In this document: piece by piece, positions 1-64,000 of the stretch
Layout of the letters: each line of letters opens with the position of its first letter
Numbering within the stretch: position 1 is the first letter of the stretch
DNA from: Earliella scabrosa
Lineage: Eukaryota; Basidiomycota; Agaricomycetes; Polyporales; Polyporaceae
NCBI GenBank assembly: GCA_022605405.1
Contig: JABYQQ010000002.1
Location: 2,232,001 to 2,296,000 of the forward strand
Direction: 5' to 3'
Length of the DNA stretch: 64,000 nucleotides
Notes under the pieces: generated by a model
The model's database searches: none
Told to the model about the DNA's origin: nothing
The model's input: the letters and a program-made list of their open reading frames with translations, nothing else
Position numbers and translations under genes: made by a program

Positions 1-698
1 CTCCGCATCAACTCGTCCTGGTATGTGACGTCAAAGTCGACTTCGTGGTGGACGTGCGCGGAGAGGGCGGCGAGGAGCTCATGGTAGTCGGGCAGGAAGG
101 AGTTCATTGCGCCCGTAGAGCGGTGGCTGCGCTGGTACACGACGCCGTCGATCGTGACGGTCTTGCTGTTGTCGGGCGCGGTGTCGACGATGTCGAGCTG
201 GATGACGGCACGGACGTGCTCGGTCCACTGCGACATGTCGTGTCCGGACGCGAGCGCACGTCTGTGCAGCTCGGCGTATGCGCGCTGGAGGCGCTGCGCG
301 AAGAGGAATGCGTGCGCGAAGGTGATGATCGTCCCCGCATGGGGACTGTTGTTCGGTTGCGCGCCGACATGGACGAAAATGGTCGTCTCCGATGGGCCGG
401 GCGCGGCGACGTCGTGCAAAGATATCCCGGAGTCGGTGGGAGGGAATGAAGTGGTCCCTTCCCGCTTCGTCTCGGGTGAAGAGAGCGACGATGCCTTCGG
501 CGACGAGGTTGGGAATCGCGCAGAAGGAGGGATCAACCCAAGGACGCGCAGGGCCGCTTTGAAGGGTTCCCTCTGGAAGACGTAGGACCCTGCGCCCAAG
601 GGGTTGTGGACGACTCCATCGTGTATTGCATGAAACCATGGTTCGTTTGTCTTCAGGAGCGACGGAAAGTCTTCCTCGCCGCTATGGGTGTCCGTCAT
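1..698 (-). CDS. Hypothetical protein with a class-I nucleotidyl-transferase-like HxGT motif, N-terminal part
   Basis: One uninterrupted minus-strand frame opens at the ATG at 698-696 and runs off the left edge (232 codons seen). It starts MTDTHSGEEDFPSLLKTNEP. Around residues 110-130 a segment PNNSPHAGTIITFAHAF resembles the HIGH/HxGT nucleotide-binding loop of class I aminoacyl-tRNA synthetases and related nucleotidylyl transferases. That resemblance is an inference from a short motif, and the rest of the protein is not recognisable to me. No intron is needed in the visible part. GC-rich third positions persist throughout, which supports real coding. It may be a conserved fungal orphan rather than a synthetase, because it does not match any canonical synthetase N-terminus. 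Confidence 0.6.
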   Translation of the reverse strand, partial: MTDTHSGEEDFPSLLKTNEPWFHAIHDGVVHNPLGAGSYVFQREPFKAALRVLGLIPPSARFPTSSPKASSLSSPETKREGTTSFPPTDSGISLHDVAAPGPSETTIFVHVGAQPNNSPHAGTIITFAHAFLFAQRLQRAYAELHRRALASGHDMSQWTEHVRAVIQLDIVDTAPDNSKTVTIDGVVYQRSHRSTGAMNSFLPDYHELLAALSAHVHHEVDFDVTYQDELMR

Positions 699-2248
699 TG
701 TTCGGCGATATCAGGAGGTGATGTTCCTGTGGGTGACGGACCACGGTGCCAGTGGAGACTGGACTAGAGGAGAGTTGTCCGACTCACGTAGGGTCTTCAC
801 AGATTGCACAAATCCACTGCAGATGCCCACTGGCCAATGGACGTCTGCAGAGGAGCACTGCAAGGCTGAGGATGTTGTTTGGAGGGGGGAAGAGAGAGTC
901 GGACGGGCATCATGTCTATCTGGTGGCGTGTTTTATACCAGTCGTCGTGACTCGTCTACGCCAAGAACCCTGATATTGGCTTCGATCCCCAGCGATCGGC
1001 GCGTGGAAGCCCGTGATGGAGGGGGTTGATATTATGAAGCAGGTTGAAGGTTGCATGCCTTCTGAGTTTCATCTCTGCAGGCCCCTGAATGGTTTACAAT
1101 GTTCATCATCCCAGCAGCCACATCTCCTGTGGCTTCTGATCCAAGCAAGTCTCGAGTGTAACGCCTTCGAACATTCACAAGTGAGACAAGGACGTGTTGA
1201 AGCCCGACAAAGGTTTGTGGCCAAGTTGAGAAGCGGACAAAGTAGGTTCACACATGCTCGGCTAACACGCCGCTCAGCGCTTGGGTAACTTCATGCCCGT
1301 CGCGACACATGGTCCTACTTCGCAGACAGGTACGTTCATTCCATTTAAGTTATGTTGGGGTGGCCTGCTGAACGATCTGTCAACATTCTAGCCGTTGTCC
1401 TGAATCCTCGATGCAGTACCGGACATTGAATGGATGCTCTCATCCGAGGCAATTTCTTCTCGTACTGCCTTGATCCAAGAGACAATCTGACCAACTATGT
1501 CGCATTAGCACCGACGCTAGCAAAACCCACACCGTCGACCCACCAAGGGAAGAGGAAGTCCGCACGACTTCAACCTCCGAGTTAATAGTTGCCATCCAAA
1601 TGAGCAATCGCCGTGGCCACGTTCTCTTCCTGTACGACAATGTTACGTCTCTGCAAACCCATCATGCTTCTAGTCGCTGACTGAAGCACAGTATTATGGG
1701 TCCGATTCGTCAAAGGAGCAGGTACGCGCCGCCAATCCCCATCTGGCGCTCTGTGTCCTTCATTTCCGCTCGTGTGCGTTCCCGCGACACTCGTTCATCA
1801 ACCACGTTTCTGGATCATGCATATACCACCGCGGCGAATGTTCTGGTCCTCGGATCGCAACGCATCCCGAGCACTTGTACAAAGTCCGGACGGCCTGACG
1901 AGCTGGGCAATACAAGTCAGCCTGGCGATGCGTCTATCACAAACCAATGACCTGTTAAAGGCAGATGGACCCGGGGGCTGGAACGGGAGGAAGACGGTCG
2001 GCGACAGCACTAGTGCCAGATGGGCACTATGTCTATGTTCAATATAGCCAAGAAGCTGATGATGATTTGATGCAGCGCAGAGCGAAATTACACAGTTTGG
2101 GTGTTCGCTCAACAAGAGCCTGGTATCGACGCCGTCTATACACCTAAGAATACATCTTGATACTCTCTTCTTCTCAATTCACGGCGTTGCGCGGCCAGGC
2201 CATCTGCACAGGCGTCAGCCCCGAGCGTGGATTGAAATACTGCTAGGC
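699..2248. other. Intergenic, no supported gene
   Basis: About 1.5 kb between two minus-strand genes. Short open frames occur on both strands, but none shows splice-linked continuation, codon bias or a recognisable domain. The left part presumably holds the promoter of the partial gene at 1-698 and the right part the 3' region of the AsnRS gene. Confidence 0.6.
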
Positions 2249-4101
2249 TTACCTCGGGTACAGGGAGCATTCGCGGACAGTGTACCGCTTCGCAAGCCAC
2301 GCGAGGAACCGCTGGAAGACCGTTCAGCATTGGGTTATCCATGCACGACCCAGGAGACTCACCTCAACACCAAGACCATAGCCTCCATGCTCGCAAGTGC
2401 CGTACTTACGCTGGTCCGTGAACCAGTAGTACGGCGCAGGGTCGATCCCCTCGCGCTTGTACGCCGCCAAGAGCTCCTGCTCGTCCGCAATCCTCATCGA
2501 GCCCCCGACGATCTCGCCCACGCCCGGCATGAGCAAATCGCAGCTCTCGGTGAACGTCGGGCCGCCGTCCGCGCCCTCCTTCTTCATCTTCTTCATGTAG
2601 AACGCCTTCAACTCCGCCGGGAAGCCGTACAGGAACACGGGCCGGGCGAGAATGTCCGTCATCCTGCGCTCCGCGGCCTCGGCGATGTCGTCCCCGACCT
2701 TGTGCTCGACCATGAGCGGGTTGCCCTGCTCGTCCTTGATGACGTTGCCGTGCGCGTCCTCGGCCTCGTGCTTGATGTCGTGCTCGTTGAGCCACTTGAT
2801 CGCGTCGACGTACGAGAGGCGGAGGAACGGGCGCGCGGGGGGCACAAAGTCCGGGTTGAGCTGCTTGATGAGCGCGGCGGTGGCCGGGTTCTGGAGGAGC
2901 GCGTCGACGGTCTCGCAGATGACGGACTCGATGTGGTCCATGAGGTCGTCGAAGGTGATGAACGCGAGCTCGGCCTCGAGGTGCGTGTACTCGCTCAGGT
3001 GCCGGCGCGTGTGCGAGTTCTCGGCGCGGAAGGACTCTTGCACGCAGAAGACGTCGCCGAGCGAGGGCAGGCACGTCTCGAGGTAGAGCTGCGAGCTCTG
3101 CGTGAGGAACGCGGGCTGGCCGTAGTAGTCGAGCTTGAAGAGCGTCGCGCCGCCCTCGACTTGGGTCTGCACGAGACAGGGAGGGGTGACTTCGAGGAGG
3201 TCGTGTGAGACGAGGGATTGGCGGAAGGCGCTGAGCAGGCCGGCGCGGAGCTTGAGCACGGCGGAGGCGGTCTCCCCACGAAGAACCATATGCCGCAGGT
3301 CGGCCTGGATTGAAGGATCTGATTTCTGGTACGAATGAGTCGCCGATGGCGCATATAGTGACTGTATAGTACTCACCTCGTTCAACCTGTTCGTGAACGC
3401 ATCATCACCTCCCGGCGCCGCACCGAGGACCTTCCAGTAGTCCACAACCAACTCATGCCCACCAGGTGCGGTCTGCCCTTCTGGCACCACCTTGAGCGTG
3501 CCCACCACCTCGATCGTCGACTCGAGCGTGAGCGTGAGCGCGTCGTACGTCTGCGCAACCTTGCCAGAGAGAACGCATTGGAGGTAGCCGGTACCATCTC
3601 GAAGGACGATGAAAATGATCTCCTTCTGGTCGCGGAGACGGTGGACCCATCCGGCTGTCCGAATGCGCTTTGTCCGGAGAGGAGTGAGGTTGCCGATCTT
3701 CGACTGTGCGGGGGATAAGCCTGTCGTGTGAGAGGTGAGAGAGGCGTCGTACGCACCTTAACCGCAGCGGGCAGCGCTGGGTCCTCCTCGAGGACGATCT
3801 TCTTGCTCTCCTCGAGCTTCTTCTCTTTCCTCTCGCGCGCCTCGGCCTTCTCCTTCGCCTCGCGCTCAGCGAGCTCCTCCGCCTTTTTGCGCTTCTTCTC
3901 GATGCCGTCTGCGCCCTTCTTCGCCTTCTTCAGCGCGGACTGGGTAGGCTCCTCGTACGTGCCAGACGCGTCTTTACGGATGACAAACGGGCCGTCGGGA
4001 TGGGTGTAGAGGGCGAACGCGAGGGACTGGTAGGGGGTTTCGGGGGTTCCCTTGCCAGTCTCGTCCGAGCCGGTGGACTCATCGACGTGAATCGGGGCCA
4101 T
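2249..4101 (-). CDS. DED81: Asparaginyl-tRNA synthetase, cytosolic
   Basis: Charges tRNA(Asn) with asparagine in the cytosol. Exons (minus) 4101-3757, 3703-3377, 3325-2363 and 2311-2249 give 565 residues, the usual eukaryotic length. Domain order: a Lys/Glu-rich N-terminal extension with a coiled-coil stretch of KKxxEE type (about 60-110); an OB-fold anticodon-binding domain beginning TAGWVHRLRDQKEIIFIVLR; then the class IIb catalytic core with motif 2 (FRAENSHTRRHLSEYTHLEA) and motif 3 (GYGLGVERFLAWL, split by the last intron). The SxRI and WFTDQRKYGT segments are typical of AsnRS and separate it from AspRS. The 51-nt intron at 3326-3376 is in frame and stop-free, so retention would insert 17 residues. 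It is divergently oriented to the ERV gene, sharing a 467-nt promoter interval that contains a TATA-like TATAC near 4152. Confidence 0.95.
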
Positions 4102-4568
4102 GGTGTTGTTGTGTGTGGATAGCTACGCGCTCCGCTGCGTCGCGCTGGAGTATATGCAGCTCAGTCGAGTCAATCGAGAGGGGCGATGATGGTAGTGACT
4201 CACCAAGAGATGGCCTTTTACACCCGTTCAACTCGAGATTGTTACCGGCCTCCCAGAGTTAAGCAGATCCTTCACAATCCGATAAAGCAGGCCGGCTTAT
4301 CTACGCGAGATTCCCGGCGTGCGGTCTATTTGCGGCAGTGTCCAGTCAAGTATGTTGCGATGTGCGACAGTTGCCAGAGCAAGGGAAGTGTATTCCGACG
4401 TACTATGTGCGCGCAAGGTTGAAGCACAGAGGATGGAGGCTGAGAGCCAGAGAGAGCCAGGCGTGAGGTTACGAGCTCGGCAGGTCGGGGCTCGCGTCTG
4501 GGCACACGGAGCGGGCGACACCGCGCGCGAGCGCTCCCACGTCTGCATCCTCTTCCTCGACGGCGACC
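4102..4568. promoter_or_regulatory. Shared divergent promoter interval of AsnRS and ERV-type oxidase
   Basis: 467 nt between two divergent start codons. A TATA-like stretch (gagtatatgc, about 4149-4158) lies roughly 50 nt upstream of the AsnRS ATG on the minus strand. No protein-coding signal is seen here. Assignment as a bidirectional promoter is inferred from the layout only. Confidence 0.45.
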
Positions 4569-5548
4569 ATGATCACAAGGTTCAGCAAGGCTTTCCTGTT
4601 CACCGTCTTCGCACTCGTATGTCGGAACTGCTCTTCATGAACGTGTGCACGCGCCTTGACCTGGTCCGGGACACTCGGCAGTTCGTCCTCGCTTCTCTCG
4701 CTCTCCTGCACCCGCCATCACGGACATATGTCGACACATGGACAGGCGACCTCTTCGGCGAGGGCGGGTTCATTCCCAACTCGTCACAAACACAAGTTGC
4801 GAAGGGGTCCGTGATCATGCCGAAGCTGGGAAATGCCACTGCGAAGTAGGTCAGGCGTCCTCTAACGAAGGTGTCTTTCTTGACTGGTGGATCGTAGGGC
4901 GGAGCTGGGTCGAGCAACATGGAAGCTCATGTGAGTCTTATGTCATGTTTTGCGAAGTGTATGTTGTACCAATGTTGCCCCTGCTGCAGGCACACCATGA
5001 CACTACGGTTCCCTGAAGTGCGTACACCCACCATCCGCACCACCACAGCCAGGCTGAGCAGCAACTTTGGTACAGGAACCCTCAGCAGATGAGCGTGACG
5101 CTCTCAACGACTACTTCCATCTGATGTCGCGGCTCTATCCATGTGGAGAGTGCGCTGCAGAGTTCCAGCTGCTCCTCAAGAAGTACCCGCCACAGGTATG
5201 CGCCCTTGAGATCATTCGCATCCTTCCTTTTGTCCTCACCTTGTCCATCAGACCTCTTCACGGCGCGCTGCAGCGACCTGGTAAGCACTAGTCTAGCCAC
5301 CAGTCGGTCGGTGCGGCCTTTCTCATCCCGCACGTAGGCTATGCTTCCTGCACAACCAAGTCAACGCCCGACTCCAGAAGCCCGAATTCGACTGTGCGAA
5401 CCTCGACGCAACTTATGACTGTGGGTGCGGCGACGAGCCCGTGGGGTCGAAAAGCAACTCGAAGGACGACCCGATGGACCTGGAGCGCGATCCGAGTAAA
5501 GACAAGGCTGCGATGGGGTTGGTGAAGGGAGGCAGGGCGATGTCGTAG
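4569..5548 (+). CDS. ERV2: ERV/ALR-family FAD-dependent sulfhydryl oxidase, ER (Erv2-like)
   Basis: Makes disulfide bonds using FAD and O2. Exons 4569-4616, 4682-4845, 4898-4930, 4990-5017, 5076-5195, 5252-5280 and 5338-5548 close to 210 residues. The N-terminus (MITRFSKAFLFTVFALFVLA) is a signal anchor, and the first intron falls inside it. The Erv core then shows ATWKLMHTMTLRFPE, the redox pair CGEC, the FAD-contacting CFLHNQVN segment, and the downstream Cys of PEFDC. A CGC motif follows in the acidic tail, where Erv2-type enzymes carry the shuttle cysteines. A membrane anchor instead of a mitochondrial presequence and the short core favour Erv2 (ER) over Erv1. All seven exons are small and the introns are 50-65 nt. 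Confidence 0.9.
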
Positions 5549-5932
5549 ATGTGGCCCTTGGTGAGCGTATTCCTGGCTCTGTTCGATGCTTGAATGTGAT
5601 ACTAGAGTAAACTTGGGGTATTGGCTATTGTACGAATGCGTCTACCTACCTCGGCCTGTCGAACACCTCGAGCGACTGCAAGACCGCCGCTTCCCCTCAC
5701 TGGATCCTCTCCATCTGTAGTGTCGTGGACCCCAACCCCAGATTCATGCATCTGCCCAAACTTAAGCTTGTAGTCGAGACTCGCAAGACTTGGAGAGCCG
5801 AGAGCTACATAGGGCGGTCCGGGCACGTCAAGATCTCGTGAATCTGAATCTCATCTAATCTCCTCTGGACCTCGATCGCGATCTAATCTTTTGCTTTGCC
5901 AAAGACCACCACGGTTCCCCACAGCAGCAAGG

Positions 5933-7025
5933 ATGTTCTACATCATCGGGCTGGGTCTGTGCGATGAAAAGGATATCACAGTACGGGGACTAGAGGTAAG
6001 TCGTCTATTTTGCCCCACATTCCGCTCCTAATCGCTCTTCCTTCACGTAGGCGGTAAAAGGGTCATCGAGAGTCTATCTCGAGGCATACACCAGTATTCT
6101 GATGGTGCAAAAGGAGAGATTGGTATGCCACATGATCGTCTGACGAGTATGAATCCTGATGGATTGCGCAAGGAAGCGTTTTACGGGAAGGAACTCATCA
6201 TCGCGGATCGCGACATGGTAGAGACAGAAAGCGACGAGATCCTCCGCAACGCAGACAAGGAGGACGTCTCGCTCCTCGTCGTCGGCGATCCCTACGGGTA
6301 TTTCAACCTTCCACCCCTGCAGTCGTACGAGCTAACCCGATGTTCGACAGCGCGACAACACACACGGACATCGTCCTCCGCGCGCGCTCGCTCAACATTC
6401 CGACGCGGATCATCCACAACGCGTCGATCATGAACGCGGTCGGCGCGTGCGGCCTGCAACTGTACAACTTTGGGCAGACGGTCTCGCTCGTGTTCTTTAC
6501 CGAGACGTGGAAGCCGGACAGCTTCTACGACCGCATCAAGGAGAACGCGGACCTCGGCATGCACACCCTCGTCCTGCTCGATATCAAGGTTAAAGAGCAG
6601 AGCGAGGAGAACCTGGCCCGGTACGACCGTTCCCCATCCTCCAAGACGGTCAGTCGCTCACACGTTGCGAATGCACCAGGGGCCGCAAGATCTACGAGCC
6701 GCCACGATATATGTCGATCACCCAAGCCGTCTCGCAGCTCGTCGAGGTCGAGGCGACACGGCAGAGCGGGACCCTCGCTCCGGACTCGACGCTCGCGATC
6801 GCACTCTCCCGCGTAGGCGGCGGACCCGAGGAGCGTGTCGTCGCAGGCACGCTCGCAGATCTCCTCGCGCAGCCAGCGGAGACGTTTGGCGAGCCGCTGC
6901 ATAGTCTGGTGATCGTCGGGCGGCGGCTGCATCACCTCGAGGTCGAGTATGCGGAGAGCTTCGCGGTGAACAGGGAGCGCTGGAGGGAGGTTGCGAGGAG
7001 CGTGTACGGGTGTGCCCTGGATTGA
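5933..7025 (+). CDS. DPH5: Diphthine methyl ester synthase (diphthamide pathway)
   Basis: SAM-dependent methyltransferase that methylates the modified histidine of elongation factor 2 during diphthamide synthesis. Exons 5933-5995, 6051-6122, 6173-6297, 6351-6620 and 6680-7025 give 291 residues, close to the yeast protein. Family signatures are clear: [20 protein letters not shown] at the N-terminus; the VGDPYGATTHTD SAM-binding segment (the intron at 6298-6350 splits the Gly codon); [19 protein letters not shown]; and [13 protein letters not shown]. The C-terminus ends SVYGCALD, without the longer acidic tail of some relatives. It lies about 380 nt downstream of the ERV gene on the same strand. 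Confidence 0.96.
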
Positions 7026-8403
7026 GGCTTGGGTGAGTGTGTCCGGTGTGGATGTGCCTGTTTCAACGCTGAAATTTTGAGCAGTGTTGATACGTGCGAG
7101 GCTTTGTACATGCTCGACGGATAGCGACAGAGGGTGGGTTCGGTCTCACGGGATGCATACCTGCCCGCATCGATAGGATCTACGCATCTGCCATTGAACC
7201 CTTCGGCAAGGGAGCGACCCCGTACGCCCATACGGGGTCCATCCAATCGCAGTGCAGGAGTCCTATGCCAGTGCTCCACTTTGAAGGTCGTGTGCATCCC
7301 TCTTGCGCTGCGTGCCCTGCATCGTGATGGTGGCCGACGCGCCCAAACATATCGTCCGCCGTCAGCTCCCTCCATCTCCTGCTCAATAATATTCCTCCAA
7401 GCTGCGCTAGGAACCTGGCAGTTGAACCTCGCATGAACCATCCCTCGCCACCCTCGACGTCAACGTTTGCGATCGTTCCTGCCATAAAAGGGGACGCATC
7501 CCGCGGCGTGGCAAGGGACCAACGCAGGATCGGGCCGCCAAGTGCGATGGGCATCACCGGTGGCCTAGTCGCCGACTCGTGTGCCCTACGGCGATTTCTG
7601 ACGGTGACTAGAGATCTTCCAACGTCCTTGCCACACGCAGCAGGGCGTAAGCGCAGGTCGCATGTAGTCCCAACCTGCTAGTGCTTGCATTCGCGTGCGG
7701 TTGCGTCCTCGTGCAGAGTGCGTGCCGTCGTGTTTTCCCATGAACGAGGCCATGCCCGCGGCGTGGTATGTACGCGGCGCCCGACGACTCAATGTCGAGT
7801 TTGGCGTGAGCGGTGGAGGTGGATCACGCTGAGAAGGTACGGCCGGTACCGTAAGGGACGAGTGGTGCTGTTTTCATCATTATGGAGAGGATGCTTATGG
7901 ACAAGCCGGCGGTGTTCGGTACGTCGAATGAACCGCACCTCTGGGTCGTACGAGGATAGTTCCTGTGACGCAAATACTAGCCACTGGCCTCCCTCGTTTT
8001 GTGCGCCGGGGTAACCGGCGCGAGAAAGTAGAGACCGACATGTAGGTACCTTGAGAGTTCGGAGTGGGGCCGCGCAGCTTTGATAGGTTCTTGTGCACTC
8101 GCCCTTTGTCCGCACAAATCGCATGAGCTTCCCGAGATGGTTCAGCCCTGCGAGAACGCATCAGAATTGCATCATGGACGATGACCAGGAAGTACTAGTG
8201 TATGGACGTTCGCTAATGAGAAAACAAAGTGAGCTCTGGCGTCTCGGGGGTCACCCGATCAGAGGAGATCTCACAAATGATCGCGCGCGGGGCACGCGGC
8301 CTTATTAAAGCCGCCACTCTGCAAGCGGCGGGCCTCCTCGTATCTTGTCCTGCTTCCCCACACCCATCCAGCACGCCCCCAGACTGCACGGACTCCTAGC
8401 TTT
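7026..8403. other. Intergenic, no supported gene
   Basis: About 1.4 kb between DPH5 and the F-box gene. Open frames of 60-125 codons occur on both strands but overlap each other and lack splice context or recognisable motifs. The right end carries a TATA-like box, annotated separately. Confidence 0.55.
8301..8310 (+). promoter_or_regulatory. TATA-like box of F-box gene
   Basis: The sequence cttattaaag lies about 95 nt upstream of the ATG at 8404, a normal core-promoter distance for basidiomycete genes. Assigned by position and sequence only. Confidence 0.4.
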
Positions 8404-11200
8404 ATGCCCGCCATTGTCAAGAAACCGCGCCCCAGCTCAACTTCCAGCTTGAAAGACGCGAAAGAGGTGCGTGCGCGGGAGATGCGCGCGATCTAGGCCG
8501 TGACTAATCGGAAGGTACACGCGGCAACACAGACATCGCGGTCCGGAATGGCCCTCAGCTTCCCCGCTCGAGCAACGGTTGCGACGGAGGCACTGCCCTT
8601 GGACGTCCTCCCGCTGATTCTAGAGCACCTCTCTGATCGCCGGGACTTGTGCACTTGTGCACAGCTTTCCAAGGCTTTCCACAACGCCGCGACACCGCTT
8701 CTATACCGCACTCTCGACGTTCGCGTCGTCACACACGACAACTCACAAGTAAGTCGCGTCAGCACTATAGTCGGTGTTCAACACCCTGTATCTCTTCTGG
8801 GATGTGCCGTCGATATCTCGTGTGGTCCCGGACACTCTGCGGAGCGATGTCGTGCGTCTTTCACGCTGCACCCGAGAACATGATTAGCCGCGGTATGCTC
8901 CTAGGCGATCTCATGCAGCTGCCGCATCCGGTAGGAGCATGAGATAGTACGGAGATGCACGAGACGGCTTCCACTACCATGAGCGGCGACACGCCCCATG
9001 ACCACTGAGATGCGGATTGGCCCGTGTTAGGCCAGTCGATCTCCTTACCGGGGCCTTAACCATATATGCGCGAAGGTTGAGAGAACCTCAGGGTTACGGA
9101 CCTTCTCCTGCAGTAGCTTATCTTCCGGGAATGTGGCGTCGACTCGCGAGCCAGTGGGTACGCGTCAGCGACAGCCTGCACGAAGTTCCTTTCGAAGACC
9201 CCAGATGAATGGTCAGACCGGGAAGGGACTTTGCCTCGATTCATCGACTCATAGAATCGATGTATAGAACCGCCTTGATTGACACAGGCGAGCGTCGGGT
9301 TTCTCTCACGACGTGAAGTGTGGTTTACTGTGCGACCGGTGTCTCTTTGCTATTCCTCGCCCGCTAAGCCTTTGTCTCCGCATGTCATCAGCCGTACATA
9401 CAGTACTCACAGTGGCGCTGCGTGTCGCAACCGCGCTCATGAGCCGTGACTGGGGCCAAGGGTCATGCGACATCGCGTGTGATGTCGTGAGGCTGAACCA
9501 GACAGTCAGGGCCGGTCTTGCTTGACGGACCCTCATTGTGTGGAGCTGAGCGTTTGAAACTCACCGTTCGCAGAATGCCTGGGCATTCCAACCTCTAGCA
9601 CTGCTCGCAGAACATGCTGAGCGACCTCTAATCAGAACGACATCACTATTTCCGATTCCCCACGGAGCGTAACTCATGTCCGCGGTTCACTAACGTTCAC
9701 TCGTCTGCAGAGACCCACTGTGGTACATCCTTCAGCCACGATCCTGAAGAAGCCAGAATACGCGAAATATGTTCGATATGTCCGTGAGACTGGTACGCTG
9801 AGAAAATCGAACTCCCCTCTCCTGCCCTGTTCGCGTATCTGCTCACATCTGTACTCCTGCTCAGGTACCGTTGGACTGTACCGTCCAGACCTCATCAAAG
9901 ACTGCAGAAAAGCGCTTAGGCTCTGTGTGAATCTCGAGGGGTTCACTTGGAGCGACGACAGCGCGGAAGGCGCAGACGAACACGGCTTTGTCGCCTACCT
10001 CGAAATTCTCCGCAAACTGCCCCTGCGCGAACTCGTCATCCGAACCTTCTACGGGCTCTCCGACAGCGTCTGGGCGACCCTGCAAGACTTCACCGGCCTG
10101 AACACAGTCTCGATATGGTGCATGGAGGGCAAGCCGCGCATCCTCCAGGGCTGGTCCGAAAGGCTCGGCGACAGCCTCACGCACCTCGAGTTGGGAGTCA
10201 GTTCCCTTTCCCGCGCCCATCCAAGTGACCGTACGTCCTGATCACCTTGTCCCCCCCTCGTATCCTCCCCTCCTCGCCCCGCCCGCCGTGCAGCGCTGTT
10301 CAGGTGTGCCCGCGTCGATCCTGATCTCCGTGCTCTCGCACCTCCCGCTCCTGCGCGTGCTCCGGCTCAAGGGCGCGCCCTCAGCGGCGATCCTCGAGAT
10401 CCTCACCTTCCTCCCGCAGCTCGTCACGCTCGACACCGAGTACTTTGGCAACGCCGCGTTCTCGCGGTACGACGACGTGCCCGCCGCGAGCCTCCGCGAG
10501 CTCACGGTCCGCACGAGCTCCGTCCACCTCGGCGGCTTCCAGCAGCTCTGGACGTGGATCCGCCGGCTCACGCCGCGCCCGAGCCTCGAGTCGTTCACGC
10601 TCAACGCGTTCTCGACGCAGGGCGAGGCGTTGATCCCGAGGGGGTTCATATTGGATATGGCGAACACGCATAGGGACACGCTCCGCCACTTTACGGCGGA
10701 CTCGACGCAGATGACGCTCAAGGACATCGAGTGCCTCTGCACGGTCTTCCCTGCGCTCGAGACGCTGTCGTGCTCGACGATCTGGACGCCGGTTGGGGTG
10801 AGTGCGAGCCCCCTCGTTTTAACTTGAGATGAGAGGGACGGTGCTGAGTGCTGCTTTGTTTCTAGGCACACTATGAGGAGGCGGTGATGAAGGCGAATCA
10901 TCTCCGTGAGCTGAGGATCAACTTGAACAACTGGATGCCATCGTACAACCTGAGCCGTTCGGATCCCGTCGGGGTCGAGTACGCGATTCGGACGTCCATG
11001 CTCCGCGAAGGATCTGCTCTCCGCCTCGTCGCGCTGGGGTGTACAGTGTACGAGGTATGTTGGTTGTTCTCCCGGTTACGTGGGCGTGTGGCTGATAGAG
11101 ACCTGCGCAGGGCCGATGGGTGTACCGGAAGGGCGAAGACGGCACGCACAAGGTCGAGTTCGACATTGTGTCGAATGTTGTACACGACTTATGGGATTGA
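8404..11200 (+). CDS. F-box protein with C-terminal leucine-rich-like region
   Basis: Probable substrate adaptor of an SCF ubiquitin ligase. Exons 8404-8466, 8515-8748, 9711-9792, 9865-10196, 10294-10797, 10866-11054 and 11111-11200 sum to 497 residues. The F-box is at about residues 48-85 (LPLDVLPLILEHLSDRRDLC, then the SKAFHNAATPLLYRTL consensus). It is followed by irregular LRR-like repeats (LPLRELVIRT, LPLLRVLRLKGAPSAAI, LPQLVTLDT). Agaricomycetes carry large F-box/LRR families, and this has the usual architecture. The intron at 8749-9710 is 962 nt against 48-97 nt for the other introns. It keeps a proper donor (GTAAGT) and a branch-acceptor (cactaac...ctgcag), so splicing is plausible but the gene may be impaired. 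The donor at 10197 is GTCAGT. It is convergent with LSM4. Confidence 0.85.
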
Positions 11201-11590
11201 TCGCGCCGATCGCCCCAGTACTCTACTACTTTGTCTACATGTGTACATACACGGCTACCAGAGACGGACCTTTCATCTTCGATTCTTGTAACAATACGCC
11301 GGGGATGCGTCGTCAATTCATTGCACCCTCTGACCATTTCCAGAAGATATCTGATGTGTGGGAGTACAGATGCCTTGGATCTTGACGTCGTGGACGATTG
11401 TAGCGGCGTTGGGGCAGCGATCTTGACAACAGCTCTGCAACCAAGACATGTACGGATGATATATGCTATACAATTGGGAGCTGTACGAATAGTATTGTCA
11501 CATGAAGCCTCATCACAGCGGCATGGTGTCGACGGCGGTGTCGAGCAGAACAGCGATGAATGGGACTGAACGATGGGGACGTACGGAGCT
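11201..11590. other. Convergent intergenic interval
   Basis: 390 nt between the 3' ends of the F-box gene (+) and LSM4 (-). Nothing coding is seen, and it presumably holds both 3' UTRs and poly(A) signals. Confidence 0.5.
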
Positions 11591-12371
11591 TCACATTCCC
11601 CTGCCTCGCCCTCGTCCGCCGCGCATCGGACCTGCTCCGCGCATGATACCACGACCTGGCACAACCCAACATGTCGAGTGAGATGGTAGGTCCGTGAACA
11701 GAGCAGGGGGGCGACGTACCTCGAGGTGGCGCACCCCGACCTCTTGCTCCCGCACCGCTTACGTGCGCGCCTCGTGCGCTCCTGCCTGCCTCTCGTGCGC
11801 GGTTCTGCTCCTCCTTGACGGCGTCCAGGAGTGTGTCTGGGACTCGGAGGTACTTTATCTAAATCGATAATGACGAGTCAGCTTGTCATTCGTGTGTCCA
11901 TAGAAGATGAACACGGCCGGTCGCCCCGAGCCACTCGAATCGCCGGTCGGCATCTCCAGCATACAGCGGGCCCTCCTCTACCACGACCCACTTGCCCAAT
12001 CGACGCGATAGAGAGGATCTAGACACTCACTGTGCTCCCGCGGATATAGCACTCCTTGAGCTTCCAGAACCTGTCTCCCTCGGCACTCGTTTGGTAGACC
12101 TCGCGGAGGGTGATGTTCATGAAGTTGTCGCAGTTGACGAGGTGGCCGTTGAACGTCTCCCCGTTCTTGAGCTCGACGAGCTACGCGTGCGCGGGTGTGC
12201 AGCAGTCAGTCTTCGTGTGTTCAGTCCGACGTGCGTGACGGTGGAGCGTGGTGCGGATGCAGACTTACCATGGGCTTGTTTTGCGCGGCATTGAGAAGCG
12301 ATAGCGGAAGCTGTTGCGTGCGTTGAGTTCCGTGTGCGCCAGCTTGGGTTGGGAGACGTGAGACGCACCAT
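11591..12371 (-). CDS. LSM4: U6 snRNA-associated Sm-like protein LSm4
   Basis: Subunit of the Lsm2-8 ring (U6 snRNA, splicing) and the Lsm1-7 ring (mRNA decay). Exons (minus) 12371-12369, 12310-12269, 12180-12031, 11858-11720 and 11655-11591 give 132 residues. The Sm1 motif is [20 protein letters not shown] and Sm2 is CYIRGST joined to IKYLRVPD. The C-terminal tail is RG/RGG rich ([20 protein letters not shown]), typical of LSm4. Odd point: the first coding exon is only the ATG, followed directly by GTGCGT, and the second exon supplies [14 protein letters not shown], the standard LSm4 N-terminus. No in-frame ATG precedes LPLSLL in exon 2, so the one-codon exon is needed. Confidence 0.93.
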
Positions 12372-12951
12372 TGTCAGATGTCTCGTGGGAGGAGGATGAT
12401 GGAGGAAGGCAGACGGCGAGGGCGCTCTCCACCTCGAGTCGGTCGCACGCGACGTCGACGCAGTTCAAGTTCAAGTTCAAGCCCGTGCTCTCTGCGCTCA
12501 TCGTCATGCTTGTCGCTGCCCTCCTTCCTCTCGCTCTCGACGCGTCCTGCGGCGGCGACACATCCTTGACATTGACCGCTATCTCATGACCTCGTGCGCT
12601 AGACGAGTCAATCAGCGACCTAGTCCACCTCCGGAGTCCGGTCCACCTTCAATTCAACGGGCATGCTGCGCGCGCGAGCACGCAGTCGTGGCCACGAGCT
12701 CGCAACTCCTTCCTGAGAGTTCCTGTCAGGAACGATGCTGCGAGTGAGTCAGTCCCGGCACCGCGCAGTCTCCGCAGTTTTCGGGAATCTCGTCCAAACG
12801 CTCGTCCGATCCCGACAAATTCGCCGCCACCGCGCAAACACTCGCGACGAACGATCCCTCATTGCGTTTCTCCTCACCTCCTCAACGCTTCCAGTCGAAG
12901 ACGCGCCTTCTTCTCAATACGACCGCGGCGTAGCACCATCGACTGCGAGCC
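12372..12951. promoter_or_regulatory. Divergent interval between LSM4 and DUF7330-like gene 1
   Basis: 580 nt between divergent start codons. It contains a short hexamer repeat (ttcaag three times, about 12463-12480) and a pyrimidine-rich run at 12870-12900 just before the plus-strand gene, as is common upstream of fungal transcription starts. Regulatory role inferred from position. Confidence 0.35.
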
Positions 12952-14683
12952 ATGATCTTGCCGGACAACACTCCTTCCTCTCCTACCAAATCGCGCGCAG
13001 GCCCGCCCTCCGAGGTACCTGAAGACGACGTACATTCGCTTCCACCTCCCGCATACCCAGGACACAGCTCCTCGTCCGTGCCCATCCCATCTCCACAGAA
13101 TGTCGATATCGAAGCGCAGGCGGAAGCAAGCAACTCACGGACACCCCTCGTCCAACCCCATCCCCGCCCAGAGCACCACATTGAACAGGTTGAGCCTGCA
13201 CCGCGAAGATTTTTGAAGGCGTTCGGAATCGCCGTCCTCATATATCTCGTTGCCGGGTCCTTCACGCGCACCGTCATCGCGGGGTCGAAGAGCCATTCGA
13301 ACCTCGTACGTGCTTCACTTTCATTTCGGGGATCGGCGTACGCAATTGGCTGCGCCGTTCGCTCACCTCGAAGCCCAAAAGCCAGTATTGAATACGTGGT
13401 GACCTACAGCTCCCCCTGCCCAAACGCTCGGACGGCACAGTCCACTCATGTGTACTAGCGTCGTCCTACCGCTCTGTACCAGCGTCGTTCAACCTTCCTG
13501 TCTCCGCCGACGCCCTTTACATCTTCTCGAGGGGTAACTTCGCCAGAGGCAGCGTCACGCTCATGCCCGCACATGACTCCTCGATCCCAGAAGACACCGT
13601 TCGCGTGGATATCGTACCGTCGTCTAGCTCTGAAGCCGCGCTGGGACTCGCAAACATCTGTGTGTTGGAACGGGCGCGTGGACAGCAGGGGATTGGGATA
13701 CTGGTGAGTACGTCCTACGCTATCGACGCAGTGACGTACTGACTCGTCCTGAAGACGCCAACATACCAATTGCCAACAGCTGACATCAGCTTCGACATCA
13801 CCGTCCAAATCCCTATCCCGAGCTACGGACCCCTCCATATGAAGGCCTTCGAGACACGGTTGCCGCTCTTCAGCCATGAAATATCGCTTGGGCCAGAGGC
13901 GATATCCTTCGGCTCCCTAGTCCTGTCGTCGGAGAATATGGCCATTCACAGTGACGTACGTTTCTCCTTAACACACTCAGCGAGCATGTATTTACGCATG
14001 CACGCCCAATTACCAGTACGTCCAAGCAGACGAGGCAGTCATCCGAACCTCCAACGCCAAGATCTCGGGCTCATACCGCGCATACAAGTCTCTCGTGCTC
14101 CAAACGACCAACGACGCCGTCGCGGGGCACTTGAGCCTCTACCACGACAGCAAGCGGGCAGAGCCCACCGCCCTCACCATCAACGCACCCAACTCGTACG
14201 CTGCCCTATCTCCATGGTCATCCCTCCTCCCCCTCCTCCCGTTCGCTGACCTCTTCGTGCAGCCCCATCGACACAAGCATCAACCTCCGCTCAACATCGA
14301 GCTACAGCACCGGCGGCACCTTCAGCGTGACCGCGCACACCCAAAACCGGCCGATCGAGATGCGCTTCGACGAGCAGCCGACGGACAGCGTGCTCGTGCT
14401 CGACGCGGAGACGGCCAACGCGCCCGCGCACGTGAACGTGCACCCCGCGTACGAGGGCACGGTCGAGCTCGCGACGACGCACGGGCAGATGGAGATGGCC
14501 GTCGAGTTCCGGGCGCGCGACCCTGCGGGGCGCGGGAGGAAACGCGCGTTCGACCTCTTGAGGCAGACCGCGTTCAATGTCAAGGGCCGCTTGTGGTGGA
14601 CGAAGGGGGGCATGGGGCAGGGAGCGGGAAGGGGGAGCGTCGTTGTGAAGAGCGAGAACGCACCCGTGCGCGTAGCTGCGTGA
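12952..14683 (+). CDS. DUF7330-like membrane-anchored protein, copy 1
   Basis: Function unknown. Exons 12952-13305, 13410-13703, 13755-13955, 14017-14195 and 14263-14683 give 482 residues. Order of elements: a Pro/Ser-rich cytosolic N-terminus (MILPDNTPSSPTK, LPPPAYPG); one membrane span at about 90-108 (FGIAVLIYLVAGSF); then a large, probably extracytosolic beta-rich region. It ends with the motif set I recall for fungal DUF7330: ETANAPAHVNVHPAYEGTVEL and SVVVKSENAPVRVAA. The NAP (Asn-Ala-Pro) signature recurs with spacing suggestive of beta-solenoid repeats, which is my inference. Three further copies lie at 46.5-53.5 kb, and copy 2 shares the MILPDNTP start. It is convergent with the GH28 gene. 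The family name is from memory, but the paralogy is visible directly. Confidence 0.8.
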
Positions 14684-14957
14684 GGGCGTTCACCGGCACC
14701 CGCTTCGAGTGAAAGGATGAGAGGGTGGCGTCCGTCACGGTGTGTTCTGTTGACTTATTCTTTCATGCTATATCTGTGTATTTGTATGGACGCGAGATTC
14801 GTCGAACTAATGTCGGGCTCGCAGCTGTCGCTCAGATGCTGTGTTCTCGCGATATTCTTTGGTATTCTTCTCTGTGCTGCCGCGCATACACGGAAGCGAT
14901 CGCCTACAGAACCCAAACACCCTTCGTCCCGGTCGTCCCCAATCCCGAGCCCCTCAA

Positions 14958-16749
14958 TCACGACGTCGATTTGCACGTTCCGAACTTGGTCGCGTCGTCC
15001 CCGCCGAGCTGGACGTTTTGGCACTCGAACGAGGCGGCTCCGTACTTCGAGGGCGGTCTGAGCAAACCCCGTGCCATGATGAGCTTTCGCCAAAATAGAG
15101 TCATAAGGGACGTACGTGACAGTGATTCCGTTGACATTGATGTTGCTGCACCGGCCGTCCGGAGAGCACGACAGGCTCGCGACGACCGCCTTCTCCTTGC
15201 CCGACGCCGTCCCAGAGATGCTGCCAGCGCGACGCGTTCAGGTCAGTATCCAGTGTTTCCCAGTCTCATCACTCACTAGCAGAAGGAAAGGGAAGAAGAG
15301 GGGGGGAGCGCAGGACGCACTTTTCGAACCAGACGTCCTGGATGAGCGTGTTGGACGGGTACTTTGCGCAGTTGCTGTCGCTCGTCATGTAGCACTGGTC
15401 GATGACGACCGGGTGGTCGACGCTGCTCTCGACGAAGCCGGTGAAGGTGATGTTCTTGACGAGCCCCGAGCCCACTTTCTTGCCCGCCCAGGCCTTGATG
15501 CGCGCGCCGTTCTGCGCGTTCGACATCCGGATGTTCCTGTGCGGGTCATAGGTGCAGGGCGGGTCTCAGCGTGGCAATGGGGAGAGGAGGGAGGGAGGGG
15601 AGAGCGTACGTACGTTGCGAGGACGTTTTGGACGATGTCGTACTCGCCGGGGTATTGCCCGAGAGAGCCGACGGAGATGCCGCTGTACATTAGCAGTCAG
15701 TTTCATGAAGATTCGTATCGTCGAGGTCCTAGGCGCTTACTGAGATCCATTGCAAGACAGGTTCGAAACCAATATGTTGGTCGAGTCTGGAGGGAGCAAA
15801 CGTTGAGCATAGCCTGCGAGCGGCGGAACATGGTCACGTACTTGGCTTGAAGCTGACACAGTCGTCGCCATTGTTGACGGTCGAGTCTTCGATGACGACG
15901 TTGTCGCTCCGGAAGATGTCCCAGCCGTCCGTGTTCTTCGCGGGGTTCTTCGAGGTCGAGGTGGCCGAGATGGTAATGTTGCGGAAGGTGATGTCTTTGC
16001 CCTCATTGACCTACCACCAGGAAACGGAGCGTGAGCGATCAAGCACTTCCTGGTCCCGTATGGTGGACGAGGGAGAAATCACGTACGAAGTTGATCCACT
16101 CCGGGCCGTTGATCATCCGGATGTTCTGCACGGTAACGTTCGTCGCCTGGAATATCGTGAGCAGGATCGGGCGGACGATGTCGTCATCCTTTGCGCTGGT
16201 GGTCAGGTCATGAGAACTGGGCTCGACGCAAGAGCAAAAGAATGGGGTATACATACAACTTGTCGTACCACGCCTGGCCGGACCCGTCAAGCGTTCCTCC
16301 GCCATCGAGCTGGAGGTTCGTCCCTCCCAGGAGCCAGAACGCCGTCTGGTCCTGGAACGAGAACGGGAACGCGTTGTCTGTCCAGTAATCGAGGTCCGGG
16401 TTGAACTTGACCGTCCCCTGCAGGTTCTGCCGCGCGACACGCTTTAGTTCAGAGAATATAGCTGTAGACGAGTGCACGAACTCACAATGTGCTTGTTAGA
16501 CAGGCCTGTCATGTTCATCTTGGTATGGATGGAGAGAGTCGTCCCCGCGGGTATGGCGACCGTAGCGCACGACGGGTCAGCAGCCGCCTTTAGAAAGGCA
16601 GGAGCGTCGTCTCCGCCGCTCGCAGTGAGCGTGCATGTTCCCGACGCCCTGCCGTAGAGCGCGGGGGTCGCGGAGACTTCGCGGAGCCCAGTCGCGAGTA
16701 GAATGAGCTGCAGAAGCGCGCCGGAGAGGATGCTTGCGGACCACATCAT
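14958..16749 (-). CDS. Secreted GH28 exo-polygalacturonase
   Basis: Hydrolyses galacturonic-acid ends of pectin outside the cell. Exons (minus) 16749-16486, 16426-16257, 16195-16087, 16010-15842, 15786-15741, 15682-15614, 15536-15321, 15220-15116 and 15057-14958 sum to 415 residues. A signal peptide (MMWSASILSGALLQLILLAT) precedes the parallel beta-helix. All four GH28 active-site motifs are present: NTDGWD, GDDCVSFKPNST, GSHGISVGSLG and RIKAWAG. The VSFKPNST and RIKAW variants, rather than VAVNSG and RIKTI, point to the exo-acting subfamily. Two introns split codons within catalytic motifs. A start two codons downstream is equally possible (MMW). Confidence 0.93.
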
Positions 16750-16798
16750 ATGAACTCGGGAGTGCTGAGGATGTGGCCTTCAACAGTACGGAGAGGCT

Positions 16799-16806
16799 GA
16801 TATACG
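16799..16806 (-). promoter_or_regulatory. TATA-like box of GH28 gene
   Basis: On the minus strand the sequence reads gtatatca, about 50 nt upstream of the ATG at 16749. Assigned by sequence and distance. Confidence 0.45.
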
Positions 16807-19059
16807 CTGCATGGTCCGTACATGGAGCTGCACAGAGCATATGGATCAGTGAACTTCGCGCTTCTCATCCGTCTTCCAGCGGCCCGGGGGCACGGAGAAA
16901 CATAGTGCAGACTGACGGAAATTACTGACCTGCGGAGGAACTCGAAGACAGAGCTTGTTATTTAGGGATGCTGTATCGCTATGAAGCAGCGAAGAGTGCG
17001 CGGTACCGCGACACCTGTCCTCATGACCAACACCGGGTGAGTTGGTCGGAGTAACGTGTTGACCAGGGAACGATCATGTGTGGCGCAGAGAACACGCCGG
17101 AAGGATCGAAGTCTCGCAGAGTTGCTTTGTAGCTAGCGTTCATTGATGCTCTGGTCTAGACCGCACACCGCAACGGAAGATCTGGACAGCCCTAGGGAGC
17201 GTCATATCCATTATGTGGGTAGGAGTCGAGCAGTGTTCGCTCACCGCGAGATCTTGCGCTGAAATGCTAAGGGCTCTCTTTAGGATGAGGCCTGCACAAG
17301 CAGGGCCCCGCATTGATATCGCGGAACCGCTCAAAGGACGATCAAGGTGCAGCCACGACGTCGATGGCGTTGCTTATCGTGTATTCGTCCAGCTGAACAG
17401 GCACCATAATGAGAGTATACTGTTGCTTTAGAAAATTCAATGGTTCAATTCGTGCAGGTCATAGGCGAAGATGGGAGAGTAACTCACGTGTGTCGAATTA
17501 GAGTGTAGGTTGAACTGCAAGCGTCGGACTCTGTGCTTCTGTCGGCCGTACTTAACGCGGCTGTCAATAATCATCCAATGGCAGACAAAGTATTTGCCTC
17601 ACCCAGGTTCGCTTGCCCGGCTCGCTGATGCATATGTGAGGACAAGCAAGGATTCCTTGCTGACAGAGAGGTACTGTAGGTGTTCGGAGTGCTAGGCGAT
17701 AGCGCCTACGGCTCGAGGCCACCGCCGGTGAGTCAAGGCGGTGTTTGCGATGTTCTCCATCAAAGTCGCAGGGCAGGCAGGATCGAGAGCTTTCCGGATC
17801 ATGGACTTGTACCCGGGGCGTTTGGGGCGAGGATTCGTAGGGAACTCTGAAGCTATCCTTGGTCTTCCGTAAGAAACGGTTGGAAACCACAGGAGCCTTG
17901 ATAGTGGGCCACTCGGCTAACCGGAACCTCGTGTGCACAAACGTAGCATAGGGCATCCCTGAGGGAGATGAGGATTGTCCAAGGATACGCCTAAGACCAC
18001 GGTATGATGCCTCCGGTAGCAGACTCAAGCAGACCCCCGGTTGAGCGTTTCAATGTTCGAACAGGGTAGCTGTTGGCGCGCTCTGTGAAAAGAGAGTGCA
18101 TGAGCCTTGGAAGAGTAAAACGCAAGGGATGTATAACATTCCTATTTATGCTGCGCGTCGCCCTTGTAGCTACCGATGAAGGTGAAGGTCTCGGCGAGTT
18201 CCTGGCAGCCGACCATCTTGCGTCGGGACAGTTTGGGGTGAGGCAAGCTGGAAGGGAGATCACGAGACCACATGTACAGGGTCTGCATAAATTCGTTTGG
18301 TCCAAGAACTCACACGGTTTCAAACAGAGACTGGCCAATCCTTGCGTTTCAGACGACAGACCGGAGAATGACCGGAGGCGACGGCCGGAATCGGCCCAGA
18401 GCACCGTCGTCTGCTGTCAGGGCGGCGCGCGGAACAGGATAGTTGGCAGGACGAATCAAGCAGTACTTGGGAAGGCGCAACGTGGGATAATCCTGTCAGG
18501 CTAGGTTCGGTGTCAGAAGTATCTGAGACGCTGGCAGGACGCGTCCAGTCGTAGTACGCACCTCAGTTAGGCCTCGCCCCTCCGAGGCAGGCACCTTGGT
18601 ACAGCAACCGGCCTTGAATCCACCACCTGCGTTTGAATGAACACAGCGGTACGACCGGTGATGATGTTCCGACCAAGGGTACAGTAAGTAGTCCTTAGTT
18701 TCAGGGCGGAAGCGCGGCGATTAGATGACTTCGGCATTGAGACCGCGAGGCCGGCTAGTATGGTCACGGTTCCAGAACCCAGTGAATGATGCCTGGCGCG
18801 AGGAATCCTCATCCCGTACTCGGACACCATTTCATATAATGTGGTTTCTTGATATAGGGAACCCGGGGAGTCCTTATCGATGAACAAACCTTGTGCCGCA
18901 TGCACGTCAGCTGAGGTAGACGAGGATGAGCACGACGTACCCGCGCTGTCACGATTATCCCCTCTGTTGCGTAACGAATAGTTATACAGTGAAAATTTTG
19001 AGTATTACATATGCACGTCGCGGTCGGAAACTGTGATGTCAGATGCGAGTGGCTGGAAA
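16807..19059. other. Gene-poor interval, nothing recognised
   Basis: About 2.2 kb with lower and more even base composition than the flanking genes. Frames of 60-155 codons at 17.5-18.5 kb overlap on both strands without domain, splice chain or codon bias. The proximal part is upstream of the GH28 gene. The distal part abuts the left arm of an inverted repeat. Confidence 0.5.
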
Positions 19060-21072
19060 AAAATGTATGCATCAGCCTTCAATTGTAGCTCGGGTACGCC
19101 TGCGGGTGAACGGAGTTCCGGGGATGAAAGGACCGGCATGGGAGGGATGAGCGATGCTTGCAGGAAGGGGGGGAGTGTAAAGAGAGAGTAGCCTGAGTAG
19201 AAGGACCGACAAGGGGAACCAGAGGATTAATGGCAGTCAGAGGATGAGCGGGAGGAGGCTGGTCGTGGAGCTCATTGGCCGGGGACAGATGGATAACTGT
19301 GAGCAGGAGGATCATGGGTGGTGGTAGTGGCATTCTACAGCTGATCATAGCACGTTAGTGTTCGGCGTAGTCGAAGTGCACTGCTAGCAGACTTCGTTCG
19401 GTACCTACCTCATGTACTTCGTCTCCAACAGCACACAGGGTCTTTCTGACGTCGTAGCCGCGTTCGCGCGCCCACTGCATCATATGCGAACCTCAGCAGT
19501 GAACAGTGGGCATGTGGGACGACACAACATACCACGAAGCTTGGCAGCAATCTTCTTCTCTTCTTCGGTACACCAGTTCGAGTGGTTGTGCTTCGTGTAC
19601 CACTCACAGCCCAGCATCTTATTGGTCTCCTCGTACATCGCGTCCTTCGCCACCTTGCTCGGACGTCGACCATCCTCATACAACGCTGCAAGACGACATC
19701 AGAACGGGACATGAGGTAGCGAAAAGACAAGACGCACTGCGACGATGACGCTTGGCAGCGTCAGTTAACTCGTGTCGGGGGGCCATGGTGAGTTCACAAG
19801 TGAGTAGCAGACCGGTTCTACGACACGTACCCCGATAGGCGACCAAGGACGATACCGAATATCCTAAGGCGACGCAACCCAAGTATCGGATAGATACATG
19901 AGTCTGCGGTCGCGAGCGACTCCTGCGAGTTGTCCGCGCCGGGCGAACACGGAACACCCTCGCAAGACAACTCTGCTGTACATGGCGCACTTGGTAGCGG
20001 ATGTACGTCAGCCAGTTTGCAAACGTATGTCGATCTGGGTGCGCCCTCGGCGGTCGCTGGGTACTACGACTGCGAGCCGTCTGCGCTCAGTTGATGGGGG
20101 CGACGCATTCTCTCTGCAGTATAAGGCGCGGTGGATGCACGTCGTTCGGTCTACGAACGATGAGCGTCGACGCGAGAGCCGTCGAATGATTGGCGCGGTG
20201 GTTTGAAAAGGTGCGGGCCGGCCGCGTCGCTGGGGATCGTGCCTGTAGCAACAACGGTTCGCGTCAACGCGTGGTCGCGTACTGCCCCTGTAAATCCTCG
20301 TCATGACACCGACAAGGACGAAGCACTCCGAGACGGAGATTGGTGTCTGGTCATTCCTGCACACTAGTAAGCATAGAGCTAATGGTAATAGCCAACGAAC
20401 AACAGTCACTCGCCTTGCATTCTGATAGTTGCTTGTGGTTAGATGGGCTGGTACGGTGGTGAGAGGAGGACAGAATAGTCCAGTGTTCTACATGGAGTGG
20501 AAGTTAAGCTATCCTGCGCTAGTGATTTGAGTTAGTCGCGACAGGCAACAAAACGCTCAGATTCGAGGATGGGACCACCTATGAACGTGAGGCATCAATA
20601 TGAACTCTAATAACAGGCCGGCGCGGCGCAGGCAATTAGTCAGTGGAGATCTTAGTTTACAGCATGGAATCGTGTGGCAGGTACTACGTAGCAGCGACCA
20701 CAAGCACCGGCCGCTGACTGTGTCTCAGCAATGATCGGACCTTCGAGATGAAGCATACCACCAAGCCAGCTTCTTGAGTCAGGATTGTAGACGACATGTC
20801 GGTCGAGGGTCGCACGGAGGGACCTACTCGACCAATGAAGTGGACTTAGACTTGGACTGTGCCTGTCGAGCAGCGGGATATTAGCTTCGGTAGACACACT
20901 CTGGTGTCCGTTCTGCGGTGTGGGACGACTCGGACGTATTGTGCAGCAACTTACCAGAGATGCCCTGCGATGTGTACGACGAGTGTCGAAGCCATTCTGG
21001 GGGACGTTGGATCAGATGATTCCGAGTCCGGATGAGGAAAGGGATGCACGGTGCGCATAGCGCCCACACCTG
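19060..21072 (-). repeat. Inverted repeat, left arm (A)
   Basis: Read on the minus strand, this arm aligns over most of its length with 24165-26365 on the plus strand. It runs from a segment ggcgctatgcgcaccgtg at its centre-proximal end to gagctacaattgaaggctga at its outer end, with scattered small deletions and clearly diverged stretches. It carries a homeodomain-like gene near the outer end. Relative to arm C, about 55 nt near 21030 are missing. About 3.1 kb separates the arms. Confidence 0.75.
19079..19786 (-). CDS. Small homeodomain-like protein, copy A (model uncertain at 3' end)
   Basis: Paralogue, in the left repeat arm, of the gene at 25588-26314. The first exon encodes MAPRHELTDAAKRHRR from the ATG at 19786. 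The next gives LYEDGRRPSKVAKDAMYEE and NHSNWCTEEEKKIAAKLR, resembling homeodomain helices 1 and 3 (the W-C-T-E-E-E-K segment where WFxNxR would be). The third exon (QWARERGYDVRKTLCAVGDE) corresponds to QWAHQFHSNVRDAMLAVADE of copy C but has lost about 50 nt at its start, and its intron would be only about 41 nt. A last exon ending HPQAYPSYN at 19079 can be joined in frame from a GTACCG donor. Whether this is a working gene or a decaying copy cannot be told from the sequence alone. Confidence 0.45.
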
Positions 21073-21304
21073 TTGACATTATGTAAGCACCGGGGGCACG
21101 ACAGGGCACGACCTGGGCACGAGGAGGAGGAGGAGGAGCACCAATTTCGGTGGGAAAACAGCGCGCGCGCGTAATGCCGTGCCGCACGCTCACTGTCCAC
21201 CACGACCCTCGAGTTCTCAAGCGCTAATATTCGGATATATAGCTGCTCAAAGCCACTCTCCGAACCCCCCCCCTCGCTTCTCTCTCTCTACGTGCCCACC
21301 TCGC
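21073..21304. repeat. Purine/pyrimidine microsatellite-bearing spacer
   Basis: Contains a (gag)n run around 21120-21139 and alternating (gc)n around 21165-21174, between the left repeat arm and the antiporter-tail fragment. No coding signal. Confidence 0.5.
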
Positions 21305-21850
21305 TCGCGGTCGTCACACACGGGCGTCCGGGAGTCAGATGGTCATCCTTCCCTGGACAAGCGGCCTCGCCTCAGTCGAAGCCGTGGCTGCTGAGACCCT
21401 CGCTGCGAACGAGGTCTCCGGCGTATCGCCCCTCGACGCGCTCCTCGAGCAGAAGCGTGAGGGTGATGGTTGCGCTCTCCGACGCCCTCTCACCTTCCCG
21501 GCCTCAACTCGCCGACCAAGTACCGCCAACGTATCCGGAATCATCTGGCCCAACGTCCAGCATCTCCCCCAGGATGGCTTCGACACTAGTCGTACACATC
21601 GCAGGGTATCTCTGGTAAGTTGCTGCACAATACGTCCGAGTCGTCCCACACCGCAGAATGGACACCAGAGTGTGTCTACCGAAGCTAATATCCCGCTGCT
21701 CGACAGGCACAGTCCAAGTCTAAGTCCACTTCATTGGTCGAGTAGGTCCCTCCGTGCGACCCTCGACCGACATGTCGTCTACAATCCTGACTCAAGAAGC
21801 TGGCTTGGTGGTCTCTCGAAGGTAGGCACTTATGGTCGCTGCTATTATAA
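21305..21850 (+). pseudogene. KHA1-type antiporter C-terminal fragment plus repeat segment (copy B)
   Basis: The frame RHTRASGSQMVILPW, then SVEAVAAETLA and LDALLEQKREG, is a piece of the cytosolic C-terminal domain of fungal Kha1 K+/H+ antiporters (recognised from family knowledge). After KREG the sequence leaves the antiporter and enters the same roughly 370-nt segment found in both inverted-repeat arms (for example ccgctgctcgacaggcacag). No upstream antiporter exons are attached, so it is a dislocated fragment. The 201-codon open frame across the junction is accidental. Confidence 0.7.
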
Positions 21851-22337
21851 TCCTCCTCCTCCCGACATACACGCCAAATCCATGAGGGCAAATCCGGAAT
21901 CCGGAAAAATCGCGTCTGTCTTGGCGAGAGGCCTGAGCGTCTAAACGGCCTGAACGCCCGTCGAGGCGCCCAAAATGGAATCCGCGCGGCTTAAGGCCAG
22001 GGCGCTAAAACGAGGTTACCCCTTTATTAATGTTTTGGGCCCATAAGGGGTCAAAATGTCTGGTGGAATCCGGACGTAAACTCATGATGCTCCGGACAAA
22101 TTTTGGCGATTCTGGGAAATTGTGATCAGGCATTTGGCGGATATGTCGGGGGTCGTGTCAGAGTGCGAGAAGCGGGTGAAAAGCCCTCACTAGTAGTACG
22201 TTTGCGCCTGCTATTCGGGGCGGAGGCTCGTATGAAAGCGGACCTGGAGTTGCGGCGTGCGGAACATGTGCGCCAATCAGGGACTTGGCTGCCGCACGTG
22301 CTCGCGCTCGCCCTACCCCCTCTTCCCTCTTCTCCAG
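21851..22337. other. Intergenic, no supported gene
   Basis: Low-complexity-poor, moderately AT-richer DNA between the copy B fragment and the minisatellite. No coding or RNA signal recognised. Confidence 0.45.
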
Positions 22338-22432
22338 CCAGTCTCTCTCTCTTCCATCCAGTCTCTCTCTATCTTTCATCCAGTCTGTCTCTCTTCTTTA
22401 TCCAGTCTCTCACTCTCTTCGATCCAGACTCC
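22338..22432 (+). repeat. Pyrimidine-rich minisatellite, period about 22 bp
   Basis: Four imperfect units beginning ccagtct at 22338, 22358, 22380 and 22402, with a partial fifth at 22424. The units are 20-22 bp of CT-rich sequence. It lies immediately upstream of the antiporter pseudogene. Confidence 0.8.
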
Positions 22433-22465
22433 ATCTCAATCCTTAACATCACCGCGAACGTTGCC

Positions 22466-24135
22466 ACGATTATTTGAAGAATGCCCAACCTTCTGCTATC
22501 ATCTCCCTCGCCGGTCTCGTTATTCCGCTCGGTCTCGGAGCTGCCCTAGCGGTCCCGATCTACCACGAGTTCTCCGACGGGGACGCCAACTTCGGACTGT
22601 TCTGCCTGTTCATCGCTGTGGTTATCGTGCTTTGCCGCATTCTGACTCTGCTCAAACTTCTGGACACGACCGTGGGGGTGGTAACGCTATCCGTCGGTGT
22701 TGGCAATGATGGTGCGGTGTGCTATATTTGGTCTTTGCAGAACGCAGTACTGACACAGATTTGTAGTGGTCGGCTGGGTTCTTCTCGCGCTCACTGTCGC
22801 GCTCATCAACGCCTCCGATGGCCTCACCGCGCTCTGGGTGCTCCTCGCCGGTGTTGCCTACATCCTCTTCGCACTTTTCCCTCTCCGGTGGGCGTACCGC
22901 TGGCTGGCGAAGAAGAGTGGCAGTCTCGATGGTAGTACACCTTCAGCCATGATGATGACCGTTACGATCCTTGTCGTTCTTGTGTCTGCTGCTCACCTGG
23001 CTCAATCAATGTCATATCAACCTGTTTGTTCAGGGTGGATTCGTGACCGGTCTCATCATCCCGCACGATAACGGTTACGCTATCTCGCTATCTCTCTTGT
23101 TGAGAAGCTGGAAGATCTGGTCTCTATCCTCTTCCTCCCTCTGGTGAGAGTGTTCAGGCATGCCCGACACCGAACATTTACTGACCTCGTCTTCAGTTTT
23201 TCGCCCTTTCCGGTCTCCGTACTAACTTGCGCTCAACAATGGCATCACCTAGGGATATGTGGTCTTGATCTGTACTGTTGCATTCTTCTCTAAGTTCCTT
23301 GGTTGCGCCGTCACTGCCAAGTTGTGCGGTTTCAAATGGCGCGAGTCAGGTGCCATTGAAATGCTCATGGGTTGTAAGGGGTGAGTGATTCATCATTCAT
23401 TGATCAACATCTGGCTAACCGCGTCGTCGTCTCACAGCCGGGTTGAGCTGATCGCGCTCAACATTGACTTCCAGGCAGGCATTCTCGACACGCGCACATT
23501 CTCGATGTTCGTCCTGCACGCTGTGCTTACGTTCATGACGACACCTCTCACGATCCTCTTCTACCCACCGAAGTAGTGCATGAGGGCGCTCTTCCGAAGC
23601 CTACTGATACGTCCCGCGAAGAAGGCTCCAGTGCGCCAAGGGATCTTGTAGATACTGTCCAAACGTGATTTGCTGTCGTTGTCGATCGTATTGAGCAGCT
23701 TCCAGCCGTCATGACCCTCACCCAGCTGCTGAAGCCCAACTGCGCAAGCGCTCCCAGACCGCGAGCACGGCGGGTTCAATCACCAACGAGAAGGCTGCTC
23801 TTTCCGAGGCTCATGGTCTCCCTGTTCTGCCGCACGGTACGGTCAATGCCCTTTCGCCTGCTCGAGCTCACGAATCGGACGTCAGCCATCTTCAAATCGC
23901 ACGAGGCCGAGAACCTCGCATACAGCGATCCCATCCTCGCCATTCTGAAGACGTACGGCTACCTGAACCGCATGAACGTGTTCACCTGGCTCGCGGGCGT
24001 CGACTACGAAGACTTCTCCGAGAACGTCAGCCGACATACGCGTGCGACCGGGAGTCAGACCCGCGCTGCGAACGAGGTCTCCGGCGCATTGCCCTTTGAC
24101 GCGCTCTTCCAGCACAAGCGCGAGGGTGATGCTTG
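22466..24135 (+). pseudogene. KHA1: KHA1-type K+/H+ antiporter pseudogene
   Basis: A CPA2-family monovalent cation/H+ antiporter, recognisable from NAQPSAIISLAGLVIPLGLG through GGFVTGLIIPHDNGYAISL and LDTRTFSMFVLHA to the cytosolic tail (ENLAYSDPILAILKTYGYLN). It is broken in several ways. The first roughly 100 residues are missing. About 7 residues before VLCRILT are deleted. The segment equivalent to FFTDIIGVHPIF is lost. An 8-nt insertion near 23090 shifts the frame. A TAG at 23250-23252 replaces the Trp of ITWGY, and another TAG at 23574-23576 follows YPPK. The tail is joined after KREG to the repeat also found in copies A and B. Introns are still visible, so it arose from genomic DNA rather than retrocopying. 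Confidence 0.88.
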
Positions 24136-24164
24136 CGCTCTCCGACGCCCTCTCTCTCTCTCTC

Positions 24165-26365
24165 GGTGCGGGCGCTATGCGCACCGTGCGTCCCTTCCCT
24201 CATCGCCCTCCCTCTCGCCTTCCCGGCCTCAATTCGCCGACCAAGTACCGCCAACGTATCCGGAATCATCTAATCCAACGTCCCCCAGGATGGCTTCGAC
24301 ACTCGTCGTACACATCGCAGGGTATCTTGGGTAAGTTGCTGCACAATACGTCCGAGTCGTCCCACACCGCAGAACGGACACCAGAGTGTGTCTACCAAAG
24401 CTAATATCCCGCTGCTCGACAGGCACAGTCCAAGTCCAAGTCCACTTCATTGGTCGAGTAGGTCCCTCCCTACGACCCTCGACCGACATATCGTCTACAA
24501 TCCTAACTCAAGAAGCTGGCTTGGCGGTATGCGTCATCTCGAAGGTCCGGTCATTGCGGAGACATGCCCTGTCAGCGGGGCCCCGGCGCAAGTTGTGGTC
24601 GCTGCTACTAGACATTCGTACCTGCCACACGATTCCATACTGTAAACTACGATCTCCATTGACTTATTGCCTGCGCCGCGCCGGCCTGTTATTAGAGTTC
24701 ATATTGATGCCTCACGTTCATAGGTGGTCCCATCCTCGACCCTGAAGGTTTTGTTGCCTGTTGCGACTTATCCGAGTCGCTAGCACAGCGCAGGATAGCT
24801 CAACTTCCCCTTCATATAGAAAGCTCTTCGCTCATGGACTATTCTGTCCTCCTCTCGCCATACCAGCCCATCTAACAGCTCGTGCGTGCACCTTTTGCCA
24901 CAAGCGACTATCAGAATGCAAGGCGAGTGTTCGTTCGCTATCACTATTGGCTCTATGCTCATCAGTGTGCAGGAATGACCAGACACCAATCTCCGTCTCG
25001 GAGTGCTTCGTCCTTGTCGGTGTCATGACGAGGATTTACAGAAGCAGTGCGCGACCACGCGCAACCTTTCGAACCACAGCGCCAATCATTCGATGACTCT
25101 CGCATCGACGCTCATCGTTCGTACACCGAACGATGCTCATGCAATGTTGGGCGCGCCTTACACAGCGGAGAGAATGCGTCGCCCCCATCCACTGAGCGCC
25201 GCCGGCTGGCAGTCGTAGTTCCCGGCGACCGCCGAGCGCACACCCAGATGGTCCCTACGTTTGCAACTGGCTGACGTGATTCACTACTGAGCGTTCCATG
25301 TACAGCAGAGTCGTCTTGCAGGAGTGTTCGGTGTTCGTCTCGCGCCAACAACTCGCAGGTGGCCGTAGCCCCAAACTCGTGTATCTAACCGATAGCTCGC
25401 GTCCCCGCCTGGGTTGCGTCGCCTTAGGCAACTCGGTATCGTGCGGGGTCGCCCGTTGGGTGACGTAGCGTAGAACGACCTCGCGCGTTTTGGTGGCATC
25501 TTCCGCGTGGTAGACCCACTGACGCCCACCACAAAAGGTCTCTCAGACGCTCATTCTGGGGTTCTGCTACTCACTTGCGACTTCACCATGGCCCCTCGTC
25601 GCGAGTTGACTGATTTGGCCAAGTGTCGTCGTCGCAGTACGTCTTGTCTTGCCGAAACCTCATGCTCCGCTCTGACATCGTCCTGCAGCGTTGTACAAGG
25701 ATGGTCAACGTCCGAGCAAGGAGGCAAAGGACGCGATGTACGAGGAGATCAAGAAGATGCAGGGTTGCGGGTGGTACACGAAGCACAACCACTCGAACTG
25801 GTGTACCGAGGAGGAGAGGAAGATCACTGTCAAGCTTCGTGGTATGTTGTTCCGTCCGTATACGCACCGTTCACTGCTGAGGCTTGCATCAAGATTACGT
25901 CGCATCAAAGCTCCAGCAGGATAGCAATCCCCGCTTGTCTGATATCGAGCAGTGGGCGCACCAGTTTCATTCCAATGTGCGAGACGCGATGCTTGCTGTT
26001 GCGGACGAGAGACTCGAAGTAAGTAGCCAACAAAGCGTTTTTGGAGGCCTACACTGAGATGATCTTGGAACGCCTCCACCACTCTCCCTCAGGCTCAGAC
26101 TGTCGCCGGCCCTCCTGCTGATCTACAGACCATCGCCAGCCCTTTCGCTCTTCCTCAAACGTTCGCTGGCCCTTCTCATCAGGCCACTCTTTATAATCCC
26201 TTCCCTCAGCACGTCGCCAGTCGTTTCAATCACGCTAGCTCTTTCAACCCCGATGCTCCTGCCTCCTTTGACTCTTATATGGGTTTCGACAGCACTCCTT
26301 ACATGCAATTCTGAAGCCGAGGTCACCTGCAAACGTCCCAGAGCTACAATTGAAGGCTGACGCGT
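24165..26365 (+). repeat. Inverted repeat, right arm (C)
   Basis: Mirror copy of 19060-21072. The centre-proximal end overlaps the 3' end of the antiporter pseudogene, and the outer end passes the stop codon of the homeodomain-like gene at gagctacaattgaaggctga. Similarity is highest in the roughly 1.3 kb upstream of the gene and in its first two exons. A (ct)n run lies at about 24148-24162. Confidence 0.75.
25588..26314 (+). CDS. Small homeodomain-like protein, copy C
   Basis: Exons 25588-25636, 25689-25841, 25894-26018 and 26093-26314 give 182 residues with clean GT-AG introns of 51-74 nt. Residues 1-16 are basic (MAPRRELTDLAKCRRR). Residues 17-67 carry LYKDGQRPSKEAKDAMYEEI and NHSNWCTEEERKITVKLR, which I read as a divergent homeodomain: the PSKEAK turn, then helix 3 with W, lacking the canonical Phe and Asn of WFxN. 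The C-terminal 74 residues are low-complexity (P, F, S, Q rich), ending FDSTPYMQF, as in activation domains. It would act in the nucleus as a DNA-binding regulator if the reading is right. The 14-residue insertion around GCGWYTKHN is atypical, so the fold assignment is tentative. Confidence 0.6.
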
Positions 26366-28656
26366 CCACCTTCGTTCAGGTCACGGACATCGTGTTGGTA
26401 TCTGCGGATCGCAACATGCATGTGTATTACTGGAGGATTCTACTGTATAGAGAGATTCAATAGAGATTCGCAGGGAGTGTTGTGATAGCACGTGTACGTT
26501 GTGGCCATCGTTACTTACCTCAGCTGACAAGCATGTAGCATACGGTTTTTCCCTCGATGAGGACTCCTTCATAGAACAACTCACTTCATTCGAAATGATA
26601 TCCACCTGTCGTGCGGTCTCAATGAAGAACTCATGCAATTACCACGCGTTCACAATGAGCTCGAGCATGCTATTGGTCCCTGTCATTCGTGCCCTGCTTC
26701 TGTGAGCGGCAACGTCGACGAGGGACTCGGAGTGAGTCATCCCGAGGCTCTCGCTGGTGGGCCATAGGCGTCCTGACAGTCTGCGACCGGACAGAAGCAC
26801 CTGAGCTTCAGTGCGTCCTGAACATTCTCCCTGACAGCCTGTTCTCATGGTCGTCGTTTGAGACGCTTTCGATGTAACAGTATTATAGTTTGACCCACCT
26901 GGGGCGATGTAGAGCGGAAGGCCGTCCTCGAGTACTTACTGCTCATCGTACTACTGCTTTCTCCAGAACTTTCAGATTTGACGGAGAAAGGGTCTCCCCT
27001 CTCAAGCTGTAGACGATGAGACTCCCCACAGCGGCGCATGGTTGGACACCGTCCCGAAGACGTCTGAAACATGGGCCACGCATTCAGCATCAGGATGTCC
27101 GCATGGTTGATCGATTTCGAGAACCTCCGGCAGCTTTGGCGCCGGAGAGACCCTTGAACGTTGCCAAAAGTGAGGTCCCGGCAGAAATATCAGCTTACGC
27201 CCGACCTCGTTCTTCTGGATTCTTGAAGCGCCTGGCAGTGGCCTGTCGTGCGGTACCGGTCTCAATGAAGAATCAAGGATGCAGTCGCCGCTCACCGTCG
27301 GCAATGCACTCGAGGGCGTAAGGGACCCTTCCTTGGATTGCATGCTCGCGCGCCGTAGCGCCAGTGTTCATTCCGGCACAGGTCGTGGATGTCTTCGGCC
27401 AAGGATGGTTGCAGCTCGTGCCCGACTCTTACTTGAAGACCGGACCGTCCTCGCCGAATGCGGAGTCCCCGCCTGCCAGTGCCAGCCTGTCGGGAGTGTC
27501 GTCCACTGCCTTGCGAATCTAATCTGACGTGAGTATGTCACTTCTCGGCTTCGACTCAATTTTTCCTGCCAACTGCGCTCACAGGACGGCCCCAGCCAGT
27601 CCGTCCGTACACACTGCGTATGCTTCGACCGCCGCTGCAGCCGCACATCGCGGACGTCTCCGGCAGGACGCCGCACCCGAGACCGGCGTCGGCGTCGAGG
27701 GTGGAGAAACAATGAGACATCCTCGCGCCCGATCGTATGCCGCATGCGGCATACCCTTCTACACCGCAACCACATCGGTTCGGTTGTTCGTGTTTGTCTT
27801 ATCCTCGGGGCCGCGGGTGTGTAGTCGTGGCCAGTGGACTAGTCGACGTTCACGGGCACAATTCAACTTCATATGCTCTCTAGATCTCGGCCCCGCGACG
27901 CTGGGTGCCGGCACTTGGCCCGCACTGTCTGACGTTGCCTGCGCAGGCAGCAAGGCATTGCAAACACGGCGGAATCCACCGGTGCTCCGCGTTCTGAGAT
28001 TACTGTACTTGCGAAGCGGTCACTCTCAATGCCTCAGCCGGTCACGGTGAGTTGTCATGTTGTAGCGTAAGACTGCGCTCCGTAAGTACGTACCATCAAC
28101 TTTGCGAGTCCAATTCCAGTCAGCACACGTTCCGGCGTTTCTCAACACAATGCACGTTACTGACCACCATTGTTGGTATCGATGTGCTCTTGAGTCAACT
28201 CATGAACTAGTCGATGCCCACGTGAGATGTCTCTGAACATAGCCATTTCAGATGATAGAGAAGTCCTGACGCGGATAGCATGAGCCGCAACTTGAACCGC
28301 CCACAGCAGTGCGTATGAGCGGGCCGCGAGCCGCGGGCGTCAACCAATGACATCATGTCAAGTCTCTACGTCCTGAACCCGACGAACGCCGCGTTGGGAC
28401 CTGGTTGGGACGTTGGCGGGCACATACGACTCGCCCCGGAGCTAGATAGATGTAGATACTATTGATGCTAGGGGCACTGGCTATGTACGCATACAGCATC
28501 TCGCGTTAACGAGCATCAGTAGGAGTATGGAACGTTAGGAATGATGTCCGTATGCAAGAAGTCAAGTAAATAATCAGGATGCTAAGTAGATGATCGCGCG
28601 CGCAGTGAGATATGAGGGAACTCGGACCTACGTACTACGCAGTGCACTGTGCACAG
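26366..28656. other. Gene-poor interval, nothing recognised
   Basis: About 2.3 kb between the right repeat arm and the membrane-protein pair. A 24-base near-match (ctgtcgtgcggtctcaatga and following) occurs at about 26608 and again, with a 6-nt insertion, at about 27243, hinting at old duplicated DNA. Other open frames are short and overlap on both strands. Confidence 0.45.
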
Positions 28657-31600
28657 TTAAGACTGATCCTGCTGCGCCTGGGCCCGCGCTCGACGCTTGT
28701 TCTCCCGCTCGCGCTTCCACACCCAATGCGGCTTCGGCCCTCTCCGCCGCCTGACGGTCCCGCCTTGCTGAGGCTCATCCGGCACCTCTGCCTCGTCTGG
28801 TACCGATGTTGACGAATCGCCTTGTTGCTCTACGATGTCCTCGCTGGAAGGGGCGGACTCGTCTCGCGCTTTCTCCGCCGAAGAACTTGACCCCAGTGAA
28901 GAGTGCGAGACGGGAATAGGCGTAGGAAGGGCCTGCGTCGTCTGCGGATCGACCGACTCGGGATTCGGATCGTCCCTGTTCTTCGACTCAAAGTCTGGCT
29001 GCTGCACCTTCTCAGCCGCCACAGGGTCTGAAGGCGCCGATGAGGACGAAGACGGGGATGAGGACGACGCGTCCGGAGTCGTTGGTCCTGCGTCGGAGCT
29101 TGAAGGCGGAGGTTGAGGTTCCGAGGCTGTGGAGGATGGTGCTGAGGCTGCAGGTACTGATGCCGACGACGTTGGCGTCACAGACTCGAGGACGGAGATG
29201 GCAGGCATCGATGACGGCGATGTCACCACGGGCGTCGAACAACCCAGCTCCGGAGACGGCGGCGGAGGCACGCGACGCACCTCGTAGTCGAGGTCAAGAA
29301 GCTCCTCGACCATCGTGACAAGGTCCAGAAATGCGCGCTCCGTCCTCGTCTTGCTCCGCCGACACTTCCTCTTCCTCAACAACCCGTCCTCCCCTACATC
29401 TATCGCACACCTGATCGCTCGCGACAGTTCCGCGAGCGTATCGTCGTCCAGTACCCGCCGTAGAGGCAGGCCCGTCGAGTCCAGCACAAGCTCCTCCTCA
29501 AGCTCGAGGACACCCTCGACCATGTCGACTAGCGCCATGAAGGCTTCTCTGAGGATCTTGCGCTGCTGCGCCGGCGTACTCCCTCGACTCCCTCGTCTCG
29601 GCTGTCTCTCTGGACCTGGCGCTTTCGCCTGCTCGTGATGAGCAGCGGGTGCCTGCTGTGCAAGCACAGAGAGATTGACAGGTGAGATCACAACCGAGGT
29701 GTAGGAAGAGGGGTTGGCCGACGTTGAGGAAGCTGCGGCACCGACTGGAGCTGGTGTGGTGATGGGAAGGGCGTCCGGGACGACTGGGGTTGCTGATGGG
29801 AGCACGTCGATGAAGGACGCCTCGGGGCTCGCGTCCACCTCGACGTTAAACGTGGCGTCGGGGGTGAAGTCGAGAGCGAAGATGGGTTCTCCCCACTTGT
29901 GGTGTTCGGCGATGCTAGCCTTCAGCTGCTGAATGGTGTGGAAGGTGTGCGAGGACTTGAGCGATGGAAGGATCTCCGGGTCGTCGTCGAGGACGCTTGT
30001 CATGTTCATCGAGCCGACGTTTGACGGCTGGTCCTGGAAGGCGGGGATGTCGTAGAGAGTGATATCGGACTCGTCGAGGGTCGCGTCGAGCAGGGTCGAG
30101 TCGCCCTCGGTGTAAGTGGTGTCCAGGACATCGATGGTCGTGTGATCGTCCTCGGTTTCCACCTCGACCAGATCGCGGGAGAACTCGTAGGTTGATAGGA
30201 GAGGAGCCATTGACCAGGACGTGACATGGACGAGGAGACCGGTCGGTACGAAAGGCTCGTAGGTTAAGAGGAGGGGAACCTTGGGTGCAGGAAGCTGGCG
30301 GGCCTCGATGGAGGCTACAGGGCGGGGAGCCTTTGTCGTTACCTGTTGATGGGGCCGGTACACCGCGACGACGGTGCTGCCGGACTGGAGGGGGCATGGT
30401 GGAAGGAGGTGCTGATCGTTCGATGGGTTGGCGATGGACGCCTCGAAACCCTTTTGAACGACGATATGTACGTTCAAGTAGACCTTGCCGATAATGACGT
30501 GGGACGACAAGGTGACATAGTCGACACGAAGTAGGGTGCCATAGACGAAGACCATTGAGCGGCGCTTGTCTAACACAAACAGTGCGAGGAACTCCTCCAG
30601 ATTGACGATGAGGAGAACGTGCATGTAGTGGATGGGCAGTACTATGGATGTGGGTGAGTAGGTCGTCATCAGTAGACAGGCGGGTGTGCGTACCTCGTGT
30701 GACTATGGAACGGTGAAGACGGCGAGCAACGACGGCACCAGAGTGGACGTCGTTGTAGAGGGGAAGATAAGTTGGGTGAACGGATGTAGGGCACCCAACG
30801 AAGGTTGCAGGAAGGAGGACCTTCGTCGTCGTCCACGGATGGGGCCGGTTCACCGCGACGACGGTGCTGCTGGAATGGTGGGGGCATGGTGGAAGGTGCT
30901 GATCGTTCGAGGGGTTGGCGATGGACGCCTCGGAACCCTTTTGAACGACGATACGAACGTTGAGGTAGACCTTGCCGATGACGATGTGTGACGACAAGCT
31001 AACATAGTCGATACGAAGGAAGGTGCCATAGACGCGGACGTTGACACGGGGCTTGTCGAGGAGGAACAAGGCGAGGAACTCCTCGAGGTCGACGGTGAGG
31101 AGGACGTGCACGTAGCGGATAGGCCGTACTGTGCATATGCGTGAGTAAGCTATGATCAATAGCCAGAAGATGAGCATGCGTACCTTGCGTGACCGTGGAA
31201 GGGTGGGCACGGTGAGCCACGACAGCGCCAGACTCGGGAACGTCGTGGCAGAGGGGAAGGCGAACCGGGTAAGTGAGTGTAGAGATCACGGGGCCATCTT
31301 GGTAAGAGGGGACAGTGCTGAAGGGTTCTGCGTGGCGGTAGCTTTGCGAATACCGCTGTGCGTGTACGAGAGCGAGTGCCTATGACGACGGGACATGTCA
31401 ACGGTGATCTCAGTCCAAATGTGGATAGCGCACCTCGATTCCATACACCATGAGTTGCTCCCACGCCATTGCTTCTCCGTACTTCAACGACATGCTCCAG
31501 AGTGAATCGACCGAGACCGCGGACACCTTGAGGACATCGAGGACGATGCAAGCCAGGATCGGGAGGCATGCGACCAAGTGGCGGACGACAATGCAGATAG

Positions 31601-32177
31601 TAACCCATGCCATGTTTGCAGCTCGCCAAAGAGGAAGTCGCACGAAACGCCCAGCATGCGAGAGCAGCCGTGCGGTGAATCGAGTGACCAAGATGGTCGC
31701 GCAGGTGAGCGCGAGCAACCACTCGTTCGTGGCGATGGCGATGCAGACGCAGACCTCCGCGACGAAGGGAACGAAGCTGGCGAGGTAAATGGCGAGATGC
31801 ACAATCGCGCCGACGGTACTCCAGATCGAGACGACGAAGAGGCAAGACGCCTCGAAAACGATGGAGATGGCGAAGAAGACGCGTCGGATTGTGCGATAGG
31901 TGAGGCGAGCCGCTGTCCATGCCGATAGGAAGCACGCGTAGATGAGGCGGGCGAGCTGCGAGTGGTCCAACTTGAACGTGAGGCCGATGTCCGAGGTGTG
32001 GGTGGAGTGTCCGTGAGGTCCGTGGGTGTCGAGCTTGAGGAGTACCATAACGAGGAGGAAGGAGTGGAAGAGTCCAATGCCCGCCGTAACCGTGAGCATG
32101 CCCAAGTTGATAGCCAGGAGGAAGGTGCCGATGTCGTTCGTACTAAGCCAGAGTACGAAAGGATGTATCCACCCCAT
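28657..32177 (-). CDS. Polytopic membrane protein with long disordered tail, paralogue 1
   Basis: Function unknown. Exons (minus) 32177-31434, 31379-31184, 31128-30694 and 30641-28657 sum to 1119 residues. Exon 1 is almost all membrane: hydrophobic runs such as LGMLTVTAGIGLFHSFLLVM, VFEASCLFVVSIWSTVGAIV and FVPFVAEVCVCIAIATNEWL suggest 6-7 spans. Exons 2-4 encode a soluble part with two tandem copies (about 160 residues each) of a unit containing LEEFLALFLLDK and SSHIVIGKVYLNVRIVVQKG. An acidic linker follows, then a conserved helical module (RRKILREAFMALVDMVEGVL-type, LAELSRAIRCAIDVGEDGLL), a Ser/Pro-rich region and a basic end (RRRGPKPHWVWKRERENKRR). The start at 32177 is chosen to lie downstream of the TATA box. 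It has a close paralogue at 33644-36640. Confidence 0.8.
29255..29580 (-). repeat. 326-bp block nearly identical to 34365-34690
   Basis: Within exon 4 of paralogue 1. By eye there are about 10 mismatches and no gaps against the equivalent block of paralogue 2, although the coding DNA on both sides is barely alignable. It encodes the helical module from TPAQ to RRVPPPP. Confidence 0.88.
30300..31275 (-). repeat. Tandem duplication of about 490 bp inside paralogue 1
   Basis: Two head-to-tail units of 487-490 bp. Matching landmarks are the GTACGC intron donors at 31183 and 30693 and the motif aaccctttt at 30934 and 30447. Each unit contains the end of one exon, an intron of about 52-54 nt and the start of the next exon, so the duplication added one intron and about 145 codons in frame. 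Confidence 0.88.
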
Positions 32178-32319
32178 GATGAGCAGCAGGTGGTGACGGT
32201 GGTTGGCGACGGTGGCTCGTTCGACTAGCGATGTAGGCTTGGGGCGGCGGCGGCCGGCAGGCGGGCGGTGGTGGGAGGAGCGGTAGGTGAGGAAGGCTCG
32301 AACTGAGACGAGGGCGGCC

Positions 32320-32327
32320 CTATATAG
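32320..32327 (-). promoter_or_regulatory. TATA box of paralogue 1
   Basis: On the minus strand reads agggctatataggg, about 145 nt upstream of the chosen ATG. The same agggctatata core occurs at the equivalent place in paralogue 2. Confidence 0.65.
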
Positions 32328-32419
32328 CCCTTCGAGAGTGGATGACAGGGTGACGATCGGGGAGGGCTGACATGTCAGCCGTGTGTTGCTGCTCGGACGC
32401 GAGTGGTGCTCGGTCAACT

Positions 32420-32441
32420 ATGGCAGGTGCCCTGCCTTTCT
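32420..32441. promoter_or_regulatory. Palindromic upstream element shared by the paralogue pair
   Basis: Contains ggcaggtgccctgcc, an imperfect inverted repeat inside a 22-nt segment that matches 36851-36872 at about 20 positions. It sits roughly 90 nt upstream of the TATA box in both genes. Possible transcription-factor site, inferred from conservation in otherwise diverged promoters. Confidence 0.5.
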
Positions 32442-33643
32442 GGAATGTCGTTTGGGCCGCGCCTCGCCGACATACTGCGTAGGCTGACGACGGATTCGAG
32501 CATACATACCCTCGGAAGGACATGTAGATAGCGCGAATTGGCGTTCACAGGCGACCGGGGTCATCGTCGTAGGGAACGATGGTCTCAGCTCTGAGCTCCT
32601 CGATCAACCTCAGTGGTCGTCAAGGTCGTTGTCGCGCTGCCGTTACCATTGAGCATGTGTCGCATTTCGAGCAGAATAAGTGCTAGCTCACCTCTTACTG
32701 CAGCTCGCGTCCAGTGAGTCGTATAGATGCTCCAGCAGTGAGCCGCTCCATCTCTTCAAGAGATAGGTTACTGTTCGCGAATCACCGCATCTTCATAAGC
32801 CATGGAGGAGCCTGAGCACATGGGTTGCTCATCTCCGGGTGATATCGTATGCAGAGTTGCAGACTAATTAGATGGTGTTCAAGTTGGAGAGCCTGACTTG
32901 ACTTGGAGCGCCGCCGTGCGGTGCGGTAAAACTTAGCTAGATAAACAAGGCGGTAACGTTCATGTGCAAGATTCTCAGGCTGAGCTAAAACGGTACCCAC
33001 TGAGATGCCGCGCGACGCTATGCTGTTCATTCGACCTTCAACACTTGCGAGAGAGTAGGTTGAACAACGCCGTTTGGGCGTCGACTCTGCTGGCGCAATG
33101 GGCGCTCTGGACCGGATCATCGGAATAGTCTCCGGGCCGGGCCGATACGAGGCTGACTGACAGTGACTGTCCAGACCTTGAACTCAAAGTGTCCTCTGTT
33201 TCTCTCCTCCCCTCACGAGTCGCAGAGGAAACCCCCTGCGAAGTTCGATGATGCATGCATGATTCTTGTGGAGTCGGATGTAGGGAGGACATGGTCGCGA
33301 GTGTTTCCCCGACGACTCGTGGTCGGCGCGACTCGCGGTTCGCGCCACAGGCAACATGAATCGTTCATACAGCTACATAGTCGATACAGTACGAGAGCCA
33401 ACAGAACAGGAGAGTAAACGACAGAACGAGTAGCGATGTGAGTACTTGGATGCGTATGCGATGATGGATACAGTGCGGTGGAGTACATCAGAGAAACATA
33501 GTACAAGTAACATAGTCCCAGTGTCCGAGTCATGTCCGCGAGCTCGAGGCAAACGTCCCTGACACAATATGCGGCGTATCAACCAAACGAACAAACGAGA
33601 TGAGCCCGACATCGACGAGCAGTGAACGAATCACAGCCCGACG

Positions 33644-36640
33644 TCACCCTCGAGCTTCGCGGATGCATGCACCATGAGACTCCGAGGACGACGCTGCAGC
33701 TGGTTCCGCTCCCGCGTGATGCGTCAATGTCTGCGCCGCGGTTAAACGCTTCGCCCGCCTCTGCTGCAACCGCTCGCGCTTCCACACCCAATGCGGCTTC
33801 GGCCCCCTCCACTTCTTGATGGCGCGGAGAGGCTGACTGTCACCAGCCGCCTCTCGTTGAACCCCCGACGTCGACGACTCGCCGGGCTTGTCCGAGTCTT
33901 CTGCGTTCGGAGCCTGAGGGGAACGACTGTCGAGCGCGTCCTCCAATGAAGAGCTTGGCAGCGGTGGTACGGTGTGCGACGTCTCCGAGTGTATGGAGTC
34001 GAGAGTCGGGTCGGCCCTCCTCTTTCCCCAGCTCTTCGACTCGGTGACCACCGGTGATAGAACATCGTCTACGGCTGTACACGACGACGCGGCCCCGGAA
34101 TCTGTCAACGACTTAGAAGTTAGTGACAGTACTGACGGAGACGCAGATACCGCACCTGACATAGGCGGCTCAACTGCTGCCAGTGAAGTCCTCGAAGATG
34201 GTCCGGGGTCTGACCCTATGCCGGACGAGGGAACAAGAGCACTTGTCGATGGAGACAACGGGAACGCCGCCATCGAGCTCGAACATTCCCCTGAAGCCGA
34301 AGGCAACAGAGCGGGATGCCCAGGCCGCTCTGTCGACAGCGAACGCGCTGGCAACAACGCGGGTGACGGCGGCGGAGGCACGCGACGCACCTCGTAGTCG
34401 AGGTCAAGAAGCTCCTCGACCATCGTGACAAGGTCCAGGAAAGCGCGCTCCGTCCTCGTCTTGCTCCGCCGACACTTCTTCTTCCTCAACAGCCCGTCCT
34501 CCCCTACATCTATCGCACACCTGATCGCTCGCGACAGTTCCGCGAGCGTATCGTCGTCCAGTACCCGCCGTAGAGGCAGTCCCATCGAGTCCAGCACAAG
34601 CTCCTCCTCGAGCTCGAGGACACCCTCGACCATGTCAACGAGCGCCATGAAGGCTTCTCTGAGGATCTTGCGCCGCTGCGCCGGCGTACTTCGTCTCGGC
34701 TGTATCACGGGAGCCGTAGTTGAGCTCCCCGGATGAGGAAGTCCGACGAAAGAGTTCAGAGATGAAAGAGCAAGAGAGAACGGTGTGAACAGGGTCGACA
34801 GGAGATGAGCCGTGCTGTCCCGGGATGTCGCCGATTTGGGTTGTTTGCTGGCCACTTGACCGAACATCCCGTCGAGGTCGAGGTCAAGAGCGAGAAAAGG
34901 CGAGTCGGCGTCCTCGTCGTCAGATGCATAGTCTCTCAGCTGTTCCATCGTGTTGAAAGAGGCCGACCGACGAACTGGTTCGAATTGAACGTCCCAGCGG
35001 TCCGGGGCTTGGTCGAAGGTGAGGCCCTCGCCGATGACAGGAGAGTCCATGTCTATTTCGCCATCGTCGCTGACGTAGTCCCTTCGTTGGTCCAACGATA
35101 TCAATGATGTCGAGCACCGGATAGGCTGGGAGTCGTCGGGTAGTGGATTAAAGAGGATGCTTGGTAATGAAGTCGAATCCACGAGCTGCAACCGTTCAGC
35201 TGGCTGCAGTGGGACAGAGACGAGAGGTCCACCGGCGTCTTCTAGTTTGACCTCAACGAACGACGAACGATTCGCGCGGCCTGCGTCGGCGGCCGGAATG
35301 CCCACAAGAGCGAGACGAAGGGACTTAGTGATCGTGGAGTACGCATTCCTCGAAGTCGAGCTCAGGTCCGGACCAGCTTGAGTGAGACAGGCGCAATTGA
35401 GGGAGCGAGTCAGCCGAACATGCACGTTATGAAAAACTCCAACGCGATGACGAGAATGACATACCTGACACTCCGCGCTGGTTTGCGGAAGCCGCGGAAG
35501 AACGATCACTTCCCCGAGTCTTGTTCCATGCGATTTCGGAACGAGACTGCAGCCACTTGACGAGGCCTCGCGAAGTCTATGGTAGGACCAATGGTTAGCT
35601 TGATGTTGTCACGCATATAGCCTCTTGGCGCACCTCGATCCCACGATCCTTGAGCCTCTGAACGAATGAGACGCCAGCCTTTCCCAGCCCCACCACTTTG
35701 ACGTTCAACACCTCGACTCCGACTGTAGAAACGTGAATGCATGTCGTGGAAGTGCGCGTTAATGCCTGTTGGAAGGCGGAAAGACCGTTTCGAGCTTGAG
35801 AGCGCCGCCGATCCATCATGATCGACATGGCCTACCCAATGCACGCGTGAGTCATAAATCAGGTATGAGATTGTGACGACGTACCTTGCGTACACACGGC
35901 ATGGATAGCCTGACAAGCAATATAATCGCCCTCCCATAGCCTAACACGTCATTGGCGACCTCTGCGATGGCGCAGGTAGACGTCTTGATGGTATCGACAA
36001 GAGCGCGACCTAGCGCCTGAGAGGACGTAGAGAGACGACGTACAATTGCACATGAGATAGAACTTGCGGCCTTCGCGGCTCCACGGAGAGGTTTGTCGGT
36101 GACTCGAGTAGTGGCATGGAGCAGCCGGGTGACAACTCGATTGACAACTCGACTGGTGCTGAGGACGACGAGGGCCATCATCGCCCACCATTCCGCTCCG
36201 ACGATGGAAATGCAGACGCAAATCTCTGGAGCAACTGTGAAAGCACCGACGAGATGCTCGAGAACGGTGATGACGCAAAATGCAGCCCAGACGACGACGT
36301 TGAGAAGGAACACGACGACGCGGCAGCAAGCTTGAAGTGCAATGTAGATGGCGCACCAAAATCGCCGGAATGTGTGGAATGCAAAGCGGACGGCCGTCCA
36401 GGGTTGCAGAGTGCATGGATATAGGGAGGAAACGAGTGGTCTACCCTCTTGCGCGGTGTCCTGGATTGCATGTTCGATGGGTTTGCGGTGCTTGCCCTCG
36501 CACAGAGCGAGACTGGGTAGCCAGGTGATGAGACTGAACCTCGCAAAAATCGCAAGAGCCGGAAGCGCAACGAGGGCGGCACCGAGGAGGAATGAGACGA
36601 CGCTGAGTACGTCGAGAACGAGAGGAGGGAGCCGCGCCAT
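33644..36640 (-). CDS. Polytopic membrane protein with long disordered tail, paralogue 2
   Basis: Function unknown. Exons (minus) 36640-35885, 35831-35634, 35576-35465 and 35376-33644 give 932 residues. Exon 1 has several spans (LVLDVLSVVSFLLGAALVAL, VVVFLLNVVVWAAFCVITVL, APEICVCISIVGAEWWAMMA) and aligns with paralogue 1, for example WTAVRFAFHTFRRFWCAIYI against WTAARLTYRTIRRVFFAISI, and EICVCISI against EVCVCIAI. Exons 2-3 differ completely from the duplicated unit of paralogue 1. The long last exon again has acidic repeats (SLISLDQRRDYVSDDGE, SFNTMEQLRDYASDDED), the near-identical helical module, a Ser/Pro-rich region and the conserved GPKPHWVWKRER basic motif near the end. Start at 36640 chosen relative to the TATA box; an upstream in-frame ATG at 36733 lies too close to it. 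Confidence 0.8.
34365..34690 (-). repeat. 326-bp block nearly identical to 29255-29580
   Basis: Partner of the block in paralogue 1. Same phase and same protein module, with only about three residue changes. Confidence 0.88.
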
Positions 36641-36754
36641 GACGGGTGGCAGATAGGTGGTGTGTCGACCAGCGATGGGCTGTAGAGAGCGACGGGCAGT
36701 TGGTGGAAGGAGTGATTGGCAGGGACCAATCAAGTCGACCCGCAGACGATGGGG

Positions 36755-36763
36755 CTTATATAG
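36755..36763 (-). promoter_or_regulatory. TATA box of paralogue 2
   Basis: On the minus strand reads agggctatataag, about 115 nt upstream of the ATG at 36640. Confidence 0.65.
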
Positions 36764-36850
36764 CCCTCTGGAGAGCGTGACGGGGTGATTGAGGGCAAGG
36801 GAGGACTTGCACGCTGTCTGTTCGGTGACGGTGGCGGTTATTGTCCTTTT

Positions 36851-36872
36851 ATGGCAGGTACCTTGCCTTTCT
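36851..36872. promoter_or_regulatory. Palindromic upstream element, second copy
   Basis: Contains ggcaggtaccttgcc, followed by tttct as in the partner at 32420-32441. Lies about 88 nt upstream of the TATA box of paralogue 2. Confidence 0.5.
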
Positions 36873-37309
36873 AGTCGAACGACGCGCGTCTACATCGGCT
36901 TCAACTCAGCTTCAGGCCAACGCTCTGCTGCCTCTGCATGAATCCTTGCCCGAAGAGCCATGTTGAGAAAATGGTCTACGTGTCGCTGACAAGACACACT
37001 ATCTGCCAAGAAGCTTCACTGATCATACGGGGAGAGAGCGACAGTACAATCCGCACCACCGCGACGAGTATCCTCCGCGACTTGACGCACTTCCAAAGCC
37101 CATATCACGAACGGGTCCACAATCACTTCCTATGCAGCCCTCCAAGCAACAACATCCGCCATTCGCATCAACGTTCGCGTGCGGATTCTCGGTTCGAGCG
37201 TTCTTGACCCTGGCGACGCTCTCCGGATACTATCCCGAAGCAGAAGCAGACACGTCAGTGTTCGTGAACTCAGGTGAACCCACGTTGCAAGTGATACCTC
37301 GGGGGTATA
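36873..37309. other. Upstream DNA of paralogue 2, nothing recognised
   Basis: About 440 nt without a supported gene. A plus-strand frame near 37000-37200 shows no splice chain or known motif. Confidence 0.4.
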
Positions 37310-37655
37310 CTAGAGCTGCGCCGGTTCGTTCACGAAGAGCAGGGAAAAGACAATCGGAGAGACGTAATCCACCGGCTTGTTCACCTGGGCGGACCACGCG
37401 ATGATGTCGATGACGGTGGGGATAGGCGTTTCTTTGAGCTTCGTTTGGACGAAGTCTGGAATTGAAGGTAAGTTCGATCCAAGAGCGAGCCAGGGAGCCA
37501 TCGCACCTATCACTTGAGCCTTCAATTGTGCATCCTGCTCCTTCCGACGGCAGTAGTTGTAATGCGTCTTTTCCGGATACCAAGGACAGATTGCAATGAT
37601 ATCTTTGAACAATTCCTGCTCCTCAGCCTTGGTAAGGATGCGGCCATCGCGAAAA
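37310..37655 (-). pseudogene. Orphan coding fragment, unknown protein
   Basis: A minus-strand frame without a start codon at its conserved edge reads LDAFRDGRILTKAEEQELF, then DIIAICPWYPEKTHYNYCRR and VDYVSPIVFSLLFVNEPAQL before a stop. It looks like real protein (balanced composition, few Arg/Ser artefacts), but no flanking exon could be attached on either side. I interpret it as a gene remnant, or as one exon of a gene I cannot complete. The product is not recognised. Confidence 0.4.
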
Positions 37656-40600
37656 GCGTCTAGTGCACATGAATCACGTCAAGCCTGGACGTCCGAGTCG
37701 TCGAGTCAAGCAATGTAGCCGTACCGTCACGCAATTCTTTGGCTTCCCGAGTCAGGCGGCGACGGCTGTTCGGAGACTGGAGCGCTTCAGACATCGGAGT
37801 GGAGGTGGAAGTAGTTCAATGTTCGATGCAGGAGTGGCTCGTTGTGTAGGCTCGAGGAACAGGGTGAGACGACTGCAGTTGATGTTGGATCCCCAACTTC
37901 GCGCCGGCGTCAGAGCTAGCGCTTGATTACTCCGCTGTCCGATCTTGACCAGCTCGTATACACAAGCCGGTATGCGGGACGTTACACCATCCGCTATTGC
38001 TTGATGCGCTCCACTGCTTCGTTCGTATGACTCGCATGTCTGGATGTCGCGTCAGCACCATATCACAGCCCAAGCGTACCAGTATACTGCACACCTTCGG
38101 CCTCTACCAAAGGACGGTACTGTTTGAACGTGGAAAACAAGATCAGTGGTTGCATGATCCACTGCTCGGTGAGCGCATAGCCTCTATCTCACCTTCATTG
38201 AACACTATGCATCGGCAGTGAGGCATTCGTACACTGTAGTACTGGTTTCAAGCCTCCCGCACCTCTGGCTCCGGGCGCAAGACCGAAGTGCCTTCCACGA
38301 CTCGCACTCGCGTGCTCGGTTTGCTAGGTCACCATGTCCCTCAGAGCACAGCCCGCACGAGAGTGAACGGAAGACGGCGGGTCACTTGCTGAGAGTCGAA
38401 GCCAGCATGAACTGCGTGAAACCCCCCATCGCGCATGCCCTCCGAGCCTGCGGTGCTGCATCATCATGATTATCGTAGGATGTGGAAGAGCATCCCATGA
38501 GAGTCGCCTTCGCCATATTTGCAAAAGAAGACGAACGCGCGAAGCCGCTCGCGACGCAAGAACTCTGCGCAAAACAACCACGTCCGGGCCGCCGAATGCG
38601 CACGGAGCACAGACACCGCGACAGGCACGTCGAGGGTATGTTGCGCAGGTCGCGAACGCGACGAGAGGCCATCCGTAGCACATCGAAATTGCAGGAATCG
38701 CGCTGCGCGGGCGTCTGGAGGCATCGCGACCCTACTGCGGTGAGTGCACCACTGGTGGTTCAAACAGCGACGGTATGCTGATCGCTGTTTGCGACACCCC
38801 GCTACGGGACACGTGGCAATGCGTACGATGGATGAACTCCGTTGGGAGTAATTGTCATGGATCACTGGCAGTCGTTGGTGTCGATAGTCGACTCCAAGGA
38901 CGCGCGGCCCTGCGCTCTGCTCAACGCGGTGGCTGCAAGGTGGACACGTCAATGCAGGATTGCAAGCTAAGATCACGTACTAGGATCATACTGGCAAGCT
39001 CAAAGGTGTCGCTTCTGCTGGAGCGGGCGTTGGATATATCTGGAATACCATCCCACTATGCTATCTTGTGCAATGCACGAGCTGTAGGGATACTCGGTGA
39101 GTGCATACAAGACCGCTTGAGGTTGTTTGACTGGATGCATCGGATGACGTGAGGGTCGAGGCTGGTTGTGCTATGGGAGGTCATGAGAGACTATCGCTGG
39201 CACTTCCGATGCCACTCAGATAGATAACCTGTGCAGTACGTGTGCTCGGAGAGCCCATGACAATCAGTATGACCCGTTAGTTCAATCAGCTTGAGAATGG
39301 GGTGCTACAGCCTAAGACTGCAAAGTCCTTCTGACAAAGAACCACTAAACAATATAATTGCCTTGATGGGCCCCACACCGGGCCTGTCAAGACAAGGGTG
39401 TTGTTGAGTGCTTCCTTATCAGACATGCTGAGCAGTGTTACCACCGGTGTACGATATGTCAGGGCAAATACATGATTCTGGGTCATACCCAATATTGCAT
39501 CAGAAAGCAAGGATTGCAGTTCTTCCATTGATGCAGATTGTAGGGTGCCACTTCACCGGCTCAGATGAGAAGAGAAGATGGATAGAGCACCCTCCAGACA
39601 TGGGATGTAGCCAGCTGCTTGTGTCCCAATCCCAATGTGCATGGCGGCTTCAGAATTGGCTCCAAACCCAGGTGTGTCTCGAATAGTATGTTTTGACTCC
39701 AGAGCCCGACCCGGAAATAGGTACTCACCGTCTCTTCACTGTTCAGTGAACCAGCTGGCAGCTACAACGGCTGAGATAGGGACAGCGGTGACCGATGGAA
39801 ATGCATGCAAGAAGCAAGACAGGTTGTGGCTGCTGGACAGTAGTTGCGAGAAAACCGAGGGCTGTCGTGCCAACGCGCAAGACGCGTACGGTAGTGCTGA
39901 CGGTATGTGGAAAGAGTTGTGAAGAGCGTGAGGCGCCCGGTCGCACCTTGCGCCGGCTCGAGTAGGCTGACACCAATACGATCAACTTGAGCGCGCACCT
40001 CGTCCAACGGCGGCCGTTCTTCATGCATCGATGCATCTTGGATGACACCCACATTTCAACCGAGTAGAGGGCACCCGTTGTACGTCTTGCACTTACCCCA
40101 ATATGATACCGTCACTGCGAAGTTGACTTGAGAATTCCTCAGGCGACGATGTCGCCGAACACGCGCTGAATCGGGTGACCGACGACAATATCCATCGGAG
40201 GGTCGAAGTGTACATTGTGGGATACCAAGGTCAGAAGCTGGAACCGAAGCCCAGGCCAACGTGTCACCACTTGGACATTGAACATTGAACTTCACCCGGG
40301 CCTTCAACAATCTTCGGAGACCAGTCGCCCGTTCCAACCGCCCGACCTATAACCTTCTCCAGACCCCCAACTTCGAGCCCGCACATCGAGCGACCGCAAT
40401 CTATCAAGGACACCTCATCACCCTGTCGCAAGCAGGTCAAAGCCGTCTCCACTGGTTTCACGCCGACTCGGAGGCGGAGAACTGTGGGCAGATTGGGCGA
40501 ACATCGAAGCTGGCATATCATCCGACCCTTCACCACCTCCCAGCAGTGAGCAATCCACGTCCATTTCCGAACTGCAGTCTCGCGCTCTGCGGGATATTGT

Positions 40601-41713
40601 CTTGTACACCTGCCAGTGGACGGACAACCAAGCGACGCATCGACAATCCCGTGCCCCAAGTAAATCGCAGTTGCCGAGTACCCTGTCCATCCGGTATGTG
40701 GCCCACTCAATATGCACGATTAGTTCGCTCTGCAGAGCTAACCACAGCCGGCGGTATTATACACGTGTGCAACATACAGGAGGAAGCACTCGGAAGGTGC
40801 CGAGCGGGGAAGACTCCTTGGCCGTGCCATCGCTCAACCAGGATCATAAAGCGGTTCATCCAGCAGGCCGAGTCCAGTGCTGCTGTCTCTGATAGTAGTC
40901 CCCCATTATCTCCTGCGCGTCGCGGTCTCACGGCACGTAGACAGAACTACACGAGACTCGGTCGAGCAACGGCTCCCGTCTACAAGACTCCATGATGATA
41001 GCGTACGGGCTAGCAGCCCGTGACAGCCGGCCAGTCAATCTCTCTGGTTGGTGCCGATGGACTCCGTCAATATCGACCACTGGCATTGTGATCCATATCC
41101 CGGAGCCGACCGTCACGACGACATCAGCCGTACACCGGGTGGAGATCCATGAGTTATGCTTGGGATTCCACACTCCACGGATCACCATCCGATGCAGAGC
41201 TGCCTAATTGTTTGCCTACGCCCGCAACAGCTACGTGTGAACGCTACGTAGTGCTACATGACAGAAGGCTATGTGAGACCTACGTGAGCCCTACGAGGCC
41301 AAAGTGGAACGTGCGACGGCCTAATAATGCCAGGTCGTTGTATCAAGCTAAGCGGTGCTATGACAACGACACATTGCAGGCAGCAGGAGACGTGTATTCC
41401 ATGAAGTCTACTAGGCATATGATGAAGTGGACTCCCTACGAGTAGCCTCGAGCGTATGTGGGAGATGGGAGAAGAGATTCACAATGGCAGGAGCGGATCG
41501 GTCACGTGATTTTGACGAACTCGCAGCACTTTCCCTGCGCTTGGCCAAACCGAATGGTCGTGACCAAACGCGCACGGCGACCCAAGGTGTAAACCTTCGA
41601 ATGGCCCCCCGGATGCGTGCGTCCCTACTGAGACGCGAATCCAGTTCGACAGTTCGCCGGAACAGTCGTTGGGATGTGGCGTCTGGGGCCACAAGCGCCT
41701 GGCCGTCCGCGCT
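37656..41713. other. Gene-poor interval, about 4 kb
   Basis: No complete gene could be built. Around 39.2-39.9 kb the DNA is distinctly AT-richer than its surroundings and holds one protein-like frame (separate entry). Elsewhere frames are short and reciprocal on both strands. Confidence 0.5.
39286..39528 (-). other. Protein-like open frame in AT-richer island
   Basis: An 80-codon frame (MEELQSLLSDAILGMTQNHV, later LVLTGPVWGPSRQLYCLVVL) with even amino-acid composition, unlike the Arg/Pro-rich shadow frames elsewhere. Codon third positions are not GC-rich, so if coding it would not match local genes. It could be a remnant of an AT-biased mobile element. No domain recognised. Confidence 0.25.
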
Positions 41714-43324
41714 TCAGTACCAGATGGACCGCGTCCGGTGAATCGGCAGAATTACCACCGATTGCACCCCTTGAACGCCCTCCACGCCGGCCTCGACGCG
41801 CTTCGCAAGGTCCCAGAGGTAGAAGTCGATCATGACGCTGCTGACCGCGTCGTCGTCGCCGCCAGTAATCTTGAGGATCTCGTCCCGAATGCAGTCGACT
41901 GCGACGATGCTCGCGGCGCGGATGCTGAGCTCCTCCGCGCTCCCGGACGCCAGTGGAGTGCGCGCGTCGAGCAGCTTGAGCAGCGAGGCGGGGTACGAGA
42001 GGATGCCGAGGTGATGGAGAATCTGTGGGACGCGGTAGTCCGCAAACATCGTCAGTTCGTGAATCGCAGCGCCCGCCGGGAAGAGCGGGTGCGCCGATGA
42101 GGGGTCTTCGGGGTAGAACGCCGCCCAGGTCTCTGCCACCAGGATCTGCGCGCGTTTCCAGATGTAGACTGCACAGCTTTGAGTTAGTTGAGCGTCTGGT
42201 ACGAGCACATAGGTGACAACCTCGACGGTCGTTGAGCATATGCTCATCTTGGAAGGACGGGAAGGTGTCCGTCACCATTTTCACGAGCTGGAGCGCAGTG
42301 CCACGGTCGTCGTATTTTCGGCGGAACGCATTGATGAAACCAAGGAAGGAACCCCCGAAATTCTGGATGTGGACAGGTTGAGCATATGCAATTGCTAGAT
42401 TAATCGGGACATACGTACTGAGCAAAGAATCGAGCCGACTTCACGGAGAACCCGGATACGTTCGCGCAGAAGCGGGATGGGTTCGACTGACTGCGCAGCG
42501 GGCCGGAAGACATGGTCGATAAGTGTGCCGGGGCAGCGCAACTCGGACGCGTAGAACGCGGGATCGGTGATAGGGATGCCTTCGTCAAGTGCTACAAATG
42601 ACACGGAACTCAGAACGTGCGGCGATGACAAGGGAGAAGAGGCATGCGATTGGCCGGCTGGCAGCGTGTTGCCGTCCGCTTGACCGAACTCGCGTCCCGA
42701 ACTCCGGACATCATGCATGCATGAAACTGAACGCTCACCTCGATCCACTGCTGCAACAAGGGACCAATATCCGGTGTGTACCATCATGTCCTCTGAATCC
42801 CACCCTTCGCGCCATTCCACCCCGTAACGGCCGCGTTGGCCTTCAAGTTCCGACCAGAAGCTGAAATTCAGGGACGAGATGAAGAAGATCCAGTTGAGGC
42901 ACGCGGAGGTAGAGGGATCCTTCCAAGAAAAGGGGTCGGCAGGGCAAATGTGGAGAGGATGCGTGCGCCAGGTACGGGGAACGTATGCTTCGCGCTGCAT
43001 TTGAGCATGGATCTGCGCGTTTCCATAATCAGCCTACTTCCAACATGAACGAAGACGACCGTAACACGCACGTATTTCGCCGCAGACTTAATCCCCTCCT
43101 CGTTTGGTCGGGCGAGTCCGATTTCCTGGATTGTCGCTCGTATAAGAAGCTGTTGCCGGACGACGTCGGCAAATACTTACTTTGACTGCCCACTTCGATG
43201 TCTCCAATACTGGGTTGATGCCTTCTAAGTATGCACCGCGTGTGGACGAGGAGTTCTCTTGGACGTGTGTTCCCTTTTCTTGAGCGTCATGCGCCGGAGT
43301 AGGTGACGATACAAGGATTGTCAT
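41714..43324 (-). CDS. Queuosine 5'-phosphate N-glycosylase / queuosine salvage protein (DUF2419)
   Basis: Releases queuine from queuosine 5'-phosphate so that it can be reused for tRNA modification (Qng1 family). Exons (minus) 43324-43181, 43125-43072, 43012-42739, 42591-42419, 42362-42221 and 42168-41714 give 413 residues. Family landmarks in order: RTWRTHPLHICP; LNFSFWSELEG; TGYWSLVAAVDRALDEGIPI; LLRERIRVLREVGSILCS; FGGSFLGFINA; TFPSFQDE; WKRAQILVAETWAAFY; LTMFADYRVPQILHHLGIL; SIRAASIVAVDCI; and the C-terminal PIHRTRSIWY. The donor at 42220 is GTTGTC, a weak match, but the joined VYIWKRAQIL is exactly the family consensus. Divergent from CCT8, with a 292-nt shared promoter. Confidence 0.92.
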
Positions 43325-43616
43325 GGGGGTTTTTTGGCCAGAGTTTTACGGTGGTCGCAGATAGAGTTCAGCGAGGCAAAGCCGGGAGATGACCGCGAGA
43401 AATGCAGGCATCGTGGCCACCGTCGGAGAGATCAGTTTTGGTTGGGTGATCGAAAAGCCAGCGAATGGAATTGGGCCAAGCTCAGAGGCGCCCGTGTGCA
43501 GGATATTCTAAGCCCTAACCCCAAGGATGGCCTATCCCAAATTGAGAAAGAGACGTCTCTGGACGGCTCGCGAAATTGAGCACTTTGCCCTCGTTCTCTT
43601 CTTTCACGATATCGCG
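43325..43616. promoter_or_regulatory. Divergent promoter interval, queuosine salvage gene and CCT8
   Basis: 292 nt between two opposite start codons with no coding potential. It must contain both core promoters. No clear TATA box on either strand. Confidence 0.4.
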
Positions 43617-45694
43617 ATGTCTCTGAAGGTACCAAAAGCGCAGAACATACAACTCTTCAAAGACGGATACAAGGTCGGTCTCATGAAAGTTGTCTTGAGG
43701 TCGAAGCATCCGACGCCTCCTGCAGCATCTCTCTGGGCTTGAAGATGCGGTCCTACGAAACATTCAAGCAGTCGCGGAGCTGTCGGATCTGGTCAGGACA
43801 AGTTTTGGTCCCAACGGTATGTCTTTATTACGGTCATTTGCGCACATCGAACGAATGCGCGTTGTTCATCTGCTCATGTCAATGTTCAGGCCGGAATAAG
43901 CTTGTAATCAACCACTTGGGCAGACTCTTCGTGACTTCCGATGCTGCTACGATCATTCGCGAGATCGAGGTCGTACATCCAGCTGCGAAGCTACTCGTCA
44001 TGGCTTCGCAAGCTCAAGAGTCAGAGGTGCGTGCTCCTTACTACACTTACGCGACCCCTACCCGCCTAAGCCAGAAAGCTGTAGATGGGAGACGCGACTA
44101 ACAGCGTGATGATCCTCGCGGGAGAGATGCTCAAGAAGGCTGAGCAGCTGCTCATCATGGGTCTGCATCCAAGTGAGATCATCAAGGGATACGAGCTTGC
44201 ATCTGAGAAGGCCCTTGCGGAACTCGAGAGTACGTCCATATCTAGCCTTGTGTACGCGCAAACGTCCGAACCCTCCATATAGACCTGTCAACATCATCCC
44301 TCCCCTCTCCTCTAACAAAACCCTCCCTTGCTACTGCCCTCAAGCCTGCAATTGCGTCAAAACAGTACGGCTATGAGGACACACTCGCGGATCTTGTCGC
44401 AGAAGCCTCATTAGCTGTGATGCCGCCCAATCCCAAGAACTTCAATGTCGACAATGTGCGCGTGGTGAAGATCATGGGTGGAAGCCTTGGCGGTAGCACG
44501 GTTGTTCGGGGTATGGTCTTCGGGAGGGAGCCGGAAGGTACGTTTTCCGACAAATCCAATATGCTGCGTATCTGATCCGGCGTGCATAGGCATCGTGAAG
44601 AAGGTGAAGAAGGCGAAAGTCGCCGTTTTCACGTGCGGCTTGGACATCGCCCAGACGGAGACGAAGGGTACCGTGCTCCTCAAGAGCGCAGAGGAGATGC
44701 TCAACTTCACCCGCGGCGAGGAGAAGCAGCTAGAAAAGGTGTGTTGATCCTCAGACTCTCACCGTCATGCTCACATCCCCCCCACGCAGATCTTCCAAGA
44801 GATCGCAGACTCCGGTGTGAAGGTCATCATTGCAGGCTCAAGCGTAGGCGAGCTCGCGCTGCACTATCTCAACCGGATGAACATCGCCGTCCTCAAGGTA
44901 CTCTCCAAGTTCGACCTCCGCCGCCTCTGCCGCGTCGTGAACGCAACCCCACTCGCGCGCGTGGGCGCGCCCACCGCCGAAGAGGCTGGCTTCGTCGACG
45001 TCTTTGAGTGCATCGAGATCGGCGGGGACCGCGTCACCGTCCTGCGGCAGGTCGTCGAGGGCGACCCGGACTACGACCCGTCCGACCGCTCGGAGAAGAC
45101 GCGCACGTCGACGATCGTCCTCCGCGGTGCGACGCAAAACCGGCTGGACGACCTCGAGCGCGCGATCGACGATGGCGTGAATGTCATCAAGGCCCTGATC
45201 AAGGACCCTCGTCTCGTCCCGGGTGCTGGCGCAACGGAGCTCGAACTCGCGAAGCGTGTGGAGGTGTACGGGAATGGGCTCAAGGGTCTCGCTCAGCACG
45301 CAGTGAAGCGGTGGGCACAGGCACTCGAGGTCGTTCCCCGCACGTTGGCAGAGAACGCGCTCGGTGGCGCGGAGGGCAACGAAGTCGTCAGCAGGCTGTG
45401 GGCGAAGCACGAAGGCGCGGGCGGTGAAGTGTGGGGCGTTGATGTCGAGGTACGTTCGAGATTGTATAGCGAGATTGGGCGACTGCTGATGCGCGTCGTT
45501 GGTAGTCCGAGACGGACGGCACGCTCTCCGCGACGGAGCACCAGATTCTCGACTCGCTCGCGGCCAAGCAGTGGGCGATCAAGCTCGCGACAGAGGCAGC
45601 AACTTCCGTGCTCAGCGTCGATAGCATCATCATGAGCAGACCTGCGGGCGGACCGAAGATACCGCAACAGGCGGGCAACTGGGACGAGGACTAG
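43617..45694 (+). CDS. CCT8: T-complex protein 1 subunit theta (CCT8) of the cytosolic chaperonin
   Basis: ATP-driven folding of actin, tubulin and other cytosolic proteins as one of eight TRiC/CCT subunits. Exons 43617-43673, 43726-43816, 43890-44026, 44085-44229, 44283-44537, 44590-44738, 44790-45449 and 45506-45694 close to 560 residues. Signatures: SLKVPKAQNIQLFKDGYK (theta N-terminus), TSFGPNGRNKLVINHLGR, the nucleotide loop MGDATNSVMILAGEM, DIAQTETKGTVLLKSAEEML, GGDRVTVLRQ and VPGAGATELELAKRV. The usual GDGTN reads GDATN. Ala there is a residue change in the ATP-binding loop, and I believe it also occurs in other fungal theta subunits. The first donor is GTCGGT. Confidence 0.96.
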
Positions 45695-46474
45695 GCGCAC
45701 GCGCCGACGTGCTAGTGAAGAGGTATAGCTACTGCTGAAGTACTAGACGAGCATTAATGCACCTGTACAACGTTTTTGCTGCTCACATTGCGATGACTCC
45801 TCCGTGACAGATCACACATCCATCGTTCACGCACGCAGAGACAGATGTCCTGCATCTGGATCACCTCGAGCTCCGCTTCGTAAGTGCGTTGTCCTTGCGT
45901 TGTCCTCGGAGTCACCCTCGTCGCGGTACCGACTGCGAACATGGCCAGAAGCGCAGTCTCTTCGGTGATATGTCAGGTCTCCTCGTGTGCGCGACAGGCG
46001 TGGATAGTTTCACCGTGTGTGAACGCCGGCGATGATACGAGTATGACTTGCCTATCGCTTTCACAATTTGTGGCTGAGACAGTGTCTATACTAGACATGC
46101 TTCAGTCGTTCGTCTTTCGTAGTTCATGCACCAGTACATAGTACTACCAGTAGTAGCATGTTGAGGGTCTAAGATGATCGCAAGGATCTATACGTACATA
46201 CCTCGCTATGTAATCCGATCTTCATCACGCCGATCGAGCGCGCATTGAAATGAACCATTCATTTGGGCACGCTTCGGTGGCTTCGGCGACAGCGCAGTTG
46301 TGCGCAGTTGAGATCGTGTGTGAACGTACCTTGTTGCACGATCGGAGGAGGAGCCGCGCTCCTCGTTTGCCTTCAACTCCCACCTTCTCCTCTCCTCTCT
46401 GCTGTAGGTAAGTGCTGTTTCAACCCCCTAGGGCGGCCTCAGATTGACCATAGAATTATAATAGATCCTGAACC
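45695..46474. other. Intergenic, no supported gene
   Basis: 780 nt between CCT8 and the next plus-strand gene. An AT-rich ttataatag stretch at about 46457-46464 is too close to the following ATG to be its TATA box with confidence. Confidence 0.5.
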
Positions 46475-47814
46475 ATGATCCTGCCCGATAATACTCCAGA
46501 GTCACCAAACAAGGCTCCTACTACCCGACTCCACCTCCCGCACCCAGACGAACACACCTTGCTTCCTCCTCCCGCATACCGGGGTCCAGCACCAAGCAGT
46601 GTATCTTCGACATGCTCTACACGCACCGAACACGTTCCGGACGTAGACATTGAAGCACAGACAAGCCCTTCCGAGTCACGAGCGCCTCTAGTCCATCCTA
46701 TGCTCCCCGAATACTCTCGTCATCGCGAGCTACTGGTGTCCTATAAGCGCGGCTTCAACGGTACACGCTTCCTGAAGGTCTTCGCCATCGTCGTCATTGT
46801 CTTCCTAGCACTCGCTTCCTTCTCGCGCACTGTTATCCTCGCGGCACGCCGGCGTAGCCCCGAGCCCCAGGTGAGTTCTTACAACCATATCTGCCAGCGC
46901 ACTACCGACGTTGATGTTGGGCCAGCTGGAGGACCACGTCGTTGAGAACGCCGTCTCGCTTATACCCTTCCCGAAAGCCTCTGACGGACTAGTCGAGGAG
47001 TGTATCTCTCTCTCATCGTTCCTGTCTGTGGACTCCGCTGCGCAAGAGAAACTTCTGATCTCGTTCGATCTACCTCTCACGACGAACGTGCTGTACTTCT
47101 TCGGGCGGGGCCCCTTGTCGCGAGGCTCGCTCACGCTGTCATCAACGAACGATCCGTCAATACCAGAGGGCAAAATCCGCGTAGACATCGTCCCCAAATA
47201 CACTTTCAAAGCCGCGCTGGAGAAGCCCAACATCTGCTTGCTCGGGCGGGCGCCTGGTGAGAAGAGCATCGGAATTCTGGTTGGTACCCTTCTCCTACCA
47301 ACGGGATGTTGCCGCTGACGGTGACACAATCTTCAGACACCCCAGGCGTGGGCGTGGGGCCACGATCTGACATTCGCTATCACCGTCCGACTACCCGTGC
47401 CTAACCGTGGCGCGTTGCATATCAAGACCTTCCAGGACGATCTCGCCCTATTCAGCCATTACCCGTATCGGCCGCAGACTGCGAACTGGTTCAGCAACGC
47501 TGCTCTGCTAACACAGCCTGCCGCGGTGCGTAGCTCTTCTTGGTGTCGATCGTCATCTGACTCCGTACTGATGTGACCTCTGTAGGTCCTCTCACTTCCT
47601 ACAAGTCATTCTGAGTATCCAAGGTCCTCCAGTCTGACGTCTGTATCTGAGATCCAATCTTTAGGTATGTTCGAAGCCCCGACATCGCCTGTATACCGCA
47701 GGAACTAATCGCCACGTAACTTTGCATCCAGCGTCGCATACGCCGTCGTCGGAATCCTACCCCACTGCAACACCGTCGTGGTCCTATGACGGCCACATCT
47801 ATGTCACCGTGTAA
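46475..47814 (+). CDS. DUF7330-like membrane-anchored protein, copy 2, lacking the C-terminal domain
   Basis: Closest relative of copy 1: both start MILPDNTP and have a proline-rich cytosolic segment with LPPPAY. One membrane span lies at about 105-125 (FLKVFAIVVIVFLALASFSR), followed by LYFFGRGPLSRGSLTL and NICLLGRAPGEKSIGIL, matching LYIFSRGNFARGSVTL and NICVLERARGQQGIGIL of copy 1. Exons 46475-46870, 46926-47279, 47337-47525, 47586-47664 and 47732-47814 sum to 366 residues. After the third exon the similarity stops. The last two short exons encode a Ser/Thr-rich tail ending DGHIYVTV, and the terminal NAP-motif domain is absent. Donor 47280 is GTTGGT. It may be a degenerate or neofunctional form. 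Confidence 0.75.
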
Positions 47815-49007
47815 TCCGCCCAGGTGTTCAGGTTCTCATACACGAGAGGGCTCGTCGACCTCGGTCTGATCGAACGAGGCTGGGTGCGTGCTAGCCAGTC
47901 GGGGATGGCGCATGCGCTGTATGTCGCGCTTCTCGTCAGACGCCCAGGCTCAGGACGGGATCCGCTGAGGTGTTCAGCGCGTCGATGTACGATATCACAC
48001 ATGGGGACGTAGGCGGAGGACGAGATCGTTAAGGACGATCCGGTCAGCTGCTTGGTCGGAAATGGGGGTGCCGCAGACTGGGATATATTGTATTGTGTAC
48101 GCGCTATCGTTCGTTGTTGTTTTCTATCGCACTCCCGTTCTGTCGATGACATGCTGTTTTGAAATCAAAAGCTGACCTGTCTCTATAGCCGCTGCGCAAG
48201 ACCACCATCCTCGAGCGTAACCTGCAATGTTGAGCTCACAACCGTCGCAACTCGATTGCTGCGCTTCAGGCGGGCCTGCGTAGAAGCGTACCATTACAAG
48301 ACACATCCCGCAGTCTGCTTCTACATAGTACAAGCAATTCCAAAATGGGCTGCGGAAAACGTTGGAAACCAACTCGGACGACTTTTTCGGACATGTGTGG
48401 CACTCGATTCCGGATCCGGACAAGTGTGATGCGCCCCGGGTGCCTCGTTTACCTTCCGACCTCGACTGCGCATCTTTCAAACCCTCCGTCGCGGTCCGGC
48501 GTTCTACAATCGGGACAATGCCAGGCGGCTTGTGAATGGCATATCGTCAAAATCAACGATGCAGTCAGCGAGCGCGCGTGCTCAAACCGCAGTCGGCAAA
48601 GACTCGCCGCCCACATCCCACCGCTGCGCACAAGGCGCGCATGCCCTCGCGCCCTGCGCGAACGGCCCATGCGCCCTCTACAGTTCGCATTCACCTAGGA
48701 CTAACGGCAGGTCGACGACTGCGCGCATCCGCCGTCTCACGATTGCATAGAGCAGTGGCAACTCACGTTTTCGCGCAGTAGTTCTCCGCCCGCGCTACCG
48801 TACCACAGCTGATCTCCGTCAACCCTTTGAATGCTGTCACGGACGATCTTCTCCGATCCGAGTCGAGGCAGACAATGGTTTGTGCCAGTGACCGCCGAGG
48901 GATCTCCAGCCCGCGTTCCTATCATATAAGACCCCCTCCTCGCCGACCTGGTTTCCTCGTCGTCCAATCACTCACTGGCACATCGCGCATACCGCAACTC
49001 TGTGCCA
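47815..49007. other. Intergenic, with upstream region of copy 3
   Basis: About 1.2 kb. A TATA-like atcatataag at 48921-48930 lies about 80 nt before the next ATG. No supported gene in the remainder. Confidence 0.5.
48921..48930 (+). promoter_or_regulatory. TATA-like box of DUF7330-like copy 3
   Basis: Sequence atcatataag about 80 nt upstream of the ATG at 49008. Position-based call. Confidence 0.45.
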
Positions 49008-50547
49008 ATGCACCCTCCCACGTTCTATCAGGCTTACATGGTGATTCCAATGGACCACCCCGGGGCTGCCCGCAGGCGGCGGCTCTGGCACCTCTCCGCC
49101 TGCGCCTTTCTTTTCTTCCTCGCTCTGTACCTCCTCCGACTCGGCAGCTTCGGATATCGTCACGGTCCCCGGCGGACTCCAGTGAGTATTCGGACACCAT
49201 CCATCCCCTTGCCAGACACTCTCGCGCGTGATACATCGAGCCGATAGAACTTCGTTGTCCAGGCGGGCCTCGCCGCGGCGCACAAGTACGGGCCCTCGCA
49301 GTGCTTCGAGCTCGCGAACTGGACGGCCCCGATGGACCGTCCGGGCGAGCTCCCGTACCACGCCAGGACGACGTTCTTGCTGCCGGTGTCAGCGGAGGAG
49401 CTGCAGTTCGTGGCCGACGGGTCGCTCCAGTACGGCGACTTCGAGGTCTCCCAGGACGTCGACGTGGGCGGCACGAACGCCGTGGTCGACATCGACGTCG
49501 GCTTCCGCCACCCGGACGCCCTCGAGGAGGCGACCGTGTGCCGGACGCACCCCGCGGACAACAAGTGGGGTGTCGGTATCTTCGTGAGTCTTGAGCCCTG
49601 CGGACCGTAGTGACGGGCAGCTGATTGCGAGCTGCAGACTCCGCACTGGGGAGCCCCGCACTTGGATCGCAACCTTCGGTTCCATATTCATCTTCGTTTG
49701 CCTGCCGCCTACCCTGGGTCGCCGCTCAAGGTCAACGCGCTGAGCACGCACCTGCCTATCTTCTCGCACCACCTGCCCGAGCTCGCCGAGACGGTGTATT
49801 TCGATTTCCTCGACCTCAAGTCGCAGAACGCACCTATCAAGGCAGACGTGAGCACTCTACTCCATCCTAACCGAAGACATACATGGCACTGACTTCTATG
49901 GCATGCAGTCTCTTGCTGGGAACAGGATTTGGGCTCGCTCGGCCAACGGCGTCATTAGGGGCAGGTTTACCGCCTCGTCGCTGCTCAACCTGCACACCGT
50001 AAACGCGCCAATCAGCGCGACGGTGAGTCTCATCAACGGCGGAGAGAGCATGACCCACCTCTTCCTCAAGACAAGTAACGGGTATGGCTCTTCGCTCCAT
50101 GTACCGTACCATCATCCGCTGACAGCGACACGACGCAGCCGAATCGACAGCGAAGTCTCGCTCGTCTCGAACCAGTCCTCCACGACCGGGGGCAACTTCC
50201 ACGTCGCCGCGCGCGCGTCCAACGCGCCGCTCTCCCTGACAGTGGTCGACGCCCCGCTCGACTCTATGCTGCTCCTCGCGGCGAGCACGTCGAACTCTCC
50301 CGCGCGCGTCGCGCTCCACAAGACGTTCCAGGGCACCTTTGACCTCTCCTCGTCGGCGGTCTTCCGCCCTGAGGTCGACTGGAGCCCGGTGAACGACCCG
50401 GCGGAGCAGGACCGCCGTCGCCGGGTGAGACTCGACACGATCAAGGGCTCGCGCGTGCGTGGGGGCGTGGAGTGGGAGGAGGGCAGGGAGGAGAGGGGCA
50501 AGGTCGTCGTCGAGACGAGCAACTCGCCGCTCCGACTCGTTCTCTGA
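49008..50547 (+). CDS. DUF7330-like membrane-anchored protein, copy 3
   Basis: Exons 49008-49181, 49263-49583, 49638-49847, 49909-50081 and 50139-50547 give 428 residues. A short basic N-terminus (AARRRRLWH) precedes one membrane span (LSACAFLFFLALYLLRLG), predicting a type II signal anchor. The extracytosolic part has YGPSQCFELANWT, ATVCRTHPADNKWGVGIF, FHIHLRLPAAYPGS and LDLKSQNAPIKAD. Two DUF7330-type ends follow: TSNSPARVALHKTFQGTFDL and VVVETSNSPLRLVL. Exon phases and the lengths of the last two exons (173 and 409 nt) are identical to copy 4, so the two are a recent tandem pair. The second exon could instead start at 49248 (five extra codons). Confidence 0.82.
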
Positions 50548-51895
50548 GTTTCCGAGCTGGTCGTTTGTAGCTGAGGTTTGGGGTTTGTGAGGCGGTGTTT
50601 CTACAGGCGGCACATCCGGTGTCGTCTTTCCGTGCCTGCTCTTGTCTTCTTTACTATTTTCCTATGGCAGGTATCGCTTTTTGCAACACATCTTGGGCGC
50701 GCAGGGGACTATGGCTCTAGCGCGCTTGAAGGCCGCTATAAGCGTCCAATCAAGACCTGGCAGGGCGAGGACAGAGGCCCTGTGCTTACTGCTGGTATCC
50801 TGCATTCGATTTCTCCAGGGCGGTTCCTACTGTGTTGCAAATACTTAGTAGTTGCATCGCCTCGAAGTTGTGCCCAGATTATAGGCCTACTTGATTGTAC
50901 ATCGACTACCGGATCTCTGACATGCAGACAGATACAGACGGAGATGACGGATCCAGACTCGTTGGTGTGTAGCTCTCAGCTCACATTTGTCTTTTGCCCG
51001 CCGCTGGCGGACCCGACTTGGTTACCAGGACGCCTAACCGCAGCGGCCCCGCGTCACCACGGACCGACGGGCCGTATCGGCGACCTTCCCAATTTAGTAC
51101 CACCACCTATGGCACACGCTTTCGTTGAACGTTCGAAGTTGAACTCTCCTGACTTTCTCTCATGTGCTATGGGAAACCTCGCTGGCCTACACAATCCTGA
51201 GCTGGCACCGCACGTTACAAACTGTTGCACTCGCCAGACTTCTCTACATGATTCTCTACAAGAGCTCTCGGCCATTGGAGGCTCAAACAATGCCTCGTGC
51301 TGTGACGCTTCGGTAGAGCCGGACTCTTGTTCATTTACACAACATGCCCGCGCCCTCAGACGTAAACATCGCGGGGTGGTGGGCCTGGGCCGACACAATG
51401 GTATGGATCACGACGATGAACGAATCGGAACAGGTACGTGGTCGTCGTCCATGCGCAGCAGCAGCGCTACGCCCTGCTGCGGTTCCGCAACACGTCCCAC
51501 ACGAGCATGCGCAACACGTTCAATACAATCGATCACAGTTGTGGGTCCGATGCTGGCCTATGCTGGCAAGCGCAGCGGCCTCGGGTCGCGTCCGGCGCTC
51601 TCCCGCACGTTCCACTACTGGAGACCCGGCGAATCTGACTGCGCATGCAGACCGCAGAGCGCGTCATGTTCCAGTCTGCCCTTGCCGAGCCTCGAGGTCG
51701 TCCACAAGTCATCATTCACGTATGCACAGCCGCTGCGGACTCTGCGCAGCGAGTCGGCAACATACGGTGGCTCCTGCGCAACTGGCCAAACCGTGGATTG
51801 ACACGCTCAGCGCGCTCCACCGAATAAAAACCTCGATGTGATTGCACAACCCAATCCCCGCTGTCCATCTCTATCCCATCCTGTACCGAACCGCT
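50548..51895. other. Intergenic between copies 3 and 4
   Basis: About 1.35 kb. A long plus-strand open frame (50578 onward) is Arg/Ser-rich, shows no conserved block and crosses no splice-bounded homology, so I treat it as non-coding. A TATA-like element precedes copy 4. Confidence 0.45.
51821..51830 (+). promoter_or_regulatory. TATA-like box of DUF7330-like copy 4
   Basis: Sequence cgaataaaaa about 70 nt upstream of the ATG at 51896. Weak but well placed. Confidence 0.35.
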
Positions 51896-53509
51896 ATGAA
51901 CCCTCCAGCACGCTACACCGACGACCCCGAAAAGGCCCCTCTCGGCCCGGACATGTTCTTCGTCCGCCCGCTAGCTGGTCCTCCGGCCTATCAAGCAGTT
52001 GTCTACCAGCCTCCTACACAGGTACTCCAGGACCGCCCCAGAAACACCCGCAGGCGTCGTTTCTGGCACTTCCTCGCCTGCACTTTCCTTTTCGTTACCG
52101 CGCTTCATCTCCTTTCTCGGAACAATGCCGCAAGGAACCTCCTTGTAAGTGACAGTGCTCAACTCGTGTCGACACCTTCAAACTGACCCGCTGCGATGAC
52201 TGTTGACAGCCCTATCTTGATAGTGACGAACCCAAGTACGATCCGTCGCAGTGCTTCGACACCGTCAACTGGACGGAGGGATCTCCCAGTCATCGCCACG
52301 ACTACCCCTTCCATGTGCAGACGAGTCTCACTCTCCCACTATCTGCGGCCGAGCTCTCCTTCATCGCCGACGGCTCGCTACAATTCGGCGACTTCGTAGT
52401 CTCCCAGGACCTGGACGAGGGAGCGGATGACGCCGTAGTCTTCATCGACGCCTTCTATCGCATCCCCGACGCGATGGATGAAGCGACGGTCTGCAAGACG
52501 CACCTGCAGGAGGACGAGTGGGGTCTCGGCATCTTCGTGAGTCCCTTATCTCCCATGGCTAGCGAGTATATGTGCCAACGTTGCGATACTTAGACTCCGC
52601 GCTGGCGACACCCTCGCGACTCGGAGCACGCGATCAAGTTCCATGTCCACCTCCGTCTGCCCACTGTCCCTTCCAACTCGATCCTCAAGATCAGCAGCCT
52701 GCGAACGGACCTTCCCATCTATACGCATCACCTCCCCGAGCTCGCCAACTCGGTGTACTTCCAGAACCTGCAGTTGCAGTCCAAGAACGCACCGGTCACT
52801 GTCGATGTATGTCTAGGTCTCCTAATTGCTCTCTCCGCGTATAGACTTTGCTGATTTCGCCGGCAGTCTGTGGCAGGGGACAACATCCGTGTTGGCGCGA
52901 CGAACGGCTCAATCCGCGGCTCGTTCAACACCTCGACCGTGCTCGAGCTCCGCACAGCGAACGCGCCCATCGAGGTCTTTGCCGGCCTCATGAACGGCAA
53001 CGAGCGTCCGACGACCCTCGCTCTGGAGACCAGCAACGGGTACGTCCTCACATACATTCATATAGTACCCTCCTGCCCGTCGCTCATCCATCCCCTCCAG
53101 CCGCATCGAAAGCACCGTCGCGCTCGCGTCCAACACCTCCTCCAACACGCACGGCAAGTACACCGTCAACGTCCGCACGGCCAACGCCCCGCTCCACCTC
53201 ACCTTCGTCGACGCGCCCGTCGCCTCCGCCCTCACCCTCGACGCGCACACGTCCAACTCGCCCGCCCGGGTCGTGCTCCACAAGACGTACGAGGGCGCGT
53301 TCGACCTGCTCACGTCCATGTTCTTCCGCCCGGAGGTCAAGTGGTCCCCGGTCGAGGACCCCGCGGGACGCGGGCGGCAGCGCGACGTGCGGTTCTCCAC
53401 GATTGGGCGCGGGCAGGTCCGGGGTCTTGTTGCGTGGGATGAGGAGGGCGAGAGCAGGGGCACGGTCAAGGTCGAGACCTCGAACTCGCCGCTTCAGCTG
53501 ACGCTTTAA
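51896..53509 (+). CDS. DUF7330-like membrane-anchored protein, copy 4
   Basis: Exons 51896-52144, 52210-52536, 52594-52806, 52867-53039 and 53101-53509 give 456 residues. The cytosolic N-terminus is longer than in copy 3 (PPARYTDDPEKAPLG). It is followed by RNTRRRRFWHFLACTFLFVT, the same Arg-rich pre-anchor plus span as copy 3. Downstream blocks match copy 3 closely: YDPSQCFDTVNWT; ADGSLQFGDFVVSQDLD against ADGSLQYGDFEVSQDVD; ATVCKTHLQEDEWGLGIF; LPTVPSNSILKISSLRTDLP; then TSNSPARVVLHKTYEGAFDL and VKVETSNSPLQLTL. The paired Cys residues (QCF, TVCK/R) are kept, consistent with a disulfide in an oxidising compartment. The role is unknown. Confidence 0.82.
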
Positions 53510-54227
53510 GTGCACGTCGTTTGGTTGGTTGAGGTGGATTGGGTTGGAGGTTAAGTTTTTGTATGATTAGCTGCCACCCGTGCCTGCGCCTTTTGCCTTA
53601 TGTTGTTGTTTTCATATTCACCAGCGGGTATCGTATTTGCTACAATCGCAGTGTGGGGGGACAGACCCTCCGTACGGATCTACCACGAGTGTATGCGCAG
53701 GTCGTGACCCTCATCGCTTCATAGTAGATGCCGACATCGCACCGCAAGACTGTCGGACCGTCATCGCCAAAGGGTCATGTGTGGTGGTCTCCGAATGTCA
53801 AGGGAAGTGAACTCACAACGAAGAAGCCGTAGCGTGTATGATGCTCACCGCGCTGCATCCTACCATGAATACGGCGCCCGTGGAGTCGACAATATTTTCC
53901 CCACACTTGATGCGGCGAAGGAAGAGGGACGGGAGCCAAGACGCATGTTGAAGATGTGCAAGGTTCTCAGCTGCAAGTTAACCCTCATGCGCGACCACGA
54001 GACGGCCTGGAAGAAGGCGGTAAGGATATGTATGATGCGAGCCAAGGGAATGATATGCACTAACAGGTTGTGTTGTTCCGTTGATGAACCGCAGGAGCCT
54101 CGCGCGGCGGCCGGCTGAATCGTCCGAGCATCTACCTGAGTGTATATCACGTCGAGGGGATGCCCACAGCTCAAAATCGAGCTTACAGCTTCAGAAATCG
54201 TCCACTGCACCCAGATCAACGGCACAG
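53510..54227. other. Intergenic, no supported gene
   Basis: About 720 nt between copy 4 and the first CE16 gene. Short frames only. Confidence 0.5.
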
Positions 54228-56035
54228 ATGTACTCCAGGATTAGGCTCGCGACCTTCACGGCCTCGCTGTTCGTAAGCCTCGTGGCGGGGCAGCAGCCAG
54301 CATGGGCTCAATGTATGCGCGCTCTTGTGATGGTTAGCGATAGTCGCTGAAGTGTATGCGGCTTGCGTCCAGGTGGTGGCATTGGATGGACTGGAGGAAC
54401 GACCTGCGTCGCAGGGTAAGTCTTTTCTCTGCACAGGTATGCTCCTAAGGCCGCTGACTGAATGCCGTCCGCCGCAGATCGACCTGCACGAAGCTGAATG
54501 ATTGTCAGTTTAAAGCTAAACATCATACCCATGCTGAGCGGTACCTACTCTGACACTCTGACAGACTACAGCCAGTGCATTCCAGGAGCGAATGTACCGA
54601 CGACCACATCGACGCCAACCGGTCCTACGAACGTTCCTCCTGCTCCTGGTTTGGACGAGGCGAACTTCTGGTTTAGCTTGTCAGTGAGAACCACCAATAG
54701 ACGATCACGATGACGACTCACAGATCTCCGACAGTGGCGACTCCTATACTCAGACAGGCTACAACCCATCCGGAGCCGCTCCTGCCCCCGGAAACCCACT
54801 AGGCAATCCTCCGTACCCCGTCCGTACCATCTTATGACGTCAATCACTACCCGCGGTTGACATGCGAGGCTTTACACAGGGCAACACCGCGACCGGCGGT
54901 CCAAACTGGATCGACGTCGACACCACGGTGTACAACAAGTCGCTCGTCCTCACCTACAACTACGCGTACGGGGGCGCGACCATCGACCCTGCGCTCGTCC
55001 CGCCGTACTCGCCGTCGATCGCGACCCTCGTCGACCAAGTGAACCAGTTCCTAAATGGGCCCGCGAAGAAACCGGCAAACGCCCCATGGACGAGCGAGAA
55101 CGCGCTGTTATCGGTGTGGATCGGGATCAACGACATCGGGACCACGTACTCCCAGGGAGGAGACCGCGATGCGTAAGTCGGGCTTGGGGCATGGCGGGAG
55201 AGCGTTCGGGAGACGGATTGCTGACCACCGGGCGCGGATTCGCAGGTTCTCGGACCGGCTTATGGACGCGTACTTCGCTCAGGTCCAGAAACTCGTGAGT
55301 TGCAACGCGGCCGTATTCCCATGACCGTTAGCTGACGTGCTTTCGTCCGTGTGCAGTAGTATGCACATGCGTAGTGTAGCCGTTCCGGATGTGGACTGAC
55401 TGTACGGCACGCTCGCAGTAACGTCGGCGCGAGGAACTTCCTCTTCATTAACGTTCCGCCTGTGGATCGGTCCCCGCTGGTCAGTCTTCGCAGTCGTTCG
55501 CGAAGCCAAGATGCCCACCGTGACTTGCTTCCCTTCAACAGATGATCTCGCAAGGCACTAATGCGCAGGCTGCCGAGAAGAGGGTCATCGCCGGCTACAA
55601 CTCGAAACTCGCAGCTCGTGCAGCTGCGTTCAAGGCTGCGAACTCTGGCGTGAGTGATGCCGGTAGTGAACGGAGGTACTGCCACTGACCGCGCAATAGG
55701 TGAACACGTGGTTCTGGGACTCCGCTGCCACCTTCACCCGGATTTTGGACAGCCCAACCCAATACGGGTTCTCCGACGCGACCTCTGTCGGGAACTCAAG
55801 GAGCTTCTGGGGGTTCGTACATCAGCTGCAACTTTCACCTGTGGGTTTTATGAACTGACTTTGAACCCGTCCGACGCACGTTCTTGCGCATGCAGCGACG
55901 TCTACCACCCATCCAGTGCGTCCATCATGGCAACGTCGCCCCAGATCCAGTGACTGACCACCTTGTATGACAGGCGCAGCACATCAGATCTTTGGACAAG
56001 AGGTCGCAGAGGTCCTCTCCGACGCAATCTGGTGA
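54228..56035 (+). CDS. Secreted CBM1-CE16 acetylesterase, copy A
   Basis: SGNH-type esterase that removes acetyl groups from hemicellulose fragments and is targeted to cellulose. Exons 54228-54312, 54373-54415, 54478-54503, 54565-54679, 54735-54819, 54880-55172, 55246-55294, 55357-55358, 55419-55479, 55542-55649, 55700-55812, 55896-55915 and 55974-56035 total 1062 nt, 353 residues. Signal peptide MYSRIRLATFTASLFVSLVA; CBM1 (CGGIGWTGGTTC to LNDYYSQCIPG); Thr/Pro linker; catalytic domain with FGDSYTQTG (Ser), NYAYGGATI, WIGINDIG (Asn) and DVYHPSS (Asp-x-x-His). Exon 8 is two nucleotides long (separate entry). Without it, codon 233 would be a stop. Donors at 54504, 54680, 54820 and 55480 are GTCAGT or GTCCGT, a recurrent weak type here. 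Confidence 0.9.
55357..55358 (+). other. 2-nt micro-exon (TA) of CE16 copy A
   Basis: The bases read cag|TA|gtatgc. After the CTC (Leu) codon ending at 55294, direct splicing to either acceptor gives an in-frame stop: TAG after 55356, or TAA after 55418. Inserting TA and then splicing to T at 55419 yields TAT (Tyr) and continues NVGARNFLFINVPP, the family consensus. Flanking introns are 62 and 60 nt, normal here. Confidence 0.8.
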
Positions 56036-56636
56036 AAGCGGGGTTGAGGCTGCGAGGAACTGTTTGACATCAACGCGAGCCGGGGATGATCATGACGTAC
56101 CTCGGCCTGTTAGCTTTCATACTATGCATGTGCAGCACGGGCCGCCCACACTGCCTGTTCGTCTACCTTGTACCGTCTTCTTCCGCTGTTCGACATCGTG
56201 GCGTGCGGAAAAATAGACTAGTCCTCGACCGCCAGCGGAACTGCCCCGCCCGTCCGGCGTTCAGCTGGTCCGATGCCTATATAGGATCGCGATGCTGAGC
56301 TTGTCGCGCGAGTGCGAATTGCGGAGCCGACCGTGATCGCGAATTGACCTTTCGAAGGTTTACCTCTGTCCACGGGACTTGCTGCAATCATGGAACACTG
56401 CTGAGACGCAGTCGTGCATATGCGACGAAGCACCTGGACAGGCTATGAGCTTGCAGGTGGCGGGCAGCGTGTGGTCCGAGGATGACCCGCGCCTATGCAA
56501 GGGGGTGTTCAGGCGGACGGCGGATCGTCCGAACATCTTCCCGGCTCCCGAGGCCTATAATACGCCCGTAACTGAGGATGCGGAGGATGTGTTCAACGCG
56601 AACGCGCATACAGGACCGACCGCGCAGCTGGACAAC
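56036..56636. other. Intergenic between CE16 copies
   Basis: About 600 nt. TATA-like elements occur at 56276-56282 (ctatata) and 56555-56563 (ctataatac). The second, about 75 nt before the next ATG, is the better core-promoter candidate. Confidence 0.45.
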
Positions 56637-58437
56637 ATGTACTCGAAACTCGGCTTCGCGGCGTTTGCGTCCGTCGTCTTCGTGAGGCTCGCGGCGGCGC
56701 AGCAGCCGACCTGGGCACAATGTACGTCGGTCCTACCAGTCTTGCGAGCGTCCGTCCAGTTCGTGAACGCGAGAGTGGAGTGCTGATATGCTTGGCTTGG
56801 TTGCGCGCTTCCAGGCGGCGGAATTGGCTGGACCGGAGGAACGACTTGCGTCTCTGGGTTCGTCTTGCCTCCGTTTCCAGCTTGTGTGCCGACGTGATAT
56901 TGACCGAGACGGCGCAGAACGACTTGCACGAAGCTCAACGACTGTAAGCCCTGCATTGTACATAATTGTATGTTGAAGACAACGCTCACTGCGGGTAATC
57001 CCCATGGCGATAGGGTACAGCCAGTGCATTCCTGGTGGGGCGACCACGCCGACCACGACCTCGACGCCTCCCGGCCCTACGAGCGCGCCGCCGGGAGTGG
57101 AGAAGGCAAACTTCTGGTTCAGTTTGTGAGCGATGGTCTATGCACGCGCATTGAAGAGGCACTCACCAACATATTCTCAACAGCGGTGACTCTTACACTC
57201 AGACGGGCTTCAGCCCATCTGGGGACGTTCCCGCGCCCGGAAACCCGCTGGGCAACCCGCCGTATCCGGTGCGTACCTGCCGCCAACTGGGCAGTAGACA
57301 CGACTTCACGTGCATCGCAGGGGTGGACGGCCGTTGGAGGCGTGAACTGGGTCGACGTCCAAACGACCGTGCACAACAAGTCGCTCCTCCTGACGTACAA
57401 CTACGCATACGGCGGCGCGACGATCAACGCGTCGCTCGTGCAGCCGTACGAGCCGACTGTGCTGTCGCTCATTGACCAGGTGAACCAGTTCATGGACCAG
57501 GCGGCGGACAAGCCCGCGTTTGCACCGTGGACGAGCGAGAACGCGTTGTTCTCCGTCTGGATCGGCATCAACGATATTGGAAACAGCTACTACCAGAGCG
57601 GAGATCGTGATGCGTGAGTATTGAGTGCAGGGTACGTAGGCTCGGATTGCTGACCTTGCGGTGCTCATTGCAGCTTCGCGGATGTGTTAATGGACTCGTA
57701 CTTCGGCCAGGTTCAGAAGCTCGTAAGTGAGCATATTTCTGATAGTGTACCACGTACTGACGAGTCCATTACACCCCACAGTAGTGCGCACATCCGCTCG
57801 GGAAATGTGCTTTCGTGATCGAGCTAATTGCGTGCTTGTAGTGACGTCGGCGCGAGGAACTTCCTCTTCGTCAACGTGCCGCCTATTGAGCGGTCGCCGT
57901 TGGTCAGTTTCACGTATCACGGATCTATTGCGAGGTGACTCACGGGTTTGTACCATGCACTAGATGCTGGCCCAAAGCGCAGACGCGCAGGCCCTGGAGA
58001 AGAAAGTCATCGCTGGCTACAACGCAAAGTTGGTGTCCCGTGTTGCGGCACTTAAAGCCGCAAACTCTGGGGTAAGTGTCCAAAGGTGCCTCGAAGGACC
58101 TATGCCGACATGTATACGCAGGTCAAGACGTGGATCTGGGACTCGAACGCCGCGTTCACCAAGGTCTTGGACAACCCGACTCAGTTTGGCTTCGTCGACG
58201 CGACATCGTTTGGAGGCGAAAAGAGCTTCTGGGGGTGAGTGAATCCTGGAGTTTCGGAGCTCATTTACTCACAGTGTCGTCGCGGTCTCATCATGAATAC
58301 AGCAACAACTACCACCCGTCCAGTATGTCTGCCCTTCCTACGCAGACCTGGCATCACTCACCAACCGCTTCACAGGCGCTGCGCACGAGATCTTCGGACA
58401 AAACGTCGCCGACGTTCTCGCCGACTCGATCTGGTAA
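56637..58437 (+). CDS. Secreted CBM1-CE16 acetylesterase, copy B
   Basis: Tandem duplicate of copy A, 352 residues. Exons 56637-56721, 56815-56857, 56918-56943, 57014-57125, 57184-57268, 57321-57613, 57674-57722, 57782-57783, 57842-57902, 57964-58071, 58122-58234, 58303-58322 and 58376-58437. Twelve of the thirteen exon lengths equal those of copy A; only the linker exon differs (112 against 115 nt). Signal peptide, CBM1 (CGGIGWTGGTTC ... LNDWYSQCIPG), FGDSYTQTG, NYAYGGATI and WIGIND are all present. The last block reads GNNYHPSS, so Asn stands three residues before the catalytic His where copy A has Asp. The 2-nt exon is conserved. The intron at 56722-56814 (93 nt) is longer than in copy A. 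Confidence 0.9.
57782..57783 (+). other. 2-nt micro-exon (TA) of CE16 copy B
   Basis: The bases read cag|TA|gtgcgc, at the same place as in copy A although the neighbouring introns have diverged almost completely. It joins CTC to T|GAC to give Leu-Tyr-Asp-Val-Gly-Ala-Arg. Skipping it gives an immediate TGA stop. Confidence 0.82.
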
Positions 58438-58808
58438 AAGGCAGAACCACTGTAGGGAGCCTCTCGGAGAGTGTACATTTCTTGATTGTCTTCTGGTCAG
58501 CGTTGCTCGATGTTGTAGTTGTAGATTTGTACTTTTTGGTAACGGCGCGCAATACCTGAGCCTCGTTTACAAAGCAACGTCGGATACCGAGCATGCGCGC
58601 ACTGTCAGGCAGAAGACGTGTCTAGAAGAAGACTTGGATAGAACATTGTCGTCAGCGTCGAGGACAAGGCTGAGAACCGCCTTGACGCCCAAAAATTCGT
58701 CACCACCTGCACGGGCGTCTCGGGCCGTCTTCTCTCATCGCTGGACCAGGACCCTAGCCCGTCCTCCTGTCCGCCCACCCCAGGCTCATCCCAGCTCATC
58801 CCGAAAAC
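58438..58808. other. Intergenic between CE16 copy B and TIM50
   Basis: 371 nt holding the 3' end of the esterase and the promoter of TIM50. No gene seen; the long open frame spanning both ends is accidental. Confidence 0.5.
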
Positions 58809-60680
58809 ATGCTGCAGGCTGCATTCAGGTCCCCGGCGGCGCGCAGCTTCGCGTACCAGTCAGTGCGATGCATGGCCTCCAAGCCGCCCCCCAAGAAGCC
58901 GAGGGCTCAGGCTGCACCGACGGGCTCGACACCCGCTCCTCCCGCTCCTCCCCCTCCTCCGCCGCCTTCGTCTGCAGCCAACCCGACGGACCCAGCGGAG
59001 GCACCTAAGCCTCTACCGAGCTCCTCGATTGTGCCGAGCCTGGACTTCTCGCCTGGGGAGGACGAGGGCCCGAGGCAGGAGCGGACGGGCGCGCGGTCCT
59101 CCAAGGACTCGCTGTCGAGTATCGAGCGGCGGCGGCGGTTCTTGGGACGCGTCACGCTCGCGATGATGCTCGCGGGTGCGGGTGCGGCGACGTGGGCGAT
59201 GGGGCGAGAGTGGGACGAGGAGGAGCTGAGGGCGAAGAAGATGGTACGTGTCGGTCGGAACATGCAATGACTGGCTGATGATGACACGGCTCATCTCTAC
59301 CAGACTCGCGAGGAGGCGACCCATTCGCGGTGGGAGCGGACAAAGGCGAGGTTTACGGGATTCTTCGACGTGCGTCTCCTCGGTCACTGTTCAGGCTACG
59401 TGTGTCTGAATGTGTGGTGCTCGTTTGCCAGACCTTCACCGAGCCATTATGGCCCGAGCTCCTTCCTCCACCTTTGCAGGGGCACATGCACCGACCATAT
59501 ACACTGCTTCTGTCTGTTGATGACCTCCTCGTCACCTCAACCTGGGATGTGAGTGTCTACCGACGTCTGATACTATCCGTGACATTGAACGTGTCGGATA
59601 GCGCAAACACGGGTGGCGGACAGCAAAACGACCCGGCGTCGACTATTTCCTGGCCTATCTATCGCAGTTCTACGAGATCGTCATCTTCACCACCCAGTAC
59701 CACTACGTACGTCCTTTCCCCAAACAAATATCGCGGGCGGACGTGGGCCTCACACACTGAAACGCGCCACAGACCGCCATGCCCATCATAGACAAGCTCG
59801 ACCCATACCAGTTCTACATAATCCACAGGCTATTCCGCGACGCCTGCCGTTCAGAGAAGGGCGGCACGCCCGTGAAGGATCTCAAGTACCTCAACCGCGA
59901 CCTATCCAAGGTCATCCTCCTCGACACGCACCCAGAGCACGTCACCCCCAACCCCGAGAACGCGGTCATCCTTCCGAAGTGGACCGGGGACCCGAAGGAC
60001 CGAGGGCTGATCGCCATGATCCCCTTCCTCGAGTGTAAGTCCCTCCCTGTCACATCCGTGTTTCGAACGCATGTCGTGGGCTCACATGGCATCTCATCTC
60101 CTACAGCCATCGCGATCTTCAAGACGCCCGACGTGCGGCCCATCCTCCAGGCCTATGAGGGCAAGAACATCCCGATCGAGTACGCGAAGAACGAGGCCGA
60201 GATGAAGCGCAAGCACCTGGAAGAGTGGGAGCACAGCCGCAAGGGTCTCTCGCGCGGCGGGCTCACGCTCAGCAGCCTCTTCGGCGGTTCAGAGCAGGTA
60301 CGTGCCCCGATCTCCCCCACCTCTCATTCCCTCCCCCTCCCCTCTCCTTCACCTACTCAATCACCCACCAACAACTGACCCGTTCGCGCCACCATCATTG
60401 TTTCCAGCCGTCAGCCGCATCCCAGGCGCCGCTCACCTACCTCGAGCAGAAGCGGCTCGAGGCGCAGCGGCAGTACCTCGAGGAGCAGGAGTACCTCCGG
60501 CAGAACAAGGAGCAGTTCGACCGCCTCATCAAGGAGGAGCAGGAGGCGATGGCGCGCGAGATGCCCTCCACCTTCTGGGGCGCCGCCCAAGCCATCCTTG
60601 CAGGAGGACCGCAGCCGCCCCCGCCCCCGCCGCAACAGCCCGCGTCGCAAGCAGAGGGGACGACTGCCGCAAAGCAGTAG
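58809..60680 (+). CDS. TIM50: Mitochondrial import inner membrane translocase subunit Tim50
   Basis: Receptor of the TIM23 complex that hands presequence proteins from the outer to the inner mitochondrial membrane. Exons 58809-59243, 59304-59369, 59432-59548, 59602-59706, 59773-60034, 60107-60297 and 60408-60680 give 482 residues. Arg-rich presequence ([20 protein letters not shown]); a Pro-rich matrix segment (a run of nine Pro with Ala); one inner-membrane span at about 115-132 ([15 protein letters not shown]); then the FCP1/NIF-like domain: [49 protein letters not shown] and [18 protein letters not shown]. The phosphatase DxDx(T/V) site is not intact (SVDDL), as expected for the non-catalytic Tim50. 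The C-terminal extension is Gln/Glu-rich coiled coil and ends in polyproline. Confidence 0.95.
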
Positions 60681-61052
60681 ACTCTGTACGCGCTCGCCGT
60701 CGGTCGGTGCTCGCTCGTTCATCCTCGTACACTCTACTTGTTGCATACGCGGACTGCACACCTGCCATCACACCCGGCGTGCGCGCACACACCTCATCAT
60801 TTTACGGTAATATGGACCCACTAATCAACATAGACTCCTCCTCACGATCTTGCAAAACGCGTGCGCCAGCTCTGAGAGTACTAGGTAACTTGTCCAAGAA
60901 CTTGGGGAAGCGAACGTCGCGCCCGGCGAGGGGCGGCGGCAGCCCGCGGTTGGGTTTTCCTCTGTCTGCGTGTGTAATGACAGCGACGAGCGTGAGCACC
61001 GTCCGGGTGAGGATAGTATCGCAACGGCAGGCGTACGCACCAAACACACCGC

Positions 61053-61647
61053 TCAGTCCGCGTCGCCCATGCAGGTCGCCACGATCTGCGCGACGACCAG
61101 GACGGACACGCGGGTCGCCTGCGCCCACAGGACGAGCATCGAGTACGGCGGGTCCGGGTGCACCGCCAGCCCCGCCTGAACAAACTCTGCGTGCGTGCGT
61201 GCGTGCGTGGTTTGCCCGACGCTCCCGTCAGCCTCGTTCGCGCAAAATCGAAAGAAACCGAGGAGAGACGCACCGAACACGCTCCGCCTGTACGCGCGCA
61301 CGAGCTTGCGCTGCTCGCTCTCGCGGCTGGAGCACCACGTCCGGTGCTTTTTGACAGAGTACCACTCGACGGCGCCCTTGAGCTCGGCCTTGATCGCGTT
61401 GTAGACCGTGACCTTGTCCTCGTCCGAGGGCGGGAAGGGCATCCCGGGCCCGTAGAGCACTGCAGATGCCAGGGGGGATTCAGAGTGCGTACTTGGTCAG
61501 CATGAAGTGCCGTGCATTAGCGCTTGGACGCAGCGTGGTCGCGGCCAACCGCGGCCAGATGGCCATATATGGAAGATCAAGTTACTCACGGTTCCGGAGT
61601 GACTTGCCTTCTGCGGGCATAACATGCTTGGTGTTGCCTCTAGCCAT
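61053..61647 (-). CDS. Small hypothetical protein
   Basis: Exons (minus) 61647-61590, 61459-61274 and 61186-61053 give 125 residues, starting MARGNTKHVMPAEGKSLRN. The middle exon encodes SDEDKVTVYNAIKAELKGAV and WCSSRESEQRKLVRAYRRSV, amphipathic and basic. The last exon holds a moderately hydrophobic stretch (YSMLVLWAQATRVSVLVVAQ) that might be a membrane helix. The 87-nt second intron keeps frame even if retained, and its acceptor follows a (gcac)n-type microsatellite. The first intron is 130 nt. Family not recognised. It is convergent with TIM50, which ends 373 nt away. Confidence 0.55.
61192..61209. repeat. (gtgc)n microsatellite in intron 2 of the small hypothetical gene
   Basis: About four and a half copies of gtgc/gcgt immediately next to the proposed 3' splice site of the minus-strand gene. 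Length changes here could affect splicing. Confidence 0.7.
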
Positions 61648-63129
61648 GGTTACAGGTGTATGAGATGGTACAGATGCTTGTGAGAGGCAGAGTGGGGGCC
61701 TGTGCATTATCTGAGCGCATTTTTGGTGTGCTTAAGAGCAATCCCGGGGCTTCTGAGGACGTCACCATGACCAGAAAATGGGGTCTTTTTTGCGATAATT
61801 GCGCACAAAACTCCGATTTGATGCCAGATCTGCAATTAGATGGCCGATCAAACCGTATTTTGACAGGGAGCTTCTGGCCCAAATGCAGGCCTGGTGGGAA
61901 ATCTGGGCCTTCCAGAGAATGGTTTGCCCTTGAGCATTACTGGCAACCCTGGCCCTCCATGCATGCTCCCGGATAATCCTTCACAGATGGTGTGAGTCAT
62001 GGGCATGCATGGGGTCAGTCTTTGAGTTCAGACCCCATTATTAGGCGCTATATAACACCACCAATGAGTGTCTGTCTGACCATAGTTCTCAGTTCTGCTC
62101 AGAGTCCACTCAGATGGCTAGTATTCACTGGCTAGTTGGGCGCTGCATGCAAGTGAAGGGGTTTTTTGTTTCTGCACATGCACAGACACAAGGAACGTCT
62201 TCACATCATGCAGATGCTCAAGTCTGAGTCTCATGAGAGGGACATGTGAATGATGGCACTGGAAAACGTCCAGAGGGTTCCACGTCAACCTGAAACCCCT
62301 TCTGTCAGAGCGCTCTATCCCTTGATGCTGAAAGTGTTGAAGCGAAGTATCCAGAAGTCTGGCAGAAGGGCAGACAAAGCAGAAGGCCAGAGTAGTGGAC
62401 AAGATTGAAGAGGATCATCAGTTGTTGCTCTTGCCGAAAGAAGGGCTACATGGCTGATGTCATATAGGCCAGAGTCTAGAGTGTGTGACCACCAAAAGGA
62501 GAGATGCATCCCCACATGGCTCCGAGGCCGTGTGCGTGAGGGATGCTGCGGTAGCGGGCTGTCCTTGATTCAAAAGGTGAGTTCGCGGAGGCGGAGCGCC
62601 CGTGGGCTGCGCACTGGACGAGAAGTCGGTGGGCAAAGCCAAATCAAGCAGCAGCGAATCCGGACGACGGGCGGCGAGCTGGAAAAGAAGCCCGCGCCCG
62701 AACAAGGATGCGTGTGCCTGCATTTACAGGCACACGCTCACGGCAAAAGGCAGGCGGTGAAGTACGGGAGAAGCAGAAGCGTCGGAGGGCGGGGCTGCGT
62801 GCGGATCTCCGCCCGCGGGCATCTCGAAGGGGTCAGCACGTTCTGACTCCGCGGGTGCAGACCCAGGGACAAACAGAGCAACGGCGGGCTATACGCCGTT
62901 ACACGCTTACGGCGGTGAACGTTGCAGACAGGCAGAGATCAATCGATTCAGAGGACACACAAGACACGATATGGACTAGCACTCGAAACGGCCGACGCGC
63001 CGGTTACATGGCGCGCGGATCGCGGACAGAAGGTTGTTGAGAACCTCCCGCCTCTCTATATCTCCCGCCAACAACGAGGCCCCCTTTCCGCACCCGGCCC
63101 CGCAGTCCGGACGGTCACCCGTTCGCCGC
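61648..63129. other. Intergenic with AT-richer, possibly transposon-derived segment
   Basis: About 1.5 kb. 61.65-62.5 kb is AT-richer than the neighbouring genes. It contains a stem-loop with 7-bp arms (tggggtc ... gacccca, about 62008-62037), followed by a TATA-like ctatataac at 62048-62056, a layout reminiscent of an LTR or other element end. No transposase or reverse-transcriptase frame is seen. 62.6-63.1 kb is the 3' flank of INO1. Confidence 0.4.
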
Positions 63130-64000
63130 TCACCAGATGCGGGTCTCGAGCAGGAGGTCGGAGCTGCCCTCGAGGCCGATGCACGCCTTGAGGAACGCCT
63201 CGAGCGCGTTGCGCTGCCGGTTGAGCGAGTTGACGACGTCTGTGCCCGGCTTGACGAGCGGCGCCTTGAGCATGTACGAGAGCAGGGAGAGCACCGGGTA
63301 GAGCGGCTTGAAGTCCTTGCCCGCGCTCCCGTCGCGGTACTTGACGCGCGTCAGCAGCTCCGTCAGGATTGTGAGGTCGAGGATGAGCGGCGTCGCGAGC
63401 AGCGAGTCCTGTGGAGCGAGAGCGGGTCAGCATACGGCGCATACACAGAGCGGGATAAGGAGGAGAAGGGGACGCACCTCGCACTCGTTGAAGATGTTGA
63501 TCGTCGAGCGGCCGCCGCAGAAGATCTCAGAGTAGTACTCGTCGATCGCCCGCTTCGAGTCGCCCACCGCGGGCACGTACTTGATCACAACAATGTGGTC
63601 CGGGTGCTCGCCCTTAGCCGCCGCCGTGCCCTTGGGCGCGCCCGGCTGCGGGGGCTTGAAGAGGAGCGCGTTCGCGTTGACCATGTCGTCCACGACGGAG
63701 CTCTTCGAGATCTCCTTGGACTTGAACTGCGGCTCCGCGGACAGGTTGTGCCCGTCGTTGTTCCCCAGGTGGTTGTACGACGCGATCGAGAGCGGCTTGA
63801 TCCCCGCGTTCACTAGGAACTCGGCAAACACCGACTTGAGCTTCGTCTGCCCCGACTTGAGGTCGTCCCCGCCGATGAACGACTGCGTCCGCTCCGCGAG
63901 CTCAATCACGCCCGGCACGAACGTGTTCTGCGGCGCGCCGTTCACGAACGGCTCGCCCTCGAGGATCGCCGCGACCGCGAAGAGCGTCGAGGGCGACACC
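63130..64000 (-). CDS. INO1: Inositol-3-phosphate synthase, C-terminal part
   Basis: Converts glucose 6-phosphate to inositol 3-phosphate with NAD+, the first step of inositol synthesis. The visible part spans two exons (64000-63478 and 63408-63130), about 267 residues, running off the right edge. Motifs: [32 protein letters not shown] (dinucleotide/substrate region), [57 protein letters not shown] and [13 protein letters not shown], ending LLLETRIW. The start lies outside the window. The single intron seen (69 nt) follows CE at the DSLLATP boundary. Confidence 0.96.

Follow-up and report, generated by a model that had tools for sequence, protein, structure and literature searches.

In the wood-rot fungus Earliella scabrosa (Polyporales), two adjacent genes for a predicted cell-wall-degrading esterase and a third copy in another part of the genome very probably contain a real coding exon of only two nucleotides. 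Genes 1 and 2 form a tandem pair within the analyzed window, a stretch of 64,000 nucleotides that is part of a 51.7-Mb genome assembled in 48 contigs. Pfam reported CBM_1 and Lipase_GDSL above the cut-off in both proteins, giving them the combination of CBM_1 with a GDSL/SGNH domain, and homologues found by protein search are annotated as "carbohydrate esterase family 16". Both are predicted to be CE16 acetyl esterases with a CBM1 domain. The positions of the exon and its flanks are listed in Table 1.

Table 1. Genes, exons, introns and branch-site-like motifs around the two-nucleotide exon (window positions unless a contig is given; motif distances are relative to the acceptor).
Feature	Position	Strand	Remarks
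CBM1-CE16 esterase gene 1	54228..56035	+	13 exons, 353 aa; spliced model; Pfam
Gene 1 exon 7	55246..55294	+	ends ...QKL, phase 0
Gene 1 intron 7	55295..55356	+	62 nt, gtgagt..gtgcag
Gene 1 intron 7 CTGAC branch-site-like motif	55332..55336	+	at -25
Gene 1 exon 8 (TA)	55357..55358	+	Tyr codon bases 1-2
Gene 1 intron 8	55359..55418	+	60 nt, gtatgc..tcgcag
Gene 1 intron 8 CTGAC branch-site-like motif	55396..55400	+	at -23
Gene 1 exon 9	55419..55479	+	first base T is Tyr codon base 3
CBM1-CE16 esterase gene 2	56637..58437	+	13 exons, 352 aa; spliced model; Pfam
Gene 2 exon 7	57674..57722	+	ends ...QKL, phase 0
Gene 2 intron 7	57723..57781	+	59 nt, gtaagt..ccacag
Gene 2 intron 7 CTGAC branch-site-like motif	57757..57761	+	at -25
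Gene 2 exon 8 (TA)	57782..57783	+	Tyr codon bases 1-2
Gene 2 intron 8	57784..57841	+	58 nt, gtgcgc..ttgtag
Gene 2 intron 8 CTAAT branch-site-like motif	57824..57828	+	at -18
Gene 2 exon 9	57842..57902	+	first base T is Tyr codon base 3
Third CBM1-CE16 paralogue (L007, L009)	contig C1, ~4160.8-4162.6 kb	minus	whole-genome search

The first-pass annotation had placed an exon consisting of the bases TA at 55357-55358 and 57782-57783, and both positions proved exact. Set between AG and GT, TA restores the run QKL-Y-[ND]-VGAR in genes 1 and 2, as exon 9 continues after its initial T with AAC or GAC and then with GTC GGC GCG. The frame arithmetic that had been put forward also held: with TA included, the coding length amounts to 1062 nt in gene 1 and 1059 nt in gene 2 without any internal stop, and with TA skipped both genes read KL followed directly by a stop codon (TAA or TGA) at the junction.

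A whole-genome search returned 43 matches, 30 of them given as loci; of these we read the three CBM1-CE16 copies and, at seven other loci, six more genes. The third copy reads CTC / gtaagc..ctatag / TT / gtaagg..taccag / C AAC, so that its two-nucleotide exon is TT and the restored codon is TTC for Phe. When this exon is skipped, the shifted frame stays open for 15 codons before it reaches a stop; the immediate stop at the skip junction is thus a property of genes 1 and 2 that does not extend to the third copy. In all three genes, AG precedes the two bases, GT follows them, and two separate ordinary introns lie on either side. The layout is therefore conserved among the three CBM1-CE16 copies of one genome, which share ancestry and hence do not count as independent trials. 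Of the six more distant CE16 genes of E. scabrosa that were read, four have an uninterrupted LY..GAR run, and in the other two (L024 and L033), where LY..GAR was not matched, an uninterrupted Tyr codon was found by eye in a YNHHLRG setting.

Relatives were collected as the union of the best 120 matches from each of three protein searches (979, 590 and 1266 passed), which gave 136 nearest relatives. We divided them into 20 proteins from contigs shorter than 4 kb (source tags jgi and lgn, as we read them) and 116 genome-derived models from longer contigs. Ten of the short contigs leave less than 350 nt beside the coding part, too little for about twelve introns, and are therefore close to cDNA. 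At the site of the exon, the short-contig homologues have Tyr in 18 cases, Phe in one and Leu in one, with no Ser, Gly or Val among them; the ten tightest show nine Tyr and one Phe and no indel. Solved structures also exist for relatives; in the three alignments shown, which are to variants of a single protein, the exon-8 codon corresponds to Tyr. A search for the DNA of relatives at the site, with the gene 2 protein as query, gave two viral-contig and 38 genome-contig stretches that matched the pattern, none of which encodes a relative.

The genome-derived models look very different at this site. An indel within six residues of it was present in 65 of the 116 genome-derived models compared to none of the 20 short-contig homologues (Fisher, P = 5.7e-7) and none of the ten tightest ones (P = 4.7e-4). 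Gene callers had been expected to stumble at such an exon, and this is what we see in the relatives. An alignment of 101 genome-derived and 19 short-contig proteins, which was the first we made, yielded site indels in 58/101 and 0/19, and the next worst junction reached 11/101. A second alignment gave indels at junction 11 in 49 of 116 genome-derived and 8 of 20 short-contig proteins; raw counts thus vary with the alignment, and since the indels at junction 11 also occur in short contigs, they are not specific to gene prediction.

Additionally, the damaged models carry a recognizable signature. Thirteen of the 116 genome-derived models lacked the anchor motif and 13 could not be parsed for Val or Ser; among the 90 that were left, 48 were of family length and 42 had an insertion. 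The family-length models have Tyr (43), Val (4) or Phe (1) at the site, and the 43 with Tyr may or may not have been built with a two-nucleotide exon. Among the insertion models, Ser stands in the Tyr column in 23 (background 10.2%, binomial P = 9e-13), Val comes first after exon 7 in 24 (background 6.4%, binomial P = 3e-18), and 12 of the 42 show both, although these models are not independent, since some come from related species or from the same pipelines. Such a Val can be read from GTN at a retained phase-0 donor, and such a Ser from AG followed by T or C at a retained phase-2 acceptor. With this donor and this acceptor, a gene lacks two bases if no small exon separates them. The 12 models with both signatures include Phellopilus (Hymenochaetales) and Pleurotus (Agaricales), and a Punctularia (Corticiales) model has the Ser signature without Val. 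These scars suggest that Agaricomycetes share the two-nucleotide exon, and it is likely the reason why many published related genes look damaged. Within Trametes, seven public models (P0005, P0008 and P0011-P0015) differ at the site, with Tyr, Phe, a deletion and four unlike inserts, as if one common gene structure had been annotated wrongly.

Inclusion of TA had been described as the only in-frame solution. This was overstated, as other stop-free paths could be enumerated in all three genes. Counting GT-AG introns of at least 40 nt, we found three single-intron and 16 two-intron paths free of stops in gene 1, and one single-intron and two two-intron paths each in gene 2 and the third copy. 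A separate count that allowed GC donors raised the two-intron paths to 32, 14 and 15 (gene 1, gene 2 and third copy), with 2, 2 and 1 of family length. The two-nucleotide exon is the sole family-length two-intron path common to the three genes and the sole one that keeps QKL. It is thus needed to preserve both the frame and the conserved motif, since the other stop-free paths at family length lose QKL.

Recursive (ratchet) splice sites and stwintrons also bring an acceptor and a donor nearly into contact and are removed stepwise, leaving no bases in the mRNA; unlike them, the CE16 exon must leave two. One could nevertheless suppose that splicing takes out one long intron, or a stwintron (a nested twin intron), without any exon in between, in which case the residue after Leu is not Tyr. 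With QKL and [ND]VGAR kept, the loss of one contiguous block can hold the frame at family length and then places only Ser, Gly or Val at the site; neither a single intron nor a stwintron could therefore yield a codon for Tyr or Phe. A zero-nucleotide recursive site or stwintron, from which no bases are retained, accordingly does not fit these genes, provided that the protein is of family type. Val does occur, in the four family-length models mentioned above and in P0016, the public protein of the third copy, where it comes with an AA-AG intron. However, no exact model with GT-AG or GC-AG introns yields P0016 as published. One model appears when AA donors are allowed, and its 124-nt AA-AG intron starts two bases inside the donor, where an aligner would leave two extra cDNA bases that it could not place; the junction would then be the trace of these bases. 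When the site in P0016 is set to Phe, there is one exact GT-AG solution, and it has the two-nucleotide exon. None of the three genes offers a family-length single-intron path with GT-AG or GC-AG ends, and a single intron across the site would measure 119-126 nt as compared to 50-93 nt in 30 other introns of the three genes. With Tyr, Phe or Leu in all 20 short-contig homologues as well, we consider removal as one intron very unlikely.

We consider it extremely improbable that the exon is longer, or that part of an intron is retained, so that residues at the site are changed or added. Gene 1 would permit a stop-free exon of 11 or 14 nt, gene 2 and the third copy would permit partial retention, and residues are inserted at the site in the 42 public models of relatives described above. 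Yet these inserts are unlike in length and sequence, the short-contig homologues are free of indels there (0/20), and besides the two-nucleotide exon no listed path (with GT donors, or at family length with GC donors) is common to the three paralogues.

No near-identical E. scabrosa protein was present for genes 1 and 2 among the best 120 of 979 and the best 120 of 1266 matches, and the only E. scabrosa match in these best-120 lists was the protein of the third copy. As these searches show only models of 0.55-1.75x the query length, genes 1 and 2 may have no public model, or one that is split or fused. That the genes are instead decaying copies whose region is not translated, as the stop on skipping in genes 1 and 2 and the missing public proteins might be taken to indicate, has next to no chance of being right, since none of the three copies has a broken frame or splice site elsewhere and both coding halves are under purifying selection. 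For the three pairs, dN/dS is 0.084-0.143 over exons 1-7 and 0.085-0.176 over exons 9-13, at dS of 1.06-1.74 overall and of 1.06-1.18 for exons 9-13. Exons 9-13 are in frame with exons 1-7 only via the two extra bases.

The six introns that flank the two-nucleotide exon in the three genes are 58-64 nt long, compared to the 50-93 nt of the 30 other introns. Intron 7 of each copy has CTGAC at -25, and intron 8 has CTRAY at -23, -18 and -23 (gene 1, gene 2 and third copy). Altogether, CTRAY lies 15-30 nt upstream of the acceptor in 6/6 flanking introns versus 11/30 others, and since so few of the others have it, CTRAY is no strict requirement of these introns. The donors of intron 7 are strong (6.7-9.1 bits), whereas those of intron 8 are weak (3.8, 6.0 and 3.2, against a mean of 7.65 with s.d. 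1.39 in other introns).

Dinucleotide shuffles of each gap served as a chance estimate (gene 1, gene 2 and third copy in this order). A sense two-nucleotide exon of the form ag-NN-gt, flanked by introns of 45 nt or more, arose in 15.8, 11.4 and 10.4% of shuffles, and one coding for Tyr or Phe in 3.0, 2.1 and 1.3%. With introns of 50-93 nt and CTRAY 15-30 nt before both acceptors as further conditions, 1, 1 and 2 of 40,000 shuffles remained; these figures are a guide, as the conditions were picked post hoc, the copies are related, and CTRAY is present in only 11 of 30 other introns.

Heavy divergence of the flanking introns had also been claimed, which we can confirm for intron 7 in all pairs. 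Compared to end-fixed shuffles (200 per pair), 82, 82 and 133 shuffles scored as high as the three copy pairs, so that there is no likeness beyond shuffled sequence. For intron 8, the result depended on the pair: gene 1 and gene 2 retain a weak likeness (14/200), gene 2 and the third copy none (159/200), but gene 1 and the third copy are still clearly similar (0/200 shuffles as high).

We propose that these genes contain two ordinary short introns, two bases apart within one codon, with intron 7 in phase 0 and intron 8 in phase 2. Each would be recognized by intron definition, as a unit that supplies its own donor, branch site and acceptor. Because each intron has the signals it needs, intron definition would be enough, and the size of the exon would be no barrier to recognition. 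Introns 7 and 8 would be removed stepwise, one after the other, because the intron 7 acceptor and the intron 8 donor are too close to be occupied together. Intron 7 would leave first by a modest preference, given its strong donors and the weak donors of intron 8. The two retained bases would then form an aromatic codon with the first base of exon 9, TA+T for Tyr in genes 1 and 2 and TT+C for Phe in the third copy. We infer that the spliceosome indeed processes the transcripts in this order and that the exon is used constitutively. Recursive or intron-definition splicing had earlier been inferred to be required; intron definition with stepwise removal appears to suffice. With the third paralogue, the homologues and the annotation scars now adding support, a spliced two-nucleotide exon, as originally suggested, is the best explanation.

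Exons of this size are not without precedent. The closest case is a 1-nt exon in Fusarium CYP621A, which is backed by SRA reads (Nelson and Syed 2026, PMC12940212). There too, two fungal introns enclose an ultra-small exon within a conserved motif; it was detected because two exons failed to join in frame and was argued from an over-long intron and an intronless relative (PMC12940212), as here. The Fusarium exon is one base in a P450 gene of Ascomycota, supported by SRA reads (PMC12940212), whereas the E. scabrosa exon is two bases in a CE16 esterase of Basidiomycota, occurs in three paralogues of one genome, and is predicted from the DNA sequence. In Arabidopsis and other plants, 1-nt exons have been experimentally shown in APC11 (PMC4674806) and in APC11 and VPS55 (PMC8831610). 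Like the CE16 exon, these are conserved exons of less than 3 nt that are absent from reference annotations, but they are plant exons of 1 nt with experimental proof. For the APC11 exon, Guo and Liu proposed stepwise intron-definition splicing (PMC4674806), the same reasoning on mechanism that we follow here. Internal micro-exons of 2-5 nt in Arabidopsis, Drosophila and human, as cited in PMC12940212, belong to the same size class in other kingdoms. Small exons of fungal genes also include the micro-exons of Phanerochaete P450 genes (PMC1184071) and of Trichoderma Xlr2 (PMC11121469), which are larger, with a minimum of 6 bp and a size of 20 nt, respectively. Our search of titles and abstract beginnings, in a limited collection and with a limited set of wordings, found no two-nucleotide exon in a CE16 or basidiomycete gene. 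Exons of about 2 nt were thus already known from these sources, including the 1-nt exon of Fusarium (PMC12940212); the CE16 case adds three paralogues and, apparently, old age and damage to annotations.

The surroundings of the pair contain several other features. Downstream of gene 2 lies a Tim50-like gene (window 58809-60040), whose product, named from its translations, we take to be the mitochondrial import protein Tim50. A tRNA-Glu (ctc) gene is present on the minus strand at 23860-23950. Upstream, two ORFs (49903-50547 and 52870-53442) form a second apparent tandem pair and by eye have NGxIRGxF-like and NAPI motifs in common; the region around the CE16 genes may therefore be rich in local duplications.

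The exon is probably ancient. It would date from the early Agaricomycetes, and several orders (Polyporales, Agaricales, Hymenochaetales, perhaps Corticiales and Russulales) would still have it in their CBM1-CE16 genes. A change from Tyr to Phe inside the exon would be tolerated, and the exon would cause the damage that affects over half of the closest published models of this enzyme. Tiny exons can, moreover, be suspected from annotation scars alone, with Val marking a retained donor GT and Ser a retained acceptor AG. If the exon is real, these genes would provide a multi-copy, apparently old natural series for the ordered, error-free splicing of short fungal introns that lie two bases from each other, which the isolated examples in plants and Fusarium leave unanswered. 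It would likewise account for a systematic fault in the public models of a secreted plant-cell-wall enzyme.
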